Positions 1 through 64,000 of a stretch of 64,000 nucleotides of DNA are shown here, piece by piece. Each line of letters opens with the position of its first letter. The stretch's first letter is position 1. This DNA comes from Lactobacillus pasteurii DSM 23907 = CRBIP 24.76 (GTDB lineage: Bacteria > Bacillota > Bacilli > Lactobacillales > Lactobacillaceae). Under the pieces are notes generated by a model that was not told where the DNA came from, did not search any database, and saw only the letters and a list, made by a program, of their open reading frames with translations. Location: contig NZ_CAKD01000020.1 of assembly GCF_000297025.1 (NCBI RefSeq), forward strand, positions 62,001 to 126,000. Direction: 5' to 3'. Made by a program: the position numbers and the translations under genes.

Positions 1-21
1 AGTAAGTTATTGTTTGCATAA
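1..21 (+). CDS. Possible 3' end of the gene upstream of clpC (ctsR by position)
   Basis: Frame 1 from the window edge reads SKLLFA and then stops at 19-21. CtsR, the repressor of class III heat-shock genes, usually lies directly before clpC and ends in a similar hydrophobic tail. Seven codons cannot identify a protein, so this rests on position only. Confidence 0.2.
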   Translation, partial: SKLLFA

Positions 22-60
22 ATTAGATATATTAGTTAAAGGTCATAAGGTGGGATTTGT

Positions 61-2559
61 TTGGATATTTCATACAGTAATAGTGCAAATCAAGTATTAG
101 AGATTGCTCGTCAGCAAGCACAATATTTTCAACATCGAATGATTGGAACAGAGCACGTGCTCTTGGCGATGATCATTGAGTCAGATGGGGATGCTGGCAA
201 GGCGCTTCGTTCATGGGGACTTACTCCTTCTGCGGTAAGCGACGAGATTGAGCGTTATACTGGCTACGGTTCAGCTGCTAAGGCCAATTACATCGAAATG
301 TCTCCTAGATTAGCGATGGTGCTAGATTTTGCTAGAAGAAGTGCCAATGAATCTTCCAGCGATGAGATTACGACCAGTCATATCTTGCTGGGCTTGATTG
401 CTAATGAGCAGATTTTGTCAGCTAAGATTTTGCTTAACTTTAATGTTGACCTAGATCAATTGAGATCAGACTTAGAGGAAAACATCAACTTTTTCCAAGC
501 TGGCCAAGAAGATAATGCTCCGCAAAGATCTAGATATGGTCAAGCTGGTGGTCCTACTAGAAACACGGGCAAGCGTTCTACAACGCCAACTTTGGACCGG
601 GTAGCGATTGACTTGAATCAACGGGTAAAAAATGGCGAAGTTGATCCAGTGATTGGTCGCGATAAGGAAATTAAGCGTGTAATTCAAATTTTGTCTCGCC
701 GCACAAAGAATAATCCAATGCTTATTGGTGAGCCAGGTGTTGGTAAGACTGCGGTAGCAGAAGCAATTGCAACTGAAATCGTCAACAAGAGAGTACCGGC
801 AGATTTGCGTAATAAACGAGTAATGACCCTGAACATCGCTAACATGGTAGCTGGAACCAAGTTCAGAGGCGAGTTTGAAGATCGCATGCGCAAGATGCTG
901 CAAGAAATTGCTCGCGATGGCAAGGTGATTTTGTTTATCGATGAAATGCACACCTTGATCGGTGCCGGCGGGGCAGAAGGGGCAATTGATGCCTCCAATA
1001 TTTTAAAGCCCGCTCTAGCTCGAGGCGATTTACAAATGATTGGGGCTACGACTTTTGACGAATATCAAAAATATGTCGAAAAAGATCAAGCCTTGGCTAG
1101 ACGCTTCCAGCAAGTGCGCTTGAATGAACCAAGCACTAAGGATACTTTGAACATTTTAACCGGTTTGCGTCCAAAATACGAAGAATATCACCACGTAACA
1201 ATTAGCGACGAAAGTTTGCAAGCAGCGGTCAATTTATCAACGCGCTACATTGCAAGTCGCTATTTGCCAGATAAGGCAATCGACTTGATCGATGAAGCTA
1301 GTGCAGCCGTTAAAATTAAAAACAATGCCGGCAGAAGCGACCGTCTAGATCAATTCAATGATCAATTAAAGAAAATCATCGAGAAGAAGAATGCTGCAGC
1401 AGCTAGTCAAAACTTTGTCGAAGCAGCTAAGTTGCAAGAAATGCAGAACAATTTGAATTTGCAACGCAATGATTTAGCTGAAAAATTGCACCAAAAAGAT
1501 GCCGGCAAGGCAGTTGTGACTCCTGAAGATATTGCTGTGGTCGTTTCATCTTGGACTGGCGTGCCAGTAACGCAAATGAAAACTAGTGAAACCAAGCGTT
1601 TAGCTCAACTGGAAGAGATTTTGCATCAAAGAGTCATTGGCCAATCAAAAGCTGTGTCAGCTGTGGCTAAAGCAATTAGACGTAGTAGAAGTGGCATTAA
1701 AGATGAACGCCGGCCAATTGGTTCATTCTTATTCTTAGGACCAACTGGTGTTGGTAAGACTGAATTAGCTAAGGCAGTTGCTCATGCAGTCTTTGGCTCA
1801 GATGCCAACATGATCAGAATCGACATGTCAGAATACATGGATTCTATTGCCAGCAGCAAGTTAATCGGTTCAGCTCCTGGATATGTTGGCTATGAAGAAG
1901 GCGGTCAATTATCCGAACAAGTTCGTCGTCATCCTTACTCAGTTATTTTGCTTGATGAGGTTGAAAAGGCGCACCCAGATGTCTTCAATTTGCTATTGCA
2001 GGTTTTAGATGAAGGATTTTTGACAGATTCCAAGGGTCGAAAGGTAGACTTTAGAAATACAATCATTATCATGACTTCTAACTTGGGCTCAAGAAGCTTA
2101 TTTGAGACTAAGGCAGTCGGCTTTACCGCTGACAGCAATGCTCAAGCAAACTTGCGCGAAGACAAGGTTAAGCAAGCTTTGAAGCAATTCTTCAGGCCGG
2201 AATTTTTGAACAGAATTGATGGTACGATTGTCTTTGATCAATTATCAGAAAAAGAGTTGCGCGAAATTGTAACCTTGTTGACCAAACGTTTGGTTGATCG
2301 CTTGGAGGCTAAGGGCATTACTTTGAAGATTTCAAGAGCAGCCTTAGATAAGATTGCTAAAGATGGCTATGATCCAGAAAATGGTGCTAGACCGCTTAGA
2401 AGAACAATTCAAAACGAAATCGAAGACGAAATCGCCAGTATGCTGATCGATGGTGCCGTAAGTAAGGGCGACATCATTAAGATTGGTGCTAGTCGCGACA
2501 AGTTGAAGTTCGATCTTGTCAAAAAACAAAGCAAAATCAAGGAAGCTGTAGAAGTTTAA
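61..2559 (+). CDS. clpC: ATP-dependent Clp protease ATP-binding subunit ClpC
   Basis: ClpC is a hexameric AAA+ unfoldase that feeds damaged or tagged proteins to ClpP in the cytoplasm. The 832-residue protein has two Clp N repeats (about 1-150) and a first AAA domain with Walker A GEPGVGKT at 223-230. A short UVR-type coiled middle region follows near 430-470, then a second AAA domain with GPTGVGKT at 560-567. A VGF tripeptide at 686-688 lies in the loop that docks on ClpP. The UVR region and full length separate ClpC from ClpE and ClpB. The start is TTG, placed by AAGGTGGG at 47-54. In Firmicutes clpC is usually in the CtsR regulon. Its own promoter is not in view, so it is probably cotranscribed with the gene upstream. 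Confidence 0.95.
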   Translation: MDISYSNSANQVLEIARQQAQYFQHRMIGTEHVLLAMIIESDGDAGKALRSWGLTPSAVSDEIERYTGYGSAAKANYIEMSPRLAMVLDFARRSANESSSDEITTSHILLGLIANEQILSAKILLNFNVDLDQLRSDLEENINFFQAGQEDNAPQRSRYGQAGGPTRNTGKRSTTPTLDRVAIDLNQRVKNGEVDPVIGRDKEIKRVIQILSRRTKNNPMLIGEPGVGKTAVAEAIATEIVNKRVPADLRNKRVMTLNIANMVAGTKFRGEFEDRMRKMLQEIARDGKVILFIDEMHTLIGAGGAEGAIDASNILKPALARGDLQMIGATTFDEYQKYVEKDQALARRFQQVRLNEPSTKDTLNILTGLRPKYEEYHHVTISDESLQAAVNLSTRYIASRYLPDKAIDLIDEASAAVKIKNNAGRSDRLDQFNDQLKKIIEKKNAAAASQNFVEAAKLQEMQNNLNLQRNDLAEKLHQKDAGKAVVTPEDIAVVVSSWTGVPVTQMKTSETKRLAQLEEILHQRVIGQSKAVSAVAKAIRRSRSGIKDERRPIGSFLFLGPTGVGKTELAKAVAHAVFGSDANMIRIDMSEYMDSIASSKLIGSAPGYVGYEEGGQLSEQVRRHPYSVILLDEVEKAHPDVFNLLLQVLDEGFLTDSKGRKVDFRNTIIIMTSNLGSRSLFETKAVGFTADSNAQANLREDKVKQALKQFFRPEFLNRIDGTIVFDQLSEKELREIVTLLTKRLVDRLEAKGITLKISRAALDKIAKDGYDPENGARPLRRTIQNEIEDEIASMLIDGAVSKGDIIKIGASRDKLKFDLVKKQSKIKEAVEV

Positions 2560-2561
2560 CC

Positions 2562-2590
2562 TTGACGTCAAAGCTTATAAATAGTATAAT
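2562..2590 (+). promoter_or_regulatory. Strong sigma-A promoter for rpoB-rpoC
   Basis: TTGACG at 2562-2567 and TATAAT at 2585-2590 are exactly 17 bp apart, a near-consensus promoter. It starts just after the clpC stop codon. Transcription should begin near 2597, leaving a leader of about 165 nt before rpoB. Confidence 0.85.
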
Positions 2591-2596
2591 ATTGCC

Positions 2597-2763
2597 TGAT
2601 TTAAAAGGCTGAATTTCAGAATTCTGCTGATCTATTGTCCAGCAGAATAATAAAGACAAAAATGACCAGGTCATTTTTGTCTTTTTTGTACTCAAAAATC
2701 CAGCTTTTGAAATTTGTAACACAAATGTAATATTTGCTTTCTCTAACAGAAAGGATGTTTTCC
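2597..2763 (+). ncRNA. rpoB leader RNA, candidate Lacto-rpoB element
   Basis: The 5' UTR holds three structures. A perfect 8-bp hairpin (TTCTGCTG at 2622-2629 with CAGCAGAA at 2640-2647) comes first. A terminator-like hairpin at 2652-2687 follows. The third is a 6-bp hairpin, CTTTCT 2737-2742 with AGAAAG 2748-2753, whose 3' arm overlaps the rpoB Shine-Dalgarno sequence. A conserved RNA called Lacto-rpoB is known in the 5' UTR of rpoB in lactic acid bacteria. Position and taxon fit, but I could not run the covariance model. Confidence 0.6.
2652..2687 (+). terminator. Terminator or attenuator between clpC and rpoB
   Basis: AAAGACAAAAATGACC and its exact reverse complement are separated by one base and followed by a run of T. 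It lies downstream of the rpoB promoter, so besides ending clpC transcripts it could attenuate rpoB. Confidence 0.75.
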
Positions 2764-5700
2764 TTGTTAAACGGACATGTAGTTAATTATGGTAAGCATC
2801 GTACAAGACGTAGTTTTTCAAAGATTAAAGAAGTTTTGAAACTACCTAACTTGACCGATGTTCAAACACAATCATATCAATGGTTCCTTGATAAAGGTAT
2901 CAAAGAAGTTTTCGATGACATTATGCCTATCGGCGACTTCTCAGGTAAGCTTTCATTAGAATATGTTGGCTACAAATTACAAAAGCCAAAATATACTGTA
3001 GATGAATCACGTGACCACGATGCAACTTATGCTGCACCTATGCACGTGACTTTGAAGTTGACCAACCAAGAAACTGGCGAAATCAAGACTCAAGATGTTT
3101 TCTTCGGTGATTTGCCTTTGATGACTGAATCAGGTTCATTCATTATCAACGGTGCCGAAAGAGTTATCGTTTCACAGTTAGTTAGATCACCTGGTGTTTA
3201 CTATTCAGGCGAATTTGACAAAAATGGTCGTCAAACTTTTGGTGCCACTGTTATTCCTAACCGTGGTGCTTGGCTTGAATATGAAACTGATGCTAAGAAT
3301 GTTTCCTACGTTCGCGTTGACCGTACTCGTAAGTTACCTTTGACTGTTTTGGTTAGAGCTATGGGTTTGGGTTCAGATGGCGAAATCTTGGATATGTTTG
3401 GCAAGAGCGACACTTTGCAATTCACTCTTGAAAAGGATGTTCACAAAAACCCAGCTGACTCACGCGTAGCTGAAGCTCTTAAGGACATTTACGAACGTTT
3501 GCGTCCAGGTGAACCAAAGACTACTGATACTTCTAGATCATTGCTTTACGCACGTTTCTTTGATCCACGTCGTTACGACTTAGCACCAGTTGGCCGTTAC
3601 AAGATTAACAAGAAACTTTCACTTAAGAATCGTTTATACGGTCAAACCTTGGCAGAAACCTTGGCAGATCCAGATACTGGTGAAATTATTGTCAAGAAGG
3701 GTACTGTAGTTACTCATGAAATTATGGATACTTTGGAAAAGTATCTTGATCGTGATGACTTCAAGATGGTAACTTACGAACCATCAAGCGAAGCTGTTGT
3801 ACCTGACCCAATTACAGTTCAAGAAATCAAGGTATTCTCAAAGGTTGATCCAGAAAGAGAAATCAAGTTGATTTCTAATGGTCACATCGGCGAAGACGTT
3901 AAGCACTTAACTCCAGCTGATGTTTTGGCTTCAATCAACTACTTCTTTGCTCTTCAAGATCAATTAGGCAACACTGATGACATCGACCACTTGGGTAACC
4001 GTCGTATTCGTCGTGTTGGTGAATTGCTTCAAAACCAATTCAGAATTGGTTTGGCTAGAATGGAACGTGTTGTACGCGAAAGAATGTCAATTCAAGACCC
4101 TACAACTGTAACTCCTCAACAATTGATCAACATTCGTCCAATTGTTGCCAGCTTGAAGGAATTCTTCGGTTCATCACAACTTTCACAGTTCATGGACCAA
4201 CACAACCCACTCGGTGAATTGACTCACAAGCGTCGTATGTCAGCCCTTGGACCTGGTGGTTTGACTCGTGACCGTGCCGGTTATGAAGTTCGTGACGTTC
4301 ACTATACTCACTATGGTCGTCTTTGTCCTATCGAAACTCCAGAAGGACCTAACATCGGTTTGATCAACTCACTTGCTTCATACGCAGTGATCAACAAGTA
4401 TGGTTTTATTGAGACTCCATACCGCCGTGTTTCTTGGAAGACTCACAAGGTTACTGACAAGATCGACTACTTGACTGCCGATGTTGAAGATAACTACATC
4501 ATCGCCGGTGCCAACACTCGTTTGAATCCAGATGGATCATTCAAGGACGACATTATCTTGGCTAGATTTAAGGAAGATAACGTCGAAGTTACTCCTGACA
4601 AGATCGACTACATGGACGTTATTCCAAAGCAAGTCGTTTCTGTTGCTTCAGCATGTATCCCATTCCTTGAAAACGACGACTCTAACCGTGCTTTGATGGG
4701 TGCCAACCAGCAACGTCAGGCTGCCCCACTTATCAACCCACACAGTTCATTAGTTGGTACTGGTATGGAATACCGTGCAGCCCACGACTCCGGTGATGCT
4801 TTGCTTGCTAAAGAAGCTGGTGTAGTTGAATACGTTGATGGTAACGAAATTAGAATTAGACGCGAAGATGGTACTTTAGATAAGTACGTACTTGAAAAGT
4901 ACCGTCGTTCAAACAACTCTAAGTCATACAACCAAACTCCTAACGTTAAGCAAGGCGACAAGGTTGACGCAAGCGATGTAATTGCTAACGGTCCAACTAT
5001 GAGCCATGGTGAATTGGCCTTAGGTCAAAACCCATTGATCGCCTTCATGACTTGGAACATGTACAACTTCGAAGACTCAATCATGTTGTCAGAACGTTTG
5101 GTAAAGGATGACGTTTACACTTCAATCAGTATTGAAGACTTCGAATCAGAAGCTCGTGACACTAAGCTTGGGCCTGAAGAAATCACTCGTGAACTTCCTA
5201 ACGTTGGTGAAGATGCCCTTAAGGATCTTGACGCTGATGGTATTATCCGTATTGGTGCCGAAGTTCATGACGGTGATATCTTAGTTGGTAAGGTTACTCC
5301 AAAGGGTGTGACTGAATTATCAGCTGAAGAAAGATTATTGCACGCAATCTTTGGTGAAAAGGCTCGCGAAGTTCGTGATACTTCACTTCACGTACCACAT
5401 GGTGGTGGCGGTATTGTTCAAGACGTTAAGGTTTACACTCGCGAAGGCGGAGATGAACTTGCTCCAGGTGTAAATACTATGGTTCGTGTTTACATCGCTC
5501 AAAAGAGAAAGATCCAAGTCGGTGACAAGATGTCTGGTCGTCACGGAAACAAGGGTACTGTAGCCGTTGTTATGCCTGAAGAAGATATGCCATTCTTGCC
5601 AGACGGTACTCCAGTTGATATCTGCTTGAACCCAATGGGTGTGCCTTCACGTATGAACATTGGACAGATTTTGGAATTGCACCTAGGTGCTGCTGCTCGT

Positions 5701-6387
5701 CAATTAGGTATCCACGTTGCTACTCCAGTATTCGATGGTGCCGATGAAAAGGATGTTTGGGACACTGTACACCAAGCTGGTATTGACCGCGATGGTAAGA
5801 CTGTAATTTACGATGGACGTACCGGTGAACCATTCCACAACCGTGTTTCTGTTGGTGTCATGCACTACTTGAAGTTGACTCACATGGTTGATGACAAGAT
5901 CCATGCACGTTCAATTGGGCCTTACTCATTGGTTACTCAACAACCTTTGGGTGGTAAGGCACAATTCGGTGGACAGCGTTTCGGTGAAATGGAAGTTTGG
6001 GCCCTTGAAGCATATGGTGCTGCTTACACCTTGCAAGAAATTTTGACTTACAAGTCAGATGACGTTGTTGGACGTGTAAGAGCTTATGAAGCTATTGTTA
6101 AGGGCGAAAGAATTCCTAAGCCAGGTGTTCCTGAATCATTCCGCGTTCTTGTTAAGGAATTGCAATCATTAGGATTGGATATCCGCGTGCTTGACATGAA
6201 CAAGCAAGAAATTGAACTTCGCGATATGGACGATGACTCAAATGAACATTTGAACATCGATACTTTGTCACGAATGGCAGAAGAACAACAAAAGAAGAAG
6301 TTAGCCAAGGAAACTAGCGAAACAGTTGACGCCACTGAAACTGAAGAAGTTCCAGTAGATGACGCTGATGATAAGGTTTCAAAGTAA
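2764..6387 (+). CDS. rpoB: DNA-directed RNA polymerase beta subunit
   Basis: RpoB forms half of the polymerase active-site cleft and carries the rifampicin pocket. The 1207-residue protein has the rif cluster around residues 470-500 ([22 protein letters not shown]), the signature [12 protein letters not shown], and the C-terminal [22 protein letters not shown] block in two contiguous parts. The start is TTG 2764, because the only good SD (AAAGGA 2750-2755) sits 8 nt before it. The upstream TTG at 2734 lacks an SD and ATG 2755 overlaps the SD. The C-terminal tail is acidic. rpoC follows after 16 nt in the same operon. No unusual rifampicin-resistance change was recognised. Confidence 0.97.
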
Positions 6388-6403
6388 GTAGGGGGTTAAA
6401 CTC

Positions 6404-9400
6404 TTGATCGACGTAAATAAGTTCGAAAGTATGCAGATTGGTCTTGCTTCACCTAACAAGATTAGAAGCTGGTCTTATGGTGAAGTTAAAAAACCAGAAA
6501 CGATCAATTATCGTACTTTAAAACCAGAAAAAGATGGCTTATTTGATGAAAGAATTTTCGGACCAACTAAAGATTGGTCTTGTACTTGTGGTAAGTACAA
6601 GGGTGTAAGATACCGCGGTATCGTTTGTGACCGTTGTGGTGTTGAAGTTACTTCAGCCAAGGTAAGAAGAGAAAGAATGGGCCACATTGAATTGGCTGCC
6701 CCTGTAACTCATATTTGGTACTTCAAGGGAATTCCTTCAAGAATGGGTCTAGTATTAGATATTTCTCCAAGATTGCTTGAAGAAGTTATCTATTTTGCTG
6801 CTTATATTGTTATTGATGCTGGTGATACTGATCTTGAACCAAAGCAACTTTTAACTGAAGCAGAATACCGTGAACAAAAGCAAAAGTACGGCAATAGATT
6901 TGTTGCTAAGATGGGTGCTGAAGCTATCCGCGACTTATTGAGACAAGTAGATCTTGATAAGGAAGTTAAGGATTTGAAGCAAGAACTTCAATCAGCAACT
7001 GGTCAAAAGCGTACTCGTGCAATTAGAAGATTGGATATTTTGGATGCCTTCAGAAACTCAGGCAACAAGCCTGAATGGATGGTTATGGATGCTGTTCCAG
7101 TTATTCCACCAGACTTGCGTCCAATGGTTCAACTTGAAGGTGGCCGTTTTGCTACTTCAGACTTGAACGATTTGTACCGTAGAGTAATCAACCGTAACAA
7201 TCGTTTGAAGAGATTGCTTGACTTAAATGCACCAAACATCATCGTTCAAAACGAAAAGAGAATGTTGCAAGAAGCTGTTGATGCCTTGATCGACAACGGT
7301 CGTCGTGGTCGTCCAGTTGTAGGACCAGGTAATCGTCCACTTAAGTCACTTTCACACATGCTTAAGGGTAAGCAGGGTCGTTTCCGTCAAAACCTTTTGG
7401 GTAAGCGTGTTGACTACTCAGGTCGTTCAGTTATCGACGTTTCACCTAAGTTGAAGCTTTACCAATGTGGTGTCCCACGTCCAATGGCTCTTGAATTGTT
7501 CAAGCCATTCGTAATGCACGAATTAGTTAAGCGCGGTATTGCATCTAACATCAAGAATGCTAAGCGTAAGATTGATCGTGAAGATGACGACATCTGGGAT
7601 GTACTTGAAGATGTAATTAAGGAACGCCCAGTTCTTTTGAACAGAGCACCTACTCTTCACCGTTTGAGTATCCAAGCCTTTGAACCTGTTTTGGTTCCTG
7701 GTAAATCAATCAGATTGCATCCATTGACATGTGAAGCCTACAACGCCGACTTCGACGGTGACCAGATGGCCATTCACGTACCTTTGTCAGATGAAGCTGT
7801 TGCTGAATCAAGATTATTGATGCTTGCAGCTCACCACATTTTGGCACCTAAGGATGGTAAGCCAATCGTAACTCCTTCACAGGACGTCGTTTTGGGTAAC
7901 TACTGGTTGACTCAAGCTGAACGCGGTCGTGAAGGCGAAGGCATGATCTTTACTTCACCTGCAGAAGCAACTGTAGCATATGAAAATGGCGACATTCACT
8001 ACCACACCATTATTGGTATGGCTGCTGATTCAATGCCAGAAAAGTCATGGCCTAAGGGTTGCGAACACAAGATTTTCGTAACTACTTATGGTAAGATCGT
8101 CTTCAACCAAGTGTTCCCAGACGACTACTTCTACATTAACGAACCAACTGAAGCTAACTTGAACAATCCTTTGGATGAAAAGTACTTCTTGAAGGATGGA
8201 GAAGACATTCAATCTAAGATTGATGAAGTTGCTGATGACTTGATCGCAACTCCATTCAAGAGTGGTTTCTTGTCAGACTCAATCGCAACTATTTACAAGT
8301 ACTACAAGGTACAAAGAACTTCAGAATACCTTGACGACTTGAAGCAATTGGGTTACGAAAGCTCTACTACTTCAGGTATCACTATCGGTATGATCGACGT
8401 TCCTGAAATTGCCGATAAGGATGAAAAGGTAGAAAAGGCCCACAAGCAAGTTGATGTTGTTTCTAAGCAATTTAGACGTGGTTTGATCACTGAACAAGAA
8501 CGTCACGACCGAGTAATTAGCATTTGGAACGCATGTAAGGATGAAGTTCAAAATGAAATTGCTCAAATCTATGACCCAAGAAACCCAATCACTATCATGG
8601 CCGACTCCGGTGCCCGTGGTAACATCTCAAACTTTACTCAGTTAGCTGGTATGCGTGGTTTGATGGCCACTCCTAACGGTGGTTTGTTCGAAATTCCAGT
8701 TACCTCAAACTTTAAGGAAGGTTTGTCAGTATTGGAACTATTCATGTCAACTCACGGTGCTCGTAAGGGTATGACTGATACTGCCTTGAAGACTGCTCAG
8801 TCAGGTTACTTAACTCGTCGTTTGGTTGACGTTGCCCAAGACGTTATTATTCGTGAAGATGACTGTGGTACTGACCGTGGAATTACTGTTCACTCAATTA
8901 TGGAAGGCGACGAATTGATCGAACCATTATTCGATCGTTTGCTTGGTCGTTTCACTGGCGAAACAGTTAAGGATCCAGCTACAGGCGAAGTTATCGTTGG
9001 TAGAAATGTAATGATGGACGAAAATCTTGCCCACAAGATCGTTGATGCTGGCGTAACTCACGTTAAGATTAGATCAATCCTTACTTGTGACACTCCACAC
9101 GGTGTTTGCCGCAAGTGTTATGGTATGAACTTGGCAACTGGTGAAGAAGTTGAAGTTGGTGAAGCAGTTGGTACTGTTGCTGCTCAATCAATCGGTGAAC
9201 CTGGTACTCAGCTTACTTTGAGAACTTTCCACAACGGTGGTGTTGCCGGTGCCGAAGATATTACTCAGGGTCTTCCTCGTGTTCAAGAATTGTTCGAAGC
9301 ACGTAACCCTAAGGGTCGTGCTACTATCTCAGAAGTTGATGGTATCGTAGATTCAATCCAAGAAAACCCAGCAGACCACACTAGAGAAATTACCATTAAG

Positions 9401-10075
9401 GGTAAGATCGATGAAAGAACTTATAGCGTTGCTTACACTGCATCTGTTGCAGTTAGCGAAGGCGATGAAGTTCGTCGTGGTGACAAGTTGACTTTGGGTT
9501 CTGTTGACCCTAAGGAATTGATCCAAGTTACTGATACTTTGACTACTGAAAAGTACATCCTTGCCGAAGTTCAAAAGGCTTATAGAATGCAGGGTGTAGA
9601 CATTTCCGATAAGCACGTTGAAGTATTGACTCGTCAAATGTTGCAAAAGGTCCGCGTACTTGATCCAGGTGAAACTGACATCTTGCCAGGTGAAATCATG
9701 GATATCGGTCAATTTAGAGACCGCAACAAACAAGTAATTATTTCTGGAGGAATCCCAGCAACTGCTCAAAGCATTATCTTGGGTATTACTAAGGCTGCCC
9801 TTGAAACTAACAGTTTCTTGTCAGCTGCTTCATTCCAGGAAACTACTCGTGTTCTTACTGATGCATCTATTAGAGGTAAGAACGATCCATTACTCGGTCT
9901 TAAGGAAAACGTCATTATCGGTAAGATTATTCCTGCTGGTACTGGTATGCCTGTTTACAGAAACATGGAGCCAAAGGCAGACGTTGATCCTAAGAAGGTT
10001 GAACAAAATAACAAGTCAGTTTACTCAATCGCCGACATTGAAAAGCAAATGAAGGACGAAGAACCTGCAAAGTAA
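6404..10075 (+). CDS. rpoC: DNA-directed RNA polymerase beta' subunit
   Basis: RpoC supplies the catalytic magnesium site. The 1223-residue protein has the N-terminal zinc finger ([13 protein letters not shown] then CDRCG, about residues 60-82) and the invariant NADFDGDQM motif at about 447-455. It also has the second zinc site ([13 protein letters not shown]) and the switch/bridge region [16 protein letters not shown]. The start is TTG with TAGGGGGT a few bases upstream, 16 nt after rpoB. A bidirectional terminator closes the operon. Confidence 0.97.
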
Positions 10076-10103
10076 ATTTGACAATTTAATCTGTTAGAGA
10101 AAG

Positions 10104-10136
10104 AAAAACTCGGAAAAATTTCCGAGTTTTTTCTTT
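10104..10136. terminator. Bidirectional terminator between rpoC and the prepilin peptidase gene
   Basis: AACTCGGAAA and TTTCCGAGTT pair across a 2-nt gap, flanked by A-rich and T-rich tracts. It serves rpoC from the left and the convergent gene from the right. Confidence 0.85.
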
Positions 10137-10842
10137 AGTTGATAATTTGAAATAGTTGATAATTATTAAACAAAATTGTCGCAGCATAAATATATGGGAC
10201 AAAAGGAAGAGCTTGATGGCTCTTCTTTTTTGTTATCGGAAAAACTACCAAACATAAAATGCAGGCAAGCAGCATGATGAGATTGGCGCTTTGCGCTGAA
10301 AAAAATCCGACCAGCAGCAAATAGATTAATAAATCGCCTTCTCCAAGCTTTTCTTTTTTGATCATTAGCCCAAAAGCTATTATCATTGGCAGAAAATTCA
10401 ATAAGCTCAAACTATCGAGCTTTAAGGGGAAAAGCAGGCGCTTGCCGATTAATGCAAGCAGCGGACAAAATAATAGGTAAATTGGAAATTCTTGCTCAAA
10501 ATAATCGAATAGGCTGATTATCAAAAGAAAAAATAATAAAATTGCCAAAAAGTAGCTATTGATTTTACTAAAATCTAGCAAAACAAAAGAAAATCCTCCG
10601 ATTAATTCAATCAGTAGATGCTCCGCAGAAATTTTTGTCTGGCAATAATGGCATTTTCCTCTCAAATAGAGATAGGAAATAATTGGCAAAGTATCCCAGA
10701 ATCTCAGCTGCTTTTTGCAAGCAAAACAATAGGATCGCGATAAGATTAGCTGATAATTGTCGATCTGCAGGCGATTGAATACCAAATTGGCGTGTGAAGC
10801 TACACAAGCTCCAATAAAAAAGTTGCTTAAGTAATAAATCAT
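10135..10842 (-). CDS. Type IV prepilin peptidase, ComC/PilD-like
   Basis: This aspartic membrane protease cleaves (and in some members methylates) type IV prepilin-like proteins, here probably competence pseudopilins. The 235 residues start with a membrane segment, then a cytosolic loop with two CxxC pairs (CFACKK and CHYCQT) typical of PilD/ComC. About six more hydrophobic segments follow. The GxGD catalytic motif is present as GEGD before the last segments. AGGAG lies about 8 nt before the ATG. It is a single gene between two ribosomal/polymerase operons on the opposite strand. In Firmicutes such genes are expressed during competence. Confidence 0.85.
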   Translation of the reverse strand: MIYYLSNFFIGACVASHANLVFNRLQIDNYQLILSRSYCFACKKQLRFWDTLPIISYLYLRGKCHYCQTKISAEHLLIELIGGFSFVLLDFSKINSYFLAILLFFLLIISLFDYFEQEFPIYLLFCPLLALIGKRLLFPLKLDSLSLLNFLPMIIAFGLMIKKEKLGEGDLLIYLLLVGFFSAQSANLIMLLACILCLVVFPITKKKSHQALPFVPYIYAATILFNNYQLFQIIN

Positions 10843-10908
10843 AAAAAGTCCTCCTATATATTAGATACGCAAAAAAAGCGCATTTTTATTTTTTAAGACA
10901 AAAAAATA

Positions 10909-10937
10909 TTGGATTTTTTGGAAAAAGGGTGTAAACT
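10909..10937 (+). promoter_or_regulatory. Promoter of the rpsL-rpsG-fusA operon
   Basis: TTGGAT (10909-10914) and TAAACT (10932-10937) are separated by 17 bp, about 90 bp before rpsL. Confidence 0.65.
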
Positions 10938-10943
10938 AACTCT

Positions 10944-11027
10944 TGTATGTTTTGAACAAGATGTTCGTGAGAAAAAAGAAACTCCCGGATGTGTGAACAA
11001 AATAATTATTTTTAGGAGGAAAATTTA
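10944..11027 (+). promoter_or_regulatory. Structured rpsL leader
   Basis: The roughly 84-nt 5' UTR contains GAACA/TGTTC around a 3-nt loop, and GTTC and GAAC elements that could close a larger stem around a CCCGG core. It resembles other ribosomal protein leaders only in general layout. I do not recognise the family. Confidence 0.35.
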
Positions 11028-11435
11028 ATGCCAACCATTAACCAATTGGTAAGAAAAGGCCGTCATTCAAAGACTACTAAATCAAAGTCACCAGCTTTGA
11101 ACTACGGTTACAACAGTATGAAGAAGGAATTAGTGCTTAACCCAGCACCACAAATGCGTGGAGTTGCTACTCGTGTAGGTACTATGACCCCTAAGAAGCC
11201 TAACTCAGCTTTGCGTAAGTATGCTCGTGTTCGTCTTTCAAACTTGATCGAAGTTACTGCATACATTCCAGGTGAAGGCCACAACCTTCAAGAACACTCA
11301 GTTGTTTTGATCCGTGGTGGTCGTGTAAAGGACCTTCCTGGTGTACGTTACCACATTATCCGTGGTGCGCTTGATACTGCTGGTGTTGATGGCAGAAAGC
11401 AAGCACGTTCTAAGTACGGTACTAAGAAAGGTTAA
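11028..11435 (+). CDS. rpsL: 30S ribosomal protein S12
   Basis: S12 sits at the decoding centre and influences accuracy. The 135-residue protein carries the signature [11 protein letters not shown] and the loop GGRVKDLPG, both wild type at the lysines linked to streptomycin resistance. It is about ten residues longer than the E. coli protein, with an insertion near residue 25, as in other lactobacilli. TAGGAGGAAAA precedes the ATG. It is the first gene of the str operon. Confidence 0.97.
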
Positions 11436-11450
11436 AGGAGGATTTAAATA

Positions 11451-11921
11451 ATGCCTAGAAAAGGTCACGTAGCTAAGAGAGACGTTTTAGCAGATCCAGT
11501 TTACAACTCAAAGCTTGTTACTAAGTTGATTAACCACTTGATGCTTGACGGTAAGAAGGCAAAGGCTTCAACTATTCTTTACGACGCTTTTGACATCGTT
11601 AAGGAAAAGACTGGTAAGGAACCTCTTGACGTATTTGAAGAAGCAATGAACAACATTATGCCAGTATTGGAAGTTAGAGCTCGTCGTATCGGTGGTTCTA
11701 ACTACCAAATCCCAGTTGAAGTTCGTCCTGAAAGAAGAACTACTTTGGGCTTAAGATGGCTTGTATCATACGCTCGTTTACGTAATGAACACACCATGGA
11801 TGAACGTTTAGCTAATGAAATCATCGACGCTTCAAACAACACTGGTTCAGCAGTTAAGAAGCGTGAAGATGTACACCGTATGGCAGAAGCTAACCGTGCA
11901 TTTGCACACTACCGCTTCTAA
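11451..11921 (+). CDS. rpsG: 30S ribosomal protein S7
   Basis: S7 nucleates assembly of the 3' domain of 16S rRNA and lines the E site. The 156-residue protein starts [13 protein letters not shown] and has the S7 signature region DGKKAKAS. The length is standard for Firmicutes. It follows rpsL by 15 nt with AGGAGG upstream. Confidence 0.97.
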
Positions 11922-11960
11922 TAGTCAGTTGCTGGTTTTATTTTAAGGAGAGAATAATCT

Positions 11961-14057
11961 ATGGCTAACAAACGTGAATTTCCATTAGAAAAGACACGTA
12001 ACATCGGTATCATGGCCCACATCGATGCGGGTAAGACTACCACTACTGAACGTATCCTTTACTACACTGGTAAGATCCACAAGATTGGTGAAACTCACGA
12101 AGGTGATTCACAAATGGACTGGATGGAAGAAGAAAAGGAACGTGGTATCACTATTACTTCTGCAGCCACTACTGCCCAATGGAATGACTACAGAATTAAC
12201 ATCATCGATACCCCAGGACACGTTGACTTCACTATCGAAGTAGAACGTTCACTTCGTGTTCTTGATGGTGCCGTAACTGTTTTGGACGCACAATCCGGTG
12301 TTGAACCACAAACTGAAAACGTATGGCGTCAAGCTGAAACTTACGGTGTTCCAAGAATTGTTTTCGTTAACAAGATGGACAAGATCGGTGCAAACTTCGA
12401 CTTCTCAGTTAAGACTTTGCACGAAAGATTAAACGCTAACGCTCACGCAGTTCAAATGCCTATCGGTGCTGAAGATCAATTTGAAGGTGTTATCGACTTG
12501 ATCGACATGGTTGCCGACGTTTACGACGAAGACAAGTTGGGTGCTAAGTGGGAAACTATTCCAGTTCCTGAAGAATACAAGGCTGACGCTGAAGCTCGTC
12601 GTGCAGAATTGATCGAAGCTGTTGCTGACGTTGATGACGACATCATGGAAAAATACCTTGGTGGTGAAGAAATCAGCAATGAAGAATTGAAGAAGGCTAT
12701 CCGTAAGGCTACCTTGCAACTTAAGTTCTTCCCAGTATTCGCTGGTTCTGCCTTCAAGAACAAGGGTGTTCAAATGATGCTTGACGGTGTTGTTGACTAC
12801 TTGCCATCACCATTAGACGTTAAGCCATACGTTGCTCACGAACCAAAGACTGGTGAAGAAGTTGAATTGCTTGCAGATGACAAGAAGCCATTTGCTGCTT
12901 TGGCATTCAAGATTGCTACTGACCCATTCGTAGGTCGTTTGACTTTCATTCGTGTCTACACTGGTTCATTACAATCTGGTTCATACGTGTTGAACGCTTC
13001 AAAGAACAGTCGTGAACGTGTTGGTCGTTTGCTTCAAATGCACGCCAACTCAAGAACTGAAATCCCAGAAGTCTTCTCAGGTGATATCGCTGGTGCCATC
13101 GGTTTGAAGAATACTACTACTGGTGACTCATTGACTGATCCAGACCACCCACTTATTTTGGAAAGTTTGCAAGTTCCAGATCCAGTTATCCAAGTTTCTG
13201 TTGAACCTAAGTCAAAGGCTGACCGTGATAAGATGGACGTTGCTTTGCAAAAGCTTACTGAAGAAGACCCAACTTTCAAGGCTGAAACTAACCCTGAAAC
13301 TGGTCAAACTTTGATCGCCGGAATGGGTGAACTTCACCTTGACATCATGGTTGAAAGAATGAAGCGTGAATTTAACGTTGAAGCTGAAATCGGTCAACCA
13401 CAAGTTGCTTACCGTGAAACCTTCACCAAGGCTACTCAAGCTCAAGGTAAGTTCGTTCGTCAATCTGGTGGTAAGGGTCAATACGGTGACGTATGGATTG
13501 AATTTACTCCTAACGAAGAAGGTAAGGGTTACGAATTTGAAGATGCCATCGTTGGTGGTGTTGTTCCTCGTGAATACATTCCTTCAGTAGATCAAGGTTT
13601 ACAAGAAGCTATGCAAAATGGTGTTCTTGCAGGTTACCCATTGATCGACGTTAAGGCTAAGCTTTACGATGGTAGTTACCACGAAGTCGACTCATCAGAA
13701 GCTGCCTTCAAGGTTGCTGCTTCACTTGCCTTAAGAAACGCTGCTCCTAAGGCTGGCGCTGTAATTCTTGAACCAATCATGAAAGTTCAAGTTATTACTC
13801 CAGAAGAATACTTGGGTGATGTAATGGGTTCAGTTACTGCACGTCGTGGTAACATGGAAGGTATGGAAGACCGTTCAGGTGCTAAGGTATTGAATGCTAT
13901 GGTTCCACTTGCTGAAATGTTTGGTTACGCAACTACTTTGCGTTCATCAACTCAAGGTCGTGGTACTTTCACTATGGTATTTGACCACTACGCACCAACT
14001 CCTAAGTCAATCCAAGAAGAAATTATTAAGAAGCGCGGCGGAAACAACGCTGAATAA
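11961..14057 (+). CDS. fusA: Translation elongation factor G
   Basis: EF-G is the GTPase that drives translocation and, with RRF, ribosome recycling. The 698-residue protein has the P-loop AHIDAGKTT at 19-27, switch I with [18 protein letters not shown] and NKMD, followed by domains II-V. No truncation is seen. It closes the str operon and is followed by a strong terminator. Confidence 0.97.
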
Positions 14058-14079
14058 TTAATAATTTAAATAAATAAAG

Positions 14080-14113
14080 AAGCGACTCGATGATTAATCG
14101 GGTCGCTTTTTTT
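14080..14113 (+). terminator. Terminator after fusA
   Basis: AGCGACTCGAT pairs with ATCGGGTCGCT (one G-U) across a short loop and is followed by a run of T. Confidence 0.85.
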
Positions 14114-14170
14114 GTAGCAAATTACGAAAACATTTTCAAAAATTTTTTTTGAGAAACAGTAGTGAAACGC

Positions 14171-14199
14171 TTGATATTTCTAGCAAGAGCAAGTATACT
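14171..14199 (+). promoter_or_regulatory. Promoter of the S10-spc-alpha ribosomal protein cluster
   Basis: TTGATA (14171-14176) and TATACT (14194-14199) are 17 bp apart. The transcript would start near 14206, about 155 nt before rpsJ. Confidence 0.8.
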
Positions 14200-14205
14200 A
14201 GTCTT

Positions 14206-14361
14206 TGTGCATTTGGGCAGGATATTGCTCTAGCACTTGTTTTTTGTTGTAAGCTTTGATGCAAAAGGTTGCGGCACACCAGGCTGCATTGCCACAGTGG
14301 CGAGCCGGGAATTTTTGCTGAGCTAGTCATCTTTTAAAGAAGACGCCAAGGAGGTAATTTA
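14206..14361 (+). promoter_or_regulatory. Long rpsJ (S10 operon) leader
   Basis: This 156-nt untranslated leader is noticeably GC-richer than its flanks. It contains a perfect GCCAC/GTGGC hairpin near 14290 and a TCTTT/AAAGA hairpin just before the ribosome binding site. A leader of this size on an S10 operon suggests feedback control by a ribosomal protein. Which protein binds cannot be read from sequence. The 304-base interval after fusA otherwise holds only the terminator and promoter listed. Confidence 0.4.
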
Positions 14362-14670
14362 ATGGCAAGTCAATCAATTCGTATTAGACTTAAGTCATAC
14401 GAACACGGTATTCTCGATGAATCCGCTGCTAAGATCGTAGCTAGCGCTAAGAGAACTGGTGCAGAAATCTCAGGTCCAGTTCCTCTTCCAACTGAAAGAA
14501 CTTTGTTTACTGTTCTTCGTTCACCACACAAGAACAAGGACTCACGTGAACAATTCGAAATGCGTACTCACAAGCGCTTAATCGACATTTTGAATCCAAC
14601 TCCAAAGACTGTTGATTCATTAATGAAGCTTGATCTACCAAGCGGTGTAGACATCGAAATCAAATTATAA
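14362..14670 (+). CDS. rpsJ: 30S ribosomal protein S10
   Basis: S10 is a head protein of the small subunit and, as NusE, a partner of NusB in antitermination. The 102-residue product begins [19 protein letters not shown] and has the signature [16 protein letters not shown] in the exposed loop. AAGGAGG precedes the ATG. It is the first gene of a 13.5-kb unbroken ribosomal gene run. Confidence 0.97.
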
Positions 14671-14695
14671 TTTATAGATAGAAAGAGGTGTAAAC

Positions 14696-15334
14696 ATGAC
14701 CAAAGGAATCTTAGGAAGAAAAGTTGGTATGACTCAAATCTTCACTAAAGATGGTATCCTTGTTCCAGTAACTGTTATTGAAGCAACTCCTAACGTTGTT
14801 ATGCAAGTTAAGACTGTTGAATCAGACGGTTACGAAGCAGTTCAATTGGGTTACCAAGACAAGCGTGAAGTATTGAGCAACAAACCAGAAAAAGGTCATG
14901 CTGATAAGGCTAAGACTTCACCTAAGCGCTTCATTCGGGAAATCCGCGGTGTTGAGCTTAGTGAATACGAAGTAGGCTCAGAAGTTACTGTGGATACATT
15001 TAAGGAAGGTGACGTCGTAGACGTTACTGGTACTACAAGAGGTCATGGATACCAAGGTAACATTAAGCGTTGGGGCCAATCAAGAGGACCAGAAACTCAC
15101 GGTTCAAGATACCACAGAATTCCTGGTTCAATGGGCTCAATCATTAACCGTGTACCAAAGGGCAAGAAGTTGCCAGGACACATGGGTGTAAAGCAAGTTA
15201 CCATTGAAAACCTAGTAATTGAAAAAGTTGTAGCTGATAAGAACGTATTGATGGTTAAGGGTAACGTACCAGGTGCTAAGAACTCATTGATCGTTGTTAA
15301 ATCTGCAGCTAAGGCTGTAGAAGCTGATAAGTAG
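14696..15334 (+). CDS. rplC: 50S ribosomal protein L3
   Basis: L3 is an early 23S rRNA binder whose central extension approaches the peptidyl transferase centre. The 212-residue protein starts [16 protein letters not shown] and has the [13 protein letters not shown] loop containing the usually methylated glutamine region. GAAAGAGGTG precedes the ATG. Confidence 0.97.
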
Positions 15335-15348
15335 GAAGGAGGACTAGA

Positions 15349-15966
15349 ATGGCTAATTTAAAGGTTATCGATCAAAACGGTAAGGACTCTGGTGAAATTA
15401 CCTTAAACGATAAGGTTTTCGGTATTGAACCTAACGAAAACGTTGTTTTCGATGCAATCATCAGACAAAGAGCTGGCAAGCGTCAAGGTACTTCAAAGGT
15501 TAAGAATAGATCTGCTGTTCGCGGTGGTGGTAAAAAGCCTTGGAGACAAAAAGGTACTGGTCGTGCTCGTCAAGGTTCTATCAGAGCTCCACAATGGCGT
15601 GGCGGTGGTATCGTATTTGGACCAACTCCACGTTCATACGCTTACTCAATGCCAAGAAAGCAACGTCGTTTGGCTATTAAGTCAGTTCTTTCCCAAAAGT
15701 TAATTGACGAAGACTTAATCGTTTTAGACAAGTTGACTATGTCAGCTCCTAAGACTAAGGAATTTGTTTCATTATTGGCTAGTTTAAATGTTGAAGGTAA
15801 GGTTTTGGTTGTTTCAGATGACAAGAACGTACAACTTTCAGCAAGAAACTTACCAAAGGTTAAGGTTGTTCCAGTTAATGGATTAAATGTTGAAGATGCC
15901 GTTAACTACCAGAAGTTAATCTTAACTCAAGATGCTGTTAAGAAGATTGAGGAGGTTTTGGCTTAA
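15349..15966 (+). CDS. rplD: 50S ribosomal protein L4
   Basis: L4 lines the peptide exit tunnel and is an autoregulator of the S10 operon in some bacteria. The 205-residue protein has the basic tunnel loop [19 protein letters not shown], the region where macrolide-resistance changes occur. It looks wild type here. The last base of its stop is the first base of rplW. Confidence 0.97.
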
Positions 15967-16271
15967 TGGATGCACGCGATATCATTTTAAGACCTGTCAT
16001 TACTGAAAAGTCTACGAACTTAATGGATGATAAGAAGTACACTTTCGACGTGCTTTTAACTGCAACCAAGACTCAAGTTCGCAACGCAGTTGAAGAAATC
16101 TTCGATGTCAAGGTTAAGAGCGTTAACATTATGAACGTTCGTGGCAAGGACAAGCGAGTAGGTCGCTACTTCGGTAAGACTGCTCGTCGTAGAAAGGCAA
16201 TTGTTACTTTAACTAACGATTCAAACGACATCAAGATTTTCGATACTCAAGATAACACTGAAGAAAAGTAA
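15966..16271 (+). CDS. rplW: 50S ribosomal protein L23
   Basis: L23 sits at the tunnel exit and is the docking site for trigger factor and SRP. The 101-residue product begins [17 protein letters not shown], the family hallmark. The 1-nt overlap with rplD indicates translational coupling. An SD (GAGGAGG-like) lies inside the rplD end. Confidence 0.97.
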
Positions 16272-16286
16272 TAGGAGGTCAGTCAA

Positions 16287-17123
16287 TTGGCTATTAAGAT
16301 TTACAAGCCAACCACAAATGGTCGCCGTAATATGACTTCTTCCGACTTTGCTGAGATTACTAAGAGCAAACCAGAACGTACTTTGCTTGAATCACAATCA
16401 CACACTGCAGGTCGTAACTCATACGGTCATATTACTATTAGACACCGTGGTGGTGGTCACAAGCAAAAATACCGTATCATCGACTTTAAGCGTAACAAGG
16501 ATGATGTAAAGGCAGTTGTTAAGGCAATCGAATACGATCCAAACAGAACTGCTAACATCGCTTTACTTCACTACACTGACGGTATTAAAGCTTACATTTT
16601 AGCACCTAAGGGTCTTGAAGTAGGTACTGTAATTGAATCTGGTGAAAACGTAGATATCAAGCCAGGTAACGCTTTACCATTGAAGAACATTCCTACTGGT
16701 ACTGAAATTCACAACATCGAATTAAGACCAGGCAAGGGTGGCCAACTTGTAAGAAGTGCTGGTGCATCTGCTCAAGTTTTAGGTTTTGATGGTGATTACG
16801 CATTAGTAAGATTGCAAAGTGGTGAAGTTCGTAAGATCTTAGCTGCTTGCCGTGCAACTATCGGTACTGTTGGTAACGAACAACACTCATTGATCCAATT
16901 GGGTAAGGCCGGTAGAAAGCGTTGGTTGGGCAAGCGTCCACAATCACGTGGTTCTGTAATGAACCCTAACGATCACCCACACGGTGGTGGTGAAGGTAAG
17001 GCTCCTGTTGGTCGTCCACAACCTATGACTCCTTGGGGTAAGAAGGCTCGTGGTATCAAGACTAGAAATGTCAAGAAGGCTAGCGAGAAGTTAATTATTC
17101 GTCACCGTAAGGGTAGCAAGTAA
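16287..17123 (+). CDS. rplB: 50S ribosomal protein L2
   Basis: L2 is needed for subunit joining and peptidyl transfer. The 278-residue protein has the C-terminal signature [14 protein letters not shown] with the conserved histidine of the active region. The start is TTG with AGGAGG 8 nt upstream. There is no better ATG near the conserved N-terminus [13 protein letters not shown]. Confidence 0.97.
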
Positions 17124-17141
17124 TAGAAGGAGGGTTAATTA

Positions 17142-17420
17142 ATGAGCCGTAGTATTAAAAAAGGTCCTTTTGCTGATGCTTCACTATTGAAGAAGGTTGA
17201 TGCACAACAAGAAGCTGAAAAGAAGCAAGTCATTAAGACTTGGTCACGTCGTTCAACTATTTTCCCTTCCTTTGTTGGTTTGACTATAGCTGTTTACGAT
17301 GGTAGAAAGCATGTCCCAGTTTATGTTACTGAAGACATGGTTGGTCACAAGCTTGGTGAGTTTGTTCCAACTAGAACTTTCCGTGGTCACAAGGCTGACG
17401 ACAAGGCAACTGGTAAATAG
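17142..17420 (+). CDS. rpsS: 30S ribosomal protein S19
   Basis: S19 forms a complex with S13 in the head of the 30S subunit. The 92-residue protein starts [18 protein letters not shown] and contains [16 protein letters not shown], the family signature. Confidence 0.97.
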
Positions 17421-17439
17421 AGGAAGGAGAAACATCTAA

Positions 17440-17793
17440 ATGGCAGAACAAATTAGTTCAGCTATGGCTGAAGCAAGAACTGTTCGTATCGCTCCAAGAA
17501 AAGCACGTTTGGTTATTGACTTAATCCGTGGCAAGAGCGTTGCAGAAGCATTAGCAATCTTACAATTTACGCCTAAAGCTGCTTCCCCAATCGTTGAAAA
17601 GGTTTTACGTTCAGCTATTGCTAACGCAGAACACAACTACGATCTTGAAAGTGCAAACCTTTACGTTTCAGAAGCATACGTAAACGAAGGTGCTACTTTG
17701 AAGAGATTCCGTCCACGCGCTAAGGGTATGGCTTCTCCAATTAACAAGAGAACAAGTCACGTAGTTGTTGTAGTTTCAGAAAAGAACGATTAG
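17440..17793 (+). CDS. rplV: 50S ribosomal protein L22
   Basis: L22 forms, with L4, the tunnel constriction. The 117-residue protein begins with [20 protein letters not shown]. The beta-hairpin region ending [12 protein letters not shown] is intact, so no macrolide-resistance deletion is visible. Confidence 0.97.
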
Positions 17794-17804
17794 GAGGTAT
17801 ATTA

Positions 17805-18476
17805 ATGGGTCAAAAGATCAACCCAAATGGTTTCCGTCTTGGCGTTATCCGCGGATGGGAATCAAAATGGTATGCTGACAGAGGATACAAGGAAACTTTG
17901 AATGAAGACCTTCGCGTAAGAAAGTTCATTTCAGAAAAGTTGAAGGATGCTTCAGTATCAACTGTTGAAATCGAACGTGCTGCTAACAGAATCAACGTTT
18001 CAATCCATACTTCAAAGCCAGGTATGGTTATTGGTAAGGGTGGTTCTGAAGTTGAAGCTTTAAGAAAGCAATTGAGCAACTTAACCAACAAGCAAGTTCA
18101 CATTAACATTGTAGAAATTAAGAAGCCAGATCTTGATGCAGAATTAGTTGCTGATAGTATCGCTCGTCAATTGGAAGCTCGTGTAGCCTTCAGACGTGCT
18201 ATGCGTCAAGCTACTCAAAGATCAATGCGTGCTGGAGCTAAGGGTATCAAGGTACAAGTTTCAGGTCGTTTGAACGGTGCCGACATGGCAAGAAGAGAAT
18301 GGCACACTGAAGGACGTGTTCCATTACAAACATTAAGAGCTGACATTGATTACACTTGGTTGAACGCATTCACTACTTATGGTGAAATTGGTGTTCAAGT
18401 ATGGGTAAACCGTGGTGAAATCTTACCTAGCCGTAAGAGTAAGCCTTCTAAACCAGCGAGAGGAGGAAACAAATAA
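17805..18476 (+). CDS. rpsC: 30S ribosomal protein S3
   Basis: S3 lies at the mRNA entry channel and contributes helicase activity. The 223-residue protein starts [16 protein letters not shown]. It has a KH-type RNA-binding domain with [13 protein letters not shown] near residue 70 and the C-terminal domain signature with [19 protein letters not shown]. It overlaps rplP by 1 nt. Confidence 0.97.
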
Positions 18477-18916
18477 TGCCTTTAGTACCAAAACGAGTAA
18501 AACACCGTCGTGAATTCCGTGGTAAGATGCGTGGTGCTGCTAAAGGTGGTAAGACCGTAGCCTTTGGTGAATACGGCTTACAAGCCCTCGAATCACACTG
18601 GATTTCAAACCGTCAAATTGAAGCTGCCCGTGTTGCAATGACTCGTTACATGAAGCGTGGCGGTAAGGTTTGGATTAGAATTTTCCCACAAAAGTCATAC
18701 ACTGCTAAAGGTGTTGGTGTACGTATGGGTTCCGGTAAGGGTGCACCAGCAGGTTGGGTAGCAGTAGTTAAGAGAGAAAAGGTTATGTTCGAAATTGGTG
18801 GCGTATCTGAAGAAGTAGCTCGCGAAGCTTTAAGACTTGCTTCAACTAAGTTACCAATCAAGACTAAATTTGTAACTAGAAGTTCGGAAGTAGGTGGCAA
18901 TTCTAATGAAGGCTAA
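18476..18916 (+). CDS. rplP: 50S ribosomal protein L16
   Basis: L16 helps position the A-site tRNA acceptor arm. The 146-residue protein starts [18 protein letters not shown] and has the basic loop [14 protein letters not shown]. It is coupled to rpsC through a TAATG overlap, and its last codons overlap the start of rpmC. Confidence 0.97.
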
Positions 18917-19103
18917 AGATATCAGAGCATTAACCACTGATCAAATGTTAGAAAAGGAAAAGCAATACAAGGAAGAACTCTTCAACTTGCGTTTCCAACA
19001 AGCAACGGGTCAATTAGAAAATACCGCTCGCTTAAGAAAAGTCCGTAAGAACATCGCTAGAATTAAGACAATCCTTAGCGAAAAGGCTTTAGAAGAGAAT
19101 TAA
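18906..19103 (+). CDS. rpmC: 50S ribosomal protein L29
   Basis: L29 is a small helical-hairpin protein near the tunnel exit, next to L23. It has 65 residues from ATG 18906 ([15 protein letters not shown]), with TAGGTGG about 7 nt upstream. A GTG at 18894 would add four residues but removes the SD, so it was not used. It overlaps the end of rplP by 11 nt. Confidence 0.95.
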
Positions 19104-19121
19104 TGGAAGGGAGCTATTAAC

Positions 19122-19388
19122 TTGAGCGAATCAAACGAAAGAAATCGTCGTCACGTATATCAAGGTCGTGTAGTTTCTGACAAGATGGACAAGACAATCA
19201 CTGTCGTTGTTGATACTTACAAGAACCACCCTGTTTATAACAAGCGTTTTAAATACTCAAAGAAGTTTTACGCACAAGACGAAAATAACGAAGCTAAAGT
19301 TGGCGATACTGTTCGTATCATGGAAACCCGTCCATTATCTCGTACAAAGCGTTTCCGTTTAGTTAAGATTGTTAAGAGATCTGTTTAG
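19122..19388 (+). CDS. rpsQ: 30S ribosomal protein S17
   Basis: S17 is a primary 16S rRNA binder with an OB fold. The 88-residue protein has the signature [18 protein letters not shown]. The start is TTG, preceded by AAGGGAG; the first eight residues are the usual variable extension. Confidence 0.96.
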
Positions 19389-19421
19389 TTTTAACGGATT
19401 TCTCGAGGGGAGGATTATACA

Positions 19422-19790
19422 GTGATTCAAAACGAATCTCGTTTAAAAGTTGCTGATAACTCTGGTGCAAGAGAACTTTTGGTTATTAGAGTTTTAGGCG
19501 GTTCAAAGCGTAAAACTGGTAACATTGGTGACATTGTAGTAGCTACTGTTAAGCAAGCAACACCAGGTGGCGTTGTCAAAAAGGGTGACGTCGTAAAAGC
19601 AGTTATTGTTAGAACAAAATCAGGTGCACGTCGTGAAGATGGTTCATACATCAAATTTGACGAAAATGCCGGCGTAATTATCAACGCTGACAAGAGCCCA
19701 CGTGGTACTCGTATCTTTGGGCCAGTTGCACGTGAGTTGCGTGAGAACGACTTTATGAAGATCGTTTCTCTTGCTCCAGAAGTCTTATAA
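19422..19790 (+). CDS. rplN: 50S ribosomal protein L14
   Basis: L14 forms intersubunit bridges and is the site where RsfS binds. The 122-residue protein starts [18 protein letters not shown], the family signature. The start is GTG with GGGGAGG upstream. Confidence 0.97.
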
Positions 19791-19809
19791 TTGTTAGTGA
19801 GGTGCACTG

Positions 19810-20043
19810 ATGTTTGTTAAAACTGGTGACAAAGTAAAAGTTATTGCCGGAAAAGAAAAGGGCAAAGAAGGTACTGTTTTATCTGTAGATGTTAAGAAGA
19901 ACCGTGTTGTGGTTAAGGGTCTTAACAAGATTAAGAAACACCAAAAGCCTTCACAAGCCAACGCAAATGGTGGTGTAGTTGAACTTGAAGGTTCAATCCA
20001 CGCATCAAACGTTAAGGTTATTTCTAAGGCTGAAAAGAACTAG
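19810..20043 (+). CDS. rplX: 50S ribosomal protein L24
   Basis: L24 is one of two assembly-initiator proteins of the 50S subunit. The 77-residue protein contains a KOW motif ([19 protein letters not shown]) at its N-terminus. It is shorter than the 101-104 residues of many bacteria but normal for lactobacilli. Confidence 0.96.
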
Positions 20044-20057
20044 GAAGGAGGACGCAA

Positions 20058-20600
20058 ATGGCAAGTATTTTAGAACAAGAATACAAGGAAAAGGTTATGC
20101 CTGCACTTCAAGAAAAGTTTGACTACAAGTCAGTAATGCAGGTTCCAAAGATTGAAAAGATCGTCTTGAACATGGGTGTTGGTGACGCTGTTTCCAACGC
20201 TAAGAACTTAGACGAAGCTGTTGAAGAATTAAGCTTGATCTCAGGTCAAAAGCCATTGATTACTAAAGCTAAGAAGTCAATCGCTAACTTCCGTTTACGT
20301 GAAGGTATGTCAATCGGTGCTAAGGTTACTCTTAGAGGAGACAAGATGTACGACTTCTTGTACAAGTTAATCAACGTTTCTCTTCCTCGTGTTCGTGACT
20401 TCCGTGGTGTTTCAAGTCGTTCATTTGATGGACGTGGTAATTACACTTTGGGTGTCAAGGAACAATTGATTTTCCCTGAAATCGATTTTGATAAGGTGAA
20501 CCGTACTAGAGGTTTGGACATCGTTATTGTTACTACTGCTAACACTGACGAAGAAGCTCGTGAACTTCTAGGTCAATTCGGTATGCCATTTACTAAATAA
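20058..20600 (+). CDS. rplE: 50S ribosomal protein L5
   Basis: L5 binds 5S rRNA and contacts the P-site tRNA. The 180-residue protein has the signature region [14 protein letters not shown] and [25 protein letters not shown] precedes the ATG. Confidence 0.97.
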
Positions 20601-20612
20601 TGGAGGACATTA

Positions 20613-20798
20613 ATGGCTAAAACATCATTAAAAATTAAGAATCGTCGTCCTGCTAAGTTCTCTTCACGTGAATATACACGTTGTGAGAGATGTGGTCGTC
20701 CACATTCCGTATACCGTAAATTCGGCCTTTGCCGTATTTGCTTAAAGGATTTAGCTCACAAGGGTCAAATTCCTGGTCTTAAAAAGGCTAGTTGGTAG
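20613..20798 (+). CDS. rpsN: 30S ribosomal protein S14, zinc-binding type
   Basis: This 61-residue S14 is the short form with a zinc ribbon: Cys24, Cys27, Cys40 and Cys43 are all present (CERC and CRIC). It is the canonical spc-operon copy. Some Firmicutes keep a second zinc-free S14 elsewhere for zinc starvation; none is in this window. Confidence 0.97.
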
Positions 20799-20822
20799 GA
20801 TACGGTTAGGAGGATAGCATAA

Positions 20823-21221
20823 ATGGTTATGACAGATCCAATCGCAGATTACTTAACTAGAATCAGAAATGCTAACATTGCAAAGCATGATTCAGTTGAA
20901 ATTCCTGCGTCAAATATTAAGAAGTCAATTTCTGAAATTTTAAAGCGTGAAGGCTTTATTCGTGATTACGAAGTTGCTGATGACAACAAGCAAGGCGTTA
21001 TTAAGATTTTCTTGAAATTCGGTCCTAACGGCGAACGCGTAATTTCAGGCCTTAAGCGTATTTCAAAGCCAGGTCTTAGAAACTACGTAAGCGCTGAAGA
21101 ATTACCAAAGGTTCTTAACGGACTTGGTATTGCCATCGTTTCAACTTCTGCAGGTGTTATTACCGATAAAGAAGCAAGACAAAAGGGTATCGGTGGCGAA
21201 GTTATTGCTTACATTTGGTAA
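20823..21221 (+). CDS. rpsH: 30S ribosomal protein S8
   Basis: S8 binds helix 21 of 16S rRNA and, in E. coli, represses the spc operon. The 132-residue protein starts [18 protein letters not shown] and ends with the signature [31 protein letters not shown] sets the first ATG; a second ATG two codons later is less well spaced. Confidence 0.97.
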
Positions 21222-21245
21222 TACTGACAGAAAGGAGAAAATTCA

Positions 21246-21776
21246 ATGAGCCGTATCGGTTTTAAGACTATTGAAGTACCTGACAGTGTTACTGTTACCA
21301 AGGAAGGCGACAACATCACTGTTAAGGGCCCTAAGGGTGAATTAACTAGACATTTTGATCCAAAGATCAAGTTTGAACAAAAGGATGGAGAAATTACTGT
21401 TTCTCGTTCAAGTGAAAGCGACAAAGCTCTTCACGGAACTTCAAGAGCAAACTTGGCAAATATGATCGAAGGTGTAGTTAACGGCTACAAGAAGACTTTG
21501 AAGTTAATCGGTGTTGGTTACCGTGCTCAAGCTCAAGGTAGCAAGCTTACTTTGAACGTTGGTTACTCACACCCTGTTGTTTTAACTGCTCCAGAAGGCG
21601 TAACTGTTAAAACTCCTTCAGCAACTGATGTTGAAGTTGAAGGTATTTCAAAGCAAGATGTTGGTCAATTCGCTGCTGAAATCCGTGCTGTACGTTCACC
21701 TGAACCATACAAGGGTAAGGGTATTCGTTACACTGACGAAAACGTACGTCGCAAGGAAGGTAAGACAGGTAAGTAA
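21246..21776 (+). CDS. rplF: 50S ribosomal protein L6
   Basis: L6 sits near the factor-binding site of the 50S subunit. The 176-residue protein has the duplicated L6 fold and the C-terminal signature [19 protein letters not shown]. Confidence 0.97.
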
Positions 21777-21800
21777 TAAATAATTTTTTGAGGTGAAATT

Positions 21801-22160
21801 GTGATTTCTAAACCAGATAAAAACAAATTACGCTTAAAGCGTCATAAACGTATTCGTGGTAAAATTTCTGGTACCGCTGAGCGCCCACGCTTAAGTATTT
21901 TCCGCTCTAACAAAAACATCTACGCTCAATTAATTGATGACGTAGCGGGTGTAACGCTTGCAAGTGCCTCAACTTTGGACAGTTCTGTTTCATCAGAAGG
22001 AACCAAAGTAGAACAAGCTCAAGCTGTTGGTAAGGCTATTGCTGAAGCAGCTAAGGCTAAGAACATTACAAACGTTGTATTCGATAGAAGTGGTTACTTA
22101 TACCACGGCCGTATTTCAGCTTTGGCAGATGCCGCACGTGAAAACGGATTAGTATTCTAG
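21801..22160 (+). CDS. rplR: 50S ribosomal protein L18
   Basis: L18 is one of the three 5S rRNA-binding proteins. The 119-residue product has a basic N-terminus ([14 protein letters not shown]) and the signature [21 protein letters not shown]. The start is GTG behind TTGAGGTG. Confidence 0.97.
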
Positions 22161-22177
22161 GAAAGGAGAATTAACAG

Positions 22178-22687
22178 ATGGCAAACCACAACGATTCTCG
22201 CAACAATCGCAAGAACAAGGACGATATCGAAGATCAATTAGTCGCTGTCAACCGTATTACTAAGGTTGTAAAAGGTGGACGTCGGATGAGATTTGCTGCC
22301 CTTGTTGTCGTTGGTGACAAGAAAGGCCGTGTAGGTTTCGGTACTGGTAAGGCTCAAGAAGTCCCAGAAGCAATCCGTAAGGCTGTTGAAGACGGTAAGA
22401 AGAACATGATCAGTGTAGCAACTGTAGGAACTACTATTCCTCACGAAGTAATTGGTCATTACGGTTCAGGTAACATTTTATTGAAGCCTGCCGAAGCTGG
22501 TTCAGGTGTTGCTGCTGGTGGTGCCGTTCGTATCGTTATGGATATGGCAGGTATCGCAGACGTTACTTCAAAGTCACTTGGTTCAAACACTCCAATCAAC
22601 GTAGTTCGTGCAACTATTGATGGTTTGAAGAAACTTAAGACTAGTGAAGAAGTAAGTAAACTTCGTCAAATCGAGAGCTTAGATTAG
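22178..22687 (+). CDS. rpsE: 30S ribosomal protein S5
   Basis: S5 works with S4 at the mRNA entrance and in decoding accuracy. The 169-residue protein has the S5 signature [21 protein letters not shown] and [15 protein letters not shown]. The spectinomycin loop looks normal. Confidence 0.97.
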
Positions 22688-22700
22688 GGAGATATTTAAA

Positions 22701-22886
22701 ATGACTGATTTAAAAGTTACTTTAATTAGAAGTGCTGCACACCGTCTACCTAACCAAAAGAAGATCGTTAAGGCTCTTGGTTTAGGCAGAGTTAACAGTA
22801 GTGCAGTTCTTCCAGACAACGCTGCTACTCGTGGCGCATTATTGAAGATTGCTCACTTGATCTCTGTTGAAGAGATTAATAAATAA
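22701..22886 (+). CDS. rpmD: 50S ribosomal protein L30
   Basis: L30 is a small 50S protein found in most Firmicutes. The 61 residues start [21 protein letters not shown] and fit the family in length and pattern. Confidence 0.96.
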
Positions 22887-22909
22887 TTTTTGAGGAGGTG
22901 CTGAAGTAA

Positions 22910-23350
22910 ATGAAGCTTCATGAATTACATGCTGCTGAAGGATCACGTCGTTCAAGAAAACGTGTAGGTCGTGGTACCTCAAGTGGTTACGGTAAAACTT
23001 CTGGCCGTGGTCAAAAGGGTCAATTAGCTCGTCAAGGTGGCCACACTCGTTTGGGCTTTGAAGGTGGTCAAATGCCATTGTTCAGAACTATGCCAAAGCG
23101 TGGTTTTAAGAACATTAACCGTAAGGAATACTCCGTTGTAAACTTGAGCGATTTGAACAAGTTTGCTGATGGAAGCGAAGTAACAATCGAAAGCCTAAAG
23201 GAAAACGGCTTAATCAAGAAAGAATTATCAGGCGTAAAATTGCTTGCTAAAGGTGAATTGAAGGTTAAGTTAACTGTTAAGGTTAACAAGGTTTCCGCAG
23301 CTGCTAAGGAAGCAGTTGAAGCTGCTGGCGGAACTGTTGAGGTGATCTAA
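22910..23350 (+). CDS. rplO: 50S ribosomal protein L15
   Basis: L15 binds 23S rRNA domain II late in assembly. The 146-residue protein has the glycine- and arginine-rich N-terminal tail ([20 protein letters not shown]) and a compact C-terminal domain. Its stop overlaps the secY start by 1 nt, so membrane insertion capacity is coupled to ribosome synthesis. Confidence 0.97.
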
Positions 23351-24645
23351 TGTTTTCAACCTTGAAGAACGCCTTTAAGGATAAAGAAATCAGAAATAAA
23401 ATCTGGTTTACACTCTTTATCCTTTTGCTTTATCGGATCGGTTCTAATATTACTGTTCCTGGTGTAAATGCAAAGGCGATCACTCAAGTTGCGCAAACTG
23501 GACTAGTCCCAATGCTGGATACAGTAACCGGTGGTGGACTTGATAATTATTCTATTTTCTCATTAGGTGTTTCTCCTTACATTACCGCACAAATCGTTAT
23601 TCAACTGCTACAGATGGATATCGTTCCAACTTTGGTTGAGTGGGGTAAGCAAGGTGAGGTTGGTCGGCGAAAGACTAATCAAGTTACTCGTTGGCTAACA
23701 TTGGTGATTGCTTTTGTTCAAAGTATCGGAATTACATTAGGTTTCAACGCTTTGACACAAATGGGATTGGTTAAGAACCAAACGCCACAAACTTATATTG
23801 AAATTGCCATTATCATGACTGGTGGAACAATGTTATTAAACTGGCTTGGTGATGAGATTACCGACAAAGGTTTAGGTAACGGAGTTTCGGTTATTATCTT
23901 TGCCGGAATAATCGCTCGTTTCCCAGCAGGAATGTGGCAAATTTATAATGAAGAAATTATCAATACCAGCGCAAGCGATCGTTGGCAAGGTATTTTGTTC
24001 TTCATTGCAGTGATAGTTGCGATTTTAATTGTTGTGCAACTTGTCACTTGGGTTGAGCAAGCTGATCGTCGCATACCTATTCAATACACTAGAAGAGCGA
24101 CAATTAGTGGTTCTGAAAGTTTTCTACCATTGAAAGTTAACGTATCAGGAGTTATCCCTGTTATCTTTGCCAGTTCATTCATTATTACACCGGCAACTAT
24201 TTTAATGGCCTTTCAGAGAACACAAGGTGACCAGCAATGGTATAAAGTGATGACTAACATCTTTAGTATGCAAACAACTCCTGGTGTTATCATTTACACT
24301 CTTTTAATTATTTTATTTACATTCTTCTACGCTTTCGTTCAGGTTAACCCAGAGAAGCTAGCAGAAAACTTACAAAAACAGGGTGCATACATTCCTAGCG
24401 TATGGCCAGGGAAAGATACTCAGGATTATGTTTCAAAACTATTAATTAGACTATCGACCGTAGGGTCTGTTTTCTTAGGTTTGGTTGCACTTTTACCACA
24501 GTTAGCAACTAACATCTGGGATCTTCCTAGTTCAATTGGATTAGGTGGAACTAGTTTGTTGATTGTTATTGGAGTTGTCTTGGAACTTTCTCGCCAAATC
24601 AACGGTTTGTTGATGAAGAGAGAATATGTAGGATTCATCAGATAG
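23350..24645 (+). CDS. secY: Protein translocase subunit SecY
   Basis: SecY is the channel of the Sec translocon in the cytoplasmic membrane. The 431-residue protein has ten hydrophobic segments. It has the plug/TM2 signature near [22 protein letters not shown] and the cytosolic loop [10 protein letters not shown]. The ATG overlaps the rplO stop (ATGTT after GGTGATCTA). Its partner SecE is encoded at 47.3 kb in this window. Confidence 0.97.
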
Positions 24646-24653
24646 GAACGAAT

Positions 24654-25310
24654 ATGATTAACTTAATTCTTTTAGGTTTGCCGGGTGCGGGCAAAGGAAC
24701 AGCATCAGAAAAAATTGTTGATAAATATCACCTAACTCATATTTCAACTGGGGATATGTTTAGGGAAGCTATGGCTAACCAAACTAAGGTTGGTCTTGAA
24801 GCTAAGAGTTATATCGATAAGGGTAACTTGGTACCAGACGAAGTTACTGCTAAGTTAGTTGAGGAACGTTTATCTCAACCTGATATTAAAGAAGGTTTTA
24901 TTTTAGACGGATTTCCTAGAACTACTAACCAAGCAGAATTGTTGGATGGTATTACTGAACGCTTGAATAAACCTTTGACTAGCGTAATTTCTCTTGAAGT
25001 TGCAGAAGAAACATTAGTTGAACGTTTATCAGCCCGCTTCATGTGTAAAGATTGTGGCGCTACTTACAACAAGTTAACCAAGAAGCCTAAGGTTGAAGGT
25101 ACTTGTGATCGTTGTGGTGGACATGATTTCTATCAACGTGAAGATGACAAGCCAGAAGTAGTTAAGAATCGTCTTGAAGTTAATGAAAAGATGAATGCAC
25201 CTTTGAAAGACTTTTACGAAAAGAAAGGTTTGTTAACTGTAATTAATGGTGAACAAACTCCGGAAAAAGTTTTTGAGGATGTTGATGCGGTTTTAAGTAA
25301 GAACAAGTAG
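24654..25310 (+). CDS. adk: Adenylate kinase
   Basis: Adenylate kinase catalyses ATP + AMP to 2 ADP in the cytoplasm. The 218-residue protein has the P-loop GLPGAGKGT at 8-16 and [10 protein letters not shown] long LID is held by a zinc site with Cys131, Cys134, Cys151 and Cys154, the Gram-positive type. It follows secY by 8 nt, as in Bacillus and lactobacilli. Confidence 0.97.
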
Positions 25311-25317
25311 ATCATTC

Positions 25318-25345
25318 TTGTATATTTATTTTTCCGTGTTATAAT
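25318..25345 (+). promoter_or_regulatory. Internal promoter before infA
   Basis: An extended -10 element TGTTATAAT (TATAAT at 25340-25345) follows TTGTAT (25318-25323) with a 16-bp spacer. It probably gives the infA-rpmJ-rpsM-rpsK-rpoA-rplQ segment its own transcript. Confidence 0.7.
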
Positions 25346-25381
25346 TTCAAAGTATGACTGTTTAATTGCGGAGGAACAACT

Positions 25382-25603
25382 TTGGCAAAAGATGATGTCA
25401 TTGAAGTAGAAGGTAAGGTAGTTGATACCTTACCTAATGCTATGTTTAAAGTTGAATTGGAGAATGGAGCAACTATTTTAGCTCATGTATCTGGTAAGAT
25501 TAGAATGCACTACATTCGTATCCTTCCAGGTGATCGTGTAACAGTGGAACTTTCTCCATATGATTTAACTAAAGGTAGAATTACGTATCGTTTTATTAAG
25601 TAA
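25382..25603 (+). CDS. infA: Translation initiation factor IF-1
   Basis: IF-1 is an S1/OB-fold protein that blocks the A site during initiation. The product has 73 residues with the usual pattern [21 protein letters not shown]. The start is TTG behind GCGGAGGAAC, with no ATG available. Confidence 0.97.
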
Positions 25604-25617
25604 TAACGGAGGGAAAC

Positions 25618-25734
25618 ATGAAGGTTAGACCATCTGTTAAACCAATGTGTGAACATTGTAAAGTTATCAAGAGACATGGCCGTGTTATGGTTATTTGCCC
25701 TGCAAATCCTAAGCACAAGCAACGTCAAGGTTAA
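25618..25734 (+). CDS. rpmJ: 50S ribosomal protein L36
   Basis: This 38-residue protein, [18 protein letters not shown] onward, has the zinc ligands Cys11, Cys14, Cys27 and His33 of the zinc-binding L36 type. ACGGAGGG sits 5-6 nt before the ATG. It lies between infA and rpsM, its standard place. Confidence 0.96.
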
Positions 25735-25757
25735 TAAAGAAATAGGAGGTGCAATAA

Positions 25758-26108
25758 ATGGCACGTATTGCTGGTGTTGACTTACCAAGAGATAAGCGAG
25801 TTGTTGTCGCTTTAACATATATTTATGGTATCGGTGAACCAACTGCTAAGAAAATTTGTGAAGCTGCAGGTGTTTCCGAAGATATTCGTTCAAGAGATTT
25901 AACTCCTGAAGATCAAGAAAAGCTTCGTGCAGAAGTTGATAAGTACCGTGTTGAAGGTGATTTGCGTCGTCAAATCAGCATGAACATTAAGCGTTTAGTT
26001 GATATTGGTTCATACCGTGGTATTCGTCACCGTCGTGGACTTCCAGTTCGCGGTCAAAATACTAAGAATAACGCTCGTACCCGTAAGGGTTCTAAGAGAA
26101 GTCGTTAA
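25758..26108 (+). CDS. rpsM: 30S ribosomal protein S13
   Basis: S13 contacts the P-site tRNA and forms head bridges to the 50S subunit. The 116-residue protein starts [19 protein letters not shown] and ends in the basic tail [12 protein letters not shown]. Confidence 0.97.
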
Positions 26109-26131
26109 TTGATTTTTAAGGAGGTTTATTG

Positions 26132-26515
26132 ATGCCTAAAACAGCACGCAAGCGTCGTGTGAAGAAGCATGTCGAAAGTGGCGTTGCTCACATTCACTCT
26201 ACGTTTAATAACACTTTAGTCATGATTACTGACGTTCAAGGTAACGCAGTTGCTTGGTCTTCAGCTGGTGCATTGGGCTTTAAGGGTAGCCGTAAGTCTA
26301 CTCCATTTGCAGCTCAAATGGCTGCAGAAGCTGCAGCTAAGAGTGCTATGGACCAAGGTATGAAGCATGTAGAAGTTTCTGTTAAGGGTCCTGGTGCTGG
26401 TCGTGAATCTGCAATTAGATCACTTCAAGCAACTGGTCTTGAAATTACTGCAATTCGTGACGTTACTCCAGTTCCCCACAATGGTTCTAGACCACCAAAA
26501 CGTCGTCGTGTTTAA
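26132..26515 (+). CDS. rpsK: 30S ribosomal protein S11
   Basis: S11 forms part of the platform near the E site. The 127-residue protein begins [17 protein letters not shown] and has the signature [19 protein letters not shown] at its end. Start ATG 26132 is chosen because AAGGAGG (26119-26125) is correctly spaced. A TTG one codon earlier was rejected. Confidence 0.96.
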
Positions 26516-26560
26516 TTTTGTCCTTAATGTGGGACGTAACGTTTTGAAAGGGGCCTAGTA

Positions 26561-27499
26561 ATGATTGAATTTGAAAAACCAAATATTACCGTTGTTGAAC
26601 AAGAAGATTCTTACGGTAAATTTGTTGTAGAGCCACTAGAACGAGGCTTTGGTACAACTTTAGGTAACTCTCTACGTAGAGTATTACTTACATCTATTCC
26701 TGGTACTGGACTTGTTTACGTTCAAATCGATGGCGTTTTACACGAGTTCTCAACAGTTCCTGGTGTTCGTGAAGATGTAACCAAGATTATTCTTAACTTA
26801 AAGAAACTTGAATTGAAGTCTCTTTCAGATGAACAAAAGGTTATTGAATTGGACGTCGAAGGACCAGCTACAGTAACTGCTGATGATCTTAAGGTCGATT
26901 CAGATGTTCAAGTCTTAAATCCAGATCAATATATTTGTACCATTGCTGAAGGTGGACACTTGCACATGCAAATCGCCGTGAAGAATGGTCGCGGTTATGT
27001 TGCTGCAAGTGACAATAAGAGTGATGACATGCCAATTGGTGTTATTCCAGTTGATTCTCTATTCTCACCAATCAAGAAGGTTAACTACCAAGTTGAATCT
27101 ACTCGTGTTGGTAAGAGAGATGATTTTGACAAGCTCACTTTTGAGATTTGGACAGACGGTTCAATCAAGCCTAATGACGCCCTTAGCTTCGCTGCTAAAA
27201 TCTTGGTAGAACACTTCAAGGTCTTTGAATCTGCTGATGCAAATGCTAAGTTCAGCGAAGTAATGGTGGAAAAGGAAGACGACAAGAAAGAAAAGAGACT
27301 CGAGATGACTATCGAAGAGTTAGATCTTTCAGTTCGTTCATACAACTGCCTTAAGCGTGCAGGAATTAATACTCTTCAAGAATTGACTGATAAGTCAGAA
27401 GCAGATATGATGCGTGTACGCAATTTAGGGCGTAAATCATTGGAAGAAGTTAAAAATAAATTGTCAGATTTGGGTCTTTCACTTCGTCAAGAAGACTAA
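26561..27499 (+). CDS. rpoA: DNA-directed RNA polymerase alpha subunit
   Basis: The alpha dimer scaffolds polymerase assembly, and its C-terminal domain touches UP elements and activators. The 312-residue protein has the N-terminal dimer domain ([19 protein letters not shown]). A charged linker (KEDDKKEK) and an alpha-CTD with [18 protein letters not shown] follow. Confidence 0.97.
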
Positions 27500-27529
27500 T
27501 CCAAAGAGACAAATAAAGGAGGCAAACTC

Positions 27530-27913
27530 ATGGCATACCGTAAATTAGGTCGCGATAGTGCACATAGAAAAGCAATGCTTAGAGAAATGACTACCCAATT
27601 AATCATTAACGAACGCATTGTTACTACAGAAACTCGTGCAAAGGAAATCCGCAAAACTACTGAAAAGATGATCACTTTAGGTAAGCGCGGTGACTTGGCT
27701 GCTAGAAGACAAGCTGCTCGTTTTGTACGTAACGAAATTGCTGATGTTCGCGAAGAAGGCGAATCAGTTGTTGTTAAGTCAGCATTGCAAAAGCTTTTCA
27801 GTGACATTGCTCCTCGTTACAAGGACCGTAATGGTGGCTACACTAGAATTATGAAGTTAGCTACTGCACGTAAGGGTGACGGTGCTCCTATGGTAATTAT
27901 TGAATTAGTATAA
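27530..27913 (+). CDS. rplQ: 50S ribosomal protein L17
   Basis: L17 lies near the tunnel exit on the solvent face. The 127-residue protein starts [20 protein letters not shown], the family signature, and has the usual Firmicute length. It ends the cluster and is followed by a structured element. Confidence 0.97.
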
Positions 27914-27943
27914 TTCAAGCCATAACTTAATAGCTATTAAGAA

Positions 27944-28041
27944 TTATCCATGAAAGTGAGAATAAGCGTGATGATGATGGCGAAAGCTTAGTCTAGCTTA
28001 GATGTGTTTTATCTCATCCCTCTTCATGGATGATTTTTTTT
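27944..28041 (+). ncRNA. Structured 3' element after rplQ, candidate L17 downstream element
   Basis: ATCCATGAA (27946-27954) and TTCATGGAT (28023-28031) form a perfect 9-bp outer stem closed over about 68 nt and followed by eight T. Inside are GAGA/TCTC arms and an AAGC/GCTT hairpin with repeated AGCTTAG. A motif called the L17 downstream element is known after rplQ in Lactobacillales; place, size and layout fit. It probably also acts as the terminator of the cluster. Confidence 0.7.
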
Positions 28042-28092
28042 ATGCAATTTTTTTGATAGAATAGGGAATAAAGTTTATGAGGTGGTGAAAGC

Positions 28093-28944
28093 ATGGAAAA
28101 AAAGAAAATTATTTCCTTTAAAAACGTATCTCTTACATATCCAGAAACCAAAAAGCCAGCGGTTGACAATGTTAGCTTCGATATTGCTGAAGGTTCATGG
28201 ACAGCAATTATTGGACACAATGGTAGTGGAAAATCGACTATTACCAGACTAATTAATGGCTTATTGGTGCCAGATAATAACCCTGATACAAGCATAATTG
28301 TTGACGGAATTACATTGACCGATGATACAATTTGGGATGTTCGCGATCGAGTAGGAATAGTTTTTCAAAATCCTGATAACCAATTTGTTGGTGCGACTGT
28401 TGCAGATGATGTTGCTTTCGGCTTAGAAAATCGTGGCATTCCAAGATCAGAGATGCTAGATATTGTTGAAGAATCAGTTAGAAAAGTTGGTATGGCAAGT
28501 TATATGAATGCCGAGCCTGCTAATTTATCCGGTGGTCAAAAACAACGTGTGGCGATTGCAGGAATTTTAGCCGTTAAGCCAAAAATAATTATTTTGGATG
28601 AAGCCACCTCAATGCTGGATCCCAATGGTCGTGATTCAATCTTAAGCCTAGTGCGCGAAATGAAAGCCGAAAATAATTTAACGGTTATTTCAATTACTCA
28701 CGATATTGATGAGGCTGATGAGGCTGATGATGTAATTGTTTTGGATGATGGTGTGATTATCGACCAAGGTAGTCCGGAGAAGATTTTCAATCAACCAGAA
28801 ATGATTGAAAGAATAGGATTGGAAGAACCATTTATTTTTAAATTAAAGCAAAAGTTAATTGAGGCAGGAATAGAAATTCCAGACTCAGTTAATAAGCAGG
28901 AAGAGTTACTGGAAGTCTTATGGCAATTGAATTCAAACATGTAA
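28093..28944 (+). CDS. ecfA1: Energy-coupling factor transporter ATPase EcfA1
   Basis: This is one of two ATPases that power the group II ECF transporters for vitamins (riboflavin, folate, thiamine and others). The 283-residue protein has Walker [10 protein letters not shown] at 41-49, Q-loop FQNPDNQ, signature LSGGQKQR and Walker [13 protein letters not shown]. Its 3' end overlaps ecfA2 by 25 nt. Substrate-specific S components are encoded elsewhere. Confidence 0.95.
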
Positions 28945-29765
28945 ATTATATTTATTCACCAGGTTCACCGCTTGAGAAAAAGGGTCTGGATGATATTTCA
29001 TTTAAACTAGAAGAGAATAAATTTATTACCCTAGTTGGACATACGGGTAGTGGCAAGTCTACTTTAATGCAGCATTTCAATGCTCTGTTGAAGCCAACTA
29101 GTGGGGAAATTGACATCGCTGGCATGACAATTGATTCCCATAGCAATAACCGTCAGTTAAAGGAATTGCGCCGCCATGTAAGTATTGTTTTTCAATTTCC
29201 TGAATCACAATTATTTGAAAATACTGTTTTGGATGATATAGCATTTGGACCAAAAAACTTTGGCTATTCAGAAAAAGAAGCCTTGGATTTGGCCGAGGAA
29301 TGGTTGATCAAAGTTGGTCTAGATCCAGAGGTGGGCAAAAAGTCGCCATTTGATTTATCAGGTGGTCAAATGAGACGAGTAGCTATTGCTGGTGTATTAG
29401 CTTATCAACCGGATATACTCTGTTTGGATGAACCAGCAGCTGGCTTAGATCCCAATGCCAAAAAACAAATGATGCAGCTATTTTCTGATTATCAAAAAGC
29501 AGGCCATACTGTAATATTAGTCACTCACAACATGAATGATGTGGCAGATTATGCAGATGATGTTTTGGTATTGGAACAAGGCAAGTTAGTCAAGCAGGCC
29601 ACACCAAGAGAGCTATTTTCTGATCCTCAGTGGCTTAAGGATCATTATTTGGATATGCCAACAGCTGGTCAATTTGCAATGCAGCTTAAAAATTACAAGT
29701 TCGGAGAAAATCCATTGAGCTTAGATGAATTGGTTGCTGGTATCAGAAAAAATCTAAAGAGGTGA
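28920..29765 (+). CDS. ecfA2: Energy-coupling factor transporter ATPase EcfA2
   Basis: This is the second ATPase of the ECF module. The 281-residue protein has Walker [10 protein letters not shown] at 40-48, signature LSGGQMRR (the K/Q-to-M form common in EcfA2) and Walker [13 protein letters not shown]. The start ATG lies inside ecfA1, with GGAAG 4-5 nt upstream, which indicates coupled translation of the heterodimer. Confidence 0.95.
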
Positions 29766-29769
29766 GTTT

Positions 29770-30567
29770 GTGAGTAAAATAATTATTGGTCGATATATAC
29801 CTGGGGACTCGATTATTTACAAGATGGATCCGCGGGGTAAATTGCTGGCGACAATCTTATTTATCTTTTTTATTTTTCTGGCTAATAACTGGCTGACCTA
29901 TACAATTACTGTCGCCTTCTCACTTGTGGCTATTTTAGCAACAAAATTAAAAGCCAAAGTTCTATGGGATGGCGTTAAGCCGTTGATTTGGCTGATCTTT
30001 TTCACATCTTTGTTGCAGTTGTTTTTTACAACAGGTGGAAAAACATACTGGAGCTGGACAATTTTTACAATTTCTAGCTATGGACTAACCAATGCGACTT
30101 ACGTATTTATCAGATTTACCTTGATTATTTTAATTTCGACAGTAATGACGGTAACTACAATGCCACTAGAAATTGCCGATGCGATGGAGTGGCTATTAAC
30201 GCCTCTGAAGCTATTTAAAGTTCCAGTAGATAAGATTGCCTTGGTTATGTCAATTGCCCTGAGATTTGTTCCTACGCTCTTTGATGAGGTTTTAAAAATT
30301 ATGAACGCGCAAAGATCTCGTGGTGCAGACTTTAATAGCGGTGGCTTGATCAAGCGGGCAAAGGCGATTGCTCCGCTTTTGGTGCCATTATTCATCAGTT
30401 CATTGCAGACAGCGATAGACCTTTCAACTGCGATGGAATCACGCGGCTATCGTGGCAGTGAAGGCAGAAGCAGATATCGTGTTTTAAAATGGTCAAAATA
30501 TGATTTGGCCAATTTGTTTTTCTTTGTAATATTAGTAGCATTATTATTGATATTTAGGACTCATTAA
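29770..30567 (+). CDS. ecfT: Energy-coupling factor transporter transmembrane protein EcfT
   Basis: EcfT is the membrane scaffold that couples the ATPases to exchangeable S components. The 265 residues contain about five to six hydrophobic segments. Two coupling-helix motifs (AQRSRGADF and AMESRGYRG) insert into the ATPases. The start is GTG, 4 nt after ecfA2; the end overlaps truA by 1 nt. Confidence 0.94.
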
Positions 30568-31355
30568 TGACAATTAGATACAAAATGAAGTTGGCTTATG
30601 ATGGCCACTTATTTCATGGCTTTCAGATTCAGCCAGACCAAAGAACTATCCAAGGTACTATTGAAAATGCCTTGAAAAAAATGACTAAAGGTCAACGAAT
30701 CATTGTAGAAGGATCAGGTAGAACTGATGCTGGAGTGCATGCCTTAGAGCAGGTTATCCACTTTGACTATCCTGGAAAAGAAATCCCAGCTGATCATATG
30801 ATCATGGCGATGAATTCGATGATGCCAACAGATATCATTTTTAAAGACTGCGAAATTGTTACCGAAGATTTTCATGCTCGCTATAGCATCAAGGGCAAAT
30901 GGTACAGATACCGAGTTAGCTTGGATCATTTTGTGAATCCATTCAAGCGCTATTATACTGGCCACTTTGCTTATCCGGTTGATGTGGAAAAAATGCAAAC
31001 AGCAGCTAAGGATCTTTTGGGAACACATGATTTTACTAGCTTTGCTGCTAGTGGCGGACAAATAATAGATAAAGTAAGAACGATGTATTATGTCAACGTT
31101 GAAAAAAATGAAGCGGAAAACGAAATAATTTTCGACTTTATTTGTTCGGGTTTTTTGTACAACATGGTTCGAATTATGGTAGCTACACTATTAGAAATCG
31201 GTAATGGCCGCAGACCTGTTCATGACTTAACTCGAGTAATTGAGGCTAAGGATAGACAAGAAGTTAGAATGACTGCAGAAGGCAGCGGACTATATTTATA
31301 TCATGTCTTCTACGATGAAATTCCGGAAAAATATCGTCTCGATAAACATTTATAA
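30567..31355 (+). CDS. truA: tRNA pseudouridine(38-40) synthase TruA
   Basis: TruA makes pseudouridine at positions 38-40 of the tRNA anticodon stem. The 262-residue protein has the catalytic aspartate, Asp54, in [15 protein letters not shown], and the C-terminal [16 protein letters not shown] segment. The start ATG overlaps the ecfT stop. Confidence 0.95.
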
Positions 31356-31384
31356 TTGACTTTTTGTCAAAAAGGACGTACTCT
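31356..31384 (+). promoter_or_regulatory. Promoter of rplM-rpsI
   Basis: TTGACT (31356-31361) and TACTCT (31379-31384) are 17 bp apart. The -10 hexamer is also one arm of a TACTCT/AGAGTA inverted repeat. Confidence 0.65.
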
Positions 31385-31389
31385 AGTAG

Positions 31390-31460
31390 AGTATGTTTGT
31401 CCACGATAGGCCCCGGAAACTTATTGTTTTCAAACTGCAAAATAACGGAGGAATTTTAAA
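31390..31460 (+). promoter_or_regulatory. rplM leader, candidate L13 leader
   Basis: The 5' UTR before rplM is about 70 nt and contains a GC-rich core (GGCCCCGGAAAC) unusual for the local composition. L13 leaders are known upstream of rplM in Firmicutes. The assignment is by position and was not modelled. Confidence 0.45.
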
Positions 31461-31904
31461 TTGCGTACTACACCATTAGCTAAATCTAGTGAAATTGAAC
31501 GTAAGTGGTATGTTATCGATGCAACTGACGTATCTTTAGGTCGTCTTTCTGCAGCCGTAGCCACTATTTTAAGAGGTAAGAACAAGCCTCAATACACACC
31601 AAATGTTGACACTGGCGACAATGTTATTATTATTAATGCATCAAAGCTTAAGTTAACTGGTAAGAAGGCTACTGACAAGATTTACTACCATCACTCTGAT
31701 TACCGTGGTGGCTTGAAGGCCATCTCAGCTGGTGAATTACTTGCTAATAACCCAGTTAGATTAGTTGAATTGTCAGTTAAGGGTATGCTTCCAAAGAACA
31801 CTCTTGGTCACCAAGAATTCTTAAAGATGCATGTTTACGCTGGTGCTGAACACAAGCACGAAGCTCAAAAGCCTGTAGAATTAGACATTAACAAATTAAT
31901 CTAG
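31461..31904 (+). CDS. rplM: 50S ribosomal protein L13
   Basis: L13 is an early assembly protein of the 50S subunit. The 147-residue product has [15 protein letters not shown] near the N-terminus and the signature [23 protein letters not shown]. The start is TTG behind ACGGAGG. Confidence 0.97.
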
Positions 31905-31916
31905 GAGGTTACATAG

Positions 31917-32312
31917 ATGGCACAACAAGCTGCATACATTGGTACTGGTCGCCGTAAGAATTCAGTTGCGCGTGTTCGCTTAGTACCTGGTAACGGTAAG
32001 ATCACTGTTAACGGAAAAGATGTTGATGAATACATCCCATTCCCTAACTTAGTTAAGGACTTGAAGCAACCATTGACTTTGACTGAAACTGACGGTCAAT
32101 ACGATGTGAACGTAAACGTAAATGGTGGTGGTTTCTCAGGTCAAGCTGGAGCTATCCGTCATGGTATCGCTCGTGCACTTCTTGATGTTGACCCAGATTT
32201 CCGTGGCCCATTGAAGAAGGCTGGTTTCTTGACTCGTGATCCAAGAATGAAGGAAAGAAAGAAGCCAGGTTTGAAGAAGGCCCGCAAGGCTTCACAATTC
32301 TCAAAGCGTTAA
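31917..32312 (+). CDS. rpsI: 30S ribosomal protein S9
   Basis: S9 reaches the P-site tRNA with its C-terminal tail. The 131-residue protein contains [20 protein letters not shown] and ends ...[12 protein letters not shown], with the invariant final Lys-Arg. TAGGAGG precedes the ATG, 12 nt after rplM. Confidence 0.97.
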
Positions 32313-32354
32313 TATTTACAACAACTGTTGTTTATCAACGTTTTGCTTATATCA

Positions 32355-32387
32355 AAAAAGCATCCGCATTGCGGATGCTTTTTCTTT
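32355..32387. terminator. Bidirectional terminator after rpsI
   Basis: AAAAAGCATCCGCA and TGCGGATGCTTTTT form a 14-bp perfect stem. The A-run and T-run suit both rpsI and the convergent gene. Confidence 0.9.
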
Positions 32388-32399
32388 AGCTAAAATTTG

Positions 32400-32978
32400 T
32401 TACTTAGCAATCTTTTCAGCTAAATAATCATAGAGCATAGCTTTTTTCAATTCGCTTGTATCAACACCGACTGCTTCAGCAATTTCATAGGCAAAAGCCC
32501 AAGCAGTAGCAGGTCCACGACTAGTGATGATTTTTCTTTGTGGATCAACTACAGTTATCTCGTCATGGTAAATTCCTGTCGGAGCTTCAGCTTTGGTAGT
32601 TTGGTCAATTCCAGGATAGCTTGTATAATTACTATCAGCTAAAAGTCCAAATCTTGCAAGTGCAATTGGAGCTGCACACATAGCAGCATTCCACTTGCTT
32701 TCTTCATTTCTTTGAACCATCAGCTTTTTGAGTTGCTCGCTATCACGAAGGTTTTCAGCTCCGACGCTACCACCTGGCAAAGCGACTAAATCATAGTCTG
32801 CTAAGGAGTCATCTAAAACCTTGTCACAAGTGAGTTTAATTTGGTGAGCTCCCATAATCGTCAACTTATCAAGTCCGACCATGTCGGTTTTGATATTTAA
32901 TCTTCTTAATACATCGACAATGCTCAAGCCTTCGACTTCTTCACAACCATCAGCAAAAACAACAGCAACTGTTGGCAT
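32400..32978 (-). CDS. DJ-1/PfpI family protein (YajL/ThiJ-like)
   Basis: This is a class I glutamine amidotransferase-fold protein of the DJ-1 branch; members act in oxidative or carbonyl stress, with variable claims of deglycase or chaperone activity. From MPTVAVVFADGCEEVEG the protein has 192 residues. The conserved glutamate is Glu16 and the nucleophile Cys101 sits in the elbow AAMCAAP. A longer reading from ATG 33008 adds ten residues outside the family pattern, and neither start has a strong SD. Single gene, convergent with rpsI. Confidence 0.85.
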   Translation of the reverse strand: MPTVAVVFADGCEEVEGLSIVDVLRRLNIKTDMVGLDKLTIMGAHQIKLTCDKVLDDSLADYDLVALPGGSVGAENLRDSEQLKKLMVQRNEESKWNAAMCAAPIALARFGLLADSNYTSYPGIDQTTKAEAPTGIYHDEITVVDPQRKIITSRGPATAWAFAYEIAEAVGVDTSELKKAMLYDYLAEKIAK

Positions 32979-33084
32979 AATAAAATCTGCTATATAAAAT
33001 GTGAACAAATGTAATTTTATGCTTTATTTGATTACATTCGAGAAAGAAATATATTTTCCTTTCTATATTTTACTTACTACCGTC

Positions 33085-33180
33085 TTCACTAGTATTCCCA
33101 TATCCCAACTAGGGGGTAATGACATTGACCGGCTCTGATAGCTTTAGGGTATAGCCCACCCCTTCTTTTTATTTTCTTGT
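33085..33180 (-). mobile_element. Retained downstream end of an IS200/IS605-type element (possible omega-RNA scaffold remnant)
   Basis: Directly after the TnpB relic's stop, about 95 non-coding bases hold several small inverted repeats. Among them are GGGT/ACCC at 33147-33161 and TACTA/TAGTA at 33075-33094. In TnpB elements this stretch encodes the 3' part of the guide (omega) RNA and the hairpin right end. The exact boundary cannot be set without a full-length relative. Confidence 0.4.
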
Positions 33181-33358
33181 TTACTTTATTAGTGCCAAAA
33201 GATTGGCTACGGCATTCTCGTCTCTGTCTGCTTGGTAGCCGCATTCATAACAAATATACTCGCTATGCTTGGTTCCATGCTTGGCATTGCCCATCGAGCG
33301 CCTTTTTCATGGTTTGATTGGGATATAGCCACACTTTCTGCACTCTGATCATGGACAT
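33181..33358 (-). pseudogene. Internally deleted TnpB (IS200/IS605 family) pseudogene
   Basis: Two pieces of one gene survive. From ATG 33352 (or 33358) the strand reads MIRVQKVWLYPNQTMKKALDG, a typical TnpB N-terminus, and soon hits a stop. In a different frame, ending at the TAA at 33183-33181, it reads GNAKHGTKHSEYICYECGYQ followed by ADRDENAVANLLALIK. That is the C-terminal zinc ribbon second CxxC plus the last RuvC motif DRDxNA. The roughly 300 codons between are missing and the frame is broken, so no nuclease can be made. An SD-like AGGTG lies before the start. Confidence 0.85.
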
Positions 33359-33396
33359 AATATTCACCTCACATTTTACCTTTCTGTGAATATTAT
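33357..33396. repeat. 11-bp inverted repeat upstream of the TnpB relic
   Basis: ATAATATTCAC (33357-33367) and GTGAATATTAT (33386-33396) are perfect complements with an 18-nt spacer. They cover the start region of the TnpB relic. It could be the left-end hairpin of the element or an operator. Confidence 0.6.
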
Positions 33397-33542
33397 ATCG
33401 TAATCGACTATGTTAGTTTATATTTTTGATAACAGTTATATCACTCCTTTTTTGTAATTTTTTCTTTTATTATACAGTAGTTTGATTCATGATAGAGAAG
33501 ATAAGAATTACAAATTGAAAAGTGATAGATATAGGTGAGAAA
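33397..33542 (+). other. AT-rich upstream region of the TauE-like gene
   Basis: The remaining gene-free DNA between the DJ-1 gene and 33543 is AT-rich. It includes an imperfect palindrome TGATAACAGTTATATCA near 33429 and a TATACA box near 33472 that could serve the permease gene. No -35 element is convincing, and nothing coding is seen. Confidence 0.3.
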
Positions 33543-34301
33543 ATGACTATTTCAGTTTTTGTTTTTTTGATTATAGCAGGAATTTTAGCGGGAATTGTCT
33601 CGGCAGTTGCAAGTATGGCATCCTTGGTATCTTATCCGGCATTGCTTTTGGTAGGAACGGCGCCAGTTGTTGCCAATGTAACTAATACATCCGCTTTGAT
33701 ATTTACTGGTGTTGGATCGACTTTGTCGTCATTGAAAGAGATGAGCGGACATTGGAAAGAATTGCTAAAGTACGCGATTTTTATGGTAATAGGTGCTATT
33801 ATTGGTGGCAGCCTATTAATTCGATTTCCGGGCAAAATTTTTGAGAAAATAGTTCCGTTTTTGGTACTTATTTCAGCTGGATTATTATTGCTTAGTGGTA
33901 GTAAAAAATTTGGATCAATTCGCCAAAGCCAAGATAAAAAGCACAAGATTGTGGCCTATTTAGGAATGGTAATTTGCGGGATCTATACTGGCTATTTTGG
34001 TGCCGCAGCTGGAGTAATCAATTTAATTGTCTTATCGTATTTGAGTGATGCAAAATTTATTGCGATCAATGCGATGAAAAATATCTTGGGTTCCTTAGGC
34101 AATCTTGTTGCTTTGTGCATTTTTATTTTTGATGGGAAAGTCAACTGGGCAATGACTGTTCCGCTTGCCATCGGCTTATTTATCGGTGGATTTTTAGGAC
34201 AGAAATCTATCAAGTATTTGTCTCCTAAGGCAGTTCGCTGGATTACTGCGATTTTCTCCGTATTTTTGGCAGGCTATCTTTACTATTCGGCACAGCACTG
34301 A
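33543..34301 (+). CDS. TauE/SafE (DUF81) family membrane permease
   Basis: Members are multi-pass exporters or importers of small sulfur-containing or organic anions; the substrate here is unknown. The 252-residue protein has about eight hydrophobic helices in two related halves. The first half has GILAGIVSAVASMASLVSYPALL, read in two parts, and the second has GIYTGYFGAAAGVINLIVL, the family's repeated Gly/Pro pattern. ATG 33543 is preferred because AGGTGAG lies just upstream; GTG 33522 would add seven polar residues. The product should sit in the cytoplasmic membrane. Confidence 0.82.
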   Translation: MTISVFVFLIIAGILAGIVSAVASMASLVSYPALLLVGTAPVVANVTNTSALIFTGVGSTLSSLKEMSGHWKELLKYAIFMVIGAIIGGSLLIRFPGKIFEKIVPFLVLISAGLLLLSGSKKFGSIRQSQDKKHKIVAYLGMVICGIYTGYFGAAAGVINLIVLSYLSDAKFIAINAMKNILGSLGNLVALCIFIFDGKVNWAMTVPLAIGLFIGGFLGQKSIKYLSPKAVRWITAIFSVFLAGYLYYSAQH

Positions 34302-34353
34302 TAATCTGATAAAATTACTATAACTAATTTTTATAAATCAAAGGGGTGTTAGT

Positions 34354-35034
34354 TTGACAACAGAAGTTTATCTAGTTCGTCATGGTGAAACCATGTTTAA
34401 TCAATTAAATAAGGTACAAGGATGGTGTGATGCGCCATTAACAGTTAAGGGAATCGATGACTTGAAGCGGACAGCTGATGCTTTGGCTCAGGTGCACTTT
34501 GACAATATGTATTCATCCGACCTTAAGCGAGCAATCGATACCGTTCACTTAATAAAAAATGCCAACGTAGTTTCCAATATTGGCAAGATTCGAAAATTGC
34601 CAGAATTTAGAGAAGTCTTTTTTGGTAGTTTTGAGGGCGATGATATTGACCAAACTTGGGACCTAATTGCTCAAACTGCTGGAATGGGGCATGAAACCAA
34701 TGTCCAAAAGATTATTAATCATCTTGGCTTAAGAGAATTTAGAGCTGCAACCAAAAAAGCAGACCCTCGTCACTTAGCCGAAGATATGCCAGAACTTGAT
34801 GAACGGATGGCCAATGCGATTAAAGTTTTAGCCAAAATAACCAAAAACGAAAGACGCGTTTTGGTAGTTTCTCATGGTGATTTTATCAAGACTTTGGCGA
34901 TTAAGTATTGGAACCAAAGCGATGGCCAACATGATATCATTTTTCCAAATAATGGTAGCGTAACCCGGGGACTTTTGCACGACGATGGCAAGTTTGAAAT
35001 TGTCGACTATAATTTGGATCCAGAAGATCTTTAA
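34354..35034 (+). CDS. Histidine phosphatase family protein (phosphoglycerate-mutase-like)
   Basis: The 226-residue protein has the catalytic LVRHGET at residues 7-13 and the second active-site histidine in VVSHGDFIKTL. It lacks the insertions that mark true dPGM, so it is more likely a broad phosphatase of the PhoE/CobC type than a glycolytic mutase. The start is TTG behind AAAGGGGTG. The physiological substrate cannot be told. Confidence 0.85.
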   Translation: MTTEVYLVRHGETMFNQLNKVQGWCDAPLTVKGIDDLKRTADALAQVHFDNMYSSDLKRAIDTVHLIKNANVVSNIGKIRKLPEFREVFFGSFEGDDIDQTWDLIAQTAGMGHETNVQKIINHLGLREFRAATKKADPRHLAEDMPELDERMANAIKVLAKITKNERRVLVVSHGDFIKTLAIKYWNQSDGQHDIIFPNNGSVTRGLLHDDGKFEIVDYNLDPEDL

Positions 35035-35089
35035 AAAATAGTCAAGTCATGAACCCTAACTCAATTCATAAGAAGCAAGAGGTGGTAAT

Positions 35090-35980
35090 TTGGAAAAAGA
35101 TAGTTTGACCAAAAGATATATGTGGGTCACAACTTTAAATGTTATAGTTACGTTTGCGGAATTTGTTGGTGGCCTTCTTTCAGGCTCGCTAGCTTTACTT
35201 TCAGATGCAGTTCACAACTTGAGCGATGTGGGAGCAATCGTCATCTCATTTATTGCCCATTTAATTAGCAAGCGAAGCCGAAATCGCAAAAAAACTTTTG
35301 GCTACGAAAGAATCGAAATTTTGGCCGCCTTTACTAACGGGATAATTTTAATCGTTATTAGCTTATATTTATTCTTTGAAGCAATTGGTCGCTTTTGGCA
35401 TCCAGAGCCTGTACATGGGACTTTGATGCTGAGTGTGGCAATAATTGGTTTAATCGCCAATGTTGTTTCAATGCTAACTTTGCACAAAAGATCAGAACAT
35501 AACTTAAATGCCAAATCTACGATGCTTCATATGATGAGCGATGCCTTATCAAGTTTAGTCGTGGTAGTTGGCGGAGTTGTGATCATGCTATTTAAGATTA
35601 ATTGGCTTGATCCAGTTTTAACGATTTTGGTTTCAATCTTCGTCTTGCATGAAGCACTTGAGATCACGGAAAAAGCTGCCAACATTTTGATGGAATCTAA
35701 TCCTAACATCGACTTAGACCAAGTTAATGAAATTGTATTGGGTTTTCCGGAAATAAAGCATATTCACCATGTTCATGTTTGGCGCTACAGCGATGATATT
35801 ATTATGCTCGATGCACACTTAAATGTTGATCCCAACTTAACAGCGGGCGAATTTGAACAACTGTGTCATCAAATTTCGAAAAAATTGAAGGTTTTAGGAA
35901 TAAACCATATCAATTTGCAAGCTGAATGTGAGCGTGGCAGGGATGAAAAAATGATTATTGAACAGAAGTATGGAAAATAG
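35090..35980 (+). CDS. Cation diffusion facilitator (CDF) metal exporter, CzcD-like
   Basis: CDF proteins expel Zn2+, Co2+, Cd2+ or Mn2+ by proton exchange. The 296-residue protein has six predicted transmembrane helices. Metal-site motifs are HNLSD (His42, Asp46) and HMMSD (His147, Asp151), the HxxxD pattern of the zinc/cadmium group. A histidine-containing cytosolic C-terminal domain (HIHHVHVWRYSDD) follows. The start is TTG behind AGAGGTGG. A small membrane protein follows 10 nt later. Confidence 0.9.
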   Translation: MEKDSLTKRYMWVTTLNVIVTFAEFVGGLLSGSLALLSDAVHNLSDVGAIVISFIAHLISKRSRNRKKTFGYERIEILAAFTNGIILIVISLYLFFEAIGRFWHPEPVHGTLMLSVAIIGLIANVVSMLTLHKRSEHNLNAKSTMLHMMSDALSSLVVVVGGVVIMLFKINWLDPVLTILVSIFVLHEALEITEKAANILMESNPNIDLDQVNEIVLGFPEIKHIHHVHVWRYSDDIIMLDAHLNVDPNLTAGEFEQLCHQISKKLKVLGINHINLQAECERGRDEKMIIEQKYGK

Positions 35981-35990
35981 AGGTAATTGA

Positions 35991-36179
35991 ATGTCTGGTA
36001 AGGTAAATATTTTTACAGCAATTATTGTGATTATCGTTGGATTATATGATATTTCAATTGCAATCAATCGTCGTCATCAGCCGAATAATCGCAAGGGTAT
36101 TAAGGCCTACGCAATTTTGGGCGGAATTTTTACAGTTTTTGGAATCGGCTTATTAATTAGCTTATTGATTCAAAAATAG
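35991..36179 (+). CDS. Small membrane protein of unknown function
   Basis: This 62-residue protein has two transmembrane helices (about 7-24 and 40-59) joined by a basic loop (NRRHQPNNRKG). I do not recognise a family. The ATG has AGAGGTAA upstream and sits 10 nt after the CDF gene and 9 nt before the next mutase-like gene, so it is probably cotranscribed with both. Confidence 0.7.
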   Translation: MSGKVNIFTAIIVIIVGLYDISIAINRRHQPNNRKGIKAYAILGGIFTVFGIGLLISLLIQK

Positions 36180-36188
36180 GAAAGTTCA

Positions 36189-36866
36189 ATGGTCAAATTA
36201 GTACTTGTTAGACATGGAGAAAGTACAGCTAACGCTAGCAATGTTTTTACTGGATGGAATGATGTTCCTCTAACAGATCAAGGCATTTTTCAGGCCAAAG
36301 AAGCTGGAAACTTGATCGCGCAACTAACGGATTTTTATCCAACGCATATTCATACTTCGCTTTTATCTAGGGCAATCGTGACGGCTAATATAGTGGCTGA
36401 ATGTTGCAATCTGCTATATCTGCCGATTACTAAGACTTGGCGTTTAAACGAGCGCCATTACGGGGCTTTAAGAGGTTTAAATAAAGTTCATGCCCGCGAT
36501 ATGTATGGAATCGATCAAATTTTGCGCTGGAGAAGGGGATTTGATGAAGTCCCACCAAAATTAGCCAAGCCAATGCAAGATCGGCGCTATCAAAACTTGG
36601 ATCCAAAGTTGATCCCGCGGGCAGAAAGCCTGCATCAAACTCAGGCTAGATTGATGCCATATTATTATGCAGAAATTGCTTCGCGCCTATTGAATGGCGA
36701 AGATCAATTAGTCGTGGCGCATGGATCAAGTTTGCGGGCATTGATCAAGAAGCTAGAAAAAATTGACAATCAAGAGATTATTCACTTAGAGGTTCCAAAT
36801 GCTGAACCAATAGTCTATACAATGGATCAGCATTTGAATATTCTTGATAAGAAAATCTTAAAATAG
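36189..36866 (+). CDS. 2,3-bisphosphoglycerate-dependent phosphoglycerate mutase homolog
   Basis: dPGM interconverts 3- and 2-phosphoglycerate. The 225-residue protein keeps VRHGES with the catalytic histidine, NVFTGWNDVPLT, LNERHYGALRGLNK, WRRGFDEVPP, DRRY and PRAESL. The C-terminal AHGNSLRAL has become AHGSSLRAL and the usual tryptophan after RHGES is missing. It is a true family member, but divergent enough to be a paralog of a main glycolytic enzyme encoded elsewhere. Confidence 0.8.
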   Translation: MVKLVLVRHGESTANASNVFTGWNDVPLTDQGIFQAKEAGNLIAQLTDFYPTHIHTSLLSRAIVTANIVAECCNLLYLPITKTWRLNERHYGALRGLNKVHARDMYGIDQILRWRRGFDEVPPKLAKPMQDRRYQNLDPKLIPRAESLHQTQARLMPYYYAEIASRLLNGEDQLVVAHGSSLRALIKKLEKIDNQEIIHLEVPNAEPIVYTMDQHLNILDKKILK

Positions 36867-36970
36867 CTGATTGTTTCCGTTTTTTTCAAAAGTCTAAATA
36901 AGATTTCCGTTACTTATGGTAAAATTTATTACGATATTAAGTATTTAATTTTGAATTTGGAGTTTTAGGC

Positions 36971-37906
36971 ATGCGTAAAATATTTTTGCTACGGGGTGCA
37001 CCTGGCTCCGGAAAATCTTCTTTTATTGCACGTCATCATTTACAGCCTTATGCTATTAGTCGAGATCAAATTAGGCTTTTATTGGCGGACTTAACAGTTT
37101 ATTACTCAGAAGAAGAAGATTACTTACATCAGGTGATTCCGCGTCATGTTACTGTACAGACGCAAAAAATGGTGGATAATCTTGTCGAACACAAGATGTC
37201 CTATGGGGAAACAGTGATCGTCGATGGGACACACGTTTTGCCAAGTGCAATCGAGCACTTTAAGCCAATGGTTGATAAGTATCATTATGAGTTATTTGTA
37301 GTAGATTTGATGCAGCACAATACTTTGGAGAATTTATTGAAGCGAAATCAAACTAGAATGCACTACGACTGGGTTAAACCAGAAGTAGTAAAGCAGATGT
37401 ACTACGAATATGAAGCTCATCCAGAAGTTCCAGAGTGGGCACATAAGATTTTGCCTAATCAAATGGACAAGGCCTTGTCACAAAGAGAAAGCAACTTAGA
37501 CAAGTATTCACATGTTATTGCCGTACCAGATAAGGTGGATGAAAAAGATTTTCCACATGTGCATATTTCTAACTTCTACTTCTCGTTTAACAACAAGTTT
37601 AGCGAGAAGTACGGTACTTACCGTAATGTTGTAACGATCGCCAAAAACAAAGAAGAGGCAGTTGAAGAATTCAAGTTGCCATATTTTGCTTTTAAGTTCC
37701 ATCACAAGCACTTCATCATTTCGGCATACCCAATTAGAAATGAAATGTTGGATCCTATTCGTAAAGTCAAAGGCGTATGGACTTACTCGACTGGTTTGTT
37801 TAACGTTGCAGATTATGTGCGAGAATTTCCAGAAAACCAGCAGCAACATGTTCATCAGTTCAATTTGAGCAAGCTAGATCCGACGCGTTTATTACATATT
37901 TGGTAA
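36971..37906 (+). CDS. Polynucleotide-kinase-like P-loop kinase with unknown C-terminal domain
   Basis: The N-terminal half (about 1-165) resembles the 5'-kinase domain of T4 Pnkp. It has P-loop GAPGSGKS at 9-16, ISRDQIR with Asp32 in the place of the general base, VIVDGTH, and a lid arginine in NQTRMHY followed by VKPEVVKQMYYEY. The C-terminal part (about 180-311) is rich in aromatic residues, lysine and histidine and matches no family I know. It has neither a DxDxT phosphatase motif nor a ligase motif. Expected activity is phosphoryl transfer to a nucleic acid end or small molecule, not proven. It has its own terminator. Confidence 0.75.
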   Translation: MRKIFLLRGAPGSGKSSFIARHHLQPYAISRDQIRLLLADLTVYYSEEEDYLHQVIPRHVTVQTQKMVDNLVEHKMSYGETVIVDGTHVLPSAIEHFKPMVDKYHYELFVVDLMQHNTLENLLKRNQTRMHYDWVKPEVVKQMYYEYEAHPEVPEWAHKILPNQMDKALSQRESNLDKYSHVIAVPDKVDEKDFPHVHISNFYFSFNNKFSEKYGTYRNVVTIAKNKEEAVEEFKLPYFAFKFHHKHFIISAYPIRNEMLDPIRKVKGVWTYSTGLFNVADYVREFPENQQQHVHQFNLSKLDPTRLLHIW

Positions 37907-37910
37907 AAGA

Positions 37911-37945
37911 AAAAAACTTAGAGTTTTTCGACTCTAAGTTTTTTT
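37911..37945. terminator. Bidirectional terminator between the kinase gene and pepC
   Basis: AAAAACTTAGAGT and ACTCTAAGTTTTT pair over a short TTTTCG-type loop, with A and T tracts on the two sides. Confidence 0.9.
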
Positions 37946-37966
37946 GTGTCTTGATAAATATTAAGA

Positions 37967-39316
37967 TTAATAGTTAAAAGCAAGAGCTCCCATTGGGTCC
38001 CATGGTTGCAATTCAATAGGGTTATCCTTGCCATCTTCATATGCCTTCTTCAAGTCTTCTGGCAAGATAGCGGTGTTGATAACTGCTTGGTAAACAAAAG
38101 TTTCAAACCACTTGTCGCTCATTACGAAGTAGCCCTTAAATCCAGCTTTTTCACCCCATGAGTTTTCGATCTTCCACTTAGTTGGCTTGCCATCGACTAA
38201 GTCAACGCCAGTAATAACCATAGCGTGGTCCATCATGCTTTCACCAGATACTAATCTTTCAGCCTTAGTCATTGAGAAGTCAACGTCAAATAATTCATCG
38301 CGCTTGTATAATTCAGTATCTAATAAACCAGCTTTGCGTTCAGAATCTTTAACAACGTTTGAACCAAACCAAACAACTTCGCCAGATTGCAATTGCTTGA
38401 TGATCAAGTCCTTCATTTCGTCCACAGTTAAGTTAAGGTGACGAACTTGACGACCGCCTTGAACATTACCAAGGTATTCAACTGAGAATACCTTGTGGAA
38501 AGGCTTGTCTTCAGTAGGTGCGTTGATAGTTGAAATATGGTTGTCTAAGTCCATGTTGACATATTTCTTGAAGAATTCTTGTGGAGTGATGTCCTTGTCA
38601 ATGTGGTAAACATTGTCATCATCACGGTATTCAAAGTTGAATTTCTTTGGTGGTACGCCTAAAGAAATAGCCAAGATTCTGAAGACATCGTTAAGCATTT
38701 CAAGCTTGCGAGCTTCAACTTCTTCAGCTGATTTTCCTTCGTTAACTAACTTGCGCAATTCAAGACCATCCTTGCGAAGCAAAGTGTTAAGAGTGTCGTT
38801 TAAAGCAGCAGAGCTAGTTGCGTTGAAAGTTTCTGGGTAAACGCTCTTAGGAACGATACCATACTTTTCGATAAGTCCGCAAAGCATGTCCCATTGTCCA
38901 CCATCTTGTTGAGGAGTAGTGAATAAGAAAGCAACCTTACGGTCATCTAAAGGCTTGTCAGCACTTGCAATAACATTTTCAAAGAACCAGTTTGACTTTT
39001 CGAACTTGTCCCAGAAGTTAGTGTAGTTTTGAGATAATTCAAAGTCTTTGATCTTGTAGTTCTTTTGCAAAGGATGTCTCATGGTGTTAAGAGCTGAGAA
39101 CATCCAGCAACGACCTGATTGCTTTTGGTCAGAAGGCTTGCCAGTTTCGATTTCAACTGAAAAAGTTGGAGTCAAATCGATTGTGGCTTGCAAGTTTTGA
39201 CTAGCTTTAAAAATACCGTTTTCTTGAGCAGCACGGCTAGCTACGTTAAAAGCAGAGTGATTTGATAAATCTGCTTTAAAGTTATCGATAGTTTCAGATG
39301 TAATTTCTTTTACCAT
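37967..39316 (-). CDS. pepC: Aminopeptidase C (bleomycin hydrolase family)
   Basis: PepC is a cytoplasmic hexameric cysteine aminopeptidase of lactic acid bacteria that releases N-terminal residues from casein-derived peptides. The 449-residue protein has the catalytic triad Cys70 (QSGRCWMFSALN), His364 (MDHAMVITG) and Asn385 (IENSWGEKAGFKG). The C-terminus ends ALAFNY, close to the bleomycin hydrolase tail that blocks the active site. The SD AAGGTAAGG precedes the ATG. It is monocistronic. Confidence 0.95.
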   Translation of the reverse strand: MVKEITSETIDNFKADLSNHSAFNVASRAAQENGIFKASQNLQATIDLTPTFSVEIETGKPSDQKQSGRCWMFSALNTMRHPLQKNYKIKDFELSQNYTNFWDKFEKSNWFFENVIASADKPLDDRKVAFLFTTPQQDGGQWDMLCGLIEKYGIVPKSVYPETFNATSSAALNDTLNTLLRKDGLELRKLVNEGKSAEEVEARKLEMLNDVFRILAISLGVPPKKFNFEYRDDDNVYHIDKDITPQEFFKKYVNMDLDNHISTINAPTEDKPFHKVFSVEYLGNVQGGRQVRHLNLTVDEMKDLIIKQLQSGEVVWFGSNVVKDSERKAGLLDTELYKRDELFDVDFSMTKAERLVSGESMMDHAMVITGVDLVDGKPTKWKIENSWGEKAGFKGYFVMSDKWFETFVYQAVINTAILPEDLKKAYEDGKDNPIELQPWDPMGALAFNY

Positions 39317-39398
39317 GTTAAAAACCTTACCTTTTTAATATTATTATAAATATTTTATAGCATAATAGAGCTTTAGTCTATCGAATTTCCGACTATTA

Positions 39399-39701
39399 TT
39401 ATTCTGAAGCTGGTGATTGATACCAAATTTCCTTGGAATTTGGTCGAGTTTTAAAATCTGAAATCACTCTAGGGTCTAAAGGCCAAACTTTTGTTTGAGT
39501 GCTTTTTGCTAGCTCTAACACCTTGTCAAAGGCTATATCTAACGCAGTTTGTGCTTGAAAGTCTGGGTTGATAAAAAGATGATTCATCACCCAGACCGCT
39601 TGTGTGCGATGATTAATTAAATCCATACTCCAGCGATAGAGTAGTTGATGATTTTGATCATATTTTTCGAAAATTTGTTTGTTTTCATTAAGGTTTTTCA
39701 T
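39399..39701 (-). CDS. Small GNAT-like (COG2388-type) protein
   Basis: The 100-residue protein ends with a pattern like the small Gcn5-related N-acetyltransferases: a strand (WVMNHLFINPDF), a helix (ALDIAFDKVLELAKS) and KVWPLDPRVISDFKTRP. That last segment parallels the usual KIIPLCPYAxxYFxxHP. The acetyl-CoA loop RGQGxG is replaced by QAQTAL, so catalysis is doubtful. No strong SD is seen before the ATG. The call is from pattern memory only. Confidence 0.6.
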   Translation of the reverse strand: MKNLNENKQIFEKYDQNHQLLYRWSMDLINHRTQAVWVMNHLFINPDFQAQTALDIAFDKVLELAKSTQTKVWPLDPRVISDFKTRPNSKEIWYQSPASE

Positions 39702-39798
39702 AAAGCCAACTTTCTAGAAAAAATTATTTCGGTGTATTTTGTGCAAATTAATTGTAGAATAGAGATCTGATAAAAACAAAATCAAATGGAGATTTTTT

Positions 39799-40347
39799 AT
39801 GAAAACACGCGGGTTTGAAATTGTTTCAAAATATAAAGATAAGGGCATTAACTTGCCTAGACGCCAAACAATTGCTAGTGCAGGCTATGATATTGAAGCT
39901 GCCGAAGATATTGTTATTCCAAGCATTTGGCGCTTAAATTTTGTCCGGATTTTTAGATTGATTAGAAACGGACATCAACTTTATGAGCGCGATTATGAGA
40001 TGAGTGACGATATCTTAAAGCCAATCTTGGTACCAACTGGGATCAAAGTTTATATGCCAGAAGATGAAGTCTTGATCTTGGCTAATAGATCCTCCAATAC
40101 TTTCAAAAAGAATTTGGCTTTGCCTAATGGAATTGGAGTAATCGATGCTGATTATTACAATAACGAAAAAAATGAAGGCGAATTATTCGTTCAAGTTTTG
40201 AATTATGGAGTTCGTCCATTGAAGATTCGTAAAGGAGATCGGATTGCTCAAGGAATTTTTATTAAGTATTTAAAGACCGATGACGATCTTCCGATTGCTA
40301 GAGAAAGAGTAAGTGGCTTCGGCTCAACTAATGGGAAGGAAAGTTAA
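39799..40347 (+). CDS. dut: dUTP diphosphatase-like protein with an insertion
   Basis: dUTPase removes dUTP and supplies dUMP for thymidylate synthesis. The five motifs are visible: AGYDIEAA, NRSSNTFKKNL, GVIDADYY, KGDRIAQGIF and RVSGFGSTN. At 182 residues it exceeds the usual 145-150 because of about 30 extra residues between motifs 1 and 2 (rich in Arg and Leu). A few more follow motif 3 (NNEKN). Motif 2 lacks the usual glycine. Start ATG; radA follows after 2 nt. Confidence 0.85.
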   Translation: MKTRGFEIVSKYKDKGINLPRRQTIASAGYDIEAAEDIVIPSIWRLNFVRIFRLIRNGHQLYERDYEMSDDILKPILVPTGIKVYMPEDEVLILANRSSNTFKKNLALPNGIGVIDADYYNNEKNEGELFVQVLNYGVRPLKIRKGDRIAQGIFIKYLKTDDDLPIARERVSGFGSTNGKES

Positions 40348-40349
40348 GA

Positions 40350-41723
40350 GTGGCTGTTAGAACACAATATAAGTGCCGATCATGTGGATATATTTCTGCG
40401 AGTTATTTAGGCCGGTGTCCAAATTGTGGAGCTTGGAACCAATTTGAAAAGGAAACGCAAGAAGTTCAAAGAAGATCTAGCAAACAATCTGCTAGTCAAT
40501 TGATCCAAAAAGTTGGTGGCAATGAACCAGTAAAATTAGCAGAAGTAAAAGCCCAAAAAGAAGAAAGAATTACCAGCAAAATCGGCGAACTAGATCGAGT
40601 TTTGGGCGGAGGAATTGTTCCAGGATCTTTAGTTTTGATTGGTGGCGATCCAGGAATTGGAAAATCCACCCTGATGTTGCAAGTAATGGGTACCTTGGCT
40701 AAAGAGCACACTGTTTTGTATGTGTCAGGAGAAGAATCAGCTAGCCAGATTAAATTGCGCGCTGATCGACTAGGAATAGCTGCTGACAAGATGCTGCTTT
40801 ATCCTGAAACTGATATGCAACATATTCGAGAACAAATCGATGAAATTAAGCCAGACTTTTTGGTAATTGACTCAATTCAAACAATGCATGAACCAAGCTT
40901 GGATTCAATGACCGGCTCAGCTTCACAGGTTCGCGAAGTAACCAATGAGTTGATGAAGATTGCCAAGATGGATTTGATCACTGTCTTTGTAATTGGACAT
41001 GTAACTAAGGAAGGTGCAATTGCTGGACCTAAGATATTAGAACACATGGTTGATACAGTGCTTTATTTTGAAGGGGATGAGCACCATTCTTACCGAATTT
41101 TGCACTCAGTGAAAAACCGTTTTGGTGCGGCTAATGAAATTGGCATGTTCGAAATGGTGAACGATGGCTTAAAAGAAGTATCTAATCCATCAGCGATCTT
41201 CTTAGATGAGCGCTTACCTCAATCAACAGGATCGGCAATTGCAGTTTCGCTTGAAGGAACTAGACCCCTTCTTGCCGAAATTCAAGCTTTAGTTACTCCA
41301 ACTGCTTTTGGCTATGCTAAGCGAACTACTTCAGGACTGGACTATAATCGAGCTTCCTTGCTCTTAGCAGTTCTAGAAAAAAGGGGCAACTTAATGCTCC
41401 AAAATCAGGATGTCTATTTGACGACTACTGGTGGAATTAAGCTTAATGAACCAGCCATTGATTTGGCGATTATGATGTCAGTGGCTTCTAGCTACCGCAA
41501 CAAAGAAATTTTGCCGACTGATTGCTTTGTTGGAGAAGTTGGATTGACGGGGGAAATTCGCCGGGTCAATAAAATTGATTCCAGGGTCAATGAAGCTGCT
41601 AAGATTGGTTTTAAACGGATTTTTATTCCTAAGCATAACTATTACCCAGACTTAGCTAGCTCCGGCATTGAGGTAATTCCGGTGGCCAGCATCGCACAAG
41701 CTTTAAAATTAGTTTTCGGCTAA
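40350..41723 (+). CDS. radA: DNA repair protein RadA
   Basis: RadA (Sms) is a RecA-like helicase that processes branch intermediates in recombination and transformation. The 457-residue protein has a zinc finger with Cys9, Cys12, Cys23 and Cys26, and Walker A GGDPGIGKST at 98-107. The RadA-specific KNRFG is at 255-259, and a Lon-protease-like C-terminal domain follows. The start is GTG behind GGAAAG. Confidence 0.96.
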   Translation: MAVRTQYKCRSCGYISASYLGRCPNCGAWNQFEKETQEVQRRSSKQSASQLIQKVGGNEPVKLAEVKAQKEERITSKIGELDRVLGGGIVPGSLVLIGGDPGIGKSTLMLQVMGTLAKEHTVLYVSGEESASQIKLRADRLGIAADKMLLYPETDMQHIREQIDEIKPDFLVIDSIQTMHEPSLDSMTGSASQVREVTNELMKIAKMDLITVFVIGHVTKEGAIAGPKILEHMVDTVLYFEGDEHHSYRILHSVKNRFGAANEIGMFEMVNDGLKEVSNPSAIFLDERLPQSTGSAIAVSLEGTRPLLAEIQALVTPTAFGYAKRTTSGLDYNRASLLLAVLEKRGNLMLQNQDVYLTTTGGIKLNEPAIDLAIMMSVASSYRNKEILPTDCFVGEVGLTGEIRRVNKIDSRVNEAAKIGFKRIFIPKHNYYPDLASSGIEVIPVASIAQALKLVFG

Positions 41724-41726
41724 GAA

Positions 41727-41755
41727 TTGAACTTTTTATGTATTACGGTTAAACT
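41727..41755 (+). promoter_or_regulatory. Promoter of gltX
   Basis: TTGAAC (41727-41732) and TAAACT (41750-41755) are 17 bp apart, just after the radA stop. Confidence 0.7.
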
Positions 41756-41796
41756 AAGAATGTTTATATTTAGTATTTTTGAAAGAGGCATGAATA

Positions 41797-43296
41797 TTGG
41801 CTAAAGAAAAGATTCGTGTAAGATATGCTCCAAGTCCAACTGGACACTTACACATTGGGAACGCACGTACTGCACTTTTTAACTATTTATTTGCACGCCA
41901 CAACAAGGGCGTAATGGTTTTGAGAATTGAAGATACTGACCAAAAGCGTAACGTTGAAGGTGGTTCAGAATCACAAATGCGTAATCTTCACTGGTTAGGT
42001 ATCGATTGGGATGAAGGTCCAGACAAAGGCGGAAATTACGGCCCATACCGCCAATCAGAAAGAAAAGATATTTACAACAAGTACATTCAACAATTGCTTG
42101 ATGAAGGCAAGGCTTACTATTCATACAAGACTGAAGAAGAACTTGAAGCTCAACGTGAAGAACAACGCGCTATGGGTATTGCTCCTCACTACACTTATGA
42201 ATACGAAGGCATGACTGCTGATGAAATTAAGCAAAAGCAAGAAGAAGCAAAGGCCAAGGGCTTAAAGCCAGTTGTAAGAATTCACATTCCAGAAATGAGA
42301 ACTTACGAATGGGATGACATGGTTAAGGGTCATTTGAGCTTTGAATCAGATACTATTGGTGGCGACTTCGTTATCCAAAAACGTGATGGTATGCCAACTT
42401 ACAACTTTGCCGTTGTAATCGACGACCACTTGATGGAAATCACTCACGTTCTTCGTGGTGACGACCACGTATCAAACACGCCAAAGCAATTGGTAGTTTA
42501 CGAAGCATTTGGCTGGGAGCCACCTAAGTTTGCTCACATGACTTTGATTATCAACGCAGCTACTGGTAAGAAGTTATCTAAGCGTGATGAATCAGTCTTG
42601 CAATTTATCGAACAATATCGTGATCTTGGTTACTTGCCAGATGCAATGTTCAACTTCATTACTTTGCTTGGTTGGTCACCTGTTGGTGAAAACGAAATTT
42701 ACTCACAACGCGAATTTATCAAGCAATTTGATCCAAAGCGTTTGTCTAAGTCACCAGCTGCCTTTGACCAAAAGAAGTTGGAGTGGGTAAATAACCAATA
42801 CATTAAAGAAGCTGACCGCGATCAATTGCTTGACCTTGCTTTGAACAACTTACAAGAAGCTGGTTTGATTGAAAAAGATCCTACTCCAGCTAAGATGGAA
42901 TGGGTTCGTCAATTGGTTAACATTTACTCAGTTCAAATGTCATACACTCAACAAATCGTTGAATTGACTAAGATTTTCTTTGAAGCTCCTAAGAAGCTTA
43001 CTGAAGAAGAATTGAACGAATTGACTACTGACAACGCTCGTCCAGTAATTGAAGAATTCAAGAAGCAATTAGATCTATTGCCTAGATTTACTGCAATTCA
43101 AGTTATGAATGCAATTCAAGCCACTCGTAAAGAAACTGGCGTAAAGGGTAGAAAGTTATTTATGCCAATCAGAATTGCAACTACCAGATCAATGGTTGGA
43201 CCTGGTATCGGCGAAGCTGTAGAATTATTGGGTAAAGACCGAGTTGTAGAACACATTGATTTAACCCTAAAGGAAATGGCAGAAAATAATTTATAA
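41797..43296 (+). CDS. gltX: Glutamate--tRNA ligase
   Basis: GltX charges tRNA-Glu and, in bacteria lacking GlnRS, also mischarges tRNA-Gln for the GatCAB route. The 499-residue class I synthetase has the HIGH-type motif HIGN at 19-22 and the KMSKS-type motif KLSKR at 259-263. The start is TTG behind GAAAGAGG. It is followed by a strong terminator. Confidence 0.96.
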
Positions 43297-43313
43297 TATT
43301 GCTGTTGACAGAG

Positions 43314-43351
43314 AACTAGAAAGCAGACTGCAATCTGTTTTCTAGTTTTTT
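43314..43351 (+). terminator. Terminator after gltX
   Basis: AACTAGAAAGCAGA pairs with TCTGTTTTCTAGTT (one G-U) over a 6-nt loop and runs into six T. Confidence 0.88.
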
Positions 43352-43413
43352 GTATTTACGGTGTTTTTCTTGTTAAAATTAGAATGAATTTTTAGAAAGG
43401 AAGAGTTCAAATC

Positions 43414-44838
43414 GTGCAAGTCTATAATACATTGACCCGAAAAAAAGAAGAATTTAAACCGTTAGTACCTGGCAAGATTAGTATGTATGTTTGTGGCCCT
43501 ACGGTATATAACTATATCCATATTGGAAATGCGCGTAGTGCGATTGCTTTTGACACGATTAGACGCTATTTTGAATATCGCGGATACGAGGTTAAATACG
43601 TCTCTAACTTCACTGATGTTGACGACAAAATGATCAATCAAGCTCGTCAAGAGAAGATCACGGTTGCTCAATTAGCTAAAAGATATATTGAGGCTTATAC
43701 AGAAGATACTCGCGCATTGAATGTTGAACCTGCTAGTTTGCATCCGCGCGCTACTGAAGAAATCGACTCGATTATTGATTTTATTCAAGATTTAATTGCC
43801 AAAGGCTTTGCTTATGAAGTCGATGGAGATGTCTATTATCGAACTAAGAAGTTTGCGGACTATGGCAAGTTAAGCGATCAAAATATTGCTCAGCTTGAAG
43901 AAGGCGCTTCTGAACACGTTAAAGACGAAGAACAACAAAGAAAAGAAGATCCAATTGATTTTGCTTTATGGAAGGCTCAAAAACAAGCTGATGAAATTGC
44001 TTGGGATTCTCCATGGGGCAAGGGTCGACCAGGTTGGCATATCGAATGTTCAGTCATGTCAACCAAGTATTTGGGCAATACTATCGATATTCACGCCGGT
44101 GGACAAGACTTGGAATTTCCACACCATGAAAATGAAATTGCTCAAAGTGAAGCAAAAACTGGTCAAAAGTTTGTCAATTACTGGCTCCACAATGGCTTTG
44201 TCACCGTGGGCAAGGATCAAGAAAAGATGTCTAAGTCACTCCACAACTTTGTTACGGTTCATGACATTATTCAAAAGATTGATCCACAAATTTTGCGCTT
44301 CTTCATGGCTAGCGTGCAATATCGCCGTCAAATCAATTATTCAGAAGAAAACTTGAGTCAAGCAGCCAACATTATTGATAAATTCAAAAATACTTTGCTT
44401 AATGTGGCTTTTCGTTTGGAAGATCAAACTGAATCACAAGCTGACAGCGAACTTGCAGCAGCAATTGAAATGACTGAAAAGAAGTTTGTGGAAGCAATGG
44501 ATGACGATTTCAATGTTCAAAACGCTTTAGCAGCTATTTACGATTTGTTGCCATTAGTCAATGCCAATGCCAACGCAGAAAAAAGCGATAAGTCAGCTTT
44601 GAAGCAATTCGATCATGCTTTCAAAGCTTGGATAGAAGTCTTTGGTTTGGATGCTAGCCAATTAGTAAAGCAAGAAGCAAGCGATGATGATGCTCAAATT
44701 GATGAATTGGTAAAAGAAAGAGACTTGGCTCGAAAGAATAAAGATTGGGCTAGAAGTGACGAAATTCGTGATCAATTGAAAGAAATGGGGATTATTATTC
44801 AAGATACCCCTCAAGGAACTAGGTGGACACGTGAATAA
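43414..44838 (+). CDS. cysS: Cysteine--tRNA ligase
   Basis: The 474-residue class I synthetase has the zinc ligand Cys27 in CGPTVY, HIGN at 36-39, the second zinc region ([18 protein letters not shown]) and KMSKS at 271-275. The start is GTG behind AAAGGAAGAG. Its stop overlaps the mrnC start by 8 nt, the usual gltX-cysS-mrnC-rlmB order of Firmicutes. Confidence 0.96.
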
Positions 44839-45274
44839 AGCAAAAGTATTAGTTGAACAAACCGTTAATCCCAATACTCTGAGTGGACAGACTTTAGCTT
44901 ATATTGGGGATGCAGTTTATGAGATTTACATTCGTCGTCACCTTTTGCGCGGTGGAATTGTAAAGCCCCAAGTATTGCAAAGAGAAGCTACGTATTACGT
45001 TTCAGCCAAGGCTCAAGCTGCCTTGATTACTAAATTGCAAGATGAGCAACTTTTGACAGAAGAAGAAACAGCTGCTTTTAAGCGCGGACGCAATGCTAAA
45101 ACTCATACTAAGGCCAAGAATACTAGTTTGAAGACTTACCAGCTTTCAACTGGTTTTGAGGCGATGATTGGCTATTTAGACTTAGCTGATGAAAAAGATC
45201 GAGTAGAAGAGCTTTGCCTTTGGTGTATTGAAAATGTAGAAAATGGTGGAATAGATAAATATGACTTCAGTTAA
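44831..45274 (+). CDS. mrnC: Mini-ribonuclease 3 (MrnC)
   Basis: MrnC is an RNase III catalytic domain without a dsRNA-binding domain and matures 23S rRNA ends. The 147-residue protein has the signature [18 protein letters not shown] containing the catalytic aspartate. The GTG start lies inside the cysS end and the 3' end overlaps rlmB by 14 nt. Confidence 0.94.
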
Positions 45275-46010
45275 TAGTGACTTTGTATTTGGTCGACATG
45301 CTGGAATTGATTTTTTAAAAACGCAAGATGTTGGTCGAATCAACAAGATATTTTTGCAACAAGGTGTGCAGGCAGACTTTGCCAGCCAAGTTGTTTATTT
45401 AGCTAAGAAAAAGGGACTAATTATTCAAAACGTTCCTAAGAATAAACTTGACCGCTTGGTTCAAGGCGGCAACCACCAAGGATTGGTTTTAGCAGTATCA
45501 AGCTTTGAATATGCTGATCTTGATCAACTGTTAAATAAATTTGAAGCCGAAAATCATGATGCCTTTTTGCTGATGCTTGACTCAATCGAGGATCCACATA
45601 ATTTAGGCTCAATTTTGCGTTCAGCTGATGCAACAGGAGTAGATGCAATTATTATTCCTAAGCGTCATGCAACAGGCTTGACCTCGGTTGTAGCTAAAAC
45701 TTCTACTGGTGCCATTGATTACGTGCCGGTTGCTCGCGTCAATAATTTGGTTCAGACAACTAAAGAATTGAAAAAGCGTGGCTACTGGATCTTTGGAACA
45801 GACATGGAAGGTACAGATTACCGCAAGTGGGATGCCAAAGGCAAGACTGTCTTAGTAATCGGTAATGAAGGAAAGGGGATTTCTCCATTGCTTAAAAAGC
45901 AAATGGATCAAACTTTAACTTTGCCGATGGTAGGCCACGTTCAATCCCTTAATGCCTCAGTTGCCACAGGCGTATTGCTTTATCAAATGTTAACCAGCCG
46001 TCAAGGCTAA
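45261..46010 (+). CDS. rlmB: 23S rRNA (guanosine-2'-O-)-methyltransferase RlmB family (SpoU)
   Basis: This SPOUT-class enzyme methylates a ribose in 23S rRNA. The 249-residue protein has an N-terminal substrate-binding domain (FGRHAGIDFL) and the three SpoU motifs: DSIEDPHNLGSILRSADATG, VIGNEGKGIS and LNASVATGVLLYQ. The knot region is complete. Translation is coupled to mrnC. Confidence 0.94.
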   Translation: MTSVNSDFVFGRHAGIDFLKTQDVGRINKIFLQQGVQADFASQVVYLAKKKGLIIQNVPKNKLDRLVQGGNHQGLVLAVSSFEYADLDQLLNKFEAENHDAFLLMLDSIEDPHNLGSILRSADATGVDAIIIPKRHATGLTSVVAKTSTGAIDYVPVARVNNLVQTTKELKKRGYWIFGTDMEGTDYRKWDAKGKTVLVIGNEGKGISPLLKKQMDQTLTLPMVGHVQSLNASVATGVLLYQMLTSRQG

Positions 46011-46149
46011 TTGAACGATTTAGTCAAAATTGCCAAAATCTTTAGGATATTTAGGCTTGAATTGTATTCCAAGCAGACTGTGCATATTTTGTTTTAAAAA
46101 CTGTCTCTGTATGATTAATACGTATATCAAGTGCGGAGGTAGTTAGAAT

Positions 46150-46704
46150 ATGCATAAACAAGAACAGGAAGCAGAGAAACTAGTCGAGGCCTTTTTATCT
46201 GGAGATGAAGATGCTTTATGCAAATTGGTTAATCTATATAAGCCGATGATTTGTGCTATAAAAAGTAGAATATATTTAAAGAACTTAGACGATGAAGATT
46301 GGTATCAAGAGGCGATGATTTCTTGTCATGAAGCCATTATGGCCCATGATAAAAACAAAGGAACTTTCGGTACGATCTATAAAAATTATTTCTATAATCG
46401 GATAATGACCCTTTTGAGATTCGAAATGGCAGTTCGGCGTAGAATAGATCGGAATATGGTTCCTTGGACTGAAGATATCGATGATTTAGTGCAAGAGCCT
46501 GATAATTTATACTGCACGATTAATGAAGTGGGATCTAAAGTATGTCAAAAATTAACTAATGTGGAAATGAATGCTATCTTGGTAATGCTGGGCAAAGCGT
46601 CAGTTGATGATGTGCTGCGCGATTGCAACATAACTTTGCGCCAATTAAATAGTGCCCGAGCGAGAGCTCGTAGAAAACTATATGAAATTTTATTTAGTAC
46701 GTGA
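46150..46704 (+). CDS. Sigma-70 family factor, SigH/ComX-like
   Basis: The 184-residue protein has region 2 (about 20-100; DWYQEAMISCHEAIMAHDKN resembles the core-binding and -10 segments of SigH/ComX). A weak region 4 helix-turn-helix near the C-terminus contains DVLRDCNITLRQLNSARARA. The place between rlmB and rpmG-secE-nusG is where Bacillus has sigH and lactobacilli have a ComX-like gene. It may switch on late competence genes. GCGGAGG lies upstream of the ATG. There is no partner anti-sigma gene. Confidence 0.82.
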   Translation: MHKQEQEAEKLVEAFLSGDEDALCKLVNLYKPMICAIKSRIYLKNLDDEDWYQEAMISCHEAIMAHDKNKGTFGTIYKNYFYNRIMTLLRFEMAVRRRIDRNMVPWTEDIDDLVQEPDNLYCTINEVGSKVCQKLTNVEMNAILVMLGKASVDDVLRDCNITLRQLNSARARARRKLYEILFST

Positions 46705-46764
46705 TATATTTTTGATATATGGTTGTATAATAATTATGTAGAGTTTTTTAGGAGGTATTTTAAG

Positions 46765-46980
46765 ATGGCAGATGTTATGAAGACTGCAGTATTAGACCGT
46801 CACATGAATGAAGTTTTTGATTGGAGCGACTCTGATCTTCCTGTTAGAGATGCCCTTTGGGACTATTTCATGGAAAAGAATGGTAGAGATACCGACAAGA
46901 CGGAGGAAGATATGCTTCCGTTCTTAAAGGACTCTGACGAAAAGGTTGAAGAATTCGTCAGCGCAAATCTTAAGAAGTAA
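46765..46980 (+). CDS. Small acidic protein of unknown function
   Basis: From ATG 46765, with an ideal TAGGAGG 8 nt upstream, the protein has 71 residues ([20 protein letters not shown] onward). It is strongly acidic in the middle ([22 protein letters not shown]) and probably helical, with no signal peptide or membrane segment. I recognise no family. A TTG/ATG further upstream would add 14 residues but loses the SD. A TATAAT box at 46726-46731 may drive it, and a terminator follows, so it is likely its own transcript. Confidence 0.75.
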
Positions 46981-47027
46981 TTCCTTAAAAATATTCTACG
47001 CACAATGGTCACGCTTTTTTGACCATC

Positions 47028-47061
47028 AAGACAGCTATTGCAAAGATAGCTGTCTTTTCTT
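47028..47061 (+). terminator. Terminator before rpmG
   Basis: AAGACAGCTAT and ATAGCTGTCTT pair perfectly over a 7-nt loop and run into TTTTCTT. A second hairpin, ATGGTCA/TGACCAT (47005-47026), lies directly before it. Confidence 0.88.
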
Positions 47062-47065
47062 ATAA

Positions 47066-47094
47066 TTGCGTTTATTTTTAAATCCTGGTAAAAT
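47066..47094 (+). promoter_or_regulatory. Promoter of rpmG-secE
   Basis: TTGCGT (47066-47071) and TAAAAT (47089-47094) are 17 bp apart, with an extended TGG in front of the -10. Confidence 0.75.
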
Positions 47095-47118
47095 TAACAG
47101 AAGTTTGGAAGTGAAATT

Positions 47119-47268
47119 ATGGCAGTAAAAAAAGCAGCATTAGCTTGTACAGTTTGTGGATCACGCAATTATTCAATCACCGCAAACAATAACCGTACTC
47201 AAAGACTTGAACTTAACAAGTTCTGCAAACATTGTGGTAAGAAGACTTTACATAAGGAAACGAGGTAA
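47119..47268 (+). CDS. rpmG: 50S ribosomal protein L33
   Basis: The 49-residue protein has the zinc-binding form of L33, with Cys10, Cys13, Cys36 and Cys39. It starts [18 protein letters not shown] behind TTGGAAGTG. Its place before secE-nusG is standard in Firmicutes. Confidence 0.95.
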
Positions 47269-47275
47269 GAATTAA

Positions 47276-47446
47276 ATGATTAAGTTCTTTAAGAGCGTAG
47301 GAAAGGAAATGAAATTGGTCACTTGGCCAACTTTCAAGAAGAATCGTCGCGATACTGCAATCGTGATTGGCAGCTCAATTTTGTTTGCTGCATATTTGGG
47401 TTTGCTTGATTGGGCATTTAGTTCTTTAACTCAATTAATGATGTAA
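47276..47446 (+). CDS. secE: Protein translocase subunit SecE
   Basis: SecE clamps the two halves of SecY. The 56-residue protein has the amphipathic segment with the signature EMKLVTWPTFKKNRRDT and one C-terminal membrane helix (about 28-48). The start ATG is 7 nt after rpmG. The SD is weak (ACGAGGTAAG overlaps the rpmG end), suggesting coupling. Confidence 0.95.
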   Translation: MIKFFKSVGKEMKLVTWPTFKKNRRDTAIVIGSSILFAAYLGLLDWAFSSLTQLMM

Positions 47447-47483
47447 TTAAATCTATTAATGATAGGCAAAGATGGATTGTTCG

Positions 47484-47492
47484 TGGTATAAT
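47484..47492 (+). promoter_or_regulatory. Extended -10 promoter of nusG
   Basis: TGGTATAAT gives a consensus extended -10; no good -35 is present 17 bp upstream. Transcription would start near 47499, directly before a terminator hairpin. Confidence 0.65.
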
Positions 47493-47506
47493 CTGTCGTA
47501 ACGAAG

Positions 47507-47534
47507 GAAAAACCTCAGCATCGAGGTTTTTTTG
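47507..47534 (+). terminator. Terminator/attenuator in front of nusG
   Basis: AAAAACCTC and GAGGTTTTT pair over a 6-nt loop and continue into T. It separates rpmG-secE from nusG and lies within the 5' UTR of the nusG promoter. Confidence 0.8.
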
Positions 47535-47555
47535 TTTGCCAAAAAGGAGAAAACA

Positions 47556-48104
47556 ATGGTAGAAACAGCCGAAAAGAAATGGTACGTATTGCATACTTAT
47601 TCAGGATATGAAGACAAGGTTAAGTCCGACCTTCTTTCACGTGCGCAAAGCATGGGGATGCAAGACTTTATCTTCAGAGTAATGGTTCCTGAAGAAAAGA
47701 AGACTGAAACTGTTCGTGGAAAAGAGCAAGCTATTGAAGAAAAGATTTTCCCAGGATATGTTTTAGTAGAAATGGTCATGACTGACGAGAGTTGGTTTGT
47801 GGTACGTAACACACCAAACGTTACTGGATTCGTAGGTTCTCACGGTGGTGGTTCTAAGCCATCTCCATTACTTGAAGAAGAAGTTGAAAGATTGCTCAAC
47901 TTAGAAAATGAAGACCTTTCTAAGCCAACTATCGACTTTGAAATTGGTGATACAGTAACTATTACCGAAGGACCATTTAGTGGAATGGCTGGTAAGATTA
48001 CCGATATTCAAGAAGACAAGGCTAAGGTTTATGTATCGATCGATATGTTTGGTCGTGCAACTACAGCTGAACTTGATTACGACCAAGTAAAAGATTATGA
48101 ATAA
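47556..48104 (+). CDS. nusG: Transcription termination/antitermination protein NusG
   Basis: NusG binds RNA polymerase, controls pausing and links it to the ribosome. The 182-residue protein has the NGN domain (WYVLHTYSGYEDKVK) and a C-terminal KOW motif (GDTVTITEGPFSGMAGKI). Start ATG 47556 is set by AAGGAG at 47544-47549. An in-frame extension to 47532 lies over the terminator and was rejected. Confidence 0.96.
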   Translation: MVETAEKKWYVLHTYSGYEDKVKSDLLSRAQSMGMQDFIFRVMVPEEKKTETVRGKEQAIEEKIFPGYVLVEMVMTDESWFVVRNTPNVTGFVGSHGGGSKPSPLLEEEVERLLNLENEDLSKPTIDFEIGDTVTITEGPFSGMAGKITDIQEDKAKVYVSIDMFGRATTAELDYDQVKDYE

Positions 48105-48120
48105 ATAGAATAATTTTGTC

Positions 48121-48149
48121 TTGTAATTGTTGTTGTTTGATGCTAAGAT
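48121..48149 (+). promoter_or_regulatory. Promoter of rplK-rplA
   Basis: TTGTAA (48121-48126) and TAAGAT (48144-48149) are 17 bp apart, just after nusG. Confidence 0.6.
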
Positions 48150-48169
48150 AGTTGACGTATCTTTATTAT

Positions 48170-48215
48170 TGTGGGAGGGGAATTAGGTAAATTCTCCATT
48201 TTAACCGCATCACGG
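48170..48215 (+). promoter_or_regulatory. L1-binding-like site in the rplK leader
   Basis: TGTGG...CCGCA forms an outer stem and GGGGAATT/AATTCTCC an inner stem. The two are joined by GGAG on one side and ATTTTAA on the other. This asymmetrical two-stem shape resembles the L1 operator of rplK-rplA mRNAs, which mimics helix 76-77 of 23S rRNA. Confidence 0.65.
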
Positions 48216-48234
48216 AATCAAGGAGGTTTTGACC

Positions 48235-48660
48235 GTGGCAAAGAAAGTTATTAACGTTGTTAAATTACAAATCCCAGCTGGTGCTGCAACACCTGCACCA
48301 CCTGTTGGTCCTGCATTGGGTCAAGCTGGTATTAACATTGTAGGTTTTACTAAGGACTTCAATGCTAGAACTGCTGACCAAAAGGGCATGATTATCCCTG
48401 TAGTTATTACTGTATATGAAGATCGTTCATTCGAATTCATTACTAAGACTCCACCAGCACCAGTATTGCTTAAGCAAGCTGCTAAGATCGATAAGGCTTC
48501 AGGTGAACCTAACACCAAGAAGGTTGGTAAGGTAACCAAGGCTCAAGTCAAGGAAATTGCCGAGACTAAGATGAAAGACCTTAACGCTGCTGATATCGAA
48601 GCTGCTATGCGCATGGTTGAAGGTACCGCTAGAAGTATGGGTATCGAAGTCGAAGACTAA
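48235..48660 (+). CDS. rplK: 50S ribosomal protein L11
   Basis: L11 forms the GTPase-associated stalk base and senses uncharged tRNA with RelA. The 141-residue protein begins [18 protein letters not shown] and has [17 protein letters not shown] 48235 is chosen because AAGGAGG (48220-48226) is 8 nt away. A TTG two codons earlier is too close to that SD. Confidence 0.96.
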
Positions 48661-48683
48661 TCCTGTTATTTAGTTAACATATT

Positions 48684-48721
48684 AGGTGGGAGAGCTTAGA
48701 GAGAGCTCGTTTGACCACATT
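48684..48721 (+). promoter_or_regulatory. Second L1-binding-like site, before rplA
   Basis: GTGG/CCAC outer stem and GAGCT/AGCTC inner stem are joined by GGAG-type and GTTTGA strands. This repeats the layout of the site in the rplK leader, so L1 may control its own cistron separately. Confidence 0.55.
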
Positions 48722-48737
48722 ACAAGGAGGAAATCAC

Positions 48738-49430
48738 ATGCCAAAGCATGGTAAGAAATATTTAGAAGCTGCAAAGAAAGTAGATTCAACTAAGTTATAC
48801 ACTATTGACGAAGCTATGAAGCTTGTTAAGGAAACTTCATACGCAAACTTTGATGCTTCAGTTGAAGTATCATACAATTTGAGCGTTGACCCAAAGCAAG
48901 CTGATCAACAAATCCGTGGATCACTTGTTTTACCTAACGGTACTGGTAAGACCTCAAAGGTTATCGTTTTTGCTGAAGGTCCTCAAGCTGAACAAGCTAA
49001 GGCAGCAGGTGCTGACGAAGTTGGTTCAGATGAATTGGTAGAAAAGGTTCAAAACGGTTACTTAGACTTTGACGTTGTTGTTGCTACACCAATGATGATG
49101 GCTAAGGTTGGTCGTTTGGGTCGTGTACTTGGTCCTAAAGGTTTGATGCCAAACCCTAAGACTGGTACTGTAACCATGGACGTTGAAAAGGCTGTTAAGA
49201 ACGTTAAGGCTGGTCAAGTAGAATACCGTGTTGACCGTCAAGCTGCTATCCACGCTGCTATCGGTAAGGTTTCATTTACTGAAGAACAATTAGCAGAAAA
49301 CTTCAAGGCATTGCGCGATGTTATCGTTCGTGCACGTCCTGCAGCTGCTAAGGGTCAATACATCAAGAGTGTTGCTGTTGCTGCAACTTTCGGCCCTGGT
49401 ATTAAGCTTAACCCATTAGACTTAAACTAA
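48738..49430 (+). CDS. rplA: 50S ribosomal protein L1
   Basis: L1 forms the mobile stalk that guides deacylated tRNA out of the E site and represses its own operon. The 230-residue protein begins [17 protein letters not shown] and has the signature [23 protein letters not shown] 48738 has AAGGAGG 7 nt upstream; longer in-frame starts were rejected. Confidence 0.96.
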
Positions 49431-49448
49431 TAAAAGCAGACAAAATCA

Positions 49449-49482
49449 AAAGAGATCAGGAAATTTCCTGATCTCTTTTTTT
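49449..49482. terminator. Bidirectional terminator between rplA and the regulator gene
   Basis: AAAGAGATCAGGAAA and TTTCCTGATCTCTTT form a perfect stem followed by T. Confidence 0.9.
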
Positions 49483-49484
49483 GT

Positions 49485-50213
49485 TTAATTTACTTCTTGT
49501 CCATGCAAGGTTAAGATATAGCCCCAACCTCTAACTGTTTTAAGAATTTGCGGATGCCTTGGGTCTTTTTCGATTTTATCGCGCAAATGGCTGATATGAA
49601 TATCAACGATTCTGGTTGAATTTAACGATTCATCATATTGCCAGACGCCTTTTAACAGTTGATCTCGAGATAAAACTTGTCCTTCGTGTTCAAACAAGTA
49701 TTCCAATAATTTAAACTCTTTGGTTGTAAGGGCAAGTTTTTTGCCATTTAATTTTGCTGGGTAACTAGATAAGTCTAAGTTGTATTTTTTCTCAGTTATA
49801 AAATAGTCATGAATGCCCTTGTGCCGCAAGGGTCTAGTTGAAATATCATGCTGGGCAGTTAGCCAGGCTAAACTATCTAATTGAGCCAAGATAAGAGAAG
49901 GATTGTAAGCTACTAGAACAGAATTTACATTTAGTTTTAGTAGTTTTTTTGCTAAATGACTGTCAAAGGTTTTAGTCAAACAAATAAGTGGACCGTGAAA
50001 TTTTTGACGAATTTCACTAATTGCAGCAATAACCTCGTTTATATCCAAGTGATGAAGATCAAGCACGATTCCCTTAACATCAGGATCTTCGGCGTGAGTG
50101 ACCACCTTTTTCAGAGTTATGGCGTTATACAAATTCATGTTTGCTTTATTTGTTTCGTTATTTAGTCCGCTAAATAGCAGTAAATTTTGGCTCAATAAGA
50201 TTATAGTTTGCAT
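49485..50213 (-). CDS. Atypical OmpR/PhoB-type response regulator
   Basis: The 242-residue protein has a C-terminal winged helix typical of OmpR/PhoB (LTTKEFKLLEYLFEHEGQVL, STRIVDIHISHLRDKIE, VRGWGYIL). The N-terminal receiver-like domain (about 1-115) is degenerate. Asp52 sits in the phosphoacceptor place, but the paired acidic residues after strand 1 are Ser-Gln and the KP motif is absent. It is therefore probably not activated by ordinary phosphorylation. ATG 50213 has AAAGGA 6 nt upstream. It is divergent from pstS and no histidine kinase gene is adjacent. Confidence 0.8.
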   Translation of the reverse strand: MQTIILLSQNLLLFSGLNNETNKANMNLYNAITLKKVVTHAEDPDVKGIVLDLHHLDINEVIAAISEIRQKFHGPLICLTKTFDSHLAKKLLKLNVNSVLVAYNPSLILAQLDSLAWLTAQHDISTRPLRHKGIHDYFITEKKYNLDLSSYPAKLNGKKLALTTKEFKLLEYLFEHEGQVLSRDQLLKGVWQYDESLNSTRIVDIHISHLRDKIEKDPRHPQILKTVRGWGYILTLHGQEVN

Positions 50214-50284
50214 GATGAATCCTTTCATTCTCTAATTAATAGTATAAGTAAAAAGTGCCTACTTTTGCACGTAGCAAGCAAGAA

Positions 50285-50323
50285 TTTACATAAAATTTAC
50301 ATAAGCAATGATCAGGCTTTACA
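50285..50323 (+). promoter_or_regulatory. PhoP-box-like TTTACA repeats before pstS
   Basis: TTTACA occurs at 50285, 50296 and 50318, spaced 11 and 22 bp, so all three lie on the same helical face. Bacillus PhoP boxes are TT(A/C/T)ACA repeats with 5-bp gaps. A TATACT -10 lies at 50333-50338 without a good -35, as expected of an activated promoter. Confidence 0.65.
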
Positions 50324-50358
50324 CTCGCTTTTTATACTGAAATCGAGAGGTAAAGAAG

Positions 50359-51222
50359 ATGAAAAAGACAAAAATAGCTTTATTGTTAATTTTATTACTC
50401 GTTCCATTCTTAGGAGCATGTTCACATAATAAAAATCAACTGACAATTGTGGGTTCTACAGCTTTGCAGCCACTAGCTGAAGAAGCAGGATATCAATATG
50501 GAATTAAACACAATGTCACTATTAACGTACAAGGTGGCGGAACTGGTACAGGTTTAAGTCAAGTCTCGGAAAAAGCCGTAAATATCGGCAATTCTGATCT
50601 TTTTGCACAGCAAAAACAAGGCATTGATTCTAAAAAATTGCTCGACTATAAAGTAGCAGTAGTTGGCATTGCGGTTATCACCAACTCTACTAGTGGTGTA
50701 AAAAATGTAACTATGGATCAATTGCGGAATATTTTTGCCGGCAAGATTACTAACTGGAAGCAAGTGGGAGGCAAAGATTTGCCAATCGTTTTGATTCACC
50801 GCAGCAAGGGTTCAGGTACGAGATTTACCTTTGAACAAGATGTAATGCATGGTCAGCCAGTTGCTGGCGGACAGGAACAGGATTCAAATGGTTCCGTTCA
50901 AAAAATCGTGGCAGCAACTCCAGGTGCAATTTCCTATTTAGCCTTTGCTTATGCCAATAAGAAAAATCTAGTTAAGCTGGAAATTGACGGAGTTAAGCCG
51001 ACTAAGGCTAACGTTACAAACAACAATTGGAAAATTTGGTCATACGAACACATGTATTTGAATAAAAAGGCCAACAATCAATTAGCGAAAAAGTTTATCA
51101 ATTATATCGAATCGCCTAAAATTCAAACCAGCATTATTGAAGAACTTGGATATATCAGCATTCATCAAATGAAGGTTTCAAAAGATATCAATGGGAAAGT
51201 TCATCAACTAAAAGGGGAGTAA
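50359..51222 (+). CDS. pstS: Phosphate ABC transporter substrate-binding lipoprotein PstS
   Basis: PstS captures inorganic phosphate outside the cell. The 287-residue precursor has a lipoprotein signal with lipobox LGAC (Cys21). Phosphate-binding elements follow (GSTALQPLAEEAG, GGGTGTGLSQV, HRSKGSGTRFTFEQ). It is the first gene of the pst operon, with GAGAGG before the ATG. Confidence 0.95.
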   Translation: MKKTKIALLLILLLVPFLGACSHNKNQLTIVGSTALQPLAEEAGYQYGIKHNVTINVQGGGTGTGLSQVSEKAVNIGNSDLFAQQKQGIDSKKLLDYKVAVVGIAVITNSTSGVKNVTMDQLRNIFAGKITNWKQVGGKDLPIVLIHRSKGSGTRFTFEQDVMHGQPVAGGQEQDSNGSVQKIVAATPGAISYLAFAYANKKNLVKLEIDGVKPTKANVTNNNWKIWSYEHMYLNKKANNQLAKKFINYIESPKIQTSIIEELGYISIHQMKVSKDINGKVHQLKGE

Positions 51223-51225
51223 AGC

Positions 51226-52149
51226 ATGAAAGCTAAAGCAAAAAATCAATTGTTAAAAGCTAGTAAGGCGACTAAGGAAAATGTAATCGGACAAGTAATT
51301 ACCTTCCTATGCGCAACTATCATTGTTACTTTGACGCTAGCGATTATTTTCTTTGTTGCTAGTCGCGGAATCAGAGCTTTTGTAGTTGACCACATCAGTT
51401 TGGGGCAATTTTTAACAGGCAGTGAGTGGAATCCTGGGACAAAAAATGCCCAAGGCCAACCGATAGCAGGATCCTTGCCTATGATTATTGGATCATTTGG
51501 AGTAACTCTGTTGGCTGCTTTAATTGCGACACCATTTAGCTTGGCAATCGGAATTTATATGACAGAATATGCCAGCAAGAGAATGCGTCGCTTGATTCAG
51601 CCAATGATTGAACTATTTACTGGAGTGCCATCAGTAGTTTACGGATTTACTGGATTGATGGTAATTGTGCCAATAACTAGAAAGCTTTTTGGTGGGACGG
51701 GTTTTGGTATTTTGCCAGGAGCTTTAGTCTTGTTCGTTATGATTTTGCCAACTATTACTTCGATGGTAGTTGATACTTTGCAAAGAATTCCAGTAAGTTT
51801 TCGTCAGGCTGCTTTAGCGCTAGGAGCAACTAAATGGCAATCGATTTATCTGATCGTTTTGCGAGCAAGCATTCCAGGAATTTTGACAGCGATAATTTTC
51901 GGAATGGCAAGAGCCTTTGGCGAGGCGCTAGCAGTACAAATGGTAATCGGAAACTCTCCTTTGCTTCCGACTAATTTGGTATCACCAACAGCAACCTTGA
52001 CTAGTCAATTGACTTCTCAAATTGGAAACACAATTATGAATTCGGTCGAAAATGATGCCTTGTGGGCATTAGCATTAGTCTTACTATTAATGTCATTGGT
52101 CTTTAACCTAGTAGCTAAGTGGATTGGAAAAAGAGGAGAATTGAAATAA
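51226..52149 (+). CDS. pstC: Phosphate ABC transporter permease PstC
   Basis: PstC is one of two channel subunits for high-affinity phosphate import. The 307-residue protein has six predicted membrane helices and the EAA loop region ALALGATKWQSIYLIVLRAS that contacts PstB. It starts 3 nt after pstS and its stop overlaps pstA by 1 nt. Confidence 0.94.
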   Translation: MKAKAKNQLLKASKATKENVIGQVITFLCATIIVTLTLAIIFFVASRGIRAFVVDHISLGQFLTGSEWNPGTKNAQGQPIAGSLPMIIGSFGVTLLAALIATPFSLAIGIYMTEYASKRMRRLIQPMIELFTGVPSVVYGFTGLMVIVPITRKLFGGTGFGILPGALVLFVMILPTITSMVVDTLQRIPVSFRQAALALGATKWQSIYLIVLRASIPGILTAIIFGMARAFGEALAVQMVIGNSPLLPTNLVSPTATLTSQLTSQIGNTIMNSVENDALWALALVLLLMSLVFNLVAKWIGKRGELK

Positions 52150-53036
52150 TGAATGCAAAACGAATTGATAAAATTGCGCGCTATGCAATTCAAACAATGG
52201 TAGCCATTGTAGCTCTTATTCTACTTGCTCTATTGTCATATATTCTGATCAATGGTTTGCCCAATGCTTCAATAGACTTTATCTTTAAGCCATCTGAAGC
52301 AATTAAGGCTGGGGGCGGTATCAGAGATCAGTTGTTTAATTCGATTTATTTATTGGTTTTAAGCATGGTGATTTCTCTGCCACTAGCTTTAGGAGCCGGG
52401 ATTTACTTAGCCGAATTTGCACCTAATAATTGGCTAACGCGCTTAGTTAAGACTTTAATTGAAATTTTGAGCTCATTGCCATCGATCGTCGTTGGTCTAT
52501 TTATCTATTTGCTAGTTGTAATTAAATGGCAAGTTGGATTTTCGATTTTGTCAGGAGCCATTGCCTTAACGGTTTTCAATTTGCCTTTATTGACCAGCAG
52601 TATTCAAAATGCCTTTGAAGCAGTTGATCATAAGCAATTAGAGGCAGGGCTAGCTTTAGGGATGTCACCTTGGAAAACGATCAAGGGTGTAATTTTGCCA
52701 ATTACAGTTCCTTCAGTTGTAATGGCAATCATCTTGGCATCGGGAAGAATTTTTGGTGAAGCTGCAGCTTTGATCTACACTTCAGGTCAAAGCGCCCCTA
52801 GACTTGACTATGGTAATTTAAACCCATTTTCGCCAACTAGCCCCTTAAACGTAATGAGACCAGCTGAAACTTTGGCAGTTCATATCTGGAAATTAAATAC
52901 TGAAGGCTTAACCGCTGATAGCGATGCAGTCTCAGCTGCTGCTTCTGCAGTCTTAATTATCGTTGTATTGTTGTTCAACTTGATGGCCCATTATTTAGGC
53001 AATAAGTTAGAAAGAAAATTAACGGGAAAGAAGTAA
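52149..53036 (+). CDS. pstA: Phosphate ABC transporter permease PstA
   Basis: PstA is the second permease subunit. The 295-residue protein has six predicted membrane helices and the coupling loop AGLALGMSPWKTIKGVILP. ATG 52149 overlaps the pstC stop and has AGAGGAG upstream. A TTG 30 nt earlier lies inside pstC without an SD and was rejected. Confidence 0.94.
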   Translation: MNAKRIDKIARYAIQTMVAIVALILLALLSYILINGLPNASIDFIFKPSEAIKAGGGIRDQLFNSIYLLVLSMVISLPLALGAGIYLAEFAPNNWLTRLVKTLIEILSSLPSIVVGLFIYLLVVIKWQVGFSILSGAIALTVFNLPLLTSSIQNAFEAVDHKQLEAGLALGMSPWKTIKGVILPITVPSVVMAIILASGRIFGEAAALIYTSGQSAPRLDYGNLNPFSPTSPLNVMRPAETLAVHIWKLNTEGLTADSDAVSAAASAVLIIVVLLFNLMAHYLGNKLERKLTGKK

Positions 53037-53037
53037 A

Positions 53038-53817
53038 ATGAAAGAAACAAATATCGTAATTCCTAGCCAAGAAATTGCTCTAAAAACTATTGATATGACA
53101 GTTAACTATGGCAAAGTTGAGGCCTTACATAAAACCAACTTATCTTTTCCAAAAAATCAAATTTCCGCTCTGATTGGTGCATCTGGCTCAGGCAAATCGA
53201 CTTTCTTGAGATCACTCAATCGAATGAATGATAAAGTTGCGACGGTGAACGGACAAATTATTTTTGATGGAATTAATATCAACAATCCCAAGATTAATGT
53301 CTATGAACTTAGAAAACATATCGGCATGGTTTTTCAAATGCCTAATCCATTTGCTAAGTCAATTTATGACAATATCACTTACGCCTTGCGCTATCATGGC
53401 GTAAAAGATAAGCAAAAACTCGATGAAATTGTCGAAACTAGTTTGAAAAAGGCAGCCTTGTGGGATCAAGTTAAAGATGACCTTGCTAAAAGCGCCCTAG
53501 ATCTGTCAGGTGGGCAGCAGCAACGCCTTTGTATTGCTCGTGCAATTGCCCTAAAGCCAGAAATTTTGTTACTGGACGAGCCAACAAGTGCCTTAGATCC
53601 AATTTCAACTGCTAAGTTTGAAGAAACGATTATGGAATTGAAGGAAAATTACACGATCATCATGGTAACGCACAATATGCAGCAGGCGGCCAGATCTAGC
53701 GATTACACGGCATTCTTTCATTTAGGCAAGGTCTATGAATTCGATCAAAGCAGCAACATCTTCCAAAATCCACAAGTTGAGTTGACGCAAAATTACGTAG
53801 AAGGAAGATTTGGTTAG
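53038..53817 (+). CDS. pstB1: Phosphate ABC transporter ATP-binding protein PstB (first copy)
   Basis: This is an ATPase of the Pst importer. The 259-residue protein has Walker A GASGSGKST at 47-55, signature [20 protein letters not shown] and Walker [14 protein letters not shown]. It has an N-terminal extension of about 12 residues compared with the second copy. Tandem pstB genes are usual in Lactobacillales. Confidence 0.94.
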   Translation: MKETNIVIPSQEIALKTIDMTVNYGKVEALHKTNLSFPKNQISALIGASGSGKSTFLRSLNRMNDKVATVNGQIIFDGININNPKINVYELRKHIGMVFQMPNPFAKSIYDNITYALRYHGVKDKQKLDEIVETSLKKAALWDQVKDDLAKSALDLSGGQQQRLCIARAIALKPEILLLDEPTSALDPISTAKFEETIMELKENYTIIMVTHNMQQAARSSDYTAFFHLGKVYEFDQSSNIFQNPQVELTQNYVEGRFG

Positions 53818-53826
53818 GTGATAGCG

Positions 53827-54582
53827 ATGAAATCAATCATTAAAACAGAAAATTTACGTTTGTACTATGGCAAAAAAGAAGCACTTCATGGGATTTCTTT
53901 AGAGATTCCAGAAAAACAAATCACGGCCTTGATTGGCCCATCTGGTTGCGGTAAGTCGACTTTCTTAAGATCGCTCAATCGAATGAATGACTTGATTGAC
54001 AACGTTACGATTACAGGTACAGTCAAGATCAATGATCATGATATTTATGCTCCTAAAACTGACATTGTCAAGCTTCGCCAAGATGTTGGCATGGTTTTTC
54101 AACAGCCTAATCCTTTTAGCTTTTCGATCTATGAGAATGTTAGCTTTGGCTTGAAGCTAGCTGGAATTACTGATAAAGAGGAAATTGATGCTCGAGTAGA
54201 AGAATCTTTAAAACAAGCAGCTATTTGGGAAGTAGTTAAAGATCGACTAAATGACAATGCTCAAGGATTGTCAGGTGGTCAACAACAGAGAATTTGCATT
54301 GCAAGAGTTTTGGCAACTAGACCAGAAGTTATCTTGATGGATGAGCCAACAAGTGCCTTAGATCCAATTTCAGCCTCACAAATCGAAGAAACTATGATTA
54401 AATTAAGTCAGGATTATACAATCGTAACTGTAACCCATAATATGCAGCAGGCTTCTAGAATAAGCGATATGACAGCACTCTTTGTAGCTGGGAAAGTTGT
54501 TGAATACGATGAAACTAGTACGATTTTTATGAATCCTAAGGAACAAGTTACCAGCGACTACATTAATGGAATATTTGGATAG
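53827..54582 (+). CDS. pstB2: Phosphate ABC transporter ATP-binding protein PstB (second copy)
   Basis: The 251-residue ATPase has Walker [10 protein letters not shown] at 37-45, signature [20 protein letters not shown] and Walker [14 protein letters not shown], close to the canonical PstB. ATG 53827 is preferred over GTG 53818 because AGGTGATAG overlapping the upstream stop gives the right spacing. Confidence 0.94.
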
Positions 54583-54591
54583 GTGACAAAA

Positions 54592-55362
54592 ATGCGCGGA
54601 ATTTTTCTTGATGAGATGAAAAAGTTGAACCTTCGTTACATTACGATGGGAATCAATGTTAATGAACAGATATATCTAGCAACCAAGTCTTATATCGAAC
54701 ATGACAAGCAACTAGCTAAAGAAGTTATTGCTGGAGATGAAAAGATCAACGATGAAGAAGTTCAATTGGAAAAAGATTCTTTGCAATTGATGGCTTTAAA
54801 ACAACCAATGGCTTCTGACTTTCGGATGATTATTTCAGCCTTAAAGTCTTCAAGCGACTTAGAGCGAATCGGTGATCATGCAGCTTCAATTGCCGTAGAA
54901 ACAATCAGAGTTAAGGGCAACGAACGGGTTCCTAAAATCGAAAAGTTGATTGCTGAAATGACTGACTTGGTTCGCAATATGATGGAAAAAGTTTTAGACG
55001 CTTATGCTAAAGACGATATTGAAATTGCTAAGTCAGCTGCCAAGATAGATTTAGAAATTGATATCAAGTTTGTTGAAGCAAGAAAAGAAATAATTGCTGA
55101 AATGGCTAAAGAAACAGAAGTAGCTGTAGCTAATGCCTCATACCTGACAGTAATCAGATTGCTTGAGCGAATTGGCGATCACATTGTTAACTTAGCTGAA
55201 TGGGTAGTTTACCGCAATACTAATAAGTTAGTTGAATTAAACCCTGGCAAGCTAGATCGCGATGTAGCTGAAAAGGTGGTTGATGGCGAAAAACTTGACC
55301 AAGATGAAATGAAATTGGTCAAGGAGGCAGAAGCTTGCGCGCAACCAGACGAAAATTTATAA
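54592..55362 (+). CDS. phoU: Phosphate transport regulator PhoU
   Basis: PhoU damps Pst transport and Pho signalling when phosphate is sufficient. The protein has two three-helix bundles, each with the metal-binding motif: LERIGDHAASIAVE and LERIGDHIVNLAEW. The 256 residues include a C-terminal acidic extension of about 30 residues beyond the usual 220-230. ATG 54592 follows AGGTGA with good spacing. Confidence 0.93.
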   Translation: MRGIFLDEMKKLNLRYITMGINVNEQIYLATKSYIEHDKQLAKEVIAGDEKINDEEVQLEKDSLQLMALKQPMASDFRMIISALKSSSDLERIGDHAASIAVETIRVKGNERVPKIEKLIAEMTDLVRNMMEKVLDAYAKDDIEIAKSAAKIDLEIDIKFVEARKEIIAEMAKETEVAVANASYLTVIRLLERIGDHIVNLAEWVVYRNTNKLVELNPGKLDRDVAEKVVDGEKLDQDEMKLVKEAEACAQPDENL

Positions 55363-55369
55363 TTTCTGC

Positions 55370-55398
55370 TTGCATCTATTTGTTAGAGTTGCTATACT
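55370..55398 (+). promoter_or_regulatory. Promoter of rplJ-rplL
   Basis: TTGCAT (55370-55375) and TATACT (55393-55398) are 17 bp apart, with an extended TGC before the -10. Confidence 0.75.
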
Positions 55399-55409
55399 AG
55401 TTAGAGTAA

Positions 55410-55555
55410 ATTCTACCTAAGACTCGGGTGGCATGACGCCTTAATATCCCGCCGAGGCCAGAAGATAATGAAGAATTCAAACGCTCCATGTCTTTTTGGC
55501 ATGGAGTTTCTATTTAAACAGGCCTACATAGAATTTATTAATGTAATTGTGGAGG
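55410..55555 (+). ncRNA. L10 leader (ribosomal protein leader of rplJ-rplL)
   Basis: The 150-nt leader contains a GC-rich segment (CTCGGGTGGCATGACG, CCCGCCGAGGCC) that can form a kink-turn-like stem. A terminator hairpin follows: CTCCATG at 55484-55490 with CATGGAG at 55500-55506, then TTTCTATTT. This layout is that of the L10 leader, where L10(L12)4 binding favours termination. Confidence 0.8.
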
Positions 55556-55564
55556 TGAAATCGA

Positions 55565-56074
55565 GTGAGTAAAGCTGCTATTGCTGAAAAGGAAAAGTTT
55601 GTTAATGCTTTTGCTGAAGAACTTAAGGCTGCCAAGGCTATCTTAGTTATTGACTACTTAGGTTTGACTGTTGATGAAGTTACTAACATGCGTAAGGACC
55701 TTCGTGAAAAAGATGTTAAGATGAAGGTTGTTAAGAACACTTACTTGAGACGTGCTGCTGCTAAGGCTGGTATTGAAGGTCTTGACGATGCTTTTGTTGG
55801 ACCAACTGCTGTTATCTACACTGATAACGCTGATGACATTACCGAACCTGCACGTATCGTATCTAAGTACGAAGATGATTTTGATGTTATCGAAATCAAG
55901 GGTGGTGTACTTGAAGGCAAGTTGACTTCTAAGGAAGAAATCAAAGAACTTGCTGCTATCCCAGGTCGTGAAGGCTTGCTTTCAATGCTTGTTTCTGTAT
56001 TGCAAGCTCCTGTACGCGACTTCGCTTATGCTGTTAAGGCTGTTGCTGAAAAGGGCGAAGCCTCAGCTGAATAG
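55565..56074 (+). CDS. rplJ: 50S ribosomal protein L10
   Basis: L10 is the base of the L7/L12 stalk. The 169-residue protein has the signature FVNAFAEELKAAKAILVIDY and a C-terminal helix that binds L12 dimers. The start is GTG behind GGAGGTGAAA. Confidence 0.96.
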   Translation: MSKAAIAEKEKFVNAFAEELKAAKAILVIDYLGLTVDEVTNMRKDLREKDVKMKVVKNTYLRRAAAKAGIEGLDDAFVGPTAVIYTDNADDITEPARIVSKYEDDFDVIEIKGGVLEGKLTSKEEIKELAAIPGREGLLSMLVSVLQAPVRDFAYAVKAVAEKGEASAE

Positions 56075-56122
56075 TTTTATTGTTATTGATATCTAAATTC
56101 TAATTTTTCGGAGGATACTTAA

Positions 56123-56485
56123 ATGGCTTTAGATACTGCTAAGATTATTGAAGACTTAAAGGGCGCTACAATCCTTGAATTGAACGACCTTGTAAAGGCT
56201 ATTGAAGAAGAATTTGACGTTACTGCTGCTGCTCCTGTAGCTGCTGCTGGTGCTGCTGGTGCTGCTGAAGCTAAGACTTCATTTGATGTAGAATTGACTG
56301 AAGCAGGTCAAGAAAAGGTTAAGGTTATTAAGGCTGTTCGTGAAATCACTGGTCTTGGCCTTAAGGACTCAAAGGACCTTGTTGATGGTGCTCCTAAGAA
56401 CATCAAGGAAGGCGTTTCAGAAGACGAAGCTAACGAAATCAAGGCTAAGCTTGAAGAAGTTGGCGCTACTGTAACTGTTAAATAG
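56123..56485 (+). CDS. rplL: 50S ribosomal protein L7/L12
   Basis: L7/L12 dimers form the flexible stalk that recruits translation GTPases. The 120-residue protein has an N-terminal dimerisation domain, an Ala/Gly-rich hinge (about 35-50) and a C-terminal factor-binding domain with [21 protein letters not shown] split over the last 60 residues. Confidence 0.97.
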
Positions 56486-56510
56486 TTATTGCCAATAGGC
56501 AAATATAGAG

Positions 56511-56541
56511 AACAGGCTGGAAAAATCCAACCTGTTTTTTT
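56511..56541 (+). terminator. Terminator after rplL
   Basis: AACAGGCTGGA and TCCAACCTGTT pair with one mismatch over an AAAA loop, followed by T. Confidence 0.85.
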
Positions 56542-56562
56542 ATTTTAATTTTGAGAGCAAAA

Positions 56563-57186
56563 ATGACAGAAGAAAAAAATCAAATGTACTATGCTGCTAA
56601 CCCTAATGCAGCTCATGATGAACATCATATTTCATATAATTTTGCAAATTTTACTCTACAATTGACGACTGATGCCGGCGTTTTTTCAAAAATGCGCGTT
56701 GATTATGGCTCAAGCGTATTAATTAAGGCAATGGCTGAAGTGGACTTTCCACAGGTAGGAATTTTGGATGTTGGGACCGGTTATGGCCCAATTGGTTTAA
56801 CTGCTGCAAAGTTATGGCCTAATCAGACAGTCGACATGATTGGTGTCAATGAACGAGGCCTAGCTTTAGCCCAAAGAAATGCAGCTGCCAACAAGATTTC
56901 TAATGTGAATATCTATGCTTCTGATATCTATCAGAATGTGGATAAGAAATACGGCTTAATCTTGACCAATCCACCAATTAGGGCTGGCAAGAAGGTAGTC
57001 TCAGAAATTTTAGCTAAAGCATTTGAACATTTAGTGCCAGGTGGTACTCTATTAGTAGTTATTCAGAAAAAGCAGGGTGAACCAAGCGCTCGCAAATTGA
57101 TGCAAGAGGTCTATGGCAACTGTGAAATTGTAACTCGCGATAAAGGTTATTACATCCTGAAGTCAGTAAAAAGCGAGGATGAGTAA
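56563..57186 (+). CDS. Class I SAM methyltransferase, RsmC-like
   Basis: The 207-residue protein has the MTS-type fold, with SAM-binding motif I ILDVGTGYGPIG and catalytic NPPIR (an NPPxR variant of the N2-guanine methyltransferases). This points to 16S rRNA guanine-N2 methylation (the YbxB/RsmC group), but the target is inferred. ATG 56563 is used although its SD is weak; TTG 56551 overlaps the terminator region. tadA starts immediately after the stop. Confidence 0.85.
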   Translation: MTEEKNQMYYAANPNAAHDEHHISYNFANFTLQLTTDAGVFSKMRVDYGSSVLIKAMAEVDFPQVGILDVGTGYGPIGLTAAKLWPNQTVDMIGVNERGLALAQRNAAANKISNVNIYASDIYQNVDKKYGLILTNPPIRAGKKVVSEILAKAFEHLVPGGTLLVVIQKKQGEPSARKLMQEVYGNCEIVTRDKGYYILKSVKSEDE

Positions 57187-57714
57187 GTGTTATCGAGTGA
57201 GGACAAGAAGAAATATATGTTGCTAGCTTTTGAGCAAGCTAAAAAGGCTCAAGAGCAAGATGAAGTTCCTATCGGTGCAATAGTAGTTTCCCCTGATGGA
57301 GAAGTGATTGGCGAGGGCTATAATCGCCGAGAGCTTGATCAAGATGCAACTCAACATGCAGAAATGATTGCGATAAAACAAGCTTGTCAAAAAATTGGCA
57401 GTTGGCGTCTAATTGACTGCAGTCTTTTTGTCACTTTAGAGCCATGCCCAATGTGTGCAGGGGCAATTATCAATGCCAGATTGAAAGAAGTCTATTTCGG
57501 TGCAATGGATCCAAAAGCTGGAGCTGCTGGAAGCGTTGTTGATCTGTTTGCAGTAGAAAAATTCAATCACCATCCATTAGTGATTCGTGGACTTTTTAGG
57601 CAAGAAGCTGGACAAATGCTAACTAACTTTTTTAGAGCGATTCGCCAAAAGCAAAAAAAGCAAAAATTGATGGCGCAAGATAGTGGAAATAATTCAGAAA
57701 ATACGCTATTATAG
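57187..57714 (+). CDS. tadA: tRNA-specific adenosine deaminase TadA
   Basis: TadA converts A34 to inosine in tRNA-Arg(ACG). The 175-residue protein has the zinc/catalytic motif His57-Ala-Glu59 and the Pro-Cys87-x-x-Cys90 motif (EPCPMCAGA). The GTG start directly follows the upstream stop, with GAGGATGAG as SD. The tail beyond residue 155 is variable. Confidence 0.94.
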   Translation: MLSSEDKKKYMLLAFEQAKKAQEQDEVPIGAIVVSPDGEVIGEGYNRRELDQDATQHAEMIAIKQACQKIGSWRLIDCSLFVTLEPCPMCAGAIINARLKEVYFGAMDPKAGAAGSVVDLFAVEKFNHHPLVIRGLFRQEAGQMLTNFFRAIRQKQKKQKLMAQDSGNNSENTLL

Positions 57715-57717
57715 TTG

Positions 57718-57795
57718 TTGGGCAATGTTTAACCTCTGAATTGTGTCAGGATCGGAAGATAGCAGCACTAAGGTTGTTTAGGCATGTGCCCTTTC
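57718..57795 (+). ncRNA. ffs: Signal recognition particle RNA, small bacterial type
   Basis: GTCAGGATCGGAAGATAGC followed by AGCAC is the conserved SRP helix 8 with the GGAAG tetraloop region and the AGCAG internal loop that bind Ffh. Flanking GGGCA (57720-57724) and TGCCC (57787-57791) close the hairpin. There is no Alu domain, so this is the 4.5S-like form; exact ends are estimated. Confidence 0.9.
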
Positions 57796-57807
57796 TAAGA
57801 CAATTAC

Positions 57808-57844
57808 AAACTCTTAACTCTTTTAAAGAGTTGAGAGTTTTTTT
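57808..57844 (+). terminator. Terminator after the SRP RNA gene
   Basis: AACTCTTAACTCTTT and AAAGAGTTGAGAGTT pair (one G-U), followed by T. Confidence 0.88.
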
Positions 57845-57866
57845 ACATTATTAGGAATGAGAATTG

Positions 57867-59600
57867 ATGGCTTATCAAGCACTATATAGAAAATGGCGAC
57901 CACGCACTTTTGACAGTATAGTTGGTCAGGAAGCCATAACGGAAACTTTAAAGAATTCAATCAAACGCAATAAAATTTCGCATGCGTTTTTATTTGCTGG
58001 GCCTAGAGGTACTGGTAAGACTTCTTGTGCCAAGATTTTTGCTAAGGCATTAAATTGTACTAACTTGCAAGATGGCGAGCCCTGCAACGAATGCGCAAAT
58101 TGTATAGCTGCCGACAAAGGCGCTTTGGCTGATATTATTGAAATCGATGCCGCTTCTAACAATGGTGTTGATGAAATTAGAGAGATTCGCGATAAGGTAA
58201 AGTATGCGCCAACTGAGGGTAAATATAAGGTCTACATTATCGATGAGGTCCATATGCTTTCAATCGGAGCTTTCAATGCCTTGCTTAAGACCCTAGAAGA
58301 GCCACCTGCTCATGTGGTCTTTATCTTAGCAACAACTGAATTGCAAAAAGTTCCAGCTACGATTATTTCTCGAACTCAGCGCTATAACTTCAAACGAATT
58401 TCCAAGCAAGACTTGATGGACAGAATGGTTTTCATCTTGGATCAAGAAAAGATTGCTTATGAAGATCAAGCTATTTCAGTGATTGCTCAAGTTGCTGACG
58501 GGGGAATGAGAGATGCTTTAAGTATCTTGGATCAACTGCTGAGCTATGAACAAGATAGTGTTACTTATCAAGATGCTTTGCAGATTACCGGTTTTGCAGC
58601 TAAAGAAAAAATCGAACAAGTTTTAATTGACCTCTTGCTGGATCAAACCAGTCAGGCCTTAGCAAAAGCGGAGCAGCTTTTGAAAGATGGTGCAACTGCC
58701 AAAAATATTTTGGATGAGCTGATCGATTTAGCCAGCAAAGTCTTGATCAATCAAAAGATGGGCTCTAGCGATCAAACAGAATTTGTCACCGAAAACTTCG
58801 GCCAAACAGTTGCATCAATTGATCCGCAAAAGATTTTCAAGTTGATCGATTTAGCTAATGGCGCGCTAAATGATTTGCGCTATACTAATCAGCAACAAAT
58901 ACCACTAGAAGTATTTTTGGTTCAAAGCTCAACTTCAGCTGCAATTACAACTGAAGCTGCATCTCCAGTAGTCGCTGTTGATGATGGCTTAGCTAGTCAA
59001 ATAAAAATGCTGCAAGAAGAAGTCAAAAAGTTGACTAAAAAGGTCCAAGACTTGCAGGCAAATCCTCCTCAGCCAGCTTCAGAAAAAACTACTAACAAGC
59101 CAGCTCCAACAACTAGAATTGCATCAACATCTACCAATAATCGCAAGCAGGTTTACGAAGTACTTAAGCATGCAACTAAGGAAGATTTGGCAACTATTAA
59201 GGATATTTGGCCAGACTTGCAATCGGTCTTGGAAGTATCAGAGCGGGCCTTATTAGATGTTTTAGAACCAGTAGCTGCAAGTCCAGACAAGGTGGTAATG
59301 AAATGCAAGTACACCTTATGGTTTGAAAAAGCTAGCTCAGATGGCGATTTGTTAGGAAAATTGACAGGATATATTGAACAATTTTCTAAACATTCGTATG
59401 ATATAGTTTTAGTACCAGATGATGATTGGCTAGATGTAAGACAAGAATTCGTCAAGACGCATAAGCAAGAATTGATTGCCAAAAAGCGCCAGCGACTGGA
59501 GAATTTCGAAGAAAATGAACCAGAAGAAGCGCAGGGGGATTTAGAAGTTGTCACCAAGGCCAAGGATCTATTTGGCGAATTAGTAAATATAAAGGATTAA
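57867..59600 (+). CDS. dnaX: DNA polymerase III subunits gamma and tau
   Basis: DnaX is the clamp-loader motor. The 577-residue protein has Walker A GPRGTGKT at 45-52 and a zinc module with Cys64, Cys73, Cys76 and Cys79. Walker B DEVHMLSIGAFNALLKTLEEPP appears in two adjacent parts, and the sensor arginine in ISRTQRYNF. A proline-rich linker near 400-420 leads to the tau-type C-terminal domain. ATG 57867 fits the conserved MAYQALYRKWRP. No slippery stop context for a gamma form was found. Confidence 0.96.
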   Translation: MAYQALYRKWRPRTFDSIVGQEAITETLKNSIKRNKISHAFLFAGPRGTGKTSCAKIFAKALNCTNLQDGEPCNECANCIAADKGALADIIEIDAASNNGVDEIREIRDKVKYAPTEGKYKVYIIDEVHMLSIGAFNALLKTLEEPPAHVVFILATTELQKVPATIISRTQRYNFKRISKQDLMDRMVFILDQEKIAYEDQAISVIAQVADGGMRDALSILDQLLSYEQDSVTYQDALQITGFAAKEKIEQVLIDLLLDQTSQALAKAEQLLKDGATAKNILDELIDLASKVLINQKMGSSDQTEFVTENFGQTVASIDPQKIFKLIDLANGALNDLRYTNQQQIPLEVFLVQSSTSAAITTEAASPVVAVDDGLASQIKMLQEEVKKLTKKVQDLQANPPQPASEKTTNKPAPTTRIASTSTNNRKQVYEVLKHATKEDLATIKDIWPDLQSVLEVSERALLDVLEPVAASPDKVVMKCKYTLWFEKASSDGDLLGKLTGYIEQFSKHSYDIVLVPDDDWLDVRQEFVKTHKQELIAKKRQRLENFEENEPEEAQGDLEVVTKAKDLFGELVNIKD

Positions 59601-59615
59601 GAGAGGCAAAAAATT

Positions 59616-59951
59616 ATGAGTAGAAGACCTAATTTCGGCGGTATGGGCATGGGCGGAATGAACATGCAACAAATGATGAAGCAAGCTAAGAAGCTTCAAC
59701 AACAAATGCAAGAAGAACAAGAAAACTTAACCAAGCAAGAATTTGTTGGCAAGTCAGCCGATGATTTAGTAGTTGTTACTTTTACTGGTGATCGCAAGCT
59801 CAAGGAAATCAAGATTAACCCAGAAGCAATCGATCCAGAAGATCCAGATATGTTACAAGACCTGATTATTGATGCCGTAAACAAGGGTATGACTGAAATT
59901 GACAAGAGTACCCAGGCAAGTCTTGGCAAGTATACGAAAGGTTTGATTTAG
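59616..59951 (+). CDS. Nucleoid-associated YbaB/EbfC family protein
   Basis: This is a small dimeric DNA-binding protein encoded between dnaX and recR in most bacteria. The 111 residues have a Gly/Met-rich start, a helical segment ([20 protein letters not shown]) and the family core [18 protein letters not shown]. Its exact role is unsettled. Confidence 0.93.
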
Positions 59952-60551
59952 TTGGAATATCCATTACCAATTGCTCAACTAATTGATTCTTATATGAAAT
60001 TACCCGGTATTGGCGAAAAGACAGCTACTCGGTTAGCTTTTTATACTTTGGATATGCCAATGCAGGACGTGAGTGATTTTGCTCAGGCCTTGACCAATGT
60101 CAAAAGCAAGCTCCATCAATGTTCAATCTGTGGAAATATTACTGAACAAGATCCATGTTCAATTTGTTCTAATCCTTCAAGAGACCAGACTATGATTATG
60201 GTTGTCGAACAACCTAAGGATGTGATGGCTTTTGAAGATATGGGTGAGTATGATGGCCTGTATCATGTCTTACATGGAGTTTTATCGCCAATGGATGGCA
60301 TGGGACCAGAAGAGATCAACATTAAATCATTGATCACTCGTTTGCAAAAGCAAGATCAAGTCAAAGAAATAATCATTGCACTAAATTCAACTCCAGAAGG
60401 TGAATCGACTGCAATGTATATCAGTAAGTTAATCAAGCCTGCTGGCATTAAAGTTACTAGATTAGCAGCTGGACTTGCAGTAGGCAGCGATATTGAATAT
60501 GCTAACTCCATTACCTTGAAGCGAGCAGTACAAGGGAGAACATCATTATAA
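59952..60551 (+). CDS. recR: Recombination protein RecR
   Basis: RecR acts with RecO (and RecF) to load RecA on gapped DNA. The 199-residue protein has a helix-hairpin-helix ([14 protein letters not shown]), a zinc finger (CSICGN, CSICSN) and a TOPRIM domain ([16 protein letters not shown]). The TTG start abuts the preceding stop. Confidence 0.95.
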
Positions 60552-60790
60552 TGGCAAAAAGAAAAAGAGATAAGATCAAAGAGGATGGGGATCAGAAATT
60601 AATCGCCTTAGTCGAAAAATTGCAAAATCAGATTTCTTTTCAACAAAATCTCGATCAAACAACTCTAGACATGTCTGATGATAATGTAGTTGCCAGCAAA
60701 ATTTTGCGGGCAAAGTATAGTTTTTTGTATAATGAAGCTCGTTATCGACACACAAGATTTAGTGGCATAACCAATGCTATCACTCAATAA
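60551..60790 (+). CDS. yaaL: YaaL family (DUF2508) protein
   Basis: This 79-residue, very basic N-terminal ([11 protein letters not shown]) helical protein is typical of the uncharacterised gene after recR in Firmicutes. It overlaps the recR stop by 1 nt. Function is unknown. Confidence 0.85.
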   Translation: MAKRKRDKIKEDGDQKLIALVEKLQNQISFQQNLDQTTLDMSDDNVVASKILRAKYSFLYNEARYRHTRFSGITNAITQ

Positions 60791-60813
60791 AAAAAGCCCG
60801 GATGGGCTTTTTT
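60788..60813 (+). terminator. Terminator after yaaL
   Basis: AAAAAAGCCC and GGGCTTTTTT pair over a GGAT loop. Confidence 0.9.
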
Positions 60814-60891
60814 ATTTTTCATAAAACTATCTAGGCTGAAACACTGTTAATCTAAGTGGAAGTTCTGTAGAATAGACACATGGAGGGTTTT

Positions 60892-61539
60892 ATGAAGGGT
60901 ACATTTATTAGCTTTGAAGGGCCTGATGGGGCAGGAAAAAGTACAGTCTTAAAGGAAATTTTGGAGAAAGTCGGCCAAGAGATCAAACCACAATATATAG
61001 TAACTAGAGAACCTGGTGGATCGAAGATTGCGGAGAAGATTCGAAAAATTATCTTAGATCCGGAAAATAAGCAAATGGCCGATCGAACAGAAGCCTTGCT
61101 ATATGCAGCTTCAAGAAGTCAATTGGTTGAAGAAGTGATCAAGCCAGCCTTGGAAGCCGGAAAATTAGTCTTATCAGATCGATTTATCGACAGTTCTTTA
61201 GCTTATCAAGGCGTAGGTAGATCTTTAGGAATTGACAATGTTTATGAAATAAACAAATTTGCGACAGACGGAATTATGCCTGATTTAACGTTGTTTTTTG
61301 ATTTAGACCCAGAAATTGGACTGCAAAGAATCAAATTGGAAAGACCAGATCATGAGGATCGTTTGGAACAAGAGAAAATAAATTTCCATTATAAGGTTTA
61401 TAATGGCTATCAGGAGATCAATCAAAAATATGCAAACAGAATAGCAGTAATTAATGCCAATCAAGAGCTTGATCAAGTGGTTGAGGATGCAATTGCTGTT
61501 ATTAAGACTCGTTTGCCTGAATTATTTGATGAGAGGTAA
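60892..61539 (+). CDS. tmk: Thymidylate kinase
   Basis: Tmk phosphorylates dTMP to dTDP. The 215-residue protein has the P-loop GPDGAGKST at 10-18, the REPGGS motif and the DR motif in [16 protein letters not shown] 60892 is set by GGAGGG at 60882-60887; an ATG 12 nt earlier overlaps that SD. It heads a tmk-yaaQ-holB-yabA-rsmI operon, a Firmicute standard. Confidence 0.95.
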
Positions 61540-61544
61540 TTTTT

Positions 61545-61865
61545 ATGAAATTAATTGTTGCGATTGTTCAAAAAGAAGATTCCAATAAACTCCAAAGAGC
61601 ATTTGTCGAAAATAATGTTAGAGCGACTAAATTAGCTACAACAGGTGGTTTTTTGAGTCAAGGCAACACCACTTTTTTGATTGGTATTGATGATGAACAA
61701 GTGGACAAGGTGCTAGAGATTATCAAAGACAAGTCACAAGCACGTGAAGAATATGTTCAACCAAACTTAATTTCATCTGGCTTAGAAATGAGCCAATTTG
61801 TAAAAGTTACCGTTGGTGGAGCAACTTGCTTTGTTCTTCCAGTAGATCAATTTGAGCAATTCTAA
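61545..61865 (+). CDS. Cyclic di-AMP receptor, PII-like (DarA/PstA/YaaQ)
   Basis: This PII-like trimer binds c-di-AMP in Firmicutes; downstream partners are not established. The 106 residues have the family core TTGGFLSQGNTTFLIGI with the T-loop and a second loop near EEYVQP. The ATG follows tmk closely and the stop overlaps holB by 1 nt. Confidence 0.9.
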   Translation: MKLIVAIVQKEDSNKLQRAFVENNVRATKLATTGGFLSQGNTTFLIGIDDEQVDKVLEIIKDKSQAREEYVQPNLISSGLEMSQFVKVTVGGATCFVLPVDQFEQF

Positions 61866-62725
61866 TGATAGATATAAAGAAAATAGATCAAGCCCAAGCA
61901 GAGATTTTAAAGCGGGCTTACAGTAATAAACAATTGGCGCATAGTTTTCTTTTTGTAGCTAATGATCAAACAATTGCGATTAATACGGCTTTTTGGCTGG
62001 CTTGTTTGTATAATTGCCAAGGAGAAAACAAACCTGATGGCACATGCCAAAATTGCCAACAAATTTTATCTGGCAATCATCCAGATGTTTTGACGGTTCA
62101 ATTAGATGATCGGCAAAGTTTAAGTATTGATCAAATTCGTCCTTTGAAAGAAGAATTGGCCAAAAGTCCGGTTGAAAGCCAGATTCGCTTTTTTATTATC
62201 GAGCAAGCTCAAACTTTGACCTTATCTGCAGCTAATGCTTTATTGAATCTATTAGAAGAGCCAATAGCCCCAGTGGTTACGATTTTGATTACCAATAATT
62301 TGGATCAAATCTTGCCAACTATTCGCTCAAGAACGCAAATTTTCAAGTTTGCCAGCGAAGCTAGTTTATCTGGATCTAAAGATAGTCTCTTAGACAGTGG
62401 CTTTTCAGCCGATGAAATTGATAATTTAGGCGATTTGACCAAATTGAATCAAAGCATTAAGTACTTTTATGAGGAAATATGCGAACAAAATGACCTGGCG
62501 ATAGTTAGTGCTTATAAATTAGCATCGCAAAGTCAAAGTCCAGAATTGCGAAAGTATATCCTATTTCGTTTAAAATATTTAGCAGAACAAGATTTGCATC
62601 ATGACGATAAGAGAATAACTGGGATGCATATGCTAAAATATTTGATGGATGTTGACAAAATGAATTTGAGTAATGTAAGTTTCAAAAATTTATTGATGTA
62701 TCTTGCTTTACAGGGGAAAAGGTAG
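61865..62725 (+). CDS. holB: DNA polymerase III subunit delta'
   Basis: HolB is the stator subunit of the clamp loader. The 286-residue protein resembles DnaX but has lost Walker A (ANDQTIAIN in its place), as expected for delta'. It keeps a zinc CxxC module (GTCQNCQQ), NLLEEP and the SRTQIF arginine-finger motif. Confidence 0.93.
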   Translation: MIDIKKIDQAQAEILKRAYSNKQLAHSFLFVANDQTIAINTAFWLACLYNCQGENKPDGTCQNCQQILSGNHPDVLTVQLDDRQSLSIDQIRPLKEELAKSPVESQIRFFIIEQAQTLTLSAANALLNLLEEPIAPVVTILITNNLDQILPTIRSRTQIFKFASEASLSGSKDSLLDSGFSADEIDNLGDLTKLNQSIKYFYEEICEQNDLAIVSAYKLASQSQSPELRKYILFRLKYLAEQDLHHDDKRITGMHMLKYLMDVDKMNLSNVSFKNLLMYLALQGKR

Positions 62726-62734
62726 GTGCCAAGA

Positions 62735-63076
62735 GTGGATCCATATTCAAAGTTGCAACAACTTCACAACTCAATGGAAAAGATGACTAAGACGATCGAA
62801 AGCTTAGACAATGATATTTTAGAAATCTTAAAAGAAAATACTGAACTTAAGGTTGAGAACCAGTTATTGCGCGAAAAGCTAGATAAAATTACAGCTAGAA
62901 AAGGGCCAGAAGTAGTTAAGACCCAAAGCGGCCTGGAGTCGCTAAAGCAGATTTACAATTCAGGCTATCATATCTGCAATATGTATTATGGATCTCATCG
63001 AGACTTGAACTCTGACTGTATGTTTTGTATTGATATTTTGGATAATTTTGGAAATAAGAAAAATAAAAGGAATTAG
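62735..63076 (+). CDS. yabA: Replication initiation control protein YabA
   Basis: YabA restrains initiation by bridging DnaA and the DnaN clamp. The protein has an N-terminal leucine-zipper-like helix (about 5-60) and a C-terminal zinc module with His-x-Cys (YHICNMYY) and CMFC. GTG 62735 (MDPYSKLQQ) is preferred, with AGGTAGGTG upstream. GTG 62726, directly after the holB stop, adds three residues and is possible. Confidence 0.9.
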   Translation: MDPYSKLQQLHNSMEKMTKTIESLDNDILEILKENTELKVENQLLREKLDKITARKGPEVVKTQSGLESLKQIYNSGYHICNMYYGSHRDLNSDCMFCIDILDNFGNKKNKRN

Positions 63077-63078
63077 AG

Positions 63079-63933
63079 ATGCAGCAACAAAGTAGTTATG
63101 CGAATGAACAAGGAAAATTATATCTAGTGCCCACGCCAATTGGAAATCTAGAAGATATTACTATTCGTGCCAAGAATATCTTGAGCCAGGCTGATTATAT
63201 TGCTGCTGAAGATACGAGAACCAGTGGGATTTTGCTAGAAAAACTGGGAATCCACAATCAAATGATTTCTTTCCACAAGTACAATTCCAAGCAAAGAGCA
63301 CCAGAATTGATCGAATTAATGCAAAAAGGGGCAACGATTGCTGAAATAAGCGATGCAGGGATGCCTGTTATTTCCGATCCTGGTTTTGTATTAGTGCAAG
63401 AATGTATCAAAAATGATATTCCGGTTGTTCCTTTGCCAGGACCATCTGCTTTTGCGACGGCCTTGATTGCATCTGGCTTTGATGCTCAGCCTTTTACTTA
63501 TTATGGCTTTATTCCTAGAAAGAATTCCGAGCAAAAAGAATTTTTGCAAGAAATAAAACTTTCACATGCAACTTCGATTTTTTATGAAGCTCCACATCGC
63601 TTAGTCAAAACCCTAAAAGTGATGCAGGAGTGTTTAGGTGGTAATCGTCAAATTGTTGCAGCTAGAGAATTAACAAAAATTCATGAAGAATTTGTTCGAG
63701 GCAGCGTTGATGAACTTGTGGATCATTTTACCCAGACGGCTCCAAGGGGAGAATTCGTAATTTTGGTTTCGCCAAATGAAGATGAACCAGAACAATTGTC
63801 CTGGGAAGAATTAGTCAAGTTGGTTGATCAAGAGGTTGTCCGCGGAATTAGCAAAAAAGATGCGATTAAACAAGTGGCCAAGGTAAATCGCGTTTCCAAA
63901 AATGAGTTATACGACCACTATCATCAGGATTAG
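63079..63933 (+). CDS. rsmI: 16S rRNA (cytidine(1402)-2'-O)-methyltransferase RsmI
   Basis: RsmI methylates the ribose of C1402 in the decoding centre. The 284-residue protein belongs to the tetrapyrrole-methylase fold and has LYLVPTPIGNLEDITIRA, AAEDTR, SDAGMPVISDPG and PLPGPSAFATALIASG. A basic C-terminal domain follows. It starts 2 nt after yabA. Confidence 0.95.
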   Translation: MQQQSSYANEQGKLYLVPTPIGNLEDITIRAKNILSQADYIAAEDTRTSGILLEKLGIHNQMISFHKYNSKQRAPELIELMQKGATIAEISDAGMPVISDPGFVLVQECIKNDIPVVPLPGPSAFATALIASGFDAQPFTYYGFIPRKNSEQKEFLQEIKLSHATSIFYEAPHRLVKTLKVMQECLGGNRQIVAARELTKIHEEFVRGSVDELVDHFTQTAPRGEFVILVSPNEDEPEQLSWEELVKLVDQEVVRGISKKDAIKQVAKVNRVSKNELYDHYHQD

Positions 63934-63936
63934 TTT

Positions 63937-64000
63937 ATGAAGTATACAGAAGAACATACAATTGAATATGGCGAATGTGACGAAAACCAACATTTGAAGT
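63937..64000 (+). CDS. Acyl-ACP thioesterase, 5' end only
   Basis: Twenty-one codons are in view: MKYTEEHTIEYGECDENQHL and one Lys. The pattern matches the N-terminus of bacterial acyl-ACP thioesterases, which in lactobacilli follow rsmI. The window ends before any catalytic residue, so this is a partial call. Confidence 0.65.
   Translation, partial: MKYTEEHTIEYGECDENQHLK

Follow-up and report, generated by a model that had tools for sequence, protein, structure and literature searches.

The window, by which we mean the whole 64,000-nucleotide stretch of Lactobacillus pasteurii DNA analysed here, encodes at 36971..37906 (+) a 311-aa protein that we read, with a probability of about two in three, as an NTP-dependent 5'-OH polynucleotide kinase joined to a structurally retained pseudo-phosphatase and descended from a kinase-metallophosphoesterase (MPE)-ligase end-healing enzyme. 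The gene is a conserved variant, probably with a housekeeping role, within a known family of repair enzymes, and the evolutionary route suggested for it is unusual: a repair-type kinase has become near-universal in a genus whose members live in the gut, the vagina and food, its phosphatase now being apparently a non-catalytic scaffold and its ligase lost. If the kinase acts on RNA ends without a ligase, this would point to 5'-end phosphorylation as something that bacteria do routinely when they turn over RNA or repair DNA nicks. The protein is not described in the titles and abstract openings of the papers found by our literature search, and the passage of PMC4837152 that came up concerns a kit reagent only.

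The gene and its genomic context

The open reading frame starts with ATG and is followed directly 3' of its stop codon by a 16-bp A/T-rich hairpin (37910..37945, no strand assigned), a probable intrinsic terminator with a folding z of -4.8 that none of 200 shuffles equalled in stability. This hairpin is absent from the output of a consensus terminator scan. The protein is 311 aa long in all 34 loci read (L001-L034, of which L001 is the window's own copy and L033 and L034 belong to a third genus), and this constant length, together with the strong hairpin after the stop, argues that the reading frame is a real and complete gene.

The hairpin sits between the kinase gene and a convergent C1-peptidase gene (37967-39316, -), beyond which lie, in order, a short ORF that matches no Pfam family and the genes for a dUTPase, a RadA-type ATPase and a protein of the glutamyl-tRNA-synthetase type. 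Upstream, a histidine-phosphatase-family (phosphoglycerate-mutase type) gene ends 104 bases before the kinase start. We take the C1-peptidase to be of the pepC type and the last two genes to be RadA and gltX. The earlier note had seen no adjacent ligase or methyltransferase, and a family scan at E 1e-5 likewise found neither among the nine neighbours, one of which, a 100-aa ORF, has no family. The promoter scan of the window stayed below shuffle level, and ARAGORN reported no tRNA genes in it.

Reading five loci for synteny did not reveal a functional partner, as the neighbours vary. In the third genus and in L. helsingborgensis the upstream gene is presumably of the gpmA type and the downstream gene of the pepC type, and transporter or galactose genes lie in between; in L. 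delbrueckii we take the upstream gene to be fabZ-like and the downstream one to be of the pepC type; and the gene downstream in two Lapidilactobacillus loci is presumably GatD-like. A pepC-type gene is thus nearby in 3/3 loci read outside Lapidilactobacillus.

The kinase domain

Sequence comparison and structural modelling support the reading of the N-terminal half (residues 1-170; 36971..37480, +) as a polynucleotide-kinase-type P-loop kinase with a putative enzymatic activity. The T4-type kinase motifs that the earlier note had described are all visible in the translation, namely GAPGSGKS (residues 9-16), SRDQ (30-33), VDGTH (84-88), NQTR (126-129) and VKPEVVKQMY (135-144), and ten motif positions (K15, S16, D32, R35, D85, T87, H88, R125, N126 and R129) are identical in 24 of 24 relatives. 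K15 and S16 belong to the P-loop GxxGxGK(S/T), present here as GAPGSGKS. D32 and R35 align to SSDFCR of the Clostridium thermocellum Pnkp (CthPnkp) kinase and are presumably the catalytic Asp and Arg after strand 2 (D35/R38 in T4, D38/R41 in CthPnkp), while R125, N126 and R129 form an R-N-x-x-R motif whose arginines we take to be the lid arginines.

The kinase half matches Pfam AAA_33 (E 4.8e-11) and phrog_505 'polynucleotide kinase' (E 5.4e-17), and residues 1-186 match phrog_8238 'RNA ligase' (E 9.7e-35). Profile searches had been proposed for both domains; they identified the kinase through these families, whereas the C-terminal domain obtained no significant Pfam family. By tblastn against phages, the best 60 of 120 records gave 25.5-33.2% identity to the kinase part of kinase-phosphatase-ligases.

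A model of the full protein, built from 24 sequences (pLDDT 87.4, pTM 0.80), was compared with the PDB. The top five rows are all the CthPnkp kinase (Z 17.6-18.1, 2.3-2.5 Å, 153-154 residues), followed by PSTK (L-seryl-tRNA(Sec) kinase; Z 15.1), T4 Pnkp (14.9, effectively tied with PSTK) and Pnkp1 (14.4), with two fungal kinases (13.9 and 13.6) and mammalian PNKP (13.6) lower down. The earlier note had named placement in a small-molecule kinase family as the outcome that would count against it; such kinases, among the matches listed, rank below CthPnkp, with chloramphenicol phosphotransferase at Z 13.0 and gluconate kinase at 12.9. Foldseek alone against the PDB concurs for the kinase (4gp7_A, E 9e-8) and adds little on the C-terminal half.

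Since PSTK is as near to the model as T4 Pnkp is, the phosphate may go to an acceptor other than a free 5'-OH end. The kinase might act instead on another hydroxyl, either of a tRNA-linked group (as PSTK does) or of a small molecule, with the altered MPE serving as a substrate-specific platform, and we would give this about the standing of an outside candidate. An NCBIfam PSTK match (E 5.9e-5, score 22.6 against a cut-off of 290.5) and weak Pfam matches to zeta-toxin and KTI12 models point in the same direction as the structural tie; however, the top sequence families are an RNA ligase (its kinase part) and a polynucleotide kinase, CthPnkp exceeds PSTK by 3 Z units, and in the relatives of the gene an RNA ligase is fused to the kinase. 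A polynucleotide kinase, and with it the stand-alone end-healing enzyme suggested by the earlier note, remains the best reading of what this domain would do.

The C-terminal domain

The earlier note had called the C-terminal sequence unfamiliar, and sequence searches agree. Pfam gave nothing significant for the C-terminal domains of 24 members (the lowest E was 0.024, and no family came up in more than one member), and in the window protein Metallophos does not match at E up to 10. The protein stops at residue 311 with no ligase domain and no Pfam ligase match. Searching phages by tblastn with the window's C-terminal domain retrieved nothing at E up to 10, and with that of Lapidilactobacillus seven records at E 4 to 10; PDB sequences offered nothing convincing (best E 0.19). 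When 295 genomes from the order were searched with the single sequence, there were 16 matches, 14 in Lactobacillus and two in Lapidilactobacillus. A profile search of 398 genomes of the class also gave 16 matches with E no higher than 1. The only strong ones are three in Lactobacillus; we read the other 13 (E 0.014-0.92, several running through stops) as chance.

The predicted structure is more informative. Modelled alone, the domain (residues ~181-311; 37511..37903, +) has a pLDDT of 89.8 and a pTM of 0.84, and in a PDB search all 50 of the 50 matches listed are, judged by title, MPE-type phosphatases or complexes containing one, although these include many repeats of PP1, PP2A and PP5. The best match is lambda phosphatase (Z 9.3, 2.9 Å, 129/141 residues, 1..141 onto 4..217), a value that modestly exceeds the 7-8 typical for models without clear relatives; of 432 PDB chains aligned, 146 reach Z of at least 5 and two reach at least 8. 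Against viral models, Foldseek ranked the kinase-MPE-ligase from Lactobacillus phage 3-521 first for the full model (E 4.5e-17 over 339 columns, TMq 0.67), the next viral match (E 3.5e-8) being a 163-residue protein aligned along the kinase length. With the domain alone, phage 3-521 again came first (E 0.043, TMq 0.44), and no viral match reached E 0.001 or better.

The C-terminal part is thus probably not a new domain but has, in the model, the MPE fold, a double beta-sandwich. Where the earlier note had proposed a domain replacing the usual phosphatase, the fold search of the predicted domain points to the MPE phosphatases themselves, in what looks like a shrunken form without their motifs. 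We would like to note that the MPE identity rests mainly on predicted structure, because no sequence library names the domain.

Similarity to the kinase-MPE-ligase proteins does extend past the kinase, through the linker and into the first MPE strand at about residue 187 (residues 171-187; 37481..37531, +). When profile columns from residue 176 onwards were shuffled, the alignment score fell from the true 323.5 to 302.6 +/- 1.9, whereas shuffling from about residue 190 gave a mean of 324.2, i.e., no gain from the true order. The matched stretch aligns the window's FKFHHKHFIIS strand to the relatives' YRYNDKTFVVSHAG strand. Taken alone against an MPE profile, the C-terminal part scored 26.4 from residue 171 (reached by 1 of 200 column shuffles) and 27.8 from residue 181 (reached by none of 200), at low hhalign probabilities of 13% and 20% (6-11% with a smaller profile). 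Homology to the relatives' kinase or ligase parts was considered and rejected, as hhalign scored residues 171-311 at about 21 and about 14 against these, versus 26 against the MPE part.

These results also bear on an explanation that we consider improbable, namely that the C-terminal domain is unrelated to MPEs and has converged on, or been modelled as, an MPE-like beta-sandwich. It would account for the silence of the sequence-only library searches on MPEs, for the shuffle-level alignment beyond residue 190, and for the behaviour of two trimmed C-terminal profiles (from residues 181 and 188), which, with the smaller profile, preferred the P-loop stretch of the full-length relatives over their MPE (scores 22.1 and 22.2). 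It does not sit well with the identical position of the domain in an identical protein architecture, with the similarity running into the first MPE strand, with structural matches listed that are by title MPE-type throughout, or with a best viral match that has the predicted parent architecture.

A probably lost metal site in a conserved domain

On the reading of the domain as MPE-derived, we looked at the dimetal ligands GDxH, GDxxDR, GNH(E/D), VTHxG and HGH in 24 sequences, and no counted position is kept by all 24. According to a profile alignment that is of low confidence in this stretch, the D of GDxH is D16/E4/A3/R1 and its H is V15/M1/A8; the first D of GDxxDR is N in all 24; the N of GNH is T15/D7/N2 and its H is K, R, L or other, never H; and the H of VTHxG is A14/S8/T2. 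The HGH motif lies outside the aligned stretch, and the tail of the window protein contains no GH. Among 31 kinase-MPE proteins, 28-31 have the classical residue at these positions. The domain is also about 90 residues shorter than those of its relatives (~130 versus ~220). With an MPE-like fold and no ligand position common to all 24 sequences, the protein appears to combine a kinase and a pseudo-phosphatase of miniature size, in which the modelled MPE core would be retained and the metal centre gone.

Nevertheless, the domain is not simply decaying, because among 14 Lactobacillus sequences it is conserved like the kinase (mean pairwise identity 81% versus 78.5%). In eight Lapidilactobacillus sequences it is less conserved than the kinase (66% versus 75%), and between the window and Lapidilactobacillus identity is 23-28% for the C-terminal domain and 42-45% for the kinase. 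As dS was saturated in nearly all pairs, leaving 3 of 91 Lactobacillus pairs usable for dN/dS, conservation was judged by identities only. Five residues, H198, N207, K213, H247 and R256, are invariant in 24/24 despite the low identity to Lapidilactobacillus, and one could imagine them forming the rebuilt active site of a residual phosphatase, but with none of six counted metal-ligand positions classical in all members (the first Asp is kept in 16/24) and a domain so much shortened, we regard this as very improbable.

Distribution

Matches were found in 57 of 61 Lactobacillus genomes and true orthologues in 56, the match in G024 being rejected as weak and directed to a 220-aa paralogue. The five genomes without an orthologue are 54, 57, 67, 71 and 85% complete, and an orthologue is present in all 49 Lactobacillus genomes that are at least 90% complete with low contamination. 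In a Lactobacillaceae sample of 301 genomes there were 27 matches, 25 of them orthologues: 15 in Lactobacillus, eight in Lapidilactobacillus (8/8 genomes positive) and two in the third genus (2/2). No orthologue was found in any other genus of this sample. The two family matches rejected were a kinase-phosphatase-ligase (G344) and a weak match with a stop (G300).

The earlier note had associated such kinases with RNA-repair or phage-defence modules. This does not hold for the window gene, a near-universal single gene of its genus and not part of a mobile module for repair or defence; we also rejected such a module in view of a best PADLOC match that is weak (E 0.0025) and covers 36 residues of a single model, and of nine scanned neighbours without a ligase or methyltransferase family.

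Two further observations concern related sequences. A contig titled Faecalicatena absiana (L086) carries a 311-residue match with 78% identity and likely comes from a mislabelled or contaminated Lactobacillus assembly. Some Lactobacillus genomes (L045, L046 and L047; G058 and G027) encode a 220-aa kinase-only paralogue that is 28% identical to the window kinase.

Proposed function

We propose that the NTP-dependent kinase phosphorylates 5'-OH polynucleotide ends, most likely of RNA. Its ancestor would be a three-domain kinase-metallophosphoesterase-ligase whose ligase was lost and whose phosphatase was reduced to a pseudo-phosphatase of about 130 residues, with the core fold and no metal centre. 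The pseudo-domain may have been retained for a structural job, such as dimerisation or holding a nucleic-acid strand beside the kinase. RNase J carries out 5'-monophosphate-dependent RNA decay, and the 5'-phosphate produced could make the end a substrate for enzymes that require a 5'-monophosphate, such as RNase J, or for DNA ligase.

None of 41 Lactobacillus genomes, of which 32 are at least 90% complete, had a match to any of the Pfam families RtcB, RNA_ligase and RNA_lig_T4_1; this absence covers three families, and the genomes may encode a ligase of another kind. As positive controls, RtcB was recovered in 9/14, RNA_ligase in 6/14 and RNA_lig_T4_1 in 0/14 of the standard set but in 3/3 chosen records. 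With the three RNA-ligase families absent, the 5'-phosphate is probably put to a use different from the known sealing of RNA, and the joining of product ends by a known RNA ligase appears unlikely from these searches. A more specific scenario, which we offer as speculation with the odds against it, is that Lactobacillus and the two related genera carry out a dedicated housekeeping phosphorylation of 5'-OH ends without sealing, so that RNA cut by RNases or toxins is cleared by 5'-monophosphate-dependent RNases; the dead phosphatase would then bind RNA, possibly sensing 3'-phosphate or cyclic ends while leaving them in place.

Comparison with known systems and origin

The window protein shares its kinase motifs, linker, domain order and MPE fold with the phage and bacterial kinase-MPE-ligases (phrog_8238; phage 3-521, Lachnospiraceae, SPbeta-like and Herelleviridae phages). 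Those proteins differ in having a ligase and a full-size MPE with its metal ligands, the ligand set being lost in the window protein, and in being phage or scattered genes, whereas the window gene is core chromosomal. With the CthPnkp kinase of the Pnkp-Hen1 system (4gp6, 4gp7 and 4mde) it has in common the fold and the catalytic residues. It falls far short of the NCBIfam model of bacterial Pnkp, however (TIGR04075, score 27.6 versus a cut-off of 750), has no ligase and, by prediction, no active phosphatase, and its scanned neighbours include no counterpart of Hen1. The phosphatase of Pnkp-Hen1 is an MPE. The kinase domains of T4 Pnkp and Pnkp1-Rnl-Hen1 are alike to that of the window protein, while their phosphatase is assigned in PMC4411300 to a different superfamily from that of Pnkp-Hen1. 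Lambda Ser/Thr phosphatase and PPP-type MPEs resemble the predicted C-terminal fold, yet the window domain is 10% identical and does not have the conserved metal site.

The closest architecture-mates are mostly ~730-aa proteins of Lachnospiraceae and phages. AAA_33, Metallophos and RNA_lig_T4_1 occur together in four of the five mates scanned, these being the full-length ones and the fifth, from Methanosarcina, having no ligase; the phage 3-521 protein (YP_009844128.1) has the same three families. A tree of 49 kinase domains places the 11 short proteins included in a single clade (98/94), whose node of attachment, among several lineages of kinase-MPE-ligases, is unresolved. With a T4-like root, the simplest history is that ligase and phosphatase activity were lost once and that the short proteins afterwards spread through Lactobacillaceae, and horizontal transfer may have taken place among the genera carrying them.

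Several relatives show other states of the architecture. The G344 protein (L205:5684-7879), from another Lactobacillaceae genus, is a 731-aa kinase-phosphatase-ligase in a chromosomal-looking context (PF09511, E 4e-20). Methanosarcina (L126, L129 and L130, frames from 8001) encodes kinase-MPE proteins of 392-400 aa without a ligase, and three of the 31 kinase-MPE rows, which we read as Methanosarcina, carry N in place of the histidine of GDxH and G in place of the second Asp of GDxxDR, apparently a parallel and less advanced ligand loss. Phage Lbab1 (L194:2501-3025) has a 174-aa kinase-only gene that is closely related to the kinase of the 760-aa enzyme from phage Lb338-1; a transposase gene lies immediately upstream of it, and a recent truncation is possible. 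Finally, Anaerovibrio (L138 and L139) encodes 170-aa kinase-only proteins that fall inside the kinase-MPE-ligase group with weak support (89/88).
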